Positions 1 to 46,923 of a stretch of DNA of 46,923 nt are shown here, in pieces. The translations under genes and the position numbers were made by a program. The stretch's first letter is position 1. Each line of letters opens with the position of its first letter. The notes below the pieces were generated by a model. The model was not told the DNA's origin. It did no database searches and was given only the letters and a program-made list of their open reading frames with translations. The DNA is from Geobacteraceae bacterium (GTDB lineage Bacteria > Desulfobacterota > Desulfuromonadia > Geobacterales > DSM-12255), in contig JACABD010000027.1 in assembly GCA_013377075.1 (NCBI GenBank), positions 4,918 to 51,840 of the forward strand. The letters run 5' to 3'.

Positions 1-381
1 AACCGCCCGCCGCACCCCTTAAGCGGCAATCAGCTGGTGATCGACAGCCAGCTTCTTTACGAGGATACCTCTCACATCGAGCGGCTTCTTTTTAAAATGA
101 AAAAGTACGATTATGCCCGGACCATAAAGGGAGCATACCACCAGAACCCGGCCTACACCCACTGGTATGGCAATGCCGAACTGAAGATGGATCTGATAGA
201 TATCAAGGCCGAGGCGGGCAGGCTGAAAAAAGGGAGAGCTCAGGGGGCTGTTTCAAACAAGCCGACTGTAGAAGAAGAGCTGAAAACCCTGGAGAAGAAG
301 TTGGCGCGCGGTGCCATCAGCGATATGGAATATCAGGCGGAGAAAAAGAAAGTTCTGGACGATTTTATCAATCGGAAGTGA
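1..381 (+). CDS. C-terminal part of an unidentified protein (runs off left edge)
   Basis: The reading frame is open from base 1, so this is the 3' end of a gene that starts outside the window. An internal GTG at 37 has no convincing ribosome binding site and is probably not the start. The visible 126 codons encode a polar, charged sequence with a Tyr-rich stretch (AYTHWYGNAEL), then a Gly/Ala linker and a last ~35 residues rich in Glu and Lys (EEELKTLEKKL...ISDMEYQAEKKKVL). That ending has the look of a SHOCT-type short C-terminal helical domain (inference). It converges on the GAF/GGDEF gene and overlaps its 3' end by 14 bp. I do not recognise the family and assign no function. Confidence 0.7.
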   Translation, partial: NRPPHPLSGNQLVIDSQLLYEDTSHIERLLFKMKKYDYARTIKGAYHQNPAYTHWYGNAELKMDLIDIKAEAGRLKKGRAQGAVSNKPTVEEELKTLEKKLARGAISDMEYQAEKKKVLDDFINRK

Positions 382-2446
382 CATTTTTCAGTCGTTCAGA
401 TAGAAATACCGATGCCATGTCTGCTTCGCCTGGCAGCTCCGCAACCTCGTGAAGCACTATGCAGTCCCGCCCTTCTGCCTTTGCCTGTTGTAGTGCCGCC
501 ATACCTGCATTAAGGAGCTGTTCAGCTTCAATGCCGTCATCAGGAAACATTGCCAGCCCGATACTTGAAGATAATTTGCCAGTGGGGAGACTCTCCTGGC
601 CGGGGATCTTTATCTTCGCAACCGCCTTTCTGATCCGCTCTGCAACCGGCAGGGAGGCGTTTTTTGTGGTTCCCGGCAGTATCAGACAGAAGGTCTCGCT
701 GTTCAGGCAGCAGACAACATCCATCTGCCGTGCCGAGCGGGTAATTGCGGCTACGGTTTTCTTTATTACAGACGCCGCTGCAGCTGCGCCGCAGATTGAT
801 GCGTAGAGGCTCAAGTGGTCGAGTTCGACCAGCACGGTGGTAAACTGCAACTCCTGGCGCTGGCTTCTGTTGACCTCTTCTGCCAGTCGTTTGTCGAGAA
901 AACTGCGGTTGTAAAGATTTGTGGCAGGGTCTACGGCTGAGAGGTTTGTGAGGATTTCGGCCTGAACCCTTGATCTTGTCCGCTCAAGTACCATTGCAGC
1001 CTGCCCGAGGAGCAGGGAGAGGAGTTGCAGGTCGTTTTCGGTGAAGATGTCATGCCCCTCCTTGTCGGAGAGGTTCAAAACACCCATGGTCCGGCCGCTG
1101 CCACGGAACGGGGCACTGATGAACGATTTTGTCCGGTATCTCGGTCTGTTGGCAGTTGCCACCCGGCTGTCTGTCTCGATGTCGTTGACAACAATCGGCA
1201 GACCGGTAGCAGCGACTTTTCCGGCAATCCCTTCGCCGCTTTTTATGCTGAGGCTTTTTAACAGCTGCTCATTGAGGTCGAGGGAGGCTACTATTCGCAG
1301 GGTCTGCCCCGATTCATCAAGAATCATCAGGGAACCGGAGGATGCGCCGAGAAAGCCGGCTGATGTCGAGAGAATCTTTGCGTAAAGCTCTTCTTCAGAC
1401 GTGACCTCCAGCATTACATCGGTCATGGCGATCAGCCTTGCAGGAAGTGACGAGTCGGAGTAGTGGTTTGCTTCGTTGCGGAGCTGCAATATCCGTGCGG
1501 CTGCCCGACCCGTGAGGATCTCCGCCAGCAGGGCATCTCTGGGTTGAAGCTCTATTTCCGGCAGAAGGATGCAGCCGAGCAGCTCGGAGCCTGCCATGAG
1601 CGGCAGAAATGTCGCGCTTTGAGCCTGGAGATCGTGAAAAAGCTCGCCGGTTTCATCCATAAGCCTTAAGGACCTCTCTCCGGGGTGTTCGGCCATGAGC
1701 TGGCTGAGCGCCCCTTTTGATGTATGGCCCAGATCTGCAGGTAGCCCCCAGGTGCCCCTGATATTGAATGCTTCATTATCATGCCCTGACATGGCAACGG
1801 CAATCTGCTGGCAGTCAAAGAGCACACCAAAGGATTCACTAAGGAGCGAAATCACTTCGTCGAGGGTCTTCCCTCTGTCAAGCTGGGTGGATATGCCAAC
1901 CACGGAGTTCAGGCGGGATACGGCTGTTTCAAGCAGGTGGTTGTGGATGTTGGAGCCGAGTGTGGATGGAAGAATCCGGTGAACCCTGTCTGCTGTCTCG
2001 CGCACTTCGTCAAGCTCTACCACCGGGAGGGCACCGAGGCTGTCAAGTACAGAGAATGGCTTGATGCCAGCCGAGCGGCTCATGCTTTCCAGGTAGAAGA
2101 GGTTTATGGAGCTGGTTCTGACCCCCCAGGCGACAAGGCATCGGTTGGAGAGTTCGGGGTCGGGTAGACGGATGGCAAAGCCAAGGAGCCCAAGAGGGCA
2201 GCGCCCTATGACCGGGACGTTTCTGGCAAGGGCCTCTTTGAAGGCGTCTTCAAGGGGGAGGGTGCAGCTTTTGCCGCAGTTGGCGGTCGCGCCGAGGAAC
2301 CCGCAGAGCTTGCCGGAGTTAACGCTTTTGGCAACGATTCCTTCGCCTTGACCGTAAATTGCCAGAGTGTATGGCAGGGTAAAGGAGTAGGCACGAAGTG
2401 AATCGAGAATATCGACAGAGTTGAGTGGTGATGTTTTACGTGCCAA
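368..2446 (-). CDS. Multi-domain GAF sensor protein with degenerate GGDEF domain
   Basis: A 692-aa cytoplasmic protein. The N-terminal ~150 residues contain a Cys-bearing patch (CGFLGATANCGKSC) that resembles PocR-like ligand-binding domains. Two GAF-like regions follow (about 195-320 and 340-490; the second has GEGIAGKVAATGLPIVVND). A diguanylate-cyclase fold occupies about 505-670 and begins DPATNLYNRSFLDKRL. The GGDEF signature is replaced by NSETF within CLNSETFCLILPGT, and no RxxD inhibitory site is evident, so catalytic activity is very unlikely. It may bind GTP or c-di-GMP, or act only as a scaffold (inference). The start is TTG, supported by GGAG six bases upstream. It lies 33 bp downstream of tldD on the same strand and is probably last in that operon. 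Confidence 0.85.
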   Translation of the reverse strand: MARKTSPLNSVDILDSLRAYSFTLPYTLAIYGQGEGIVAKSVNSGKLCGFLGATANCGKSCTLPLEDAFKEALARNVPVIGRCPLGLLGFAIRLPDPELSNRCLVAWGVRTSSINLFYLESMSRSAGIKPFSVLDSLGALPVVELDEVRETADRVHRILPSTLGSNIHNHLLETAVSRLNSVVGISTQLDRGKTLDEVISLLSESFGVLFDCQQIAVAMSGHDNEAFNIRGTWGLPADLGHTSKGALSQLMAEHPGERSLRLMDETGELFHDLQAQSATFLPLMAGSELLGCILLPEIELQPRDALLAEILTGRAAARILQLRNEANHYSDSSLPARLIAMTDVMLEVTSEEELYAKILSTSAGFLGASSGSLMILDESGQTLRIVASLDLNEQLLKSLSIKSGEGIAGKVAATGLPIVVNDIETDSRVATANRPRYRTKSFISAPFRGSGRTMGVLNLSDKEGHDIFTENDLQLLSLLLGQAAMVLERTRSRVQAEILTNLSAVDPATNLYNRSFLDKRLAEEVNRSQRQELQFTTVLVELDHLSLYASICGAAAAASVIKKTVAAITRSARQMDVVCCLNSETFCLILPGTTKNASLPVAERIRKAVAKIKIPGQESLPTGKLSSSIGLAMFPDDGIEAEQLLNAGMAALQQAKAEGRDCIVLHEVAELPGEADMASVFLSERLKNVTSD

Positions 2447-2479
2447 ATCAGTCTCCGTTACTGCAAAAGATTCAGAATC

Positions 2480-3862
2480 CTACACCGCACCGCCTACCGT
2501 CATTGATCCTATCAGCAGGGTTGGCTGGGCATCTGATACCGGAACTCCCTGGCCGTCTTTGCCGCAGGTGCCGATGCCGAAACCGAGATCCGATCCGACC
2601 ATAAGAATGTTTTTCAGCACTTCAGAGCCGCTGCCGGTGAGGGTTGCACCTCTGACAGGTTCGCAGACTGCGCCGTTTTCGATCAGATATCCTTCGGTTA
2701 CCTCGAACATGAAGTCGCCGGTAACGGTGTTGACCTGTCCGCCCCCCATTTTTCTGACAAAAAGCCCACTCGGTACTGTTTTCACAATCTCTTCCGGAGC
2801 GGTTGAGCCAGGAGCTATGAGCGTGTTCGTCATCCGCACAATCGGCTTTGCGTGATAGGACTCACGGCGGCCGTTGCCGGTGGAGCTGCATCCTTCTTTC
2901 ATCCCTGTCAGCCTGTCGTAGAGGTAACCCTTGAGAATCCCGTTTTCGACAAGAACATTTTTCTGGCCGCGCACCCCTTCGCTGTCAAAATAAAAGGAAC
3001 CTCTGGCATAGGGGATTGTTGAGTCATCGATCACGGTTACCAGGCTGGATGCGACCTGCTCTCCCAGTTTACCGCGATAGACAGACACTCCTCCCTGGAC
3101 AAGGTCTGCTTCGAGCCCGTGGCCGATTGCTTCATGAATCATTGTTCCGCCTGCTTCCGATGAAAGGACGACCGGCATCATCCCCCCGGGCGCTCTTCTT
3201 GCACTCAGCATCATCTCTGCCCGTTTTGCTGCAGCCAGAGCGATTTCAACGGCACTCTTTTCGTCAAACAGCTCAAAACCCCGGCAGGCACCGTTTGATT
3301 CGTATCCGGTCTGGATCAGATCCCCCGATGCGGCCACAACCTGCGAGGCAAACATGGTGCCGATGCGGCTGCATGCTGAGAACTCTCCGAGGGAGTTGGC
3401 TACCTGCATCCTTGCCACTCCATCCCGATAGACAGCCATTACCTGGCGGATTGCAGCGGATGATTCTCTGGCAGCCCTTTCTGCCTGGGCTACCAAGGCA
3501 ACCTTCTGTTCGAGGCGGATATTGTCCGGATGGAGCCGGATAAACATTACGGGGGCTGAAACAGCCGCTCCAACGATAATATTCCGGTCGAAAATCCCCC
3601 CTTTTACGCCGCTGCTTACGGATGCGGCAAGTTCAAGGAGGGATTTTTCAGTCACCTCATTTGTATAGCCGAATGCCGTGCGAAAATCACTGATGACGCG
3701 GATGCTGACACCACGGTCCGAAACTGAAAGAACCTTTTCGATCTTGCCGTCTTCGGCAACTATCTGGGTTGCAGCCCCTTCTTCAAGGTAAATCTCGGCG
3801 AACTCTCCACCTGAAGAGAGCGCCGTGCGCAGGATTCTGGATATGTTAAAGTTTTCAAGCAT
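2480..3862 (-). CDS. tldD: TldD family metalloprotease
   Basis: TldD of the TldD/PmbA (TldE) family, about 460 aa as usual for the family. TldD/TldE degrade or process small peptides (microcin maturation, antitoxin and modified-peptide turnover in E. coli). The metalloprotease motif HEAIGH is present (H243, E244, H248 from the chosen start) in the context GGTMIHEAIGHGLEAD. The C-terminal region has the family block GTCGKDGQGVPVSDAQP. The frame is open further upstream, but the ATG at 3862 is preferred because it begins MLENFNISRIL, overlaps the DUF4911 stop by 8 bp and has GGAG upstream. No pmbA/tldE partner lies in the window. It sits in a run arnD - DUF4911 - tldD - GAF protein. Confidence 0.92.
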   Translation of the reverse strand: MLENFNISRILRTALSSGGEFAEIYLEEGAATQIVAEDGKIEKVLSVSDRGVSIRVISDFRTAFGYTNEVTEKSLLELAASVSSGVKGGIFDRNIIVGAAVSAPVMFIRLHPDNIRLEQKVALVAQAERAARESSAAIRQVMAVYRDGVARMQVANSLGEFSACSRIGTMFASQVVAASGDLIQTGYESNGACRGFELFDEKSAVEIALAAAKRAEMMLSARRAPGGMMPVVLSSEAGGTMIHEAIGHGLEADLVQGGVSVYRGKLGEQVASSLVTVIDDSTIPYARGSFYFDSEGVRGQKNVLVENGILKGYLYDRLTGMKEGCSSTGNGRRESYHAKPIVRMTNTLIAPGSTAPEEIVKTVPSGLFVRKMGGGQVNTVTGDFMFEVTEGYLIENGAVCEPVRGATLTGSGSEVLKNILMVGSDLGFGIGTCGKDGQGVPVSDAQPTLLIGSMTVGGAV

Positions 3863-4130
3863 TTTGAAGGTGCTCCGGCCTGAACTCTGTCTCTGAAATG
3901 GAGATTTCATCTCCGAGGGATTCGAGGATTCTCTGCATATCCGCATCAAATCCGACTGGTACTGATAGCCGCACTATTGCTTCGCGGGGTTCAACGGTCG
4001 AAAGTGTGGACATCCCTTCGTAAGCTTCGAGGATGAATTTGAGAAATACGACGTCACTGCGCTGTACCTTGTAGTAGCGGACAACTTCATGGAAAGCTGT
4101 GCAAGTCTCATCGCCCCTGGATGGCAACAT
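3855..4130 (-). CDS. DUF4911 domain protein
   Basis: A small 91-aa protein with the pattern of the DUF4911 family: YYKVQRSDVVFLKFILEAYEG at the N-terminus, then a central EPREAIVRLSVP strand and a helical C-terminus. Function is unknown. The family is typically found beside housekeeping genes in deltaproteobacteria (recalled, not checked here). The ATG at 4130 has GGAGG seven bases upstream and lies inside the end of arnD (23 bp overlap). Its stop overlaps the tldD start by 8 bp, so translation of the three genes is probably coupled. The length suits a single ferredoxin-like alpha/beta domain, which is inference. Confidence 0.75.
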   Translation of the reverse strand: MLPSRGDETCTAFHEVVRYYKVQRSDVVFLKFILEAYEGMSTLSTVEPREAIVRLSVPVGFDADMQRILESLGDEISISETEFRPEHLQNA

Positions 4131-5004
4131 CTCCTGCCCTCCCGGTTAGCTCTCCCATCTCAAGGGTGCAGGTCGGTGCCGTGGCAGCATGCTCTTTGGC
4201 AGCCTCGGAGAGGGTGATGAAGCGGACATCAGCTGCGACGAGTTTCTTGAGAAGGTCGATGAAAACTGTGGAGAGGATTCCCCCTTCCATCTCAGCATGA
4301 ATTGTATGTACATTAAGTCCCGGCTGCAGCAGGGAGAGGTAATGGTCGTTGATAGTCTCTTCGGAGATACCGTTCTCGCCGAGAATTTCGTCCATGGTCG
4401 GCCAGTTTGACGGTATCTGCAGGGTCTTGAACGTTCTGCCACCCATGACCGGGTAAAAAGGGTATCTTCCCCTGCTGTCACTACAGTACTCAAGTTCCAT
4501 GGCATCCTGAACTTCAAGGGAGTCCGGCGAGACTGTCCACCCTGGAGCCGCTGTGGTCCTGGTCCTTCGGGCGAAGATTTTTTCGAAGGTGCTCCCTGCC
4601 TTGCCAAGTTCCATGGCGGTTACCTGTTTAGGGAACCAGGGAAGGAGGTCGTGCCATTTGACATGATCCCAGCAGTGAATGCCTGTCTCGTGTCCTTTTC
4701 TTTCGGTCTCACGGAGAATGTCGGGAAAAGATTTGGCAATCAGGGGGGCTGGCAGGAGTGTCCCGTAGAGCATCGTCTTGATGCCGTAGGCAGCTGGGGC
4801 CTTGGTGCGAAGCATCTTTTTGAGGAAGCCTTTTCTTGTGAAGAGCCTGCGAATGGCCTTTCCCGAGTTGTCCGGCCCCATAGAAAAATAAAATGTTGCC
4901 TTAATGCCAAAATCCTCAAAAATCGAGAGGAGTCTGGGGACGCCGTCGCGGGTTCCGGCATAGGTATCTACATCTACTTTAAGTGCTACTGTTGATGTTG
5001 ACAT
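4108..5004 (-). CDS. arnD: ArnD-like polysaccharide deacetylase (deformylase)
   Basis: A 298-aa NodB-type polysaccharide deacetylase closest in sequence to ArnD, which removes the formyl group from undecaprenyl-phosphate 4-formamido-L-arabinose during lipid A modification. It matches ArnD along its length: LKVDVDTYAGTRDGVPRLL (metal-binding Asp pair), FYFSMGPDNSGKAIRRL, GHETGIHCWDHVKWH (metal-binding His motif H-x3-H), YCSDSRGRYPF, and VHTIHAEMEGG. No signal peptide or membrane segment is visible. No arnA, arnB, arnC or arnT is nearby, so it may act on another polyprenyl-linked or lipid A sugar. It heads the minus-strand run and is divergent from the small lipoprotein at 5248. Confidence 0.82.
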   Translation of the reverse strand: MSTSTVALKVDVDTYAGTRDGVPRLLSIFEDFGIKATFYFSMGPDNSGKAIRRLFTRKGFLKKMLRTKAPAAYGIKTMLYGTLLPAPLIAKSFPDILRETERKGHETGIHCWDHVKWHDLLPWFPKQVTAMELGKAGSTFEKIFARRTRTTAAPGWTVSPDSLEVQDAMELEYCSDSRGRYPFYPVMGGRTFKTLQIPSNWPTMDEILGENGISEETINDHYLSLLQPGLNVHTIHAEMEGGILSTVFIDLLKKLVAADVRFITLSEAAKEHAATAPTCTLEMGELTGRAGDVAIQGR

Positions 5005-5149
5005 TTTGAGCCTGATACTCTTATTAACTGTTGATGTTTAGCGGCTCAATGTAATATATTGCCCGTCCGCTTTGCAAGCAGTTATCACCGATGTCTCTGG
5101 ATTGTGGTTATTTTATGGCTGTTTGCAGAAAATAACGTTAAAAAACATG

Positions 5150-5179
5150 TTGACAATCGCGTTTTAGCGGGGGTATTAT
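5150..5179 (+). promoter_or_regulatory. Sigma-70 promoter for the small lipoprotein gene
   Basis: TTGACA at 5150-5155, an 18-bp spacer and TATTAT at 5174-5179. The -35 box is perfect and the -10 matches five of six consensus bases. Transcription would start near 5186, giving a leader of about 60 nt before the ATG at 5248. The rest of the 243-bp gap between arnD (start 5004) and this gene shows no other clear signal. Confidence 0.7.
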
Positions 5180-5247
5180 CCGTATTTGATTTAGTCATGC
5201 CCTGTATTCACAGTGGTTAATTACAAAAGGAAAGAGGAACGTATCAA

Positions 5248-5472
5248 ATGAAAAAGATGATCACACTCGCACTCGTACTCTCCATGGCTCTCGCTTTCGG
5301 CTGCAAGAAGAAAGAAGAAGCACCAGCTCCTGCACCGGCTCCTGCTGCAGCTCCTGCACCAGTACAAGGCCAGTCTACTTCTAAGCAAACTCCTGCTGCT
5401 GCACCTGCTGCTGCTCCTGCTGAGAAAGCACCTGCTGCTCCGGCTGCACCTGCTGCTCCTGCAAAGAAGTAA
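5248..5472 (+). CDS. Small Ala/Pro-rich lipoprotein
   Basis: A 74-aa precursor. The N-terminus is a lipoprotein signal, MKKMITLALVLSMALAFGC, with the lipobox ALAFGC placing the lipidated Cys at residue 19. The Cys is followed by KKKEE and then a low-complexity Ala/Pro/Lys tail (PAPAPAPAAAP..., ending PAAPAKK). Such a mature chain is almost surely disordered and could act as a spacer or an envelope-associated tether (inference). It has its own strong promoter and terminator, so it is monocistronic and probably abundant. Another 74-aa Ala/Pro/Lys-rich exported protein occurs at 38614-38838. A long antisense open frame here (5221-5733) is only an echo of the codon bias. Confidence 0.85.
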   Translation: MKKMITLALVLSMALAFGCKKKEEAPAPAPAPAAAPAPVQGQSTSKQTPAAAPAAAPAEKAPAAPAAPAAPAKK

Positions 5473-5495
5473 TTCAGCTTTCCAAGTAATTGGGA

Positions 5496-5530
5496 AAAAT
5501 GGCTCGCGGGTAACTGCGAGCCATTTTTTT
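5496..5530 (+). terminator. Rho-independent terminator
   Basis: The stem GGCTCGC (5501-5507) pairs with GCGAGCC (5516-5522) and is followed by A and seven T. A run of A before the stem extends the pairing. It ends the small lipoprotein transcript and separates it from ndk. Confidence 0.9.
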
Positions 5531-5577
5531 AGCCAATTCAGTTCAGCATCCAGATAACCACAATTTACGGAGGATTT

Positions 5578-5991
5578 ATGGAAAGAACATTCGCAATCAT
5601 CAAGCCTGACGCAGTAGAGCGCAACCTCATCGGCAAGGTTCTTGACAAGATCGAGACCGCCGGTTTTAAAATTGTCGGCATGAAAAAAATGCAGCTCAGC
5701 CGTGCCCAGGCAGAAGGCTTTTACTATGTTCACAATGAGCGTCCGTTTTTCGGCGAGCTCTGCGCATTCATGTCACGCAGTCCAGTAGTTGTTCTCTGTC
5801 TTGAGAAGAAAAACGCCATTGCTGACTGGCGTACCCTGATGGGTGCTACAAATCCTGCAAACGCCGATGAAGGTACAATCCGCAAGGAGTTTGCAAAGAA
5901 TATCGAAGAGAACACTGTTCACGGCTCCGATGCGCCGGAAACAGCAGCTTTCGAAATTCCTTACTTCTTCAGCTCCCTTGAGCTTGCCTGA
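5578..5991 (+). CDS. ndk: Nucleoside diphosphate kinase
   Basis: Ndk transfers the gamma-phosphate from ATP to nucleoside diphosphates through a phospho-histidine and balances the cytoplasmic NTP pool. It is 137 aa, typical for the family. It begins [20 protein letters not shown] and contains the active-site block [15 protein letters not shown] with catalytic His115. The middle part [13 protein letters not shown] is canonical. GGAGG is well placed before the ATG. It stands alone between two hairpin terminators. Confidence 0.97.
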
Positions 5992-6011
5992 TTTCCAGGT
6001 TTTGATAAGTA

Positions 6012-6052
6012 AAAAAAGCCCCTTCCACCATACGGTGTGAGGGGCTTTTTTT
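6012..6052 (+). terminator. Rho-independent terminator after ndk
   Basis: The A-run and GCCCC stem (about 6012-6022) pairs with GGGGC and a T-run (6041-6052). The 18-nt loop can pair further (CCACCATACGGTG). The flanking A and T runs would let it work on both strands. Confidence 0.9.
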
Positions 6053-6146
6053 ATGCAAAACAGTTGACTGAGAGTTTTACGGGAAGGCTGCCGGTTTAAT
6101 CTCCCCAAACGACTGGTTTTAGTCTGTGGTCAACATTCGGCCCCAT

Positions 6147-6174
6147 TTGACAAAACAGATACACGGAGTACCAT
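6147..6174 (+). promoter_or_regulatory. Possible sigma-70 promoter for the response regulator
   Basis: A perfect TTGACA (6147-6152) lies 16 bp before TACCAT (6169-6174), a weak -10. Transcription would begin about 40 nt before the ATG at 6221. The rest of the 230-bp gap after ndk shows only the ndk terminator. Confidence 0.4.
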
Positions 6175-6220
6175 TTATTGTAGATAATTAATGTAAAGGT
6201 GCCTGATCGGGGTAGTCTCT

Positions 6221-7690
6221 ATGAAGTGCCACTTTCTGATTGTTGACGGCAAGGATGGAAATGATCTGACCGCGAGGCTTTCAGAGAGCCTGCCGGAATA
6301 TGATCTGTCGATCTTTGCCACTGCTGATCCACAGGAAGGGCTGCATCATATGGCCAGCAATCACCCCGCCGTCATACTTTTCGACATGTGTCTCCCCGCC
6401 ATGTCTGGATTTCAATTCCTATCCGAGGCAAAGAAAATTGACCATGCTGTTTCGATCATCATGACCACCTCCTGTGGCAATGTCTGCGACACCATCGAAA
6501 CGATAAAGCATGGTGCGTTTGACTATTTTATAAAACCACCACTTCCTGATCAGTTCCAGCAGGTTATCCAGAAAGCCATTGACTGCAACTTTCTCAATCG
6601 GCGCGTCCGCTATGCTCCAACAACAGGACATCTTGACCGGAATGGACATGGCGAAGAGATCATGATTGGCTCATCCCCGAAAATGATGGAGATCTGGAAA
6701 CTTGTGGGGAAGATAGTCAACAACGATGCAACCGTACTTATTCAGGGGGAGAGCGGTACCGGTAAGGAGCTGCTCGCAAAAGCGATATACAGCCATTCGG
6801 ACAGGAATACCAGGCCGTTTCTTGCCATAAACTGCGCTGCCATGCCTGAAACTCTGCTGGAGTCGGAACTGTTCGGCCATGAAAAGGGGGCATTTACAGA
6901 CGCCCACCAGAGGCGAATCGGTAAATTCGAGCACTGCAACGGTGGTACCCTGCTTCTTGACGAGATCAGCGAGATGAGCCTCATCAGCCAGAGCAAACTA
7001 TTAAGGGTTCTCGAAAATCAGGAGTTTGAGAGGGTTGGTGGCAATGACACGATAAAGACCGATGTTCGTGTCATTGCCTCGACGAATATTGATCTTCTGG
7101 ACGCCGTGCAGCAGAAACAGTTCCGTCTGGATCTTTATCACCGGCTTAAAGGAGTCAATATTACCATCCCACCCCTAAGGGAAAGGCCGGAGGATATACC
7201 TATTCTCATAGATCTGTTCTGCCGGATATTTTCCGACAGGTATGGCAAACAGATCAAAGGGGTCTCTTCCAAGGCCGCGTCATATCTGCAAAACTCCCCG
7301 TGGAACGGCAATATCCGGGAAATCAAGAACGCGATTGCTTCTGCTGTTGCAACGGCTCAGGGTGATATTCTCCTCTTGGAGGATTTTTTACAGGGAGCAT
7401 CGGTGATTTCAGAAACAGGCAGGAGCACCAATGGTGACAGCGACTATTATGCTTACTTCGTAAAACTGCTCGAACCCGTAGTCGGAACAGATACGCCCGA
7501 AACCATAGGCAACCGCTACCAGAAAGTCAGCCAGGATCTGGAAAAGGCGGCAATCAAGGTTGCACTGAAGAGGAGTGATAATAATCAGGTGCTGACGGCG
7601 AAGATGCTCGGAATCTCCCGAAATACCCTGAGAAGCCGAATCGAACGATATCGCCTGGAGCAGGAGGATGGCCAGAGGGGGAGCAGTTGA
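6221..7690 (+). CDS. NtrC-family sigma-54-dependent response regulator
   Basis: A 489-aa activator with receiver (about 1-120), AAA+ (about 145-380) and Fis-type HTH (about 450-482) domains. The phosphorylatable Asp is D55 (VILFDMCLP), with the usual Thr and Lys (MTTSCG, IKPP). In the acidic pocket the first pair reads VDGKD instead of VDD, so one acidic residue is displaced. The AAA+ part has Walker A GESGTGKE (176-183), Walker B TLLLDE, arginine-finger region FRLDLYHRL and the sigma-54 loop at 223-228, which reads GAFTDA rather than GAFTGA. The HTH reads TAKMLGISRNTLRSRI. No cognate kinase or obvious target lies next to it. The one good sigma-54 promoter in the window is far away, at 38886. 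Confidence 0.93.
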   Translation: MKCHFLIVDGKDGNDLTARLSESLPEYDLSIFATADPQEGLHHMASNHPAVILFDMCLPAMSGFQFLSEAKKIDHAVSIIMTTSCGNVCDTIETIKHGAFDYFIKPPLPDQFQQVIQKAIDCNFLNRRVRYAPTTGHLDRNGHGEEIMIGSSPKMMEIWKLVGKIVNNDATVLIQGESGTGKELLAKAIYSHSDRNTRPFLAINCAAMPETLLESELFGHEKGAFTDAHQRRIGKFEHCNGGTLLLDEISEMSLISQSKLLRVLENQEFERVGGNDTIKTDVRVIASTNIDLLDAVQQKQFRLDLYHRLKGVNITIPPLRERPEDIPILIDLFCRIFSDRYGKQIKGVSSKAASYLQNSPWNGNIREIKNAIASAVATAQGDILLLEDFLQGASVISETGRSTNGDSDYYAYFVKLLEPVVGTDTPETIGNRYQKVSQDLEKAAIKVALKRSDNNQVLTAKMLGISRNTLRSRIERYRLEQEDGQRGSS

Positions 7691-7749
7691 ATAATTGCTA
7701 AATGATTTTAAGGGGGATTCCGGGGCCATATTCTAAGCCCGAAGCCTCT

Positions 7750-8304
7750 CTAGTCCTGCCTTGTAGAGCAAGCCAGCCAGTAATAACAGTTGTTGTTGAA
7801 CTGGAACTCACTCAGAACAGACATGCCAAGTTTTTGGGTATGGGCCGAAAAAGAGCGCGGGTTTGTTTTGTTGATGAATGTAACAAGAAGAGGATATTTC
7901 TTTGACATTGCATCAAGGGCGAATGCAAAGATCATTTCTAGAATTCCGGAGCCCCTGACTGAACCATCGATACAGATCGGGCCATATTGATATGAATTTT
8001 CAGTGGTCAATTCCGCCCCGTTAAACTTATAATTTTGCAGCTGGCCAATCATGTACGCCTGCACTGGATGATTAGCCCAATAAGCCCATGAGGCCGCCAT
8101 GACGTAGGCGACAACAACTCCATCAACTGTCGCGATAAACAGTCCGCTCTCTTTTTCAATCAGCTCGGCCAACTCCCCTTTTGTAAAGGCCGTGGTAACA
8201 AAACCGTCTTTTTTGTGTTCTTCCTTGATGGAATTGACCTGGTATTTGGCGTGTAACGCTAAAACTCCGTCAATATCGGCAAGCGTTGCAAGCTTTAATT
8301 GCAT
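7750..8304 (-). CDS. GNAT-family N-acetyltransferase
   Basis: A 184-aa protein with a GNAT layout. The N-terminus MQLKLATLADIDGVLALHAKY is the usual beta1-alpha1 start. A central strand pair reads GLFIATVDGVVVAYVMA. The acetyl-CoA loop region reads YGPICIDGSVRGSGI, and the C-terminus has FINKTNPRSFSAHTQKLGM, typical of the last helix. The substrate is unknown. The open frame extends to 8445, but the ATG at 8304 has AGGAG about 8 bases upstream and begins at the domain boundary. It is downstream of and co-oriented with the MocR gene, separated by 141 bp, so it may have its own promoter. Confidence 0.75.
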   Translation of the reverse strand: MQLKLATLADIDGVLALHAKYQVNSIKEEHKKDGFVTTAFTKGELAELIEKESGLFIATVDGVVVAYVMAASWAYWANHPVQAYMIGQLQNYKFNGAELTTENSYQYGPICIDGSVRGSGILEMIFAFALDAMSKKYPLLVTFINKTNPRSFSAHTQKLGMSVLSEFQFNNNCYYWLACSTRQD

Positions 8305-8445
8305 GTCTGTCTCCTGTCTGTGTGAATATTGCTGTAACGGTTCGAAAAATGATCGGCCCGCCCGTTTTTTTAGTAGACGGAGTTCAATTCTTTGTAAATA
8401 ACTTGCCAGCGTTTTCTCCGGTCTTTTGATTGAATATCTATCCAT

Positions 8446-9882
8446 CTACTTTGCCAAACCTCCCAATGTTACCAGCGCCTGTTCGATCCGCTCCGACCAT
8501 AAGGCAGCATTAAGGCGGAAGCAGTTTTTGTATCTTTCACACAGGGTGAAAATTGTTCCCGGTGCGATGGCGATCCCCACCCGCAAGGCCGCTTCGTACA
8601 GCTTGAACGCGTCGTATCCCTCCGGCAGCTCAACCCAGAGTATGTAGCCCCCTTCGGGGCGGCTGACCTGCGTTCCGAGCGGAAAATGGTGCAGCACCAT
8701 ATCCCGGACCAGTGCGGTTTGTCGGGCGTAGATTCGGCGGATCTTTCGCAGATGATGATCGTAGCCGCCGTTGGTAAGAAACTCGGCAATGGCTAGTTGG
8801 GTTGGTGAGGTGGTAGCTATATTCAAGAGCATCTTTAACCGCAAAACTTTTTCCCGGAATCTTCCAGGGGCGATCCAGCCGACCCGGTAGCCGGGTGCCA
8901 GAGTTTTGGAAAATGAGGAACAGTAGAGCACCAGGCCGTTTTCGTCGAATGCCTTGGTAGAGACTGGACGGCTGGAGCTATAGGCCAGATCGCCGTAGAC
9001 ATCATCCTCGATCAGAGGGATGTCATGTTTCGTCAGCAGAGAAACCAGCTCCCGCTTCCTATTGTCCGGCATGAGACTTCCCAATGGATTGTTGAAGTTG
9101 GCGATGGTGATGCAGGCGCTGATCTTGTTATGTCGAATGGCGTAGTCGAGAACATCCAGGTTCATTCCTTGACTGGTGGAGGGGATCTCCAGCACCTTGA
9201 GCCCCATCCACTGGATCGACTTGAGAAAAGTGGGGTAGACCGGAGAGCCTATGGCCACGGTGTCTCCGGGGGAGCAGACCGACTGGAGTGCCAGGTTCGT
9301 CGCCTCCACACACCCAGAGGTGATAACGATATCATCCGGACCAAGAGGGCAGCCGGAATCGAGAGAACGCCGAGCTATTTGGGTGCGTAGCAGCTTGTGC
9401 CCCTGTGCCGGTGGATATGCGATGCTTTGCAGACTGAAGCGTCGCGATTCGGAGGAGAGCATGCGGTTCAGCTTGTTGCCCGGCAGCAGATCGCAGTTAG
9501 GTATTCCGCTGCCCAAAGGCACGAGCGAGGGGTTGGCGATGGCGCACATGACCTCCAGGGAAGCATCGCCGATTGTTGCCGGATTCGGAGTAAAATCTTT
9601 CCACTTCTCCAAAGGCTCCTGTAGGACTGCTGGCTCAGCAAGCCTGGAGCAGACATAAAATCCCGACTGGGGACGCGCCTCGATCAACCCGGAATTTTCC
9701 AGACGGGCGTAGGACTCCATGACCGTGTTGGCGCTGATCCGCAACTGTCGGCATAGAGCCCGTATGGACGGTATCCGTTCACCGGGTCGATAGGTGCCGT
9801 TCCTGATCATCCCGCCGATTCTGGCAGCAACCTCTTCATACAGCAGCGGTTCGCCCTCTCCGTTTTGTCCATTGGTTTTCAT
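8446..9882 (-). CDS. MocR-type GntR/aminotransferase transcriptional regulator
   Basis: A 478-aa fusion of a GntR winged helix (about 10-80; RIPSIRALCRQLRISANTVM, ARLENSGLIEARPQSGFYV) with a fold-type I PLP-dependent aminotransferase domain (about 110-470). The PLP-binding Lys is K326 in SSFSKTLAPGYRVGW, and other family blocks are present (ITSGCVEATNLAL, LIEDDVYGDLAY). MocR proteins sense PLP, amino acids or amines and often regulate a divergent target. Here the divergent genes are the CMD-like protein and AEC exporter, 174 bp away. The start is uncertain: ATG 9882 is preferred on domain grounds. A GTG at 9891 and the longer frame to 9933 are possible, and none has a strong Shine-Dalgarno sequence. 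Confidence 0.88.
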   Translation of the reverse strand: MKTNGQNGEGEPLLYEEVAARIGGMIRNGTYRPGERIPSIRALCRQLRISANTVMESYARLENSGLIEARPQSGFYVCSRLAEPAVLQEPLEKWKDFTPNPATIGDASLEVMCAIANPSLVPLGSGIPNCDLLPGNKLNRMLSSESRRFSLQSIAYPPAQGHKLLRTQIARRSLDSGCPLGPDDIVITSGCVEATNLALQSVCSPGDTVAIGSPVYPTFLKSIQWMGLKVLEIPSTSQGMNLDVLDYAIRHNKISACITIANFNNPLGSLMPDNRKRELVSLLTKHDIPLIEDDVYGDLAYSSSRPVSTKAFDENGLVLYCSSFSKTLAPGYRVGWIAPGRFREKVLRLKMLLNIATTSPTQLAIAEFLTNGGYDHHLRKIRRIYARQTALVRDMVLHHFPLGTQVSRPEGGYILWVELPEGYDAFKLYEAALRVGIAIAPGTIFTLCERYKNCFRLNAALWSERIEQALVTLGGLAK

Positions 9883-10056
9883 GGCGGTCACTGTACCCTT
9901 ATCACGGCCGTGAGGCAAATACAGTTTTAGCAATAAAATATGGCAACAGTTTCTTTGCGCCTCTAACTGCTACCGTGATTAAATCAGGGTATTACGCCTG
10001 CACATCTCCTCCGGACGCTTTTATAGTCAAGGCACATCAAACCTGGAGGTAACAAT

Positions 10057-10329
10057 ATGGAAATGAACGAGACGATAAGGGAGCTCATCGCCGTCGGTGC
10101 TTCGATCAACGCCAACTGTCAGCCAAGCCTACAGATTCATATTGATAAGGCACTGAAGTCAGGGGCAAGGCAACAGGATGTTGATATTGCTATCGGTATA
10201 GGCAATCGTGTGCGCAAAGGCGCTGTGTCCAAGATGGACGAATATTGCGGGAATCAACACTCTGAGGCCGCTCCGCTCAGGGAAGGTGCGGTCATGGAGG
10301 GTGGCGATTACCAGTTTCTGGGGCCATGA
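10057..10329 (+). CDS. Small AhpD/carboxymuconolactone decarboxylase-like protein
   Basis: A 90-aa protein of the CMD/AhpD-like type, shorter than typical members. The core reads ANCQPSLQIHIDKALKSGA followed by DVDIAIGIGNRVRKGA. AhpD uses a CxxC pair followed by His. Here only one Cys is kept (position -6 to the His), and a second Cys lies further on (MDEYCGNQ). Peroxidase activity of the AhpD kind is therefore doubtful, and a redox or all-helical CMD scaffold role is possible (inference). GGAGG stands 7-8 bases before the ATG. It is divergent from the MocR gene and is followed after 100 bp by the AEC transporter, with a perfect hairpin between. Confidence 0.75.
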   Translation: MEMNETIRELIAVGASINANCQPSLQIHIDKALKSGARQQDVDIAIGIGNRVRKGAVSKMDEYCGNQHSEAAPLREGAVMEGGDYQFLGP

Positions 10330-10345
10330 CGAATTAGTAAGGGAG

Positions 10346-10378
10346 ATATCCTGACGTCGGTCGATACGGTCAGGATAT
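10346..10378. repeat. Perfect 10-bp inverted repeat between CMD-like gene and AEC gene
   Basis: ATATCCTGAC (10346-10355) and GTCAGGATAT (10369-10378) are exact reverse complements with a 13-nt loop. No T-run follows, so it is not a standard terminator. It could be an operator, an RNA stabiliser for the upstream message, or an attenuator controlling the transporter gene. Confidence 0.7.
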
Positions 10379-10429
10379 GTGGATAATTAACGCCGTAGTT
10401 AATTTGTGTACGAAAGGAAAGGTGCTGTC

Positions 10430-11371
10430 ATGATTAGTGGATTACTGACCGTTCTTCTGCCGGTATTTGGTTGCATTATTGCCGGGTATCTACTCGCACG
10501 TAGGAAGATTATTGATGTCGGAGGTACTGATGCTCTTAACCGGTTCGTCTATTTTGCGGCCTTTCCAGCGCTGCTTTTTAATTTTGTCGCCCGCACTCCT
10601 CTTGAAAAAATATGGAATCAGGCATTCCTGTATGCGTGGCTGCTGAGTCTGGGCATCACCTACTTGGCCACGCTGGCAATCGGCAGGTTTATCTATAGCG
10701 ACGGCACCGCCGGTATGGCGGTACGGGCGATGAACTGTACCTGTGCAAATACAGCTTTCATGGGCATCCCTCTACTGATTTTAGTCCTGGGTAAGGAGGC
10801 TGCGCTTCCAGGAATTCTTGCAACCATGGTCATTGTCACTGTTTTCTTTAATCTGACACTGGCGTTGATTGAGGTGGGACGACATGGAGACACACGAGGA
10901 AAAGGATATTTGATTTTCGCAGTTGTAGCGTCACTTGCCAAAAACCCGCTGATGATTGCCGTTTTTGCCGGCGCGTTGAGTTCTGCTCTGCTCCCCATGC
11001 CCAAAGCCATTACGATATTGTGCGAACTACTAGGCAATGCCGCTGTTCCATGTTCGCTGATCGCAGTTGGCGCTTTCATCGCCGCTCATAAAGTTACAGA
11101 AATGGCTAAGGGCTCAATACTACCCACAGCGATCAAACTGTTGCTCCACCCCTTGATTACATGGGTTATTGTCACAAAAGTAGTTGTGATGGACTCCATG
11201 TGGTCTGCTGCCGCTGTACTTCTGGCGGCGCTGACGTCTGCTGTCAGTTGCTTCGTAATCGCCAAACAGCATGGCGTACTTGTCATGGAAACCTCAGGGA
11301 CTATCTGGCTTTCAACGGTTTTATCCTCTGGGACAGTCTTGGCCGTGCTGGTGTTTATGCGTCTGGTCTAA
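10430..11371 (+). CDS. AEC (auxin efflux carrier) family transporter
   Basis: A 313-aa integral membrane protein with about ten hydrophobic segments, the size and layout of the AEC family. It begins MISGLLTVLLPVFGCIIAGYLLARR and has the family's mid-protein block CTCANTAFMGIPLL and the second-half repeat KNPLMIAVFAGALSS. AEC members export or import small carboxylates such as malate; the substrate here is unknown. ATG 10430 follows AAAGGAAAGG closely. An upstream GTG at 10406 has no binding site. It is probably co-regulated with the CMD-like gene by the divergent MocR protein (inference from position). It converges with the SDR gene across an 81-bp gap that shows no clear terminator. Confidence 0.88.
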   Translation: MISGLLTVLLPVFGCIIAGYLLARRKIIDVGGTDALNRFVYFAAFPALLFNFVARTPLEKIWNQAFLYAWLLSLGITYLATLAIGRFIYSDGTAGMAVRAMNCTCANTAFMGIPLLILVLGKEAALPGILATMVIVTVFFNLTLALIEVGRHGDTRGKGYLIFAVVASLAKNPLMIAVFAGALSSALLPMPKAITILCELLGNAAVPCSLIAVGAFIAAHKVTEMAKGSILPTAIKLLLHPLITWVIVTKVVVMDSMWSAAAVLLAALTSAVSCFVIAKQHGVLVMETSGTIWLSTVLSSGTVLAVLVFMRLV

Positions 11372-11452
11372 GTGAGTATAAGTCCGAATTGAGGCATGTA
11401 TAATCAAGTTCTTCTTTGCTTTGTAAATATACAATGCTCCAGGGGTCTTTTC

Positions 11453-12271
11453 TCAACTCCCCGGCGTTCTGGCCGCAGCATTACCGAGGTACTCACTCAT
11501 GTTGCCGCAGCTGTTCTGCGACCAGCCCCCATCCACCGGCAGGATTGTTCCGCTGACGAAACTGCCGAGCTCTGAGGCGAGAAACAGGCAGGCGTTTCCC
11601 ACATCCGCTGGGGTGCCGAGCCTTCCCAGCGGCACGCTCCGGGCGACCATGCTTCTGATCTTCTCATCGGGGGCAAGACGGGCCATCCCCTCTGTACCGT
11701 CAATCGGGCCGGGGACCACCGAGTTTACCCGGACGCCAGTTGCTCCCCATTCAAGGGCCAACGTCCGTGTGATCATATCAACACCGGCCTTGGCGGCGCA
11801 GACGTGGGCCTGGGCTTTCATGGGAATGAAGGCCTGGGGGGCGGAGATGTTGATCACGCTGGCGCCAGGTTTTCTGAGGAGCGGATAGACTGTCTTCATC
11901 ACATGGAAAGTGCCGCGCAGATCGATATCGATCACCGATTTGAAGGCATTGCCGCTCAGGTCGTTGGCAAGGGCCGGGAAATTACCGGCAGCTCCGGAGA
12001 CCACCACATCAAAGTCGCCGAAACGATCATGCACCGTCTGTAATCCGGCTTCCAGCACTTCAAGCTCGCGGACATCGGCAACGAACCCCATGGCATCGGC
12101 ACCGAGCTGGCGCAGCGCAGTCACCGTATCGTCCACTTTTTCCTGCTTGCGGCTGGCAACCGCCACTTTCGCCCCGTGGGTGGCGAACAGCTCTGCTATC
12201 CCGCGATTAATGCCGCTGGTACCGCCGATGACAACTACTACCTTACCGCTGAAATCAAGAGTGATCGCCAT
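11453..12271 (-). CDS. DECR2-like short-chain dehydrogenase (2,4-dienoyl-CoA reductase type)
   Basis: A 272-aa SDR with the NAD(P) motif VVVIGGTSGINRGIAE and the NNAG-equivalent SGAAGNF. The blocks GAAGNF, LSGNAFKSVIDIDLRGTF, LEWGATGVRVNSVVPGPI and GTEGMARL match the peroxisomal 2,4-dienoyl-CoA reductase (DECR2) branch rather than ordinary sugar or alcohol SDRs. The usual catalytic Tyr four residues before the Lys is Val (VCAAK), as expected for the DECR group, which lacks the classic YxxxK. The likely role is reduction of 2,4-dienoyl-CoA in fatty-acid turnover. ATG 12271 has a strong GGGGGGAG site. It is last of the chrA - DUF4403 - YkgJ - SDR run, 48 bp after the YkgJ gene. Confidence 0.85.
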   Translation of the reverse strand: MAITLDFSGKVVVVIGGTSGINRGIAELFATHGAKVAVASRKQEKVDDTVTALRQLGADAMGFVADVRELEVLEAGLQTVHDRFGDFDVVVSGAAGNFPALANDLSGNAFKSVIDIDLRGTFHVMKTVYPLLRKPGASVINISAPQAFIPMKAQAHVCAAKAGVDMITRTLALEWGATGVRVNSVVPGPIDGTEGMARLAPDEKIRSMVARSVPLGRLGTPADVGNACLFLASELGSFVSGTILPVDGGWSQNSCGNMSEYLGNAAARTPGS

Positions 12272-12319
12272 GTCTCCCCCCTGTACATCTTGTCTGTTAA
12301 TCCTACCCATCTCCGGCTG

Positions 12320-13189
12320 CTAGTCAAGGGCCCCATGTGCTTTTGCAGTCTTGATCCAGTGCTCGGCCAGTTCTGGAGGATTTGCCCCCAGGCCGCGGCC
12401 AAGGTGCAGCGCCAGCCCCATCATCAATGCGGATGCCTTGCTGATGTCGGCGGCATTGTCCAGTGTTCCAAATGATTCCTCAGCTTTCAGCATGATGAGG
12501 TCGTGATGCCGGTGAGCAAAAGCTACGGGGTCATTTAAATCCTCCGCTAAGTCAGGGAGCATCAACAGGTCGATCCAGTTAGATCCAAGCCGCTGCTGCA
12601 ACTGTCCGGGCTCCTCTTGCCCCATCTCTTGCCAGAGACGAACTGTCTGGCGGTCACCCGACTCGGCCAGACCGGTTTCCAGCAGAAGTTCGAAAGCGCA
12701 GTCAGCCAGATTCTGCATCAGTTCCAGATACTCATCCTGAGCAGCTTCGAAGCGCTTCGTCGCCTGCCCTTCACTGTAGGCGGCGACAGTCAATTGTGGT
12801 AAATCCACGACTTCAGGGCAGCCGTCCAGACAGGGGAAATCAGACCCCTGGTACATGTAGTACAGCTCCTCCCCCTGCCTTTGGCGGCCGAGTGGATAGA
12901 GACGGCAGGCCAACGGTCGCCCAAAGTGGGCGCTACAGCCAAAGTCAGGGAGATACTGGCTGCACGCAGACTGCTCTCTCCAGCCGGGGGGACCATCAAA
13001 ACGCAACTGGATGCCGCCAAAATCGCAGTATTGATCACGGAACTCCTTTGGCGTCACCCCTTTTGCTTCAGCCAGGCATGCCAGTTCCCACGGATTCAGC
13101 CTGACAATCTTTCCATGGCAGCAGGTGCCTGAACGAGAACAGGTAAGGTGAAGTTTATCATTGAGTGAGAGTCTGGTTGTGACAGCCAT
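12320..13189 (-). CDS. YkgJ-type cysteine-cluster protein
   Basis: A 289-aa protein of the YkgJ (CxxCxxCC/zinc- or iron-chelating) group. Cys clusters are visible in order: LTCSRSGTCCHGKIVRLNPWE near the N-terminus, then CSQYLPDFGCSAHFGRPLACRLYPLG, and FPCLDGCPEV. This spacing of Cys with the RPLxCRxYP block defines the family, whose members probably bind metal or an Fe-S cluster; the molecular role is unknown. The C-terminal ~150 residues are helical and specific to this protein. AAGGA precedes the ATG at 13189. It is in a same-strand run between a DUF4403 protein (50 bp upstream) and the SDR. Confidence 0.82.
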   Translation of the reverse strand: MAVTTRLSLNDKLHLTCSRSGTCCHGKIVRLNPWELACLAEAKGVTPKEFRDQYCDFGGIQLRFDGPPGWREQSACSQYLPDFGCSAHFGRPLACRLYPLGRQRQGEELYYMYQGSDFPCLDGCPEVVDLPQLTVAAYSEGQATKRFEAAQDEYLELMQNLADCAFELLLETGLAESGDRQTVRLWQEMGQEEPGQLQQRLGSNWIDLLMLPDLAEDLNDPVAFAHRHHDLIMLKAEESFGTLDNAADISKASALMMGLALHLGRGLGANPPELAEHWIKTAKAHGALD

Positions 13190-13239
13190 TGCCGGTTTCC
13201 TTCATGAGTTGAGTTGTTCTGAATCTACATCTCTTTGAT

Positions 13240-14529
13240 TTATTTCAGGTTGATGCTGGTCTCCCCCTGGGCAATGACATTAATTGACATGCGATCATTC
13301 AATACCGTTGCCTCCCCCAGGGATAGTGCGGTGACGGCGGCGGTCAGGTTCAGAGACTCAGCCACTTTTACTGAGGACAAGGCAGAACTTGCCTTCAGGC
13401 GAGCCGCTTCCATCTGTTCCTTGATGGCGTCGTCAAGCCTGGCTTTGATGGTGCTCCTGATGGTGCTGCTGAACAGCCAGCTCCCGGCGCTGATCACCAG
13501 TCCGGCGTTGCGGGTATCAAAATCCACATCCTCAAAGGTCAGGGAATTGTTCTTCGGGTTATATACCGGTTTTGCCAGGACCGTGATCTCTCCGTCGAAA
13601 TCGCCCGCAGCAGTCAGGGCAATAGCCAGCCTCCCATCCTCTCCCTTCAGGTTGAAACTCTTCACCGTGAGTTTCTTCTCCTCGCCGAAGGTTTTGTCAA
13701 GCAGCACCGGGTTCAGCGCCGTTACCAGGTCGGCAAAGAAGATGTCGGTGGCAAGCTGGATATTAAAGCGCTTGTCAAAGCTCTGGAGCAGCTGCACCGG
13801 TGGGAGCCCCCGTGCCGGAGCAGCTGCCGGTTTTGGCCCGACTGTCACTGTGGCGCCGGTAATGACGCCGATAGACATCCGGATTCGATTGTTAGTTGCC
13901 AGGAGAGGGCTCATGACAATCTTTTCCGGGGTCAGCTGCAGCCATGCGCTGAACTCCTTGCTGACCAGAATGGGGGAAAAGGCGCTCTGCCAGAGCGGAG
14001 CGATCTTTGCCCGGAGCTGGATGGAGTCATTAATTTTGGCATCGATGATCGGCGCGAGCATCTTTTGAACCGGCTGGGAGATGTTTTCGACCATGGTTTT
14101 CGGTTGCAGGGAGAGGGGCCCGAGTTTGAAGGTGTCAGCCAGATTGTCCGTCAATCCGGTGTAGTAGAGTTCGGTTTTGAGGCGCCATTCAGGGGTGACG
14201 CTGGTCCTGACCCTGAATCTCAGCCCGGCCTTGAGCGGATAGCTCTCATAGAGGGCGTAACCGAATGTCAGCTGGACCGGCAGGTTGAGGTAAACAAAGT
14301 TGTCAGCTGCCAAAACGGTTATGGGGCCGCTGCGGAGCACTGTAACCGAAGTCCCCAGTCCCCCCTGCCCCTTGTAGAGCTCCTTGGGGAGAGACTTGTT
14401 GATGATTGCGGCAAGATCGGCTGCTGAACTCTCCACGTTGACGTTTATGGACGATTTGGTCACAGCAGCGGCGGCAGATATGGAGCTCATTGCCAGCAGT
14501 AAAAGTATTGTGAAGATCCGGGATAAAAT
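13240..14529 (-). CDS. DUF4403 family exported protein, probable AUU start
   Basis: A protein of about 430 aa with a signal peptide (LSRIFTILLLLAMSSISAAAA) and the long beta-rich DUF4403 pattern (NFVYLNLPVQLTFGYALYESYP, AFSPILVSKEFSAWLQLTPEK, ending INVIAQGETSINLK). Function is unknown. DUF4403 proteins are probably periplasmic or outer-membrane-associated lipid-binding-like barrels (inference). No ATG/GTG/TTG has a ribosome binding site in a suitable place: the TTG at 14580 lacks one and would add 17 odd residues. AAGGAG ends 8 nt before an ATT codon at 14529 that starts exactly at the signal peptide, so I set the start there. It lies 58 bp after the chrA-like gene. Confidence 0.78.
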   Translation of the reverse strand: MLSRIFTILLLLAMSSISAAAAVTKSSINVNVESSAADLAAIINKSLPKELYKGQGGLGTSVTVLRSGPITVLAADNFVYLNLPVQLTFGYALYESYPLKAGLRFRVRTSVTPEWRLKTELYYTGLTDNLADTFKLGPLSLQPKTMVENISQPVQKMLAPIIDAKINDSIQLRAKIAPLWQSAFSPILVSKEFSAWLQLTPEKIVMSPLLATNNRIRMSIGVITGATVTVGPKPAAAPARGLPPVQLLQSFDKRFNIQLATDIFFADLVTALNPVLLDKTFGEEKKLTVKSFNLKGEDGRLAIALTAAGDFDGEITVLAKPVYNPKNNSLTFEDVDFDTRNAGLVISAGSWLFSSTIRSTIKARLDDAIKEQMEAARLKASSALSSVKVAESLNLTAAVTALSLGEATVLNDRMSINVIAQGETSINLK

Positions 14530-14587
14530 GGGCTGTTCTCCTTTTGATGGTATGGGAATAGCCGAAATCTGTCTGCTCAAGCGGACT

Positions 14588-15175
14588 TCATCGGTAGATT
14601 ACGCCACCGAGAACTGCTGCGCCGAAGATCACAAAGGCAGGGTTGATCTTTGTCAGGGTCAGCAGACCAAAGGCAGCCAGTACAAAGAGCAGTTTGTCCC
14701 ACCCCATGGAAGTTGCGCCGACGAAACCGAATCTGTTGACTCCGAAAACAGTATAGGCCATGTCATAGGCTGTCCAGAGTAGCAGGCCGACCACTACCGG
14801 GCGGACTGCCCGCAGCATGGATTGAATCAGGATGCTGTCCTTGATCTTGAAAAAATAGACGATCATGAAGAGCATCAGTATGGTTGTGGGGAGGACCGTT
14901 CCTGCAGCAGCAGCTATGGCGCCGGGAACGCCGGCCATCTTGTAGCCGACATAGGCGGAAACCTGAGGCGCAACCGGTCCTGGAAGGGCATTGCCCAAGG
15001 CAACGGCGTCGGAAAACTCCAGAGGGGTAACCCATGGCACGGCCTCTGTCGCACCCGGCGGGACCCATAGTGCCGCGGTGCTCTCCCGTTGCATAAGAGC
15101 AAGTGATGCCGGGCCGCCACCCCATGAAAACAGGGCGACGCGAGTGTAAAGGATGAATATTTTCCAGAGTAGCAT
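14588..15175 (-). CDS. chrA: Chromate-transporter family (single CHR domain) membrane protein
   Basis: A 195-aa membrane protein of the CHR family in its short, one-domain form. Family signatures are FSWGGGPASLALMQRE near the N-terminus, then TPLEFSDAVALGNALPGPVAPQ and KMAGVPGAIAAAAGTVLPT. Five or six hydrophobic segments can be traced. Short CHR proteins usually come as adjacent pairs that form one transporter, but no second CHR gene is next to it here. It may form a homodimer or be a leftover half. Chromate export is the family activity; the actual substrate is unproven. It heads the minus-strand run into the DUF4403 gene. Confidence 0.85.
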   Translation of the reverse strand: MLLWKIFILYTRVALFSWGGGPASLALMQRESTAALWVPPGATEAVPWVTPLEFSDAVALGNALPGPVAPQVSAYVGYKMAGVPGAIAAAAGTVLPTTILMLFMIVYFFKIKDSILIQSMLRAVRPVVVGLLLWTAYDMAYTVFGVNRFGFVGATSMGWDKLLFVLAAFGLLTLTKINPAFVIFGAAVLGGVIYR

Positions 15176-15507
15176 TGTTGGCTCCTTATTATTGACATCG
15201 GTTGTGATTTTTAGGAATTAAATGATATTTCAGGATATATGGATTTATGTCAAGCCCTCTTCCCAAGGGGCTGGCGGCATCTTATCACAAAGTATCTGAA
15301 TTATCTTAAAGGCATTTTTGTGCAGTCAGGTGGAGCTGTAATGGAAAAATTACCTTGCCCTTTCTTTTTTTGCCTTGACATTACTCGCCATGAATGTCAC
15401 TAGATTACAAAACAAAAATAAATTAACGTATATTAAGCTGTATTAAGTAAGTGTTGCAGCGATGTTTATAGTTTATTAAATCGTTCCCCAAAAGCGTTGA
15501 GGCAAGC
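15176..15507. other. A+T-rich intergenic region between divergent chrA-like and orphan membrane gene
   Basis: A stretch of 332 bp that is clearly richer in A+T than its flanks, with no convincing open frame. It holds a TTGACA near 15375 without a good -10 at normal spacing, a short stem AGCCC/GGGCT around 15255-15277, and repeats of TATTAAG near 15430-15450. Promoters for both divergent genes must lie here, but I cannot place them with confidence. Confidence 0.5.
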
Positions 15508-15966
15508 ATGACTTTAAAATTTATTGGCTGGCAAAAGCTCTGGTTACTCTCTGTTGTGTTTTATGGGGTAGTTGTAATCAAGATAGCAATTAACGAACAT
15601 GACTACATCTACGAAAGCAAACAGTATGAAAATGTCATGGGTGATATGGCGGTGGATTATAGAACGTTCTATTTTAGCCAGAAATGCAACAATCTTGAAA
15701 CTAATCATGATGCTTTTGAACCAAAATGCTACTCCTTACAGACCATAGACGATGGAACGCTGAATTTCGATGCGACAACATCCCGGACTGAAGCAGCAAA
15801 TGTGCTTCAAGCCTATAATCAGGCGGCATATAAGTATGTGTTTATCGCCAGCGGAAAGTTTGTCGTCAAGTTTCTGTTGATCTGGGCAGTGCCTGCTCTG
15901 CTCCTCTACCTTCTCGGTGCAGTTTATCAAAGATTTAGAGTCAAGAAAACCTCTCCATGCCTTTGA
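15508..15966 (+). CDS. Orphan two-TM membrane protein
   Basis: A 152-aa protein I do not recognise. It has one hydrophobic segment near the N-terminus (LWLLSVVFYGVVVIKIAI) and one near the C-terminus (FLLIWAVPALLLYLLGAVY). Between them is an ~80-residue polar loop with two Cys (QKCNNLE, PKCYSLQ) that could form a disulfide if the loop is periplasmic (inference). A Lys/Arg-rich tail RFRVKKTS suggests a cytoplasmic C-terminus. GAGG stands before the ATG. Base composition is more A+T-rich than the neighbours, which fits recent gain or weak selection. No operon partner is visible. Confidence 0.7.
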   Translation: MTLKFIGWQKLWLLSVVFYGVVVIKIAINEHDYIYESKQYENVMGDMAVDYRTFYFSQKCNNLETNHDAFEPKCYSLQTIDDGTLNFDATTSRTEAANVLQAYNQAAYKYVFIASGKFVVKFLLIWAVPALLLYLLGAVYQRFRVKKTSPCL

Positions 15967-16032
15967 AGGCAGCTATTGCTTAAAAACCCCTTTCTGATTC
16001 ATTACAATCTTTCGCAACTACCAATATTCCAT

Positions 16033-16050
16033 CTCCCCTTCAAGGGGAAG
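16033..16050. repeat. Short REP-like palindrome
   Basis: CTCCCCTTCAAGGGGAAG: CCCCTT (16035-16040) pairs with AAGGGG (16042-16047). It resembles the core of the larger palindromic element between gcvT and gcvH (42751-42832) and is probably a partial copy of the same dispersed repeat. Confidence 0.5.
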
Positions 16051-16199
16051 GAATAAAAAGCCAGATTCCGGACATCCGTAATTCCGCAACCTCAAGGAAT
16101 TAATAAATATTGTCACTGAATTTCCGCGGTACCAGGCAATAAACGTTCCCTGAGACTTTCCGGTGTAGTTGTGCGATAATAATACATACAAAAATGCCT

Positions 16200-16247
16200 C
16201 TCCAGTGCCGATCAGTCCTCTTGCGCAATGTTTAGGCGGTACTGGAG
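16200..16247 (+). promoter_or_regulatory. Stem-loop in the cupredoxin gene leader
   Basis: CTCCAGTGCCG (16200-16210) pairs with CGGTACTGGAG (16237-16247) at 10 of 11 positions plus one wobble. The loop contains the palindrome TTGCGCAA (16221-16228). It ends four bases before the AGAGGGA ribosome binding site of the cupredoxin gene (start 16262). A GATAAT at about 16175-16180 may be its -10 box. Confidence 0.55.
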
Positions 16248-16261
16248 ATAAGAGGGAAGAT

Positions 16262-16747
16262 ATGAACAGCAATTCCAAAACAAGGTTTTTTAATAGCTCA
16301 GGGCTGGTGGTTCTACTCTTGCTTGCAGCAGTGAATGTAACCGCTGCTGATTCCGTTCCCACAAACAGTCAGAAAACTGCTCATGAGCATGATCATGGCA
16401 CATGGATCGAGAGACGCACTGTTGCTACTATAGACAGTGACGGCGTCCAGAGGGTAAAAGTCATCGGCGGAGAATATTTCTATAATCCGAACCATATCGT
16501 TGTGAAGGTGAACAAGCCGGTTGAGCTGATCGTGAAAAAATACGAAGGGTACATTCCCCACAACCTGGTTGCCAAAGCACCTGAAGCAGGGATAGAGTTC
16601 AACGTCGATCTTAAAGATGCGGTACAGGCGATAAAGTTCACCCCGACCAGGACAGGCAAATTTCCGATCTACTGCGACAAGGGTCTGCTCTGGTTCAAGA
16701 CCCACCGGGAAAAGGGGATGGAAGGGTTGATAGAGGTGGTTGAGTAA
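16262..16747 (+). CDS. Exported cupredoxin (type 1 copper) protein
   Basis: A 161-aa precursor with an N-terminal signal sequence (FFNSSGLVVLLLLAAVNVTAAD), so the mature protein is periplasmic. A short His-rich segment follows (TAHEHDHG). The C-terminal ~100 residues are a cupredoxin fold: GGEYFYNPNHIVVKVNKPVEL, then the first Cu ligand in YIPHNL, and Cys, His and Met ligands in YCDKGLLWFKTHREKGMEG. The Cys-to-His spacing (nine residues between) is longer than in plastocyanin or azurin. It is probably an electron carrier or copper-binding protein of the periplasm. The start is set by AGAGGGA before ATG 16262. The leader contains a stem-loop. Confidence 0.83.
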   Translation: MNSNSKTRFFNSSGLVVLLLLAAVNVTAADSVPTNSQKTAHEHDHGTWIERRTVATIDSDGVQRVKVIGGEYFYNPNHIVVKVNKPVELIVKKYEGYIPHNLVAKAPEAGIEFNVDLKDAVQAIKFTPTRTGKFPIYCDKGLLWFKTHREKGMEGLIEVVE

Positions 16748-16791
16748 GGGCGGGTGCTGGTGACCCAGATGTGTAAGATGTGCAATTGCTT

Positions 16792-16842
16792 GAGGGGATG
16801 CTGATTAATTGCTGTATGAGCAAATCAACCTGCAGTCCCCTC
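16792..16842. repeat. Nested inverted-repeat structure between convergent genes
   Basis: Three stems nest. GAGGGGATGC (16792-16801) pairs with GCA-TCCCCTC (16832-16842, one bulge). TGAT (16802-16805) pairs with ATCA (16824-16827). TTGCT (16809-16813) pairs with AGCAA (16819-16823) around a 5-nt loop. It lies between the 3' ends of the cupredoxin and PfkB genes and could serve as a two-way terminator or RNA-end stabiliser, but there is no T-run. Confidence 0.5.
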
Positions 16843-16859
16843 CATACGTTACTGGTTCC

Positions 16860-17768
16860 CTAAATCTGCTCGAAATGGGTCATTCGCTTGAACTCTCTGT
16901 AGCGCTCTTCTATTTCGCTGTATTTGAGTGTTCTGAGGCGGTCGAGGCTGAAATCCTCGACGTTAAAGGAGGCCATGACGCTGCCGTAGACTATGGCCTG
17001 TCTGATGCTCTCCTCACTGAGATTGCCGGTACTTGCCAGATAACCCATGAAGCCGCCTGCAAAGGTGTCTCCTGCGCCGGTAGGATCGAAGACGCTTTCC
17101 AGCGGGTAGGCCGGTGCAGCGAAAATAGAACCGTTGGTGAAGAGGAGCACGCCGTATTCGCCGCGCTTGATAATGAGATTTTTTGCCCCCATGTTCAGTA
17201 TGGCCCGTGACGCCTTGATCAGATTGACTTCACCGGTGAGCTGGCGTGCTTCACCTTCGTTGATAATGAAAAAATCGACCTTGGCGATAACCTCTTTGAG
17301 AACTTCCGGCTTTGATGAGATCCAGAAATTCATGGTGTCGCAGGCGACAACGCGGGGCTTTTTCACCTGGGCAAGAACTTCCAGCTGCAGTGATGGGTCT
17401 ATATTGGCGAGGATGAGATATTCGGCATTGGCGTATTCTGCCGGGATCTTCGGGCTGAAGGTCTGGAGGACATTGAGCTGGGTGTCCAGTGTCTGGGCTT
17501 CGTTGAGGTCGAAACCGTATTTACCTTTCCAGTGAAAGGTTTTGCCGCTCTCCTGGACAAGGCCGCGCAGATCGATGTTACGTGATTTGAGGAATTCGAT
17601 ATGTTCAGCGGGAAAGTCCTCGCCGATTACGCCGACCAGATTTACGTCAGTAAAAAAGCTGGCCGAAGTGGCAAAGTAGGTGGCTGAGCCGCCAAGGATG
17701 TTTTCGCCAACCCCGAAAGGTGTCTCCACAGAATCTATCGCCACAGTACCGACAACAAGTACACTCAT
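16860..17768 (-). CDS. PfkB-family carbohydrate/nucleoside kinase
   Basis: A 302-aa ribokinase-like kinase. It begins MSVLVVGTVAIDSVETPFG, with the glycine-rich substrate motif GGSATYFATSASFF and the ATP/anion-hole motif DPTGAGDTFAGGFMG near the C-terminus, which carries the catalytic Asp. The phosphoryl acceptor cannot be told from the sequence; ribokinase, adenosine kinase or another sugar kinase are all possible. The start at 17768 has GGAGG close upstream. It is the last gene of the long mltD-to-PfkB run, 38 bp after ychF. Confidence 0.88.
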   Translation of the reverse strand: MSVLVVGTVAIDSVETPFGVGENILGGSATYFATSASFFTDVNLVGVIGEDFPAEHIEFLKSRNIDLRGLVQESGKTFHWKGKYGFDLNEAQTLDTQLNVLQTFSPKIPAEYANAEYLILANIDPSLQLEVLAQVKKPRVVACDTMNFWISSKPEVLKEVIAKVDFFIINEGEARQLTGEVNLIKASRAILNMGAKNLIIKRGEYGVLLFTNGSIFAAPAYPLESVFDPTGAGDTFAGGFMGYLASTGNLSEESIRQAIVYGSVMASFNVEDFSLDRLRTLKYSEIEERYREFKRMTHFEQI

Positions 17769-17806
17769 GCTATCCTCCAAAGATTTTCTTCTGCCTTCAG
17801 CCTGCC

Positions 17807-18901
17807 TTAAACATTAAACCTGAAATGCATGACGTCACCATCTTGCACTACGTACTCTTTACCTTCAAGGCGCATCAGCCCTTTTTCCTTGGCGCCTGAT
17901 TCACCCTTTGAAGCGATATAGTCGTTAAAGGCGATGACTTCCGCCCTGATGAAACCTTTTTCAAAGTCGCTATGAATCACTCCGGCAGCCTGGGGAGCCT
18001 TCGTGCCTCTGGTTATAGTCCAGGCGCGAACCTCTTTGACACCGGCTGTGAAGTAGGTGATCAGTCCGAGAAGTTCGTAACCGGTTCTGATCAGTCGGTC
18101 GAGTCCTGATTCGGCGAGTCCCATACTGGCAAGGAACTCAGCCTTTTCCTCGCCGTCAAGCTCTGAGATTTCTGCCTCGATTTTGCCGCAGATGGTTACC
18201 ATTTTCGCCCCTTCTTTAGCAGCTATTTCAGCTACCTGGGCGACAAATGGGTGTTTACCTTCGAGATCATCTTCAGAAACATTGGCGACGTAAACCACCG
18301 GCTTATCGGTCAAAAGGCACATTTCGCGAAGAATGATCTCCTCGTCAGGCTCATTTGCTAGGCCAAGCGCAGGTTTACCTGCTTCAAGTGTCTTTTTGAC
18401 ACGTTGGCAAAAATCGTTTTCATCCTTGGCTTTTTTATCGCCGCTGCGAGCCATCTTGTCAGTTCTAAGTATTCGCTTTTCAACGGTGTCCAGGTCGGAC
18501 AGGGCCAGCTCAAGCTGGATAACTTCGATATCTCTTTGCGGATTGACGCTGCCATCCACATGAACGACATTATCGTCTTCAAAACAGCGGACAACGTGGA
18601 CAATGGCGTCAACAGCGCGGATATGACCGAGAAACTTGTTGCCGAGCCCCTCGCCACGGCTGGCTCCTTTGACTAGGCCAGCAATATCAACAAATTCGAT
18701 GGTAGTCGGTAGAATCCGCTCGGGAATAACAATCTCGGCCAACTGCAGCATTCTCGTGTCAGGCACTTGGACAATGCCGACATTGGGGTCGATGGTGCAG
18801 AACGGGTAGTTGGCCGATTCAGCACCGGCAGAGGTGAGAGCGTTGAAGATGGTCGATTTGCCGACATTCGGCAGTCCTACAATTCCGCAGTTGAAACCCA
18901 T
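17807..18901 (-). CDS. ychF: Redox-regulated ATPase YchF
   Basis: The Obg-related P-loop protein YchF/OLA1, 364 aa. Motifs are [18 protein letters not shown] (Walker A), [17 protein letters not shown] (switch region) and the NVSE motif in place of NKxD, which gives ATP preference in this family. A TGS domain forms the C-terminus ([20 protein letters not shown] ... [15 protein letters not shown]). It binds ribosomes and is involved in translation start-site choice and stress response. AAAGGA precedes the ATG. It is 25 bp downstream of pth, the common pth-ychF pairing. Confidence 0.97.
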
Positions 18902-18926
18902 TGATATTTCCTTTTACTTGCCAGAC

Positions 18927-19502
18927 TCAGGCAAGAACTTTGTTGTTAAAAAGGCTCATCGCCTTAGGCAGACCATCAAGAATAATCATCTCCAGGGCAT
19001 CCACTGCGCCGTCGATAAGTGCGGGAAGGGCTGCCATCTCGTCTTTTGAGAAGTTTGTCAGCACATAGTCGGCCACATTGCCATGGAGAGGTTTGTTAAT
19101 GCCTACCCGGATGCGGTTGTAGTTGCCGTTGCCAAGATGTTGATGAATGGAGCGCAAACCGTTATGACCGCCATGGCCGCCATCTGCTTTGAGCTTTATC
19201 TGGCCGAAGGGGATGTCCAGTTCGTCGTGAATCACAATAAGGTCGGAGGTTTCGAGTTTGTGAAAGTGCAGAGCCTCGGCAACAGATCTGCCTGAGAGGT
19301 TCATGAAGGTCTGGGGCTCAAGGAGGAGGACCCGGTTTCCCTTGAAGTCGCCCTCAGCGTAAAGACCGCCAAAGTTCTTTCGTGTGATCTGCAGACCGGA
19401 GAGTGCGGCAAATCTGTCCAAAACAATGAAACCCGCGTTGTGGCGGGTCCATAAATATTTGGGGCCGGGATTTCCCAGCCCCACTATGAGTTTTGCAGCC
19501 AT
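18927..19502 (-). CDS. pth: Peptidyl-tRNA hydrolase
   Basis: Pth cleaves peptidyl-tRNA released from stalled ribosomes. It is 191 aa, normal for the family. It begins AAKLIVGLGNPGPKYLWTRHNAGF with the catalytic His in TRHNAG, followed by PQTFMNLSGRSV and the IHDELDIPFGQIKLK and GGHGGHNGLRSI blocks with the conserved Asp and Asn. It is encoded just after rplY (26 bp), an arrangement found widely because both act on ribosome upkeep. Confidence 0.97.
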   Translation of the reverse strand: MAAKLIVGLGNPGPKYLWTRHNAGFIVLDRFAALSGLQITRKNFGGLYAEGDFKGNRVLLLEPQTFMNLSGRSVAEALHFHKLETSDLIVIHDELDIPFGQIKLKADGGHGGHNGLRSIHQHLGNGNYNRIRVGINKPLHGNVADYVLTNFSKDEMAALPALIDGAVDALEMIILDGLPKAMSLFNNKVLA

Positions 19503-19528
19503 GGCCTATTTCTTAAAAAAAGCGGATG

Positions 19529-20101
19529 CTAGGCTTCAGCAGCTGCTTCTTCTTTGTGCTTGCCAATGATGCTGACGATGGATGTTTTCGGGTCATCAAG
19601 AAGCTTGATGTTTGCCGGAAGCGTTACTTCGGAAAGGTGGATTGAATGACCGATAGTAAGAGCTGTTATGTCAACATCAATGTGTGCAGGAATGAGAGCC
19701 GGGAGGCACTCGATTTCAACAGTGTGCTTGACGAATTCGAGCATACCGCCGTCCTTGACGCCTTTTGCTGTGCCTTTCAATCTGATCTTGACCTCGACCT
19801 TGACTTTCTCTTCCATATTGACCTTGTGAAGGTCGATGTGACGGAGAGTTCCCTTGATCGGGTTACGCAGAACTTCTGCAACGATGACAACAGCGCCGTC
19901 AAGAGTTTCGCCACCTTTGAGAGTGAGAAGAGAGCTGTCTGAGCGCTCAAGAATCTTATTCAGTTCGCGTTGATCAACACTTACAGGGGTTGATGGGAAA
20001 CCCTTCCCGTAAATGATCGCAGGGATTCTTCCAGCAGTGCGCAGCTGACGGCTGATGTTCTTGCCTGTCTGGCTTCTGAGTTCAACATTAAGTTCATTCA
20101 T
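19529..20101 (-). CDS. rplY: 50S ribosomal protein L25/general stress protein Ctc
   Basis: A 190-aa L25 of the long (Ctc/TL5) form: an N-terminal 5S rRNA-binding domain (RSQTGKNISRQLRTAGRIPAI, then LTLKGGETLDGAVVIV) and a C-terminal TL5 beta domain (KVEVKIRLKGTAKGVKDGG ... SIHLSEVTLP). An ATG at 20110 lies directly against AAGGAG, so the second ATG at 20101, nine bases from it, is the better start. The downstream neighbour is pth and the upstream neighbour is prs. Confidence 0.95.
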   Translation of the reverse strand: MNELNVELRSQTGKNISRQLRTAGRIPAIIYGKGFPSTPVSVDQRELNKILERSDSSLLTLKGGETLDGAVVIVAEVLRNPIKGTLRHIDLHKVNMEEKVKVEVKIRLKGTAKGVKDGGMLEFVKHTVEIECLPALIPAHIDVDITALTIGHSIHLSEVTLPANIKLLDDPKTSIVSIIGKHKEEAAAEA

Positions 20102-20176
20102 TATTTTCATCTCCTTAACTTGTATATCTTGATCTGTATGAATTATTTGCTGGTTTTTGCAGTGTGACTTGCCCGT

Positions 20177-21121
20177 TTAGTCAAAAAGTGAGCTTACAGA
20201 CTCATCCTGATGAATCCTGCGGATGGCCTCAGCAAGGAGTTCGGAAATTGTCAGCACTTTGATTTTTGCCTGTGATTCTGTCCCTGTCGGGAGCGGAATG
20301 GTATCGGTAATGATAACTTCCTCAATCGCCGATTCGTTTATTCTTTTGAGAGCAGGCCCGGAAAGGACACCATGAGTGGCGCAGGCATATATCCTGGTTG
20401 CACCGTGGTTCTTGAGTGCGGTAGCCGCCTGGGTAAGTGTACCGGCGGTGTCGATCATGTCATCAAGGATGATGGCAGTCTTGCCAGCAACGTCGCCTAT
20501 CAGGTGCATGACCTCGGCAACATTGGCAGCTGTTCTTCTTTTATCAATAACAGCAAGGGTGCAGTCAAGGCGCTTGGCAAAAGCTCTGGCGCGCTCTGTT
20601 CCGCCTGCGTCAGGGGAAACCATGACTATATCGTCGCCGTTAAATTTTGTTTTTAAGTGCTCAAGAATTACCGGAGCTGCATAGAGGTTATCCACCGGAA
20701 TATTGAAAAAGCCCTGTATCTGCCCGGCATGAAGGTCTATGGTAACAACACGGTCAGCGCCGGCTGTGGTGATAAGGTCAGCAACTAGTTTTGAGGTGAT
20801 CGGTGTTCTTGGTGCAGCCTTTCTGTCCTGACGCGCATAGCCGTAGTACGGTATTACTGCAGTGATTGTGGCTGCTGAGGCTCTGCGGAGTGCATCCATG
20901 ATTATCAGCAGTTCCATGAGATTGTTATTGGTAGGTGAGCAGGTCGACTGGATGATGTAAATGTCACGGCCACGGACGTTTTCCTGAATCTCGACCATGA
21001 TTTCGCCGTCAGAAAATGTCTTAACCTTTGCCTTGCCAAGGGGAAGATTGAGGTTTTGTGCGATACTTTCTGCCAGAGAGGGGTTGGAGTTGCCGCTGAA
21101 AATCCTGATTCTATCATGCAT
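20177..21121 (-). CDS. prs: Ribose-phosphate pyrophosphokinase
   Basis: PRPP synthase, which makes phosphoribosyl pyrophosphate from ribose-5-phosphate and ATP for nucleotide, His and Trp synthesis. It is 314 aa. It shows [18 protein letters not shown] at the start, the ATP-binding loop [10 protein letters not shown], the flexible [11 protein letters not shown] block, and the PRPP-binding motif [14 protein letters not shown]. The frame extends upstream into the tRNA-Gln gene, but that part is not coding. The true start is ATG 21121, whose upstream region has only a weak binding site. Confidence 0.97.
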
Positions 21122-21167
21122 GGAGATACCAACTTTTAAGGCGGCATTTAGCCGCCCGTTAATTATG

Positions 21168-21242
21168 TGGCTGGGGTGCCAGGATTCGAACCTGGGAATG
21201 CCGGAATCAAAATCCGGTGCCTTACCGCTTGGCGACACCCCA
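21168..21242 (-). tRNA. tRNA-Gln (anticodon TTG)
   Basis: On the minus strand TGGGGTG (21242-21236) pairs with CACCCCA (21178-21172) as the acceptor stem, followed by discriminator G and an encoded CCA (21170-21168). The T arm contains GGTTCGAATCC. The anticodon stem CCGGA/TCCGG encloses a 7-nt loop TTTTGAT with anticodon TTG, reading CAA/CAG. It lies between ispE and prs, 34 bp after the ispE stop, and is probably cut out of the same transcript. Confidence 0.95.
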
Positions 21243-21276
21243 ATAAACGACCGACTTGATTGCCGGACGAACCTAC

Positions 21277-22122
21277 CTAAATTGTAGTAACTACTTTACT
21301 GAACCAGCCGTTGCCGGTTGGCAGTGACTGAAGTGCATCATTTGCAGCTGATCTACTTTCAAAAAGAGCAAAAACTGTTGAACCGCTCCCCGACATTAAC
21401 GACCCTTTGGCGCCGGCTTCTGTTAATAAATTCTTGATCTTAGAGATCAGCGGGTATCTGCCGATTGTCACTGTTTCAAGGTCGTTAGAGAGGATGTCAG
21501 AAAGTTCTGCGACCGAATTAAAGTGAATAGGCAGTTTAGCTGCGACCTTTTCGCTTGTCAAGCCTAAATTTTGGTAAACCCATGACGTCGAAACATGTAT
21601 ACCGGGATTTACGAGTAAAATCCACATTTCAGGCAGATTTTCAAGCAGGGTGAATTTTTCTCCGATCCCCTCGGCAATGGCAGGTTTACCGAAGATGAAG
21701 AAGGGGACGTCGGCGCCGAGTTTTACGCCGATCTCCATCAGTTGGCCGTCAGTCAGTGCGGTGCCGAGCAGTTCATTCAGCGCCATCAGGGTCGAGGCTC
21801 CATCGGAACTTCCGCCGCCAAGTCCAGCACCGACCGGAATGTTTTTTTCTAGCTTTATCTTTATGCCGACATTTTTGCCTGAAAGACGGAGCATTTCCTC
21901 GGCAGCTTTCCAGACAATGTTTCGTCTGTCTCTGGGGATATACGGCAGGTTGCAGGAAATCTCAATGCCGGACTTTTCCGTGAGAAGGATCTCAATGTCG
22001 TCGCAGAGATCAATTCTCTGCATCAGCATTCTCAGTTCGTGATAGCCGTCAGGCCGCTTTTTAAGCACATCCAGACGAAAATTGACCTTTGCCGGTGCTT
22101 TCACCAGAAAAGGGGTTATCAC
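21277..22122 (-). CDS. ispE: 4-diphosphocytidyl-2-C-methyl-D-erythritol kinase
   Basis: IspE phosphorylates CDP-ME in the MEP isoprenoid pathway. It is a 281-aa GHMP kinase, beginning [26 protein letters not shown], with the ATP loop [17 protein letters not shown] and the C-terminal [18 protein letters not shown] motif. The GTG at 22122 overlaps the TGA of the upstream TPR gene as GTGA, so the two are translationally coupled. Longer frames to 22218 overlap the neighbour and lack a better site. tRNA-Gln and prs follow. Confidence 0.95.
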
Positions 22123-22883
22123 CTTCTGACAACCTTGCGTTTCATGCCGCCGGTCATGGATGCCATCTGCTGCTTTTTCTGAAGGGCTGCGGTGTTTTCC
22201 ATATGGAACTGGTACCACATCTCACCGTAACTATCCATTTTCAAATCCTTGCCTTCCTTGATGCGTGCAAGGTTCATTGTCAGTTCTTCGTTGCCGGGGA
22301 GTTTTTTCAGCCCTTTTTCAAGGATCTCCCTGGCTTTGGTCGGCTCTGCCGCTTCACGGAGGCAATATGCGTAAAGCGCCCAAAGCAGGGACTCCTTCGG
22401 TGTTCCTATTACCGCTTTTTCAAAAGTCTCCATCATCTTGTCTTTCTTGTTCTTTTTCAGATAGTAGACACCAAGCATCCCCATGGTTACCCAGTTTTTG
22501 AAAAAACCTTTCTGGAGATAGGGGAAGGCGGCGTTGAAATCGCGCTTGATGTAGTAGAGCATGCCGATTGAGGCATTAACCTGGCCGCCTACATAGACCT
22601 GCCACTTCTCATACTGGAGTGCACCCTGCATCTCCTTTATGGCTCGATCGACGAGCTGAACCTGCATCTCCCTGCTGGTGACACGTTGGGTCTGGAGGTC
22701 CTTCATTGCTCCTGACATTATCGCCTCGATCTTCTTCATGATGATCCTGGAGATAAGGTAGAAAACAGTGGCCAGAACGATAGTCGCACCGACAAAAGCG
22801 ATCCACCACTGGAGTTTGAGGCCAAAAGCCATAACTGCATAAGTTGCAAGTCCGAGAAAGATAGAGATGATGATGTTGTACAT
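22119..22883 (-). CDS. TPR-repeat membrane protein of unknown function
   Basis: A 254-aa protein with two N-terminal membrane segments (YNIIISIFLGLATYAVMAFG and WWIAFVGATIVLATVFYLI), a basic linker, then a helical cytoplasmic domain with TPR-like repeats (ASIGMLYYIKRDFNAAFPYL, LGVYYLKKNKKDKMMETFEK, ALYAYCLREAAEPTKAREIL). The C-terminus is basic ([10 protein letters not shown]). Its function is unknown; such proteins often act as membrane-anchored assembly platforms (inference). It starts 16 bp after the mltD stop and overlaps ispE by 4 bp, so it is in the middle of the operon. Confidence 0.78.
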   Translation of the reverse strand: MYNIIISIFLGLATYAVMAFGLKLQWWIAFVGATIVLATVFYLISRIIMKKIEAIMSGAMKDLQTQRVTSREMQVQLVDRAIKEMQGALQYEKWQVYVGGQVNASIGMLYYIKRDFNAAFPYLQKGFFKNWVTMGMLGVYYLKKNKKDKMMETFEKAVIGTPKESLLWALYAYCLREAAEPTKAREILEKGLKKLPGNEELTMNLARIKEGKDLKMDSYGEMWYQFHMENTAALQKKQQMASMTGGMKRKVVRR

Positions 22884-22899
22884 TTATACTGATTCCTTT

Positions 22900-24339
22900 T
22901 TAGCCATTATCTTTGACCGGGGATTTAGCGACAATGATCCGCTTGCCCGGCTTGAGTGCGACCTTTTCAGTCAGGTCGTTCCATGCGGAGAGGATAGCGG
23001 TTGTAACCTTGAACTTTTTTGCAAGTGAGTAGAGCGTATCGCCCTTTTTGACTATGTAGTAACGATACCCTTTGTTTTCCTGTTTGGCAGAGAGCACTGT
23101 TTCTCTGTTCTCAGTCTGATGGGCCGGCTTTGTATTGACAGCACTTTGAACTGGAACAAGAAGGGTTTTGCCGCGAACTTTTGAAGTCGATTTCAGGTGA
23201 TTAAGCTCGGCAATACGTTCCGGTGTGGTGCTGAATTTTGCGGCAACAGTTTTGAGGGTATCCTGTTTTTTTGCCTTATAGCGGTTGTATGCAATCCTTT
23301 CGGTATATCTCTGGTCTTCCGGGATCTTGGCGTATTCGGCAAGAAAAAGCTCTTTCTTCCCTTTCGGCAGTTTAAGGAGATAGTTCGGATAGTTTGGCGG
23401 GGTGCACCATCTGCGCAGCTCCGGATTGAGCTCCTTTAGGGTCGGATAAGGGACATCGGTAATCCGTGCCACCAGGTCAAGGTCGGTGCGGGACTGCACT
23501 TCAACCGTATCCAGATCCATTGCCGGAAGGTAGGCGATGTCGGCAAAACCGTACTTAGCCGGCTCCTTGGCAATAATTGCTGCTGCGAGCAGCTTTGGTA
23601 CATAATCCTTGGTTTCTCTCTTTAAGTACGAACCTTTCGAAATCTCCCAGAAATCCCTGGTCTCATACATGTTTATTGCACGGAGTATCTTGTTCTCTCC
23701 GGCGTTGTAGCCGGCAGCGGCAAGATACCAGTCGTTATTGAACATAGCGTAAAGCTCTTTAAGATAGAGTGCAGCTGCAACCGTAGATTTAATAGGGTCG
23801 CGCCGCTCATCAATCCAGTCGTTAATCTTCAGGTCATAGCGTTTGCCAGTGCCGGAAATAAACTGCCAGGGACCGACAGCATTGGCAACAGAAACCGCAT
23901 GGGGAGTGAAGCCGCTCTCAATCATGGCAAGATAGACCAGATCTTCAGGCATCCCCTCTTTGCGGAGTATCTCCTTCATGATAGGGATATAGCGCTCGGA
24001 ACGTGAGAGCCATTTGGCAAAAAAACCGTGCCCCTTGTGCTCGAAGAAGTTTATGAAGTAGTTGACTTTGCTGTTCAGGGTGAGCGGTATGTCAGAGTCG
24101 GGGAGGCGTTCATTGAGAAGTGAGATGTCGATGTCTGCAGCCGGGATTTCACTGGTGTCAGTGTGGTCGGACTGGGGAAGATCAAGTGACTTCTCAAGGG
24201 AGAAATTCATTGGACTTACAAACTTTACTTTTACTTTTTGCGGTTCGGAGAGTTCTTTAAGCAGATTTGAAGGGGGGGAGGCAGCCAGGATGGTGGCCGG
24301 CAGTATCAAAAGGAGCAGAACTGCTTGTAATAGCGGCAT
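22900..24339 (-). CDS. mltD: Membrane-bound lytic murein transglycosylase D with LysM domains
   Basis: A 479-aa periplasmic muramidase that cuts peptidoglycan to give 1,6-anhydromuropeptides. It has a signal sequence (LLQAVLLLLILPATILAAS), an SLT domain with catalytic Glu in LVYLAMIESGFTPHAVS and the blocks AVGPWQFISGTGKRY and AAAGYNAGENKI, and then two LysM modules (KKQDTLKTVAAKFSTTPERI and VKKGDTLYSLAKKFKVT) that bind glycan strands. AAGGA precedes the ATG. It is first gene of the long minus-strand run and has a strong promoter 58 nt upstream. Confidence 0.94.
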   Translation of the reverse strand: MPLLQAVLLLLILPATILAASPPSNLLKELSEPQKVKVKFVSPMNFSLEKSLDLPQSDHTDTSEIPAADIDISLLNERLPDSDIPLTLNSKVNYFINFFEHKGHGFFAKWLSRSERYIPIMKEILRKEGMPEDLVYLAMIESGFTPHAVSVANAVGPWQFISGTGKRYDLKINDWIDERRDPIKSTVAAALYLKELYAMFNNDWYLAAAGYNAGENKILRAINMYETRDFWEISKGSYLKRETKDYVPKLLAAAIIAKEPAKYGFADIAYLPAMDLDTVEVQSRTDLDLVARITDVPYPTLKELNPELRRWCTPPNYPNYLLKLPKGKKELFLAEYAKIPEDQRYTERIAYNRYKAKKQDTLKTVAAKFSTTPERIAELNHLKSTSKVRGKTLLVPVQSAVNTKPAHQTENRETVLSAKQENKGYRYYIVKKGDTLYSLAKKFKVTTAILSAWNDLTEKVALKPGKRIIVAKSPVKDNG

Positions 24340-24399
24340 ATTTATATCCTTTTTGAACCTTCAAACTGCGATTTTGTTCTGCCTGGAGTGGCGCAAGGG

Positions 24400-24433
24400 T
24401 GACACTATAACAAAGTTGGAAGGTTAGTGTCAA
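24400..24433 (-). promoter_or_regulatory. Sigma-70 promoter of mltD embedded in an inverted repeat
   Basis: On the minus strand, TTGACA (24433-24428), an 18-bp spacer and TATAGT (24409-24404). Perfect 8-bp arms TGACACTA (24400-24407) and TAGTGTCA (24425-24432) overlap both boxes, which is how a repressor operator would look. Transcription would start near 24397. The 205-bp gap between mltD and pgi also holds a possible pgi promoter. Confidence 0.65.
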
Positions 24434-24481
24434 TGAGATGGGGGGCGATGATGGAAACTCTAAAACCTTCATGAAAGAGTA

Positions 24482-24509
24482 TTGAAGCTTTTGCTGTTTA
24501 TGGTAAAGT
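24482..24509 (+). promoter_or_regulatory. Possible pgi promoter
   Basis: TTGAAG (24482-24487), 16-bp spacer and TAAAGT (24504-24509), about 30 nt before the AAGGAG site of pgi. Both boxes match only partly. Confidence 0.35.
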
Positions 24510-24544
24510 TCCACATACATTTGAAAGTCCAAGGAGAAATGCCG

Positions 24545-26128
24545 ATGCCAGACTGGAAACGTTACTGCGAATACCTCTGTCATGCAGGTGAAATAGGGGT
24601 GTCGCTAGATATCAGCAGGATGAATTTTGACAGGGATTTCTTCGCCCGGATGGAGCCTGCCATGCAGAAAGCTTATGCCGATATGCAGAAGCTTGAAGCC
24701 GGAGCCATAGCCAATCCTGATGAAGGGCGGATGGTCGGGCACTACTGGTTGAGGTCTCCAGACCTTGCTCCCAAATCCGATATCTCGGCAGAGATCGAAT
24801 TCACCATCAGGGCAGTGAAAGAGTTTGCTGCCGATATACATGAAGGAGTTATTGCCTCTGTCGAGGGGAGACACTTCTCAAGGCTTTTAATTATCGGCAT
24901 TGGCGGTTCGGCTCTTGGCCCGCAGTTTGTTGCTGATGCCCTTGCCGGATCAAATGACCGGATGCGTCCGTATTTTCTCGACAATACTGATCCGGATGGC
25001 ATGGAGAGGGTTTTTGCCGAGATCGGCGCTGCCCTTGGAGAGACTCTTGCCATTGTCATATCGAAGAGTGGCGGCACAAAAGAGACGCGCAACGGCATGC
25101 TTGAGGCGATGGCAGCATACAAACGTCAGGATCTTGACTTTGCAAAGCATGCCGTGGCAATTACCGGCAGCGGTAGTGAACTTGATGAGATTGCGCTCGA
25201 ACAGCAGTGGCTGGCACGCTTTCCGATGTGGGACTGGGTCGGTGGCAGAACATCGGTCACATCTGCTGTGGGGCTGCTGCCTGCAGCTCTTCAGGGGATA
25301 GATATAGATGCGCTGCTAAAAGGCGCACGGGACTGCGACGCCATAACAAGAGTCTCTGAAACGGTAAAAAACCCGGCAGCGCTCCTTGCGCTCATGTGGT
25401 ACTGGGGGACCGCAGGTAATGGGTCGCGGGATATGGTGCTTCTGCCGTACAAGGACAGACTGATTCTCTTTTCTCGCTATTTACAGCAGCTGATCATGGA
25501 GTCCATTGGCAAGGAGAAGGATCTGGGCGGCACGGTGGTGAATCAGGGGATCTCGGTCTACGGCAACAAGGGGGCTACAGATCAGCATGCCTATGTGCAG
25601 CAGCTGCGCGAAGGGGTGAACAACTTCTTCGTCACTTTCATAGAGGTTTTGAAGGAGAGGGAAGGGGAGCCGTTCATGGTTGAGCCCGGGGTTACCAGCG
25701 GCGACTATCTCTCCGGCTTCCTCCAGGGGACACGGGAGGCGCTCAGCGAGGCAGGGCGGGAGTCCATGACCATTACGGTCGACAGGATTGATGCCAGAAC
25801 AATTGGCGTGCTGATAGCCCTTTACGAGCGGGCAGTCGGTTTCTACGCCTCACTTGTCGGCATAAACGCCTATCATCAGCCCGGGGTCGAGGCGGGTAAA
25901 AAAGCGGCCGGGCAGATTCTTTCTCTGCAAAAGAGTGTACTGAGCTTGTTTGCAGCTTCACCGGGGCGGGCGTTTACAGCGAAAGATGTTGCAGCTGCGC
26001 TGGGAAAGCCGGACAAGGCAGAACAGCTGTTTCGTATTCTCCGCCATCTTTCGGCAAATCGTGGCCACGGAATAAAGACCGATATCAGGGTTCCCATCTG
26101 GGAGAGCCTATTTAGGGCCGATCCGTAG
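24545..26128 (+). CDS. pgi: Glucose-6-phosphate isomerase
   Basis: Pgi interconverts glucose-6-phosphate and fructose-6-phosphate. It is 527 aa. Family blocks are [17 protein letters not shown] (sugar-phosphate binding), [36 protein letters not shown], and [14 protein letters not shown] with the catalytic His. A ~70-residue helical extension at the end ([16 protein letters not shown]...) looks like a winged-helix-like tail and is not part of the catalytic core. ATG 24545 is eight bases from AAGGAG; the ATG at 24539 is too close. It converges on the DUF2721 gene with a 21-bp overlap. Confidence 0.95.
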
Positions 26129-26548
26129 GTTCATGGTTGCCAAAAATACCTCCTGAAGGAAGCAGAGAAGACCGATCATCAGCGAAAGCATGGCAAAGAT
26201 GAAGAAGAGAGAGACTGCTGTTTTGGTCTCCACGTTTGCATACGAGCCGAAGAAGAGTATGGCAATGACCGCACAGACAAGGAGTGCGGTTACTACGCAG
26301 GATGTGATGGCAATATTTATGTAACGGGCTCTTCTTGAGAGAACCCGTAAGTGCTCTTTCAGCGGATGAACTGCTTCCGTTACGGCTGTCTCAAGCCTTG
26401 CTTCAAGGGCCCTAGCCCGGTCGATGACACGGGAAAGCCGGTTTGTCATGACTCCGAGAAAAGCCCCGACAGCCGTTAGCAGAAAGACCGGAGCAATAGC
26501 AAGTTGAATGGCATGAGCTACATTGGCTGTGTCAACTGATGTATGCAT
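26108..26548 (-). CDS. DUF2721 family membrane protein
   Basis: A 146-aa membrane protein with the DUF2721 pattern: an N-terminal hydrophobic segment ([18 protein letters not shown]), the conserved [15 protein letters not shown] stretch, a cytoplasmic basic helix ([15 protein letters not shown]), then two more membrane segments ([34 protein letters not shown]). Function is unknown. GGGGGGA precedes the ATG at 26548. Its 3' end overlaps the end of pgi on the other strand, and it is divergent from the glutamate dehydrogenase gene. Confidence 0.85.
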
Positions 26549-26625
26549 AATCCCCCCAACAATTTATATGAGCAGACAGCTTATACAATTTCCAGATCAC
26601 TGCAACTGTTAAAGGAGTAGGAGGT

Positions 26626-29565
26626 ATGAAAATAGAACCGGCAAAATCGAATCTCGCAAAAAACCGTACCTGGTTGCGTGAAAACATGAATCCTTACTAT
26701 TTCATCAGTATGCAGGATGAGCCGAAAGCAAATGCCATGCTCGAACGGGAACTGCATAGCCTGCAGGATAACAGAAGGCTTGTGCTTGCAGACAGGGAAA
26801 ATACCCTGATCCTTGCCATTGTCAACCGCCCCGGAACCCTTTACGAAACCCTGAGCCGTATTCATGAAAGAGAGATCTCCTATGCAATGATCTCCCACTC
26901 TGAAAACAATCTGCCGAATATGGAACAGTCGCTGGAGATACAGCGCTTTGAATTCGAGCGCAAGAGCAATCAGGAGGTTCTGGCCGGTAAAGATGTCAAG
27001 GTGCCGGAAGCGGTGAGAAGAAGAGTCAGGGCAGATCTGAAGGTAAACTTTCCGGACTTTGTCATGGGTGACCTTGATAAACTGCTTCAGCTTCTCTGGC
27101 TCAACAACGAGAATTATGTCAGAACCTCAAACCCGACCAGGGTGGCGCAGCTCATGCAACTGCTGCAAAGGGGAAACAAAAACGGGGGGTTTTACCTCGG
27201 ACTTGAGGAGATGCCCGGAAGCAGGGAATACAGGGTGCTTCTGGCTGTAGGCAACCCGCCCCAGCGTGATTTTCTCCTCCAGATCATGGAGGTGTTCAAC
27301 CGACTCGAACTGGGTGTGAACAGGGCATACTGCCTTACCATAAATAACGGCATTCACCCTTATTTCCTCGGCACGTTCTATGTCAGCAGAAGAGATGGCG
27401 CCATTCTTGATAAAGAGAGCGGGCAGTTCAGATCTCTGCGTAGCGAGCTCTCCATTACGCAGATCCTTGCCACAAGATCCCACAGTTACAAGGAGTTTGT
27501 CGTCCCGAAAATAATGGGGGGCGAAGATGCCGCTCTGATGAACATCTTCATCGCCTTCTGCCACACAAATCTTGCCCACAACAGGCCGGACAGATACAGT
27601 CTTGATGATGTGCAGAGTGCGTTTCACAGCCACCCGGAAATATCAATGCAGCTTTCAAGGCTGTTTCGAGCCCGTTTTGAGCCGGCCATAGAGGGGCGCG
27701 AACAGGCTTATCTCAGCCAGCTTGACGAGTGCAGCAAGGCTCTGGCTGGCTATAATACCGGTCACAGATATCTTGACGAAGTGCGGAGGACGATCTTCTC
27801 CTGCTGCCTGGAATTTATTGTCCATACACTGAAAACCAACTTTTTTGTCATGGAGAAACAGGCGGTTTCGTTCAGGCTTGACCCTGCTTATCTCGCTAGG
27901 CTGGGAGACGAGGCCATATCCGATCTTCCGGCTGCTGTTCCGTTCAGGGTCACTTTTTTCTTTAACCGCTTCGGTTTCGGTTACCACATCGGTTTTTCCG
28001 ATATTGCCCGGGGTGGCTGGCGGACTGTTATCGCAAGGACAGCCGATGACTTCATCACCAATGCGAACAATCTCTTCAGGGAGAATTTCGTCCTTGCCCA
28101 TACCCAGCACCTAAAAAACAAGGATATTTATGAAGGGGGCTCAAAGCTTGTCACCATCTTAAATGTCTCTGATCTCAAACGTGACGAGAAGTCACTGGAG
28201 GATTTAAGGCTTTTCAAGCTGCAGTACGGGGTGACCAATGCCTTTCTCGATATTTATGTGACAAAGGATGGCGTGGCTCTGCATCCGCAGGTTGTTGACT
28301 ATTACCGTGAAGACGAGCCGATAGAGCTCGGACCCGATGAAAACATGCATGACAGCATGGTCGAGGCCATTGCCTGGCTCTCGGCAAAGCGGGGGTATAT
28401 CCTCGGCATCGGGCTCATGTCGAGCAAAAAGGTCGGCATAAACCACAAGGAGTACGGCGTAACATCCGCCGGTGTGGTCAAGTTTGCCGAAATCACCATG
28501 GCGGATCTTGGCATAGATATAAGGAAAGAGAGCTATAGCGTCAAATTTACCGGAGGCACAAACGGCGATGTTGCCGGAAATGCCATGAGGCTTCTTCTGG
28601 AGCGCTCTCCCAAGGCGCAGATAACCCTCATCCTTGATGGAACCGCAGCGCTCTTCGACCCGCAAGGGGCTGATCACAAGGAGCTGGGACGCATTCTGCT
28701 CAAAGAGGATCTTGATGCATTCTCGCCAGAATCTCTTCATGTTGGCGGCTTCATGCTTTTCAGGAGCGGCAGCAGAAAGGAGGGCTTCCGGGAGACTTAT
28801 CGGAAAGTGATCCGTGAGGCAAACGGGCTTAAAGAGGAGTGGGTCTCGGTCGACGAGTTCTCGCGAGAGTACGGCGGGCTCCCATTCAGTGTAAAAGCCG
28901 ACCTTTTCATCCCGGCCGGCGGCAGACCTGAGACGATCGACTCGTCAAACTGGGAGCGCTTTTTCCTCGCTGACGGCTCGCCATCTGCAAGGGCAGTGGT
29001 TGAAGGGGCAAACTCCTTTATAACGCCCGACGCCAGGGTGCAACTCCAGAAACGCGGAGTCATAATAATGCGTGATGCCTCAGCCAACAAGTGCGGTGTC
29101 ATCTCTTCATCATATGAGATAATCGCTAACCTGCTTCTGTCTAACGATGAGTTCCTGGCGGAAAAGGAGCGCTATGTCGGTGACGTGCTTGAGATCCTCG
29201 AAAAGAGGGCAGGCGATGAAGCCAGACTGATCCTGCGGCGCAAGCGTGAGCTGCCGGGTTGCCTTTACACTGAGATTTCCGACGCCATCAGCACGGAGAT
29301 AAATGCCAATTACAGCAGACTGTTCAGGTTTTTTCAGGCAAGACCGGAGCTTGCGCTCCAGCCCCTGTATAAAAAAGCAATCCTTTCTCACCTGCCGAAA
29401 ATGCTTCAGGAAGAGCCCCGTTTCAGGCAGAGGATAAAGCGCCTTCCGCAGAAATATCTTTCTGCGATCCTTGCTGCGGAGATAGGTTCATCAATGGTTT
29501 ACAGGGGGGACAGGGATGCGGCTTTTGAGGATGAGGTCAGGCTTCATCTTTTGCGAAATTTTTAA
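26626..29565 (+). CDS. gdh: NAD-specific glutamate dehydrogenase (large, ~115-kDa class)
   Basis: A 979-aa oxidoreductase converting glutamate to 2-oxoglutarate and ammonia with NAD. An ACT-like regulatory segment is near the N-terminus (ENTLILAIVNRPGTLYETLS), followed by a long alpha-helical region. The catalytic core lies about 430-850: DIARGGWRTVIAR, IYEGGSKLVTILN, ELGPDENMHDSM, the Rossmann-type TGGTNGDVAGNAM, and VVEGANSFITPDAR. The length is between the small hexameric GDHs (~450 aa) and the 180-kDa class, fitting the 115-kDa group. AAAGGAG and GGAGG both precede the ATG. Its end overlaps the cytochrome gene by 4 bp. Confidence 0.92.
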   Translation: MKIEPAKSNLAKNRTWLRENMNPYYFISMQDEPKANAMLERELHSLQDNRRLVLADRENTLILAIVNRPGTLYETLSRIHEREISYAMISHSENNLPNMEQSLEIQRFEFERKSNQEVLAGKDVKVPEAVRRRVRADLKVNFPDFVMGDLDKLLQLLWLNNENYVRTSNPTRVAQLMQLLQRGNKNGGFYLGLEEMPGSREYRVLLAVGNPPQRDFLLQIMEVFNRLELGVNRAYCLTINNGIHPYFLGTFYVSRRDGAILDKESGQFRSLRSELSITQILATRSHSYKEFVVPKIMGGEDAALMNIFIAFCHTNLAHNRPDRYSLDDVQSAFHSHPEISMQLSRLFRARFEPAIEGREQAYLSQLDECSKALAGYNTGHRYLDEVRRTIFSCCLEFIVHTLKTNFFVMEKQAVSFRLDPAYLARLGDEAISDLPAAVPFRVTFFFNRFGFGYHIGFSDIARGGWRTVIARTADDFITNANNLFRENFVLAHTQHLKNKDIYEGGSKLVTILNVSDLKRDEKSLEDLRLFKLQYGVTNAFLDIYVTKDGVALHPQVVDYYREDEPIELGPDENMHDSMVEAIAWLSAKRGYILGIGLMSSKKVGINHKEYGVTSAGVVKFAEITMADLGIDIRKESYSVKFTGGTNGDVAGNAMRLLLERSPKAQITLILDGTAALFDPQGADHKELGRILLKEDLDAFSPESLHVGGFMLFRSGSRKEGFRETYRKVIREANGLKEEWVSVDEFSREYGGLPFSVKADLFIPAGGRPETIDSSNWERFFLADGSPSARAVVEGANSFITPDARVQLQKRGVIIMRDASANKCGVISSSYEIIANLLLSNDEFLAEKERYVGDVLEILEKRAGDEARLILRRKRELPGCLYTEISDAISTEINANYSRLFRFFQARPELALQPLYKKAILSHLPKMLQEEPRFRQRIKRLPQKYLSAILAAEIGSSMVYRGDRDAAFEDEVRLHLLRNF

Positions 29566-29819
29566 AAACGGTATTTTTCGGCCAGATAGTTGATCAGCGC
29601 TCTCTTCTCTTCGGGGGAGAGCTTCGCCCCTTTGGCCATCATTCTCTCTACGCATTCCTGCCACTGGCTCCTGGTCTTTCTGGCCCCTTTCGGGATCGAT
29701 GTATTGTGACAGACGCTACAGCGGGATTCAAAGAGGGCTCCGGTATTGGTGTCAGGGGGTGCTGAGCAGCCACAGAACGCGGTCATGCAGACTAATGCAA
29801 TGACCGCACTCTGTTTCAT
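29562..29819 (-). CDS. Small monoheme c-type cytochrome (lipoprotein)
   Basis: An 85-aa precursor. The signal peptide ends in a lipobox-like AFCGC (Cys residue at about 18), so a lipid anchor is likely. The mature protein has a single heme c motif CSVCH within LFESRCSVCHNTSIPKGARK, and a C-terminal helix (LSPEEKRALINYLAEKY) with a Met (MMAKGAKLSP) that may be the distal ligand. This is the minimal cytochrome c fold and would act in periplasmic electron transfer. It overlaps the MerR gene by 4 bp (ATGA), so the two are translationally coupled. Confidence 0.88.
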   Translation of the reverse strand: MKQSAVIALVCMTAFCGCSAPPDTNTGALFESRCSVCHNTSIPKGARKTRSQWQECVERMMAKGAKLSPEEKRALINYLAEKYRF

Positions 29820-30208
29820 GACTGTGCGGCCTCGTGTTTTTCGACCATTCTCTGGCGGTACTCGACAATCTCTGTTCTCAGGGCGATCAGGTTGGAGACT
29901 CTGGAATCAAGGGTCTCGATATGGTCGCTAAGTGTTTTTATCAATGCCGGCAGCATCCTGTCGGTCTCCTTCGCATCTCCGTAAGCAGAATAGAGTGTCT
30001 GCATCTCCTTGATGGTCAATCCCAGATGCTTGAGCTTCATCACAAACTTGATCCGTCTGACATAATAGGGGGTGTACCCTCTGGCAGCTCCGTCAGCCCG
30101 CTCGGCTGATTCAATAATTCCAACCTCTTCCCAGTAGCGCAGGGTTCTTGTGGTAAGTCCGAGTGTTGCGGAGAGTTCGCTTATGGAGGTCAATTGCTCT
30201 TCGGTCAT
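29816..30208 (-). CDS. MerR-family transcriptional regulator
   Basis: A 130-aa MerR regulator: winged-helix start SISELSATLGLTTRTLRYWEEVGII, wing RGYTPYYVRRIKFVMKLKHLGLTIKEM, then a dimerisation coiled coil (ALIKTLSDHIETLDSRVSNL). No conserved Cys suitable for metal binding is present, so it is not a Hg, Cu or Zn sensor of the usual kind. It probably autoregulates and controls the coupled cytochrome gene. AAAGGA precedes the ATG. Confidence 0.9.
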   Translation of the reverse strand: MTEEQLTSISELSATLGLTTRTLRYWEEVGIIESAERADGAARGYTPYYVRRIKFVMKLKHLGLTIKEMQTLYSAYGDAKETDRMLPALIKTLSDHIETLDSRVSNLIALRTEIVEYRQRMVEKHEAAQS

Positions 30209-30238
30209 CTGTATTCCTTTTACGTAAATTTGGGAGTA

Positions 30239-30267
30239 AGTTTATGGCAGGAAAGGTGCAATGTCAA
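30239..30267 (-). promoter_or_regulatory. Sigma-70 promoter of the MerR-cytochrome operon
   Basis: On the minus strand TTGACA (30267-30262), 17-bp spacer and TAAACT (30244-30239), 25 nt or so before the message start used by the ATG at 30208. The spacer is normal length, not the 19-20 bp typical of MerR-activated promoters. Confidence 0.6.
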
Positions 30268-30343
30268 ATGGTTTGCCGAAATCTGGCAAAGGTTGCAGGC
30301 AGGCGCAAAGGTGGTTTTATTATAGAATATGCAAGACTTTCGC

Positions 30344-30365
30344 CTATACTGTTATCAGAGTATAG
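30344..30365. repeat. Perfect 7-bp inverted repeat upstream of the hybrid kinase
   Basis: CTATACT (30344-30350) and AGTATAG (30359-30365) are exact reverse complements with an 8-nt loop, 54 bp before the GTG start at 30419. TATACT inside it could be a -10 box, so it may be an operator. Confidence 0.45.
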
Positions 30366-30418
30366 TGCATAAGACTCATCAGGACATGTGCGCTATTCAA
30401 GGCTGCGGAGGGTTCAGA

Positions 30419-32866
30419 GTGAATACATTTGAAAATTTCCCTGACTGGATATTGGAAAAGTGGCAGGAACTGGCCGATATCCTGGCGCAAACCATTGATG
30501 TTCCCGCGGCTCTGGTAATGAAGTATGAGAATGACAACATGGAAGTCTTCATCTCAAGCCGATCTGAAAGCAACCCTTATCATGTGGGAGAGAAGGAAGA
30601 GTGGCACGGCCTTTTCTGCGAAACCGTCATAAAAGCACAAGACAGGTTGCTGATTCCAAATGCGCTCCAGGATGAGAAGTGGGACCGTAACCCGGACATA
30701 AAGCTAGGGATGATCGCCTATCTGGGGTTCCCGCTGAATTTCCCGGATGGTCAGCCGTTTGGAACGCTTTGCATTCTTGATAAGAATGAAAGACATTTCA
30801 CAACGTTGAACGAAAAACTGATACAGCAGTTCAGGAGTGTAATGGAGCTGGATCTGGCTTTAATGCAATCGTTCAACCTCAAGACAAACCAGTTAGCGGC
30901 AACAGTTGTTAATGAAGTTGCTGATCGCAAACAGGTGGAGGAGCGGATCAGGCAGAGCGAAGAGAAGTACCGGGCTCTGATCGAGACTACTGCCACCGGA
31001 TTTCTTATCCTGGACTCCTGCGGCAGGGTCGTTGATGCCAATGACGAATACGTCCGGCTTAGCGGCCATGCTACCTTTGCCGAAATCGCCGGGCGCAGTG
31101 TTGTTGAGTGGACTGCTCCCCACGATCTGGAGCGCAATGCGGTTGAAGTGAAAAAGTGTATTGAGCTTGGCCTGGTTCGCAATCTGGAAATTGACTACAT
31201 TGACCGGCGTAATGAGATCACACCAGTTGAAATCAACGCAACGGTCATTGGCAGCGGGACTGACTACCGGATAGTGTCGCTCTGCCGCGACATCACCGAA
31301 CGTAAACAGGTGGAGGAGAGCATCAGGCAGAGTGAAGTCAAATTCAGGGTGCTGACTGACAACTCGCCTCTGGCAATTATCGAGTCGTCCGGAGTCGGCC
31401 AGATGGCGGTCTATTATAATCAGACCGTCACCAGGCTGTTTGGTTATACAATCGAAGACCCACCATCAGCAGAACAGTGGTGGCCCCTGGCTTATCCGGA
31501 CGAAAACTACCGCCGGGAAGTCGTTGCGGAGTGGAGTCGCCGGGTTGCCCATGCCATCGAAACAGATTCGTCAACCGAACCACTGGAAACAGTGGTTACC
31601 TGCAAGGACGGGGCGAAAAAATATATTTCATGGAGCTTTGTCGCCACAGGTTCGCAGTACTGGGTGTTCGGACAGGATCTGACCGAGCGCAAACATGCGG
31701 AAGAAGAGCGGACTAAGCTGGAAGAACAGCTCCGTCAGGCACAAAAGATGGAGGCAATCGGCACTCTGGCCGGCGGAATCGCCCATGACTTCAATAATCT
31801 CCTCAGTGTTATTCTGGGATATGGAGTTATGGTTCAGGACAAACTTGCAGCTGACAACCCTGTAAAAAAATATATGCATGAAGTGTTGACTGCCGGTGAA
31901 CGGGCAGCCGATCTCACAAGGAGACTGCTCGCCTTCAGCAGAAAGCAGTTGGTCGAAGTGAAGCCGTGCAGTATCAACGAAATTATTATCGGCATGGAGA
32001 AAATGCTTTCACGGATTATGACCGAGGATATCACCTTTTCGCTGGAGCTTTCCGGCAGGGAGATGACTGTCATGGCCGATGTCGGCCAGATAGAGCAGAT
32101 CCTGATGAACCTTATCTCAAATGCCCGCCATGCCATGCCTGACGGAGGGGATCTTACCATCAGCACAGCTGTGGAGGAGATTGGCAGTGAGTTTGTTGCG
32201 GCATCAGGATATGGCACGCCCGGTAAGTATGCCCGTTTATCGGTTATGGATACAGGTTGCGGCATGGATGCAGATCTTCAGAAAAAGATATTCGAACCGT
32301 TTTTTACGACAAAAGGTGTTGGAGAAGGTACCGGTCTTGGACTTGCTATTGTCTACGGAATCATGCGCCAGCATGATGGGTACGTAAAGGTCTGTAGCGA
32401 GCCGGGAAAAGGGGCTGCAATATCGATATTTCTCCCCCTGATCGAAGGGAACAGTCTGAAAAGTGCCGATGCCAAAGAGTTTGTACCTGTTGTCAGAGGG
32501 ACAGAAACCATTCTCATCGCAGAAGACGAGCCCCAGTTGAGGGAACTCTCCCGGGCGCTTTTTGAGCCATTCGGTTATACTGTCATTACGGCAGGGGATG
32601 GTGAAGAGGCTGTTTCCATATTTAGGGAGAATCCGGACAAGGTTGATATTGTGATCCTTGACATGATTATGCCGAAGAAAAACGGCAAGGAAGCATATGA
32701 GGCCATAAAAGCTCTGAGGCCGGATGTAAAGGTGCTGTTTGTCAGTGGCTATACGATGGATTTCATCACCCGGAAGGCGTTGCTGCAGGATGGCATGGAT
32801 TATATTGGCAAGCCGGTCTCTCAGAGGGATTTGCTGCAAAAAGTACGGGAGATCCTTGATAAATGA
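30419..32866 (+). CDS. Hybrid sensor histidine kinase (GAF-PAS-PAS-HisKA-HATPase-REC)
   Basis: An 815-aa cytoplasmic kinase with no membrane segment. Domains in order: GAF (about 15-155; VPAALVMKYENDNMEVF), PAS (about 175-300), PAS (about 305-420, ending VFGQDLTERKHAEEE), HisKA with phospho-acceptor H456 (TLAGGIAHDFNNLLSV), HATPase (N box NLISNARHAM, G1 DTGCGMD, G2 GEGTGLGLAIVYGI), and a receiver with D748 (VILDMIMPKKNGKEAY). The start is GTG 30419, seven bases from GGAGGG; an ATG at 30329 lacks a site. The signal is unknown. It ends 17 bp before the repeat-protein gene and is probably co-transcribed with it. Confidence 0.93.
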   Translation: MNTFENFPDWILEKWQELADILAQTIDVPAALVMKYENDNMEVFISSRSESNPYHVGEKEEWHGLFCETVIKAQDRLLIPNALQDEKWDRNPDIKLGMIAYLGFPLNFPDGQPFGTLCILDKNERHFTTLNEKLIQQFRSVMELDLALMQSFNLKTNQLAATVVNEVADRKQVEERIRQSEEKYRALIETTATGFLILDSCGRVVDANDEYVRLSGHATFAEIAGRSVVEWTAPHDLERNAVEVKKCIELGLVRNLEIDYIDRRNEITPVEINATVIGSGTDYRIVSLCRDITERKQVEESIRQSEVKFRVLTDNSPLAIIESSGVGQMAVYYNQTVTRLFGYTIEDPPSAEQWWPLAYPDENYRREVVAEWSRRVAHAIETDSSTEPLETVVTCKDGAKKYISWSFVATGSQYWVFGQDLTERKHAEEERTKLEEQLRQAQKMEAIGTLAGGIAHDFNNLLSVILGYGVMVQDKLAADNPVKKYMHEVLTAGERAADLTRRLLAFSRKQLVEVKPCSINEIIIGMEKMLSRIMTEDITFSLELSGREMTVMADVGQIEQILMNLISNARHAMPDGGDLTISTAVEEIGSEFVAASGYGTPGKYARLSVMDTGCGMDADLQKKIFEPFFTTKGVGEGTGLGLAIVYGIMRQHDGYVKVCSEPGKGAAISIFLPLIEGNSLKSADAKEFVPVVRGTETILIAEDEPQLRELSRALFEPFGYTVITAGDGEEAVSIFRENPDKVDIVILDMIMPKKNGKEAYEAIKALRPDVKVLFVSGYTMDFITRKALLQDGMDYIGKPVSQRDLLQKVREILDK

Positions 32867-32883
32867 GATGCAAGGGAGGTTTT

Positions 32884-33231
32884 ATGCGACACCTGCTTCT
32901 GAGTGCGTTTATGTCATTTTTGCTGGTTTCTCCGGTTCAGGCCGATAGTTCTGCCAAGGAGAAGGGGAGAGAGGTCGGCGAGGCTTTCAAAAAGGCAGGC
33001 CAGGAGACCGGTCAGGCTTTCAAAAAGGCCGGACAGGAAACCGGCAAGGCGTTCAAGGAAGGTGGCAAGGAGATCGGTCAAGGGTTTAAGGAGGCTGGTA
33101 AAGAGGCCGGCAAAGAGGCAAAAAAGCAGGGGAGAACTGTAGGTGAGTGGTTTCGCGATGCTGGTAAAAAAACCGGTGAAGGGTTCAAGGAGATGGGCCG
33201 GAATGTGAAGAAGTTTTTCACGGGGAATTAG
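32884..33231 (+). CDS. Secreted protein of eight 11-residue GxxxG repeats
   Basis: A 115-aa precursor: signal peptide MRHLLLSAFMSFLLVSPVQA, a short linker, then eight tandem 11-residue units covering residues 28-115 to the last residue. Typical units are GREVGEAFKKA, GQETGQAFKKA, GKEIGQGFKEA, GKKTGEGFKEM. Gly is at position 1 in all eight and position 5 in seven, and Phe at position 8 in seven. An 11-residue period (three helical turns) with 4-3-4 spacing suggests a hendecad helix with a Gly/Phe face and a charged Lys/Glu face. Group 3 LEA proteins and amphipathic membrane-surface helices have similar periods (analogy only). GGGAGG precedes the ATG. It follows the hybrid kinase closely. Confidence 0.85.
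   Translation: MRHLLLSAFMSFLLVSPVQADSSAKEKGREVGEAFKKAGQETGQAFKKAGQETGKAFKEGGKEIGQGFKEAGKEAGKEAKKQGRTVGEWFRDAGKKTGEGFKEMGRNVKKFFTGN
32965..33228 (+). repeat. 33-bp tandem coding repeat (8 units)
   Basis: Eight in-frame 33-bp units encode the 11-residue repeats of the secreted protein. Units 1-3 are most alike at DNA level (GAGGCTTTCAAAAAGGC, CAGGCTTTCAAAAAGGC), so the array probably grew by slippage or unequal exchange. Unit 5 is the most diverged. Confidence 0.8.
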
Positions 33232-33249
33232 AGTTCGTTCCCAAAATGG

Positions 33250-33300
33250 GGTTTAGACTTTATTCGTGTCCATCCGTGTAACCCGTGGCTAAAGGTTTTG
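33250..33300. repeat. Degenerate 10-bp direct repeats (TTCGTGTCCA type)
   Basis: The gap before the GH13 gene contains TTCGTGTCCA, TCCGTGTAAC and CCGTGGCTAA in tandem (about 33263-33292). Intergenic stretches of this style, with CGTG at about 10-bp period, recur in many bacterial genomes as I recall. No function is assigned. The rest of the 131-bp gap has the small palindrome GGTATGATACC at about 33334-33344. Confidence 0.4.
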
Positions 33301-33362
33301 ATGTTTTTCATAAGCCCGCTGACTTTTTACGTGGTATGATACCGTTCAATTAACCTGGATAA

Positions 33363-36300
33363 ATGGTACTGATAATGACAGGATCAGCTATTGGCAGTGA
33401 TTATTTCCCCTATTCAATACAGATCAGAAACAATATATGGGAGCGGTTCTCGCTCCTTGAACTGCACCAAGACCTGAAACGCTCCGCCAGGCCCCGTATC
33501 ATGTTCTATCGTGAGCTTGCATCAAGGCTTTCTTCAGGCGGTGCCGTGGCCATGGCAGGCAATCTCAATCTCTACTCCCTGCAACTTGCCGTGCAGCGCC
33601 ATATCGTCTCCCGATACCTTGATCAAGAGCATCCCGAACTACTCCCATTGATCCTGGATGCTGCCGGTATCCCGGCCGGCTCAAACAATCTTGAGCAGCT
33701 GGCAAAGGCCTTTTGTCGGCTCTTCCCGGGCACCCCCTTTCTTGACAATCCAAATCTCGACCCGCTCCAGTGGATCAGGGGTGACGGCAACGAAGTCAGT
33801 CGTCAGAAACTCCTTGTAGGGGAGATACTGATCCTCTCTGTAGCCGCGTCAAACAGGGCGCTGGAGAGTTTTCGCCAGGTCATTGACTGGAAGCCGCTTC
33901 TTCTTGAGAGCTCATCGGCTGATGTCGCCAGCGGAATTGAAAAGGCGCTGGCTGCGGCTCCACCCGTTGCCGCCATCGGTCTGACCCTGCCGGAAATTCT
34001 GCGTCTGCCGCTGAAGGCAGCTCCTGACTCACTCTACGAGCAGCTCAGGTTCATGAAGGTGAACTGGCAGGTGGCGATTCCCGATGAGCTGATCCCTGAA
34101 ATCCTCGGTGCCTTCGCCATCTCCGAAGAGGAGGGGCGGATGTTTGCCGGTCATGGCTGGAATCCCGGTGCTGCGCCGGTTTTGGAGTTTACTGGCGGGG
34201 TGCATCTGCCGGGAACCAATGACTATTATCCGGAGCCGGAGCGGTTCTCGTCAGATACCGACTGGATGCCCAATGTTGTCCTTCTGGCCAAAATGGTCTA
34301 TGTCTGGTTAGGCCAGCTGGCAAAAAAATATGACCTTGAGCTGACCAGGCTCGACCAGATCCCCGATGAAGAGCTTGATCTTTTGGCAAAACGTGGCGTA
34401 ACCGGCCTCTGGCTTATCGGCCTCTGGGAGCGCTCCCCTGCTTCCCAGCATATCAAGCAGATCTGCGGTAATCCCGAAGCCATATCATCGGCATACTCCC
34501 TTTTTGACTACGCCATTGCCGCTGATCTTGGCGGCGAAGCGGCGCTCATCAAGCTCCGCGACCGTGCGCTAGTGCGTGGCATCCGCCTTGCCAGCGATAT
34601 GGTGCCGAATCATACCGGCCTCTACTCTCGCTGGATCGTCGAACATCCCGACTGGTTCATCCAGCTGGAGTACCCGCCATATCCTGCCTACACCTTCACC
34701 GGTGTCGATCTCTCACCAAATCCCGACATCAGCCTCCATATCGAAGACGGTTACTGGGAGCGGCGCGATGCAGCGGTTGTCTTCAAACATTACGATCACA
34801 GAAGCGGCCAGACCCGCTACATCTACCATGGCAACGATGGCAGCAGCACTCCGTGGAACGATACCGCCCAGCTCAACTACCTCAATCCCGAGGTGCGTGA
34901 GGCTGTCACCGGGACCATCCTTCATGTTGCCCGGCTCTTTCCGATCATCCGTTTTGACGCTGCCATGACCCTGGCTAAGAAACACTACCAGCGGCTCTGG
35001 TTTCCGCAACCGGGCCATGGCGGCATTCCTTCACGCCCTGAGCATGGCATGACAAGGGCTGAGTTCGATGCTGCCATGCCCGATGAATTCTGGCGGCAGG
35101 TGGTGGACCGCATCGCTGTCGAAGCTCCGGACACACTCCTTCTGGCAGAGGCATTCTGGCTGATGGAGGGGTACTTTGTCCGCACACTGGGGATGCACCG
35201 GGTCTACAACAGCGCCTTCATGAACATGCTGAAGATGGAGGAGAACGCCAAGTACCGCCAGACCATCAGGAACGTCCTCGAATTCAACCCCGAGGTGCTG
35301 CAACGCTTCGTCAATTTCATGAATAACCCTGACGAAAAGACTGCTGTCGAACAGTTCGGCCGGGAGAGCAAATATATCGGTGCAGCAGTTCTTCTTGTCA
35401 CCATGCCCGGTCTTCCCATGATCGGCCATGGCCAGATCGAGGGGTACCACGAAAAGTACGGCATGGAGTACAAGAAGGCCTACTGGGATGAGCCGGTTGA
35501 CGAGCACCTTGTCAAGGAGCATGAAAAGCGGATCTTCCCGCTGATGCGCCGAAGATGGCTCTTTTCCGGGGCTGACAACTTCCGCTTTTACGACTTTTTG
35601 TCAGGCGGACACCCGAACGAAGATGTCTTTGCCTACTCGAACCGTGCAGGTGGTGAGCGGGCAATCGTCCTCTATCATAACCGTTTTGCAACAGTGAGCG
35701 GCTTTATCAAACACTCGGTCAGTTATGCCGTTAAAAACGGCGCAGGCGATATGGTGCTGACCGCATCAACCCTAGGTGAATCCCTGGGACTCAACGGCGA
35801 TGGCCGCCATTACTACGTCTACAGTGATTATGCCGACGGCTGCGAATATATCAGAAACGGCAGGGAGCTTTGCAACGAAGGGCTCCGGATAACCTTGTCG
35901 GCCTACGACTATCACGTTCTCATGGATTTTCGCGAAATATGGGATGACGAGTTTGGCACCTGGGGGAGACTCTGCCACCAGCTTGAGGGGCTCGGCGTTG
36001 CTTCCATTGATGATGAAGTGAAGCAGATTCGTTTTGCCGGTGTTATCGACATTTTGCGTCTTCATCTTGAAAAGAGTCATCTTCTTCTTGCCGATGGGTT
36101 TGACGGGCTTTCTCAGAAGGAGCTGGCTGCTTCAAGGGAAGAGTTCACCCTTCGCCAGATGGAGTTTTTCTCAGCAGTTGCGAAGATAGCTGGGAGTAAA
36201 GAGCCGCTCAAAGGGACAATCTCCTGCCTTGCCGGAGAACTTGAATTTATTGAAGCTGCAATTGCGGCAAAGGAGACGATTCTTCAGGGTGAAAGTTCAC

Positions 36301-36779
36301 GGCTCCTCACAGCGGCCTGGCTGACTCTGCACAGGCTCGGTGAGCTTGATTCAGGATCAGAAGCACTAGAAGTTGTGCTTGAATACGGGCTGGACAGGCC
36401 GTTGGAGGAGGAGCTCTCTGGCGAGGCCGCAACTGAGGGTGATGTCATCGCAGAGCTTGATGTCGCCTCTGTCATGGCCCTTTTCAAGGCGATTCTCAGC
36501 TTTAATGGCTGTAAGTCCGCATCTGATCTCCGCTTGCAGGAGCTTTTCTCCGATAAAAATGTGGCATTTTTCATCGGGCTCCATGAAAGCGGCGGTTTCA
36601 AATGGTTTGTCAAGGAGCGCTGGGAGCTGCTTGTTGACTGGCTTGATTTTGCCGGAAGGATCTCTGGACAGATTGATGAGTCTGCCCAAAGCCAGTCAGC
36701 CAGACACGCAATAATACTCAAATCTGCTGCAAAGTCGTCTGGATACCGGCTTGACAGGTTTTTGGAGAATATGAAATGA
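33363..36779 (+). CDS. Large GH13 (alpha-amylase family) protein with N- and C-terminal extensions
   Basis: A 1138-aa protein without signal peptide, so cytoplasmic. The (beta/alpha)8 GH13 core lies about 300-760. Region I is DMVPNHTG (D412), the nucleophile is D532 in IIRFDAAMTLAKKH, the acid/base is E596 in LLLAEAFWLMEGYF, and the third carboxylate is D657 in FMNNPDEKTA. In that last region the usual NHD His is Pro. About 300 residues before the core and about 270 after it have no family I recognise; the C-terminal part is helical. It could be a glycogen, maltodextrin or trehalose-related transglycosylase or hydrolase, but the specificity is unknown. The stop overlaps the next gene as ATGA. 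ATG 33363 has only a weak site; ATG 33375 is possible. Confidence 0.88.
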   Translation: MVLIMTGSAIGSDYFPYSIQIRNNIWERFSLLELHQDLKRSARPRIMFYRELASRLSSGGAVAMAGNLNLYSLQLAVQRHIVSRYLDQEHPELLPLILDAAGIPAGSNNLEQLAKAFCRLFPGTPFLDNPNLDPLQWIRGDGNEVSRQKLLVGEILILSVAASNRALESFRQVIDWKPLLLESSSADVASGIEKALAAAPPVAAIGLTLPEILRLPLKAAPDSLYEQLRFMKVNWQVAIPDELIPEILGAFAISEEEGRMFAGHGWNPGAAPVLEFTGGVHLPGTNDYYPEPERFSSDTDWMPNVVLLAKMVYVWLGQLAKKYDLELTRLDQIPDEELDLLAKRGVTGLWLIGLWERSPASQHIKQICGNPEAISSAYSLFDYAIAADLGGEAALIKLRDRALVRGIRLASDMVPNHTGLYSRWIVEHPDWFIQLEYPPYPAYTFTGVDLSPNPDISLHIEDGYWERRDAAVVFKHYDHRSGQTRYIYHGNDGSSTPWNDTAQLNYLNPEVREAVTGTILHVARLFPIIRFDAAMTLAKKHYQRLWFPQPGHGGIPSRPEHGMTRAEFDAAMPDEFWRQVVDRIAVEAPDTLLLAEAFWLMEGYFVRTLGMHRVYNSAFMNMLKMEENAKYRQTIRNVLEFNPEVLQRFVNFMNNPDEKTAVEQFGRESKYIGAAVLLVTMPGLPMIGHGQIEGYHEKYGMEYKKAYWDEPVDEHLVKEHEKRIFPLMRRRWLFSGADNFRFYDFLSGGHPNEDVFAYSNRAGGERAIVLYHNRFATVSGFIKHSVSYAVKNGAGDMVLTASTLGESLGLNGDGRHYYVYSDYADGCEYIRNGRELCNEGLRITLSAYDYHVLMDFREIWDDEFGTWGRLCHQLEGLGVASIDDEVKQIRFAGVIDILRLHLEKSHLLLADGFDGLSQKELAASREEFTLRQMEFFSAVAKIAGSKEPLKGTISCLAGELEFIEAAIAAKETILQGESSRLLTAAWLTLHRLGELDSGSEALEVVLEYGLDRPLEEELSGEAATEGDVIAELDVASVMALFKAILSFNGCKSASDLRLQELFSDKNVAFFIGLHESGGFKWFVKERWELLVDWLDFAGRISGQIDESAQSQSARHAIILKSAAKSSGYRLDRFLENMK

Positions 36780-37453
36780 GACATTTTTTGCTGATATTCC
36801 TCGTAGTTATTTTTTCCGGCTGTGCCACGGCGCCGCTTCAGCTGCAGCCAGTTCACGGCGTTGCCATTGAGTCGCTACAGGGATCGGTGAATATCTCACT
36901 CTCATCTTCCGCCGGTCAGATGAGCGGTAACGGCGTCATTTTCTACAAGAGGCCGGACAGTTTCCGCCTCTCGATTCTTGCCCCGTTCGGCCAGATCATC
37001 CTGGATATAATTGTCGAAGGGGAGAAGGTCCTCTGCATCAAGGAGAGCCGCAAAACCGCCTGGAAAGGTACTGTTGCCGATCTCCCCGCTTCACTCGGTA
37101 CACGGATCTGGCCCCTGATGAGCTGGGTTGTGGAGCCCCCCCATCCGGCCGGTCCGTCCCTTGAACGGGCATTTGTACGTCCCGACGGATCAAGCGAAAA
37201 GATATTCTACGACACTGCCGGGTTTATGCAGAGGAAGGTCAATGCCCGCGGCGACGAGGTTTTCTACAGCGACTACCGGACAGTTGACAACATCGCCATT
37301 GCCAACCGGATCGAGATAAATGCCGCTGAAGGGAGCCGTCTGGTTCTCGCCTTTGACGATCCCGAGCTGAACCGTCCCATAGAAAGCGCAATCCTCAAGC
37401 CAAAACTGGACGGTTACGAGATACTCCCTCTTGCGGAGTTGCGTGGTTTTTGA
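36776..37453 (+). CDS. LolB-like outer-membrane lipoprotein
   Basis: A 225-aa lipoprotein: signal LLIFLVVIFSGC with the lipidated Cys at about residue 16. The mature part looks like the LolB/DUF4292 half-barrel fold that carries lipoproteins or other lipids: VAIESLQGSVNISLSSSAG at the start, GVIFYKRPDSFRLSILAPFGQIIL in the middle, and RIEINAAEGSRLVLAFDDPELN near the end. Assignment to LolB itself is unsure and no gene symbol is given. It starts inside the stop of the GH13 gene (4-bp overlap), which is an odd pairing of a cytoplasmic glucan enzyme with an envelope lipoprotein. Confidence 0.72.
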   Translation: MRHFLLIFLVVIFSGCATAPLQLQPVHGVAIESLQGSVNISLSSSAGQMSGNGVIFYKRPDSFRLSILAPFGQIILDIIVEGEKVLCIKESRKTAWKGTVADLPASLGTRIWPLMSWVVEPPHPAGPSLERAFVRPDGSSEKIFYDTAGFMQRKVNARGDEVFYSDYRTVDNIAIANRIEINAAEGSRLVLAFDDPELNRPIESAILKPKLDGYEILPLAELRGF

Positions 37454-37515
37454 TGCTGGAACTGAACCGGTTAATCTGCTATAAAAACGATAATTTTCTT
37501 GAGAGGAGATTTTAA

Positions 37516-38523
37516 ATGACACCAAGAACCCTGCTTTTGTTTATCCTTCTTTTGTTCATGACCGGATGTGCATCCAACTACTACAATGTCCCGAGGGAAA
37601 CCTACGAAAAGAAAGTGCGCGTTCTGGGTGTCGCACCGATAATGCTCGATGCTGATTCTGAAATCCGCCACCCTGAAAAGGCGGAGGTTTTAAAGATCGT
37701 CAGGGAGGCGAATCGTAAAAACGAGGCCGAGCTGGTAAATATCCTCAAGGGAAACGGTGAGTACTTCTCTGTTCGATTTGTCGATGAGGAGGCTGATCAG
37801 CTCTTCTCGACAGTCGTCTCAAGGCGCGAGAGGCGCGACGATGCAGGAGTCGTCTACAATAAGTATTTCTACAAGGGTGACGAGATAAAAAAATATATTG
37901 AGCGACACAATGTCGATGCGGTCATGCTTGTTACGGTCAGCGGTATCATGATGAATGAAAAGGTCTACTCAAACAACTTCACGGCCTACCTGGAGGAGAA
38001 CTACAATAACCTTATCATGACCGCCCAGATACTCGATCCGGACGGCATGGTGCTCTGGGAGTACCCGAACTTCCGTCAGCGGTTCATAACATTCCCGACC
38101 CTTTTTGCTCTCCAGTATCCTGATTTTGAAGAGGCACGGGCCAATCTGACCGATCAGGTCAAGCTCAAGTTCAAATCAATTCCGGGTGTGAACCGTGCAT
38201 TTACACAGACCGAAACATCTTTCATAAAGAGTTCGAAGCCGGTCTCAGCCCTTTACAACAAGCAGTTTGCCGAAATGTCATCCTTCCTTCAGTATTTCCG
38301 TAATCCGTTTGATGACAAAAAGGCCAAGCAGACCGGTAACCCTCCTCCGATTGTAAAGGAGAACGTCTCTTCGCCAATGCCCCAGGCTCCTGTCGCAGCA
38401 CCGCCGCAGCAGACTCCGCTTGCACCTGCAGCAGTTCAGGGCAAACCGGTGCCGCGCGAGTTCGAGCCGGTGAAGCCGCTTGATCCGGGCACGCAGCTTA
38501 TTAAGGAGCCGGAAATTAAGTAA
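37516..38523 (+). CDS. Lipoprotein of unknown function with Pro-rich tail
   Basis: A 335-aa lipoprotein, signal LLLFILLLFMTGC with the lipidated Cys at about residue 18. The mature N-terminal ~220 residues look alpha/beta (VRVLGVAPIMLDADSEIRHP, VDAVMLVTVSGIMMN, LIMTAQILDPDGMVLWEYPN). The order of strand, stress-type loop and DPDG turn is like envelope lipoproteins that build on a TolB-N/GNA1162-style alpha/beta fold (inference, weak). The last ~80 residues are Pro/Ala/Gln-rich (PMPQAPVAAPPQQTPLAPAA) and probably disordered. GAGGAG precedes the ATG. It follows the LolB-like gene by 62 bp and ends at a strong terminator. Confidence 0.72.
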   Translation: MTPRTLLLFILLLFMTGCASNYYNVPRETYEKKVRVLGVAPIMLDADSEIRHPEKAEVLKIVREANRKNEAELVNILKGNGEYFSVRFVDEEADQLFSTVVSRRERRDDAGVVYNKYFYKGDEIKKYIERHNVDAVMLVTVSGIMMNEKVYSNNFTAYLEENYNNLIMTAQILDPDGMVLWEYPNFRQRFITFPTLFALQYPDFEEARANLTDQVKLKFKSIPGVNRAFTQTETSFIKSSKPVSALYNKQFAEMSSFLQYFRNPFDDKKAKQTGNPPPIVKENVSSPMPQAPVAAPPQQTPLAPAAVQGKPVPREFEPVKPLDPGTQLIKEPEIK

Positions 38524-38551
38524 GTGGTTTTTGGTTGAGTGGTTGAGTGGT

Positions 38552-38597
38552 AAAAAAAAGAGCCCCGGCGGATATTCCGTCGGGGCTCTTTTTTGTC
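38552..38597. terminator. Bidirectional rho-independent terminator
   Basis: Eight A (38552-38559), then stem GAGCCCCGGCGGA (38560-38572) pairing with TCCGTCGGGGCTC around a 3-nt loop (one G-T pair), then six T. With A-runs and T-runs on both sides it ends the lipoprotein gene on the plus strand and the 74-aa protein on the minus strand. Confidence 0.93.
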
Positions 38598-38613
38598 TTT
38601 AGTTAAAGAAGAA

Positions 38614-38838
38614 TTACTTGGCAGCAGGAGCTGCCGGTGCTGCTGTTGGTGCTTCAGCAGGAGCTGCTTCTTTTTTTACGGTTTTTTTGGCTTTCTTTAC
38701 TTTCTTAGCAGGCTTCTTGCTCTCTGCTTTTACAGGTGGGTGTCCTGGAGGCATTGCTGCAGGCTCTGCTGCGATAACTGCTGCTGCGAAAGAGAGAGTT
38801 GCGATTGCTGCTACGATCATGGAGATTGTCTTTTTCAT
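38614..38838 (-). CDS. Small secreted Ala/Lys/Pro-rich protein
   Basis: A 74-aa precursor with a cleavable signal peptide (MKKTISMIVAAIATLSFAAA, likely cut after AAAVIAA). The mature chain has MPPGHPPVKAES, a Lys-rich block (KKPAKKVKKAKKTVKK) and an Ala/Pro tail (EAPTAAPAAPAAK). It is probably disordered, strongly basic and periplasmic or extracellular. Similar low-complexity tails in histone H1-like proteins come with DNA binding, but the signal peptide argues against that here. GGAG is well placed before the ATG. A sigma-54 promoter lies just upstream and a shared terminator just downstream. It has the same length and composition as the lipoprotein at 5248 but a different signal type. Confidence 0.82.
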   Translation of the reverse strand: MKKTISMIVAAIATLSFAAAVIAAEPAAMPPGHPPVKAESKKPAKKVKKAKKTVKKEAAPAEAPTAAPAAPAAK

Positions 38839-38885
38839 TTGATGACTCCTTTTGTGAGTTTGTTTGCTGCTCTTGTCTTTTATTT

Positions 38886-38901
38886 AGCAGTATCTGTGCC
38901 A
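38886..38901 (-). promoter_or_regulatory. Sigma-54 promoter of the small secreted protein gene
   Basis: On the minus strand, TGGCACAGATACTGCT: the -24 GG and -12 GC are exactly 10 bp apart, and it matches the TGGCAC-N5-TTGC consensus at all but one base (C for T). Transcription would start near 38877, about 39 nt before the ATG. It is the best sigma-54 site I see in the window. Confidence 0.72.
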
Positions 38902-38984
38902 TGTACTCAAGTGGCTGTAATGCCGGGAGATTTGGTCTTAGCGGGTTTTTGCAAAAAATTAATCTGCCTTATTAGCTCCAGCCT

Positions 38985-39860
38985 CTACCGCAAATGGGGT
39001 AGGGGGCCGTTTGTATCCTGTCGGTACCTCTCCGCATGATAAGAACTCCTTACGTACGGTGCACTCTCTACATGGGTGAAACCCATTGCCAGGGCAGAAT
39101 CACGAAGCTCTTCAAACCTTGAAGGCTCAATGTATTCGGCCACCGGGTGGTGGTTTCGGCTTGGGGCCAGGTACTGGCCGATGCTTAAAAAATCGCAGCC
39201 GGTCTGCCTGATATCTTCCAGTGTGGAGAGCACTTCCTCCGCGGTTTCGCCAAGTCCGAGCATGATGCCGGTTTTTGTCGGGATAGTCGGGGCAATCCTT
39301 TTTGCCGCAGCCAGAAGCTCCAGAGAGCGCCTGTAATCGGCACCTGCCCGGATTGAGTAGAGCCGTGGCACGGTTTCGATATTGTGGCCGAGAATGTTCG
39401 GCCCGGCGGCAAGGATGGTTGCAACGCTGGCCGTATTACCTTTGAAGTCGGGGACGAGCAGCTCGATCACGGTGTCAGGCGACAGGTTGCGGATGGCTGC
39501 AACCGTCCTTGCAAAATGCTCTGCCCCCCCGTCAATCAGGTCATCACGGGTGGGGCTGGTGATGACGACATGTCGCAGGGATAGTTTTAACACAGCTTCT
39601 GCAACCCTTGACGGTTCATCGTGGTCAAGTGCTGACGGTGGATTTGACGAGACATTACAGAAGGTGCAGCTTCTGGTGCACTCTTTTCCCATAATGAGAA
39701 AGGTTGCCTGCTTCTGGCTGAAGCACTCCGAGATGTTCGGGCATGAAGCCTCGCGACAGACGGTGTTCAGCTGCAGGGAGCCGAGGAGGCGATCCATTTC
39801 AAGGTGCTCTTTTGTCGAGACTTTTTTCTGTAACCAGTGGGGCTTGCGGCGTATCTGCAC
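38985..39860 (-). CDS. lipA: Lipoyl synthase
   Basis: LipA inserts two sulfurs into protein-bound octanoyl groups to make lipoyl cofactors, using radical SAM chemistry. It is 291 aa. The auxiliary Fe-S cluster Cys set is CREASCPNISEC, the radical SAM motif is CTRSCTFC, and the C-terminal Ser ligand is in RSSYHAERY. The start is GTG 39860 with GGGAG upstream. It is divergent from the thiolase-like gene and close to gcvH, whose product needs lipoate. No lipB or lplA is in the window. Confidence 0.96.
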   Translation of the reverse strand: MQIRRKPHWLQKKVSTKEHLEMDRLLGSLQLNTVCREASCPNISECFSQKQATFLIMGKECTRSCTFCNVSSNPPSALDHDEPSRVAEAVLKLSLRHVVITSPTRDDLIDGGAEHFARTVAAIRNLSPDTVIELLVPDFKGNTASVATILAAGPNILGHNIETVPRLYSIRAGADYRRSLELLAAAKRIAPTIPTKTGIMLGLGETAEEVLSTLEDIRQTGCDFLSIGQYLAPSRNHHPVAEYIEPSRFEELRDSALAMGFTHVESAPYVRSSYHAERYRQDTNGPLPHLR

Positions 39861-39962
39861 TTATTTTTTCTCCCATATTATTCCATATTGACTTGAAGAC
39901 GATGTTGGCAGAAAGTAGCATATTCCAAAGGCAGGAGCAAATCTCATAGAGATGAGGTAGCC

Positions 39963-41582
39963 ATGAACCGTCAGTTCTCTCCGCGCAAAGTCTATGTTGC
40001 TGCATCCTGGATGGCTCCGGTAGGCAGATATACCGGCACAGAGCTGGAAAAACTCTCCTTTTTGCAGATGGCGGCCAAAGCCTCTGCAGTATTCAGTGAT
40101 ACCTCCATAAAGCAGAAGGATATCGAGGCAGTCGTTGTCGGTAGCCAGAATCCCGGTGCTTTTTCAGGGGTTGATAATACTGCCGCCAAGATTGCCGGAG
40201 TGCTTGGCATTTCCGGGGCAAAGTCGGTGCTGATCGATACGGCATCCTCATCGGGTGCCTCTGCCGTGGAGTATGCCTATCTGCAGATCGCTTCCGGGCG
40301 CTGCGACCATGTAATTGCCCTTGGCATCCAGAAAATGAGTGACGCAGATACGCTGGAGGCAACCAGGATCGTTGCCGGGGTGATTGACCGTGATGAGGCC
40401 GAATACGGCCTTTCCATGCCTGCCTGCGGTGCCCTCGTGGCCAGATCGCTGATCGAGCGCCTCAAGCTCACCCCCGATGAATGGACTGCCTTTTCAGCAC
40501 TGCTGACCCAGAGAGCACACCGTTTTGCAGCGAAGAATCCCCATGCCCACCTCAAATATGAGATCCCTGTTGCCGAGTACTATCGCCAGATCGCCAGTGG
40601 CAAAAACTACCTCTACTGGTCACCGCTCCGCCTCCATGATTTCTGTCCCATGTCCGACGGGGTTGCCTGCGTCGTTCTGACCTCAAAACCCCATGAAGTC
40701 ATGATCGCCGGAGTCGGCAGCGCGACCGATATCCCCACCATCGCCGACCGGCTCTACTTCCATTCTTTCCCTGCCACGGTCAGGGCTGCGGCAGAGGCTT
40801 ACGGAATGGCCGGGATCAAGGATATACGGAGCTTTGCCGGGGAAATCCATGTGAACATGCACGACCCGTTCAACGGCTTTGGCCCCATAAACATGGTGGA
40901 TCTCGGTCTGGTGCCGAAAACGAAGCTGGTGGCGGCTCTGCTTGACGATGCCATCACCGGAGAAAAAGGGATGTTCCCGACCAACCTGACCGGAGGACTC
41001 AAGGGGCGCGGCCATCCCCTTGGAGCAACCGGCATGATCCAGGTGGTTGAGAATCACCAGATGCTGCTGTCACGCCGCTTCAAGGCAGGGCTTTCCCATT
41101 CCATCGGCGGACCGATCAATAATAATGTCGTCATTCTGCTGGAGAGACGCGAAAGCTACAATGCCAGGAGCCCCAAATCCTTCAAACCGTGGGGGCTGCC
41201 GTCTCTGGGTGCGCTGAAACCGGAGAGCGCCTGTCTTGACAGGATAGTCGGTGACAAAGGGATTGAGGGTACATTTGTCATTTCCACAACCCGATTCCAC
41301 CACAAAAGCGGTGAACCGCTCAATTCGATCATCCTGATATCCTGTCGCACCGGGTCGGGTAAGTTCAAGTTTCTGCTTGGTATCGACGGGGAGCACCATA
41401 ACTCTGTCAGAGACCTGAAAAAGGGGGACAGCGTCCTTGTCGAGCGATCCGGCGACACTTTCCTCATAAACAGCATACCGGCAAAACGTCTCTATCAAAG
41501 GACAATTGACGGCCTGGTCGAGATGGCAGGGAGCGGCTGGCGCAAAATTAGAGGCCGAAAATCTTCAGAAAACTCCCCCTAA
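39963..41582 (+). CDS. Thiolase-like protein fused to a C-terminal OB-fold domain (Ser for catalytic Cys)
   Basis: A 539-aa protein. Residues about 1-390 are a thiolase fold: VDNTAAKIAGVLGISGAK, DTASSSGASAVEYAYLQI, the GRGHPLGATG motif with H351, and HSIGGPINNN. The nucleophilic Cys of thiolases (CASG) is replaced by Ser95 in SSSG, so normal Claisen chemistry is doubtful. Residues about 410-530 resemble the OB-fold half of DUF35 proteins (EGTFVISTTRFHHKSGEP ... DLKKGDSVLVERSGDTFLI) but have no zinc-ribbon Cys. Archaeal thiolase/HMG-CoA synthase/DUF35 complexes offer a distant parallel (established for those). It is divergent from lipA and lies 61 bp before gcvT. It may be an acyl-carrier or lipoyl-handling protein (inference). 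GAGGT precedes the ATG. Confidence 0.82.
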   Translation: MNRQFSPRKVYVAASWMAPVGRYTGTELEKLSFLQMAAKASAVFSDTSIKQKDIEAVVVGSQNPGAFSGVDNTAAKIAGVLGISGAKSVLIDTASSSGASAVEYAYLQIASGRCDHVIALGIQKMSDADTLEATRIVAGVIDRDEAEYGLSMPACGALVARSLIERLKLTPDEWTAFSALLTQRAHRFAAKNPHAHLKYEIPVAEYYRQIASGKNYLYWSPLRLHDFCPMSDGVACVVLTSKPHEVMIAGVGSATDIPTIADRLYFHSFPATVRAAAEAYGMAGIKDIRSFAGEIHVNMHDPFNGFGPINMVDLGLVPKTKLVAALLDDAITGEKGMFPTNLTGGLKGRGHPLGATGMIQVVENHQMLLSRRFKAGLSHSIGGPINNNVVILLERRESYNARSPKSFKPWGLPSLGALKPESACLDRIVGDKGIEGTFVISTTRFHHKSGEPLNSIILISCRTGSGKFKFLLGIDGEHHNSVRDLKKGDSVLVERSGDTFLINSIPAKRLYQRTIDGLVEMAGSGWRKIRGRKSSENSP

Positions 41583-41586
41583 TTGA

Positions 41587-41615
41587 TTTACAAACAAAAT
41601 AGTTTGCCTTAAAGT
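41587..41615 (+). promoter_or_regulatory. Probable promoter of the gcv operon
   Basis: TTTACA (41587-41592), exactly 17 bp, then TAAAGT (41610-41615); transcription would start near 41622, leaving a leader of only ~22 nt. There is no room for a glycine riboswitch. Confidence 0.5.
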
Positions 41616-41643
41616 AATCAGCTCTTCGACAGGAGTAATAATC

Positions 41644-42732
41644 ATGGAACAGCTAAAAAGTACACCACTCACTTCGCATCACCGCGCACTTGGCGCACTC
41701 ATGGCCCCTTTTGGCGGCTGGGACATGCCGATCCAGTACGAAGGGATCATCGCCGAGCATCGCGCCTGCCGCGACCAGGCGGCTCTTTTCGATATCTGCC
41801 ACATGGGAGAGTTCATCTTCAGCGGCGACATTGTCAAAGACGGTCTGGAGGATGTCTTTACCTTTTCAGTTGCCTCCATACCGGTCGGCCGCTCGAAATA
41901 CGGTTTTCTCCTCAATGAAGCCGGCGGCATCATCGATGACCTGATCGTCTTTCGTCTGGCAGAGGACAAGGCAATGATCGTTGTCAATGCGGCAACCGCT
42001 GATAATGATTTTGAGGTCATCGGGAGCAGGCTCAAAGGTGGCGGACTTGCCAATGTGACAGGTGTCACTGGCAAACTTGACCTGCAAGGCCCCCATTCAA
42101 GGGTCGTCATGGAGAGGCTCTTTGGTGCTGCAGGATCAAATCTCCCCTATTTCAAATTTACCACGGCGAAGATTCTCGGCTTCGAGGCGATCGTCAGCAG
42201 AACCGGCTACACCGGCGAGCTGGGCTACGAAATATTCATCCCCAATGAGAAGATTGTCGAGCTTTGGGAGCTGATTCTTTCCGATGATCGGGTTAAGCCC
42301 GCCGGTCTGGGTAGCCGTGACCTGCTCCGCCTTGAAGTCGGCTACAGCCTCTACGGCAGCGACCTCAGCGAAACCATCACCCCGCTTGAAGCAGGGCTTG
42401 AGAGTTTTGTCAACTTCGACAAGGAGTTCATCGGCAAGGGTGCGCTGCTATCCCAGAAGCAGAGCGGGCTCACAAGAGTCAAGGTCCCCTTCAAGGTAGG
42501 ATCAAGGCGCTCGCCCCGCCATGACTACACCATCATGAGCGCTGGCGAAAACGTCGGCATCGTTACCAGCGGCGCATTTTCACCCATGCTCGGCTGCGGT
42601 ATCGGCATCGGCTTTGTGCCGCCAAATCTGGCGACACCCGGCACGCCGCTCACAATCTGCCACGACAAGGTTTCAATGGAGGCTGAAGTCTGTAATCTTC
42701 CGTTCTTCAAGGGTGGGTCACTGAGAAGCTAA
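41644..42732 (+). CDS. gcvT: Glycine cleavage system T protein (aminomethyltransferase)
   Basis: GcvT transfers the methylene group from the aminomethyl-lipoyl H protein to tetrahydrofolate, giving 5,10-methylene-THF and ammonia. It is 362 aa, as usual. Blocks: FGGWDMPIQYEGIIAEH, FDICHMGEF, SRTGYTGELGYEIF, and the C-terminal GAFSPMLGCGIGIGFVP. AGGAG precedes the ATG. It is the first gene of gcvT-gcvH-gcvPA-gcvPB. Confidence 0.97.
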   Translation: MEQLKSTPLTSHHRALGALMAPFGGWDMPIQYEGIIAEHRACRDQAALFDICHMGEFIFSGDIVKDGLEDVFTFSVASIPVGRSKYGFLLNEAGGIIDDLIVFRLAEDKAMIVVNAATADNDFEVIGSRLKGGGLANVTGVTGKLDLQGPHSRVVMERLFGAAGSNLPYFKFTTAKILGFEAIVSRTGYTGELGYEIFIPNEKIVELWELILSDDRVKPAGLGSRDLLRLEVGYSLYGSDLSETITPLEAGLESFVNFDKEFIGKGALLSQKQSGLTRVKVPFKVGSRRSPRHDYTIMSAGENVGIVTSGAFSPMLGCGIGIGFVPPNLATPGTPLTICHDKVSMEAEVCNLPFFKGGSLRS

Positions 42733-42750
42733 TACCTTTGACATCTAAAA

Positions 42751-42832
42751 CCAACCCCCCTCAATCCCCCCTTAACAGGGGGGAGGTTAGATTTGAAGTC
42801 TCCCCTGTCAAGGGGAGATTTAGAGGGGTTTG
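42751..42832. repeat. Palindromic REP-like element between gcvT and gcvH
   Basis: Outer arms of 15 nt (42751-42765 and 42818-42832) match at 12 positions as reverse complements. Inside are two hairpins: CCCCCC (42766-42771)/GGGGGG (42778-42783) and CTCCCC (42800-42805)/GGGGAG (42812-42817). Such C-run/G-run elements are dispersed in many bacterial genomes. A core copy appears at 16033-16050. It sits inside the operon and may alter message stability between gcvT and gcvH. Confidence 0.7.
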
Positions 42833-42867
42833 CAGTTAAAAGCAGACCAATATTTGAGGAGATTACT

Positions 42868-43239
42868 ATGAGCTATTTTTTCAGCAAGGAACATGAGTGG
42901 GTCAAGGTAAGCGGCACTACGGGAACTGTCGGGATCAGCGAGCATGCTGCCCATGAGCTTGGCGACGTAACCTTTGTGGAACTGCCCCAGGTCGGCAAGG
43001 TCGTGAAGCAGTTCGGAGGCCTTGCGGCCATTGAGTCGGTAAAGGCTGCCAGCGATATCTATGCACCGGTCTCGGGTAAGGTCATTGCCATCAACGAAAC
43101 CCTCGAAAACACTCCGGAAGTTGTCAACGAATCAGCCGAAGAATCAGGCTGGATCTGCGTGATCGAGATGTCCGATCCTTCCGAGGTTGAGCAACTGATG
43201 ACCAAAGAGGCTTATGACGCATATTTGAAGGGGCTTTAG
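42868..43239 (+). CDS. gcvH: Glycine cleavage system H protein
   Basis: GcvH is the lipoyl carrier that shuttles the aminomethyl group between P, T and L proteins. It is 123 aa. The lipoylated Lys is K59 in LAAIESVKAASDIYAPVSG. The N-terminus FSKEHEWVKVSG and the GISEHAAHELGDVTFVELP block are standard. The open frame begins upstream at 42793, but GAGGAG before ATG 42868 fixes the start. Confidence 0.97.
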   Translation: MSYFFSKEHEWVKVSGTTGTVGISEHAAHELGDVTFVELPQVGKVVKQFGGLAAIESVKAASDIYAPVSGKVIAINETLENTPEVVNESAEESGWICVIEMSDPSEVEQLMTKEAYDAYLKGL

Positions 43240-43266
43240 GCTAAAGGCTGAAGGCTGAAGGTTAAA
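43239..43266 (+). repeat. Four tandem heptamers between gcvH and gcvPA
   Basis: GGCTAAA, GGCTGAA, GGCTGAA, GGTTAAA in direct order (43239-43266). Just a low-complexity linker before the AAAGGA site of gcvPA; function unlikely. Confidence 0.6.
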
Positions 43267-43284
43267 GACAAAGGAATTTTACCA

Positions 43285-44613
43285 ATGAGCTACTGTCCAA
43301 ATACGGAAAATGAGCAACGGGAAATGCTTGCCACCATCGGCATTTCGTCTGTTGAAGGTCTTTTTGATGCAATACCGGCGGCACTTCGTGCCACCAGTTT
43401 CGACCTGCCGGAGGGAATGTCCGAATTCGAGACCTATGACCGGATGAAGGAGCTTGTCGCTGCCAATACAGCTGACACTGTCAACTTTATCGGCGGCGGT
43501 TTCTACGACCACATCATCCCGGCTGCCGTTGATCACCTCTCCGGAAGAGCCGAGTTCTACACCGCCTACACCCCCTACCAGCCGGAGTGCTCACAGGGGA
43601 CGCTGCAGGCGCTGTTCGAATACCAGACATCCATCTGTCGCCTCACCGGGCTCGATGTCTCCAACGCCTCTCTCTACGACGGTGCCACTGCCTGTGCAGA
43701 AGCTGCCATGATGGCTCTTCGTGTCACCGGCAGAAACAGGCTTCTTCTCGATGCCTGTGTCAGCCCGTTTTCAAGGCAGGTACTGAAGACCTATCTCTAC
43801 AATCTTGATGTTGAGATCATCGAAATCGATCCGTGCGACGGCGCTCTTGACAGGGCGAAGCTGACAGCGCTGCTTGATGACACTGTTGCCGGAGTTCTGG
43901 TGCAGAACCCTAACTTCTTCGGCAGGGTGGAGGATTTCACCGCCATCAGCGAAGAGGTTCACGCCAAAGGTGCCCTGCTCATCGCTTCGGTCTATCCGCT
44001 CTCCCTCGGTATGCTCAATTCCCCGGGCGAGATGGGTGTCGATATCGCCATTGGTGACGGCCAGTCCCTTGGCAATCCCCTTTCTTTCGGTGGCCCATCG
44101 TTTGGTTTCATTGCGGCGAAGAAAAAATTCATCAGGAACATGCCGGGCAGGATCGTCGGCGAGACCGTTGATAAAAACGGCCAGCGCGGCTATGTGCTCA
44201 CATTGCAGGCCCGGGAGCAGCATATCAAGCGGCACAAGGCCACCTCCAACATCTGTAGTAACCAGGGGCTCTGTGCCCTGCGCGGTCTGATATTCCTCTC
44301 CCTCATGGGGAAAACCGGGCTTGAGGAGATGGCAACTCTCAACTTTGACAAGGCCCAGTACGCCAAGGCCCTTCTCTCCAGCATCTCCGGTGTCAAGGTT
44401 CTGCCAGGGGCGACTTTTAACGAATTCACCCTGCTGCTGCCAAAGGCTGCGCCGCCGGTTGTTGCCAATCTTCTCAAAAAAGGGATTGCTGCCGGTCTGC
44501 CGGCCGGTGACTATTACAACGGTCTTGAAAACGGGCTCATTGTCACTGTTACCGAGAAGAGATCAAAAAGCGAGATAGACATGCTTGCCCAGGCCCTTCA
44601 GGAGGTGCTTTAA
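43285..44613 (+). CDS. gcvPA: Glycine dehydrogenase (decarboxylating) subunit 1
   Basis: The N-terminal half of P protein as a separate gene, 442 aa. The two subunits form the PLP enzyme that decarboxylates glycine and loads aminomethyl on GcvH. It begins [20 protein letters not shown], with [41 protein letters not shown] and the [20 protein letters not shown] block. AAGGA precedes the ATG. It is followed with no gap by gcvPB. Confidence 0.96.
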
Positions 44614-46062
44614 GTGGAACTGATATATGAAAAATCCGTCCCTGGCAGAAAAGGGGTAAAGCTCCCCGCCTCAGACGTGCCGACTGCAAAGCCCCTTGAT
44701 CCCGCGCTTCGCAGGAATAAAGCTGCAGAGCTTCCGGAAATCTCCGAGCTTGATGCCGTGCGTCATTTCACCAACCTCTCCCGGCGCAACTTCTCGGTCG
44801 ATACCAACTTCTATCCTCTTGGCTCCTGCACCATGAAGTACAACGCCAAGGTTCTTGAAAACGCAGCTGCTCTCTTTGCGCCGTTTCATCCGGCAACAGC
44901 GATCCTCCCCGGCGGCGAAGCCTTCTGTCAGGGGAGCCTCGGCATGCTTCACGATCTGGGATCACTCCTTGCCGAAATCACCGGCATGGACGAAGTCACC
45001 ACCCAGCCTCTGGCAGGTGCCCACGGCGAGATGACCGGTATCCTCCTGGTTGCCGCCTATCATGCTGCCAAAGGGAACAAGGCAAAGAAACGCTATGTGG
45101 TTGTGCCTGACTCGTCACATGGCACCAATCCTGCTTCGGCAGCCATTGCCGGTTACGAGATCATCACCATTCCTACCGCACCCTATGGTGACATGGATCT
45201 GGAGCTGTTCAAGGCGGCCATGAACGATGAGGTGGCAGCGGTCATGATGACCTGCCCCAACACCCTCGGTCTCTTCAACCCGCACATCAAGGAGATCGCC
45301 GACATTGCCCACTCCTTTGATGCTCTCATGTACTACGACGGTGCCAACCTCAATGCCATCATGGGTAAGGTAAAGCCGGGTGATGTGGGCTTTGACGTTA
45401 TCCATGTCAATCTGCACAAGACCTTCGGCACCCCCCACGGCGGCGGCGGACCCGGCTCCGGCCCGGTCGGCGTAAAAAAATCGCTGATTCCGTTTCTGCC
45501 GACCCCGCGCATCGTCAAGGAGGGTAACGGCAGATTCTCCATCGAAACAGCCAGGGAGCTGAGCATCGGCCGCACCGCCAACTTCTTCGGCAATTTCGGC
45601 GTCATGGCCAAGGCCTATGCCTACATCATCATGCTCGGCAAGGCAGGTCTGATCCAGGTTTCCGAGCAGGCAGTGCTCAATGCCAACTACATAAAAGAGC
45701 GTCTGAAAAAGTATTATGACCTCCCTTACGACATGACCTGCATGCATGAATGTGTCTTCTCCGCCTCAAAACAGGCCGAGAACGGCGTTCACGCCATCGA
45801 CATTGCTAAATTCCTCATCGACAAGGGGTATCATCCGCCGACAGTCTACTTCCCTCTCATCGTCAAGGAAGCGATCATGATCGAGCCGACCGAGACCGAG
45901 AGCAAGGCGACCATGGATGCCTTCATCGAGGTGATGATCGAAGCGGCACAACAGGCCGAGACTGATCCCGGCTCATTTGCTGCCATGCCGCTCACCATGC
46001 CGGTCACCAGGCTGGATGAGACCAAGGCGGCGCGGGAACAGAACGTCTGCTGCGCCGGATAA
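44614..46062 (+). CDS. gcvPB: Glycine dehydrogenase (decarboxylating) subunit 2
   Basis: The C-terminal half of P protein, 482 aa, which binds PLP at K269 in VNLHKTFGTPHGGGGPGSGPVG. Other blocks: FYPLGSCTMKYNAKV, QPLAGAHGEMTGIL, DSSHGTNPASA. The start is GTG, immediately after the gcvPA stop (no spacer), so translation is coupled. A strong terminator follows. Confidence 0.96.
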   Translation: MELIYEKSVPGRKGVKLPASDVPTAKPLDPALRRNKAAELPEISELDAVRHFTNLSRRNFSVDTNFYPLGSCTMKYNAKVLENAAALFAPFHPATAILPGGEAFCQGSLGMLHDLGSLLAEITGMDEVTTQPLAGAHGEMTGILLVAAYHAAKGNKAKKRYVVVPDSSHGTNPASAAIAGYEIITIPTAPYGDMDLELFKAAMNDEVAAVMMTCPNTLGLFNPHIKEIADIAHSFDALMYYDGANLNAIMGKVKPGDVGFDVIHVNLHKTFGTPHGGGGPGSGPVGVKKSLIPFLPTPRIVKEGNGRFSIETARELSIGRTANFFGNFGVMAKAYAYIIMLGKAGLIQVSEQAVLNANYIKERLKKYYDLPYDMTCMHECVFSASKQAENGVHAIDIAKFLIDKGYHPPTVYFPLIVKEAIMIEPTETESKATMDAFIEVMIEAAQQAETDPGSFAAMPLTMPVTRLDETKAAREQNVCCAG

Positions 46063-46084
46063 GGCAACTACGTGAGATGTATTG

Positions 46085-46123
46085 AAAAAAGCACTCTGCG
46101 ACAACCGCAGAGTGCTTTTTTTT
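46085..46123 (+). terminator. Rho-independent terminator of the gcv operon
   Basis: Perfect 10-bp stem GCACTCTGCG (46091-46100) with CGCAGAGTGC (46106-46115), 5-nt loop, preceded by six A and followed by eight T. Confidence 0.95.
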
Positions 46124-46162
46124 GAGGTGAGTAATTTTCTAAAGAAACTGCCCGTACTGGAG

Positions 46163-46600
46163 TTAAAACTCCTCCCTTATCCGGCGCGGCGAGAAGCGCA
46201 CCGCTATGATCCGCACCGCTGCCAGTGACAGCACCAGCGCAATCACCATTCCGACCTGCTCCCAGTCCATCTCCCTGTACCAGAACGACATGACCTCGGT
46301 AAGTATGACAACCAGCACCGTGTCAATTATGTAGGTCACCTTGACCCGCCCCTCGGTAAAGTAGGCAAGGGCGGTTCTCAGTACCTCCACCATGGCAAGT
46401 ACGGTCAGGGTATCTATCAGGATTTTCCTGAAAAACTCGTGAAACTCCAGACTGGCAATCAGGCGCAATTCGTAGAATGTAAAACCTATCCCTGCCAGAA
46501 TGGCGCAGAATATGGCCATGATCAGAAATGAAAGGAGCACACGGGCGGAGTTCTCGAAAAAACGTGTGATCTTGAGGTCAACAATATCGGCACTAAACAT
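46163..46600 (-). CDS. PsiE-family membrane protein
   Basis: A 145-aa membrane protein of the phosphate-starvation-inducible PsiE family. About four hydrophobic segments: LLSFLIMAIFCAILAGIGF, ILIDTLTVLAMVEVL, VTYIIDTVLVVILTEVM and VGMVIALVLSLAAVRIIAV. The N-terminus is DLKITRFFENSA; the C-terminus is basic (RFSPRRIREEF). Function is not established, and no phosphate-box site was seen here. GGGAG favours the ATG at 46600 over one at 46612. It follows the zinc-ribbon gene by 13 bp. Confidence 0.8.
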   Translation of the reverse strand: MFSADIVDLKITRFFENSARVLLSFLIMAIFCAILAGIGFTFYELRLIASLEFHEFFRKILIDTLTVLAMVEVLRTALAYFTEGRVKVTYIIDTVLVVILTEVMSFWYREMDWEQVGMVIALVLSLAAVRIIAVRFSPRRIREEF

Positions 46601-46613
46601 CAAATCTCCCATG

Positions 46614-46817
46614 CTACAGAGTCAAACTCTGAAAGCGGTTGTCAGGTACTTTCAGCGGGGTGAAAAGCGGATAATTATCATTTGTTGCTGCAAACTGGTG
46701 ATGACATGCACTGCAGGTCAGCCCGTCCCGCTCCAGTCGTGTCCAGATTGTGTAGTTTGTGCTATCGCACCAGTCGCAGTGCCACAGGTAATAGTCGCCC
46801 ATCGGCATAAGTTTCAT
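46614..46817 (-). CDS. Small zinc-ribbon-like protein
   Basis: A 67-aa protein with two Cys pairs: CDWC near the N-terminus (YLWHCDWCDSTNYTIW) and CSAC further on (GLTCSACHHQF). The second pair reads as CxxCH but there is no signal peptide, so heme attachment is unlikely and a zinc ribbon is the better reading. Function is unknown. GGAGG precedes the ATG at 46817. It is probably co-transcribed with the PsiE-family gene. Confidence 0.75.
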   Translation of the reverse strand: MKLMPMGDYYLWHCDWCDSTNYTIWTRLERDGLTCSACHHQFAATNDNYPLFTPLKVPDNRFQSLTL

Positions 46818-46923
46818 AAATTGCCTCCTTATTCTTTCTCTTTGTTGGGGAAATGATAGCGAAGGAGTGTTTCAGAAGCGTGACAATGCCTGAATATTCT
46901 GGTTACAAAAGCGGGGCTGACTG

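Follow-up and report, generated by a model that had tools for sequence, protein, structure and literature searches.

What does a small exported protein made almost wholly of eleven-residue repeats do in a bacterium of a kind that passes electrons through its envelope? The question is raised by one gene, here called REP, in a 46,923-nucleotide stretch of DNA from a Geobacteraceae bacterium (the window). REP begins 17 bp after the stop codon of a hybrid sensor kinase gene, a distance that a preliminary description had given correctly, and re-checking recovered the ORF, the frame and the eight units at residues 28-115 that the same description had reported (Table 1). Cleavage of the signal peptide, placed by inspection after PVQA and before D, leaves residues 22-27 as a linker ahead of the first unit, so that the mature chain consists of repeats from residue 28 onward and not, as first described, over its whole length. 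There is also an in-frame ATG at 32863, which shares ATGA (32863-32866) with the stop codon of the kinase and might serve as a coupled start for a 122-residue form; the start at 32884 is favoured because of the ribosome-binding site before it and the aligned homologues. REP has one copy in its own genome, and GC content gives no foreign mark for it or for the kinase gene.

Table 1. Coordinates of REP, its parts and its neighbours in the window
Feature	Position	Strand	Basis or remark
REP, 115-residue exported hendecad-repeat protein	32884..33231	+	ORF, coordinates and frame re-checked
Signal peptide, residues 1-21, signal peptidase I type, no lipobox Cys	32884..32946	+	Inspection; similar ends in aligned relatives
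Ribosome-binding site AAGGGAGG	32872..32879	+	AGGAGG-type sites in relatives
Eight 11-residue units, residues 28-115	32965..33228	+	33-nt spacing in the DNA
Conserved C-terminal stretch, GxxxGEWFRDxG ... FF	33130..33228	+	Alignment A1
Hybrid sensor kinase (GAF, PAS, HisKA, HATPase, receiver)	30329..32866	+	Local neighbour; not counted as a component of the system
Block of kinase and REP, missing at this site from G003 and G002	30277..33328	.	Left edge by BLAST, right edge by eye
Amylase-like gene, 1138 aa, directly downstream of REP	33363..36779	+	Order shared with four genomes of another family
LolB-like gene, 4-bp overlap with the amylase-like gene	36776..37453	+	Same overlap in L154

The repeat, its family and its predicted helix

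The units (GREVGEAFKKA, GQETGQAFKKA, GQETGKAFKEG and GKEIGQGFKEA, then GKEAGKEAKKQ, GRTVGEWFRDA, GKKTGEGFKEM and GRNVKKFFTGN) all carry Gly at position 1, as first described (8/8); the other two markers that had been assigned to every unit have one exception each, with Gly5 (7/8) replaced by Lys in unit 8 and Phe8 (7/8) by Ala in unit 5. There are 35 identities at a lag of 11 residues, where shuffled sequences average 9.4 (sd 2.7); none of 20,000 shuffles reached 35 there or at any other lag between 2 and 33. The repeat is not the product of fresh slippage, since in one register the DNA of the units is 61-82% identical to that of the first and all four Gly codons are used at unit position 1.

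REP belongs to a family that is conserved, under selection and unnamed. A 27-row profile found it in 78 of 141 Geobacterales genomes (E ≤ 1e-4), and in a sample of the phylum 13 of 395 genomes matched at E ≤ 1e-5. Among the matches as listed, these comprise 7 of 9 genomes from the order itself, none of 8 from elsewhere in the class and 6 of 378 others. An exported repeat ORF is clear in two of these last six (G415, G451) and plausible in a third (G189); the other three were not recovered by the ORF filter. The 34 homologous loci collected have record titles of Geobacter type, Desulfuromonadales type or broader, and the culturable species Oryzomonas japonica and Geobacter argillaceus carry members of the family. 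Ratios of dN/dS are about 0.06-0.22 in 13 overlapping pairs, several of which have a dS close to saturation. The family is covered by no Pfam or NCBIfam model, and a literature search on GxxxG hendecads, Geobacter hydrophilins and Geobacter periplasmic LEA proteins brought up no account of it.

Across 237 units from 32 members (counts inflated by keeping only units that fit two of the three marker positions, in tables that leave out L060, L062 and L063), Gly1 occurs in 232, Gly5 in 205 and Phe8 in 181; Lys or Arg is found in 214 at position 2 and again in 214 at position 9, Thr, Val or Ile in 206 at position 4, and Glu in 141 at position 3. The number of units varies among kin and forms a natural series of six to nine, with protein lengths of 93, 104, 115 or 126 in 26 of the 32 members, and a 22-residue super-period appears in some. 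Distant members keep the 11-residue repeat with Lys for Gly5 and Ala or Leu for Phe8, so the GxxxG step is not essential to the family; of the expectation that homologues would keep the repeat, the period thus survives and the unit number and two of the markers do not.

The hydrophobic moment of REP at 98.18 degrees is 0.465 (best of 10,000 shuffles, 0.29), all 32 members have a larger moment at 98.2 than at 100 degrees, and positions 7, 11, 4, 8, 1 and 5 make one weak hydrophobic face on a hendecad helix. AlphaFold2 predicts, with low confidence, one helix over residues 24-113 of REP (~90 residues; pLDDT 62, pTM 0.26) and one over residues 24-123 of a 126-residue relative (pLDDT 64); a structure lacking any helix had been named beforehand as a refutation, and both models came out helical. 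Low model confidence and 20% Gly fit a conditionally folding chain.

Such regularity could also mark a self-assembling periplasmic rod or spacer, whose helices pack against one another along the Gly/Phe stripe and whose length is set by the number of units. The frequency of Gly1 and Phe8 and the stepped series of lengths are in keeping with a rod, as is the use of 11-residue units with F/W markers by phage tape-measure proteins in the available part of one account (PMC3271669), and 11 of 27 members weakly match the tape-measure-like family phrog_167 (best E 3.5e-6). However, unit number varies among kin, the copies linked to MMPL exporters lose Gly5 and often Phe8, and a high Gly content disfavours a lone helix. 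The AlphaFold2 models are of single chains and carry no information on oligomers. On balance, a rod seems an unlikely answer.

The upstream kinase and the origin of the window copy

The preliminary description proposed that the kinase controls REP as its message partner, that is, that REP is an output partner of the kinase. The short same-strand gap, the lack of a good promoter just upstream of REP in the window, the joint absence of the two genes from G003 and G002 and the divergent kinase neighbours at L033 and L047 all speak for this proposal. Nevertheless, the linkage is not conserved in relatives. A kinase gene lies near 4 of 34 REP loci (divergent and upstream at L033 and L047, downstream at L035 and L061), a count that may be low because L035 was missed in the first neighbour scan and that includes seven loci with less than 3 kb upstream. 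At sixteen loci a same-strand ORF ends no more than 150 bp before REP. Fifteen of these ORFs were scanned (all but the one at L058, which nearly duplicates L057), and none is a sensor kinase; these neighbours include a metal transporter, a hydrolase, a phosphotransacetylase, a decarboxylase, MMPL exporters, a small anti-sigma-type ATPase (L042), a GGDEF protein (L053) and others. At E ≤ 1e-150, with 6 candidates scored per genome, only a same-genome paralogue (51%) and one G487 gene (45%) resemble the kinase, with partial coverage. In G003, of the same genus, the dehydrogenase, merR and amylase-like genes stand in order, the merR and amylase matches ~240 bp apart, with neither kinase nor REP, and G002 is alike at this site. 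The neighbour scans and these empty sites rule out kinase partnership as a general feature of the family, and for the window we consider it highly improbable. As a side observation, positions 26626-29565 encode a 979-aa protein that matches ELFV dehydrogenase and bacterial NAD-glutamate dehydrogenase models.

Many relatives appear to be transcribed independently. A TTGACA-16..18-TATAAT-like site at -75..-40 is present in 15 of 32 upstream regions, which share ancestry (expectation 0.9, maximum 5, in 500 mononucleotide shuffles, with A2 and T6 of the second box fixed and ≤ 3 mismatches allowed), so that about half of the relatives seem to transcribe REP alone. The window region, one of the 32, shows no such site at -75..-40, and the REP upstream regions hold no full match to a sigma-54 promoter.

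On the downstream side, REP stands directly before the amylase-like gene in five genomes, the window and four of the coded genus g11, at spacings of 56-135 bp in four of the five and with a fragmentary match in G486; the g11 genomes carry an MMPL gene 2.3-3.5 kb upstream of REP. The overlap of the amylase-like and LolB-like genes is shared by the window and G022 (L154). The amylase-like gene occurs in 137 of the 141 genomes of the order and within 5 kb of an MMPL gene in 10 of the genomes typed, typing being confined to contigs shared with REP or MMPL. Of aryl-polyene-type export genes, the window holds the LolB-like gene alone; around the L142 copy, LolA-like, LolB-like and MMPL genes stand with fatty-acid-type synthesis genes. 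No MMPL gene was found at E ≤ 1e-80 in the window genome or in three genomes of its genus (6 of 12 candidates scored in G000).

By its place in the trees, the window copy is a member of a derived, mostly solitary branch and not of the MMPL-linked branch: it groups with solitary f4 copies (99/97 with L005). Common inheritance with the g11 copies beside the amylase-like gene was rejected (AU p 4e-4, two of the four g11 copies being in the tree), as was one clade of four f1 rows (AU p 5e-9, in a test that leaves out the G003 and G009 copies, on a tree that leaves out G008, G011 and the second G004 copy). The second tree, which gives the f4 grouping and the g11 test, leaves out L009, L020, L023, L026, L027, L030 and the G003 and G009 copies, and unit homology in these trees is uncertain because repeats of unequal number were aligned. 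Since it groups with f4 rather than g11 copies and the f1 clade is rejected, the window copy was probably acquired by transfer. No REP match was found in plasmids, phages or viral contigs. A stretch behind REP, taken for a dispersed repeat, proved to be single-copy, and glycine-cleavage genes near both the window and the L032 copies were judged to be shared by chance.

Linkage to MMPL and Lol lipid-export genes

An earlier reading of REP as a gene with no conserved partner rested on loci mostly of the solitary branch and was overturned by a link to MMPL (RND-type) exporters, which emerged from the upstream-neighbour check and from 20 wider regions (L139-L158), mostly of distant copies. In these regions MMPL lies within 0.6 kb of REP in 11 and within 3 kb in two; none was seen in seven (L140, L151, L152 and L155-L158), of which L155 and L156 did not yield REP again at E ≤ 1e-5. 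With MMPL called at E ≤ 1e-80, REP lies within 5 kb of it in 22 of the 66 genomes holding both and within 0.6 kb in 15, and in 22/22 close pairs it is downstream on the same strand. The pairs span five coded genera (g9, g10, g11, g23, g2) in three families, related genera that do not amount to 22 independent events. The order LolB-like, MMPL, REP occurs at 12 loci, and at L064 and L146 MMPL and then REP run up to the contig end. At L142 (G027:C4, 2-5443), where the cluster was read only in part, a cut ketosynthase gene is followed by genes for a FabA-like dehydratase, LolA, LolB, MMPL and REP, with 6 bp from the MMPL stop to the REP start and a convergent B12-radical-SAM gene beyond. The older branch of the family, the one linked to MMPL, thus stands last in lipid-export gene clusters, a place that suggests a bacterial counterpart of the lipid-carrying apolipoproteins. 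Separately, at L042 (3465-6197), a solitary-branch locus, an MMPL gene outside the E ≤ 1e-80 set lies 0.7 kb downstream of REP.

Little is understood, in our view, of the route that special lipids take through the periplasm beyond an RND/MMPL exporter. We propose that REP is a periplasmic helix of apolipoprotein-like type that takes part in lipid export to the outer membrane, a reading that we regard as about equally likely to prove right or wrong. It draws on the linkage to MMPL, the L142 cluster and the weak apolipoprotein match of its REP, the order of REP and the amylase-like gene, the hendecad moment, the helix models and the low dN/dS. Sec would export REP and signal peptidase I would free it into the periplasm, where on lipid the 11-mers would form one long amphipathic helix of about 13.5 nm; the weak face (Gly1, Val/Thr4, Gly5, Ala/Gly7, Phe8, Ala/Gly11) would contact lipid and the Lys/Glu face water. 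Its putative partners are the MMPL exporter and LolA-like (carrier) and LolB-like (acceptor) proteins, and with them REP may shield, carry or receive a special lipid that is bound for the outer membrane or already in it. A precedent for the path is the E. coli aryl-polyene lipid, proposed in the available part of the source to reach the outer membrane via the LolA-like ApeL, the RND protein ApeM and the LolB-like ApeN (PMC8253772). The window copy, from a branch usually alone and often with its own promoter, is taken to serve envelope lipids likewise; because that branch is derived and mostly solitary and its genome shows no close MMPL, this role is inferred by homology.

Several findings weigh against the apolipoprotein-like reading. 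The window copy stands outside the MMPL-linked branch, in a genome where no MMPL was found at E ≤ 1e-80. Of the 66 genomes that hold both genes, 44 have no REP within 5 kb of MMPL on one contig, and a further 12 REP genomes show no MMPL. The MMPL-linked copies, which keep Gly1 and the period, have the poorer Gly5 and Phe8 patterns (often Lys and Ala, respectively), the structural models are of low confidence, and the alignment of repeats can inflate the kinship of MMPL-linked and solitary copies.

The main competitor is a stress protein of the envelope, similar to LEA group 3 and to hydrophilins, that would be unfolded when dissolved, turn helical on drying or on membranes, and protect membranes with no lipid cargo. 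Hydrophilins are defined by Gly above 6% and hydrophilicity above 1; REP members have 18-26% Gly and a net charge of +5 to +14 in 32/32, with GRAVY below -1 in 29/32 (-1.27 in the window). The frequent promoter-like sites favour this alternative, as do, in the accessible parts of two reports, the outer-membrane LEA-like protein BilRI, which has eleven 11-mers and is disordered by NMR (PMC8096337), and the rise in E. coli desiccation survival conferred by LEA-1 11-mers (PMC8670023). However, LEA_4 (PF02987) matches 0 of 27 members at E ≤ 0.1, and the fixed place of REP behind MMPL is left unexplained. Of the initial suggestion of an amphipathic hendecad helix lying on membranes, or LEA-like, the pattern and the single predicted helix have stood, and the LEA resemblance lacks that profile match. 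Finding the MMPL/Lol linkage moved our preference from the LEA-like to the apolipoprotein-like reading, and we now hold the former to be rather improbable.

If REP does act on lipids, a small helical protein fixed behind exporters would be a testable new part of the lipid path, and the six-to-nine-unit series a simple natural set for studying lipid binding by 11-mers. It is tempting to speculate further, and only tentatively, that REP acts as an apolipoprotein of bacteria, coating or carrying lipid in the periplasm as a helix of 11-mers. It would then be the fourth, unnamed part of an MMPL-LolA-LolB system that exports polyketide-type lipids to the outer membrane in Geobacterales, and its derived solitary branch would have moved between families and, in the window, settled once more beside an amylase-LolB pair.

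Comparison with known systems

Apolipoproteins and apolipophorin III (PF01442, PF07464) are exported amphipathic helices of 11- and 22-mers. The MMPL-linked L142 protein weakly matches both Apolipoprotein PF01442 (E 1.1e-4, 22.3 bits against a gathering score of 90) and ApoLp-III (E 2.9e-4, below cut-off), and some members share the 22-residue super-period. Unlike these proteins, REP is bacterial, smaller and Gly/Phe-regular, its lipid binding is putative, its scores are below cut-offs, and none of the 27 members of alignment A1 (which leaves out L009, L029 and L030) matches Apolipoprotein at E ≤ 0.1, a point against our reading.

Other resemblances are weak, and those to Moricin and tape-measure proteins follow the hendecad pattern. 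Pfam gives nothing above cut-off for the window protein. A membrane-active, moricin-like cationic protein might be entertained, as 22 of 27 members match Moricin (PF06451) at E ≤ 0.1 (best E 1.4e-7, in a member other than L017) and L017, alone of 10 members listed singly, passes the gathering score of 27.6 with 28.7. Yet the window protein scores 12.6 bits and L017 minus its signal peptide 17.8; one of two within-column shuffles of L017 scores 17.6 and the other has no Moricin match, nor have three free shuffles and a reversal. The signal peptide and hendecad pattern therefore carry the score, and we give this possibility very little credence. Weak PDB matches (best E 0.046 and 6e-4) to designed helical proteins, ATP synthase b, ribosomal S21 tails, an Arc variant and a glycosyltransferase were judged compositional, and identity with Ag473 was rejected (14.9 bits vs 100).

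Tape-measure repeats share the period of 11 with an F/W marker (PMC3271669, in its available part), but they belong to long proteins of phage tail clusters, whereas REP has 115 residues, is exported and matches no phage record; neither it nor its neighbours in the window are of that kind. LEA group 3/LEA_4 proteins and, in the part of the report available, Deinococcus DR_1172 (PMC6559209) resemble REP in their tandem amphipathic 11-mer units, the helix being only predicted for REP; the LEA group 3 unit, TAQAAKEKAGE, differs, and REP has an export signal. BilRI, too, is a hydrophilic, predicted helical envelope protein of 11-mers, although its units end in KD[A/T] and the available part of its description mentions no lipid-export link (PMC8096337). 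Finally, although the aryl-polyene gene table, over entries E to R in the available part of the source, lists no repeat protein, the L142 cluster is like the ApeL/ApeM/ApeN module in setting a LolA-like protein, an RND exporter and a LolB-like protein beside ketosynthase and dehydratase genes (PMC8253772).
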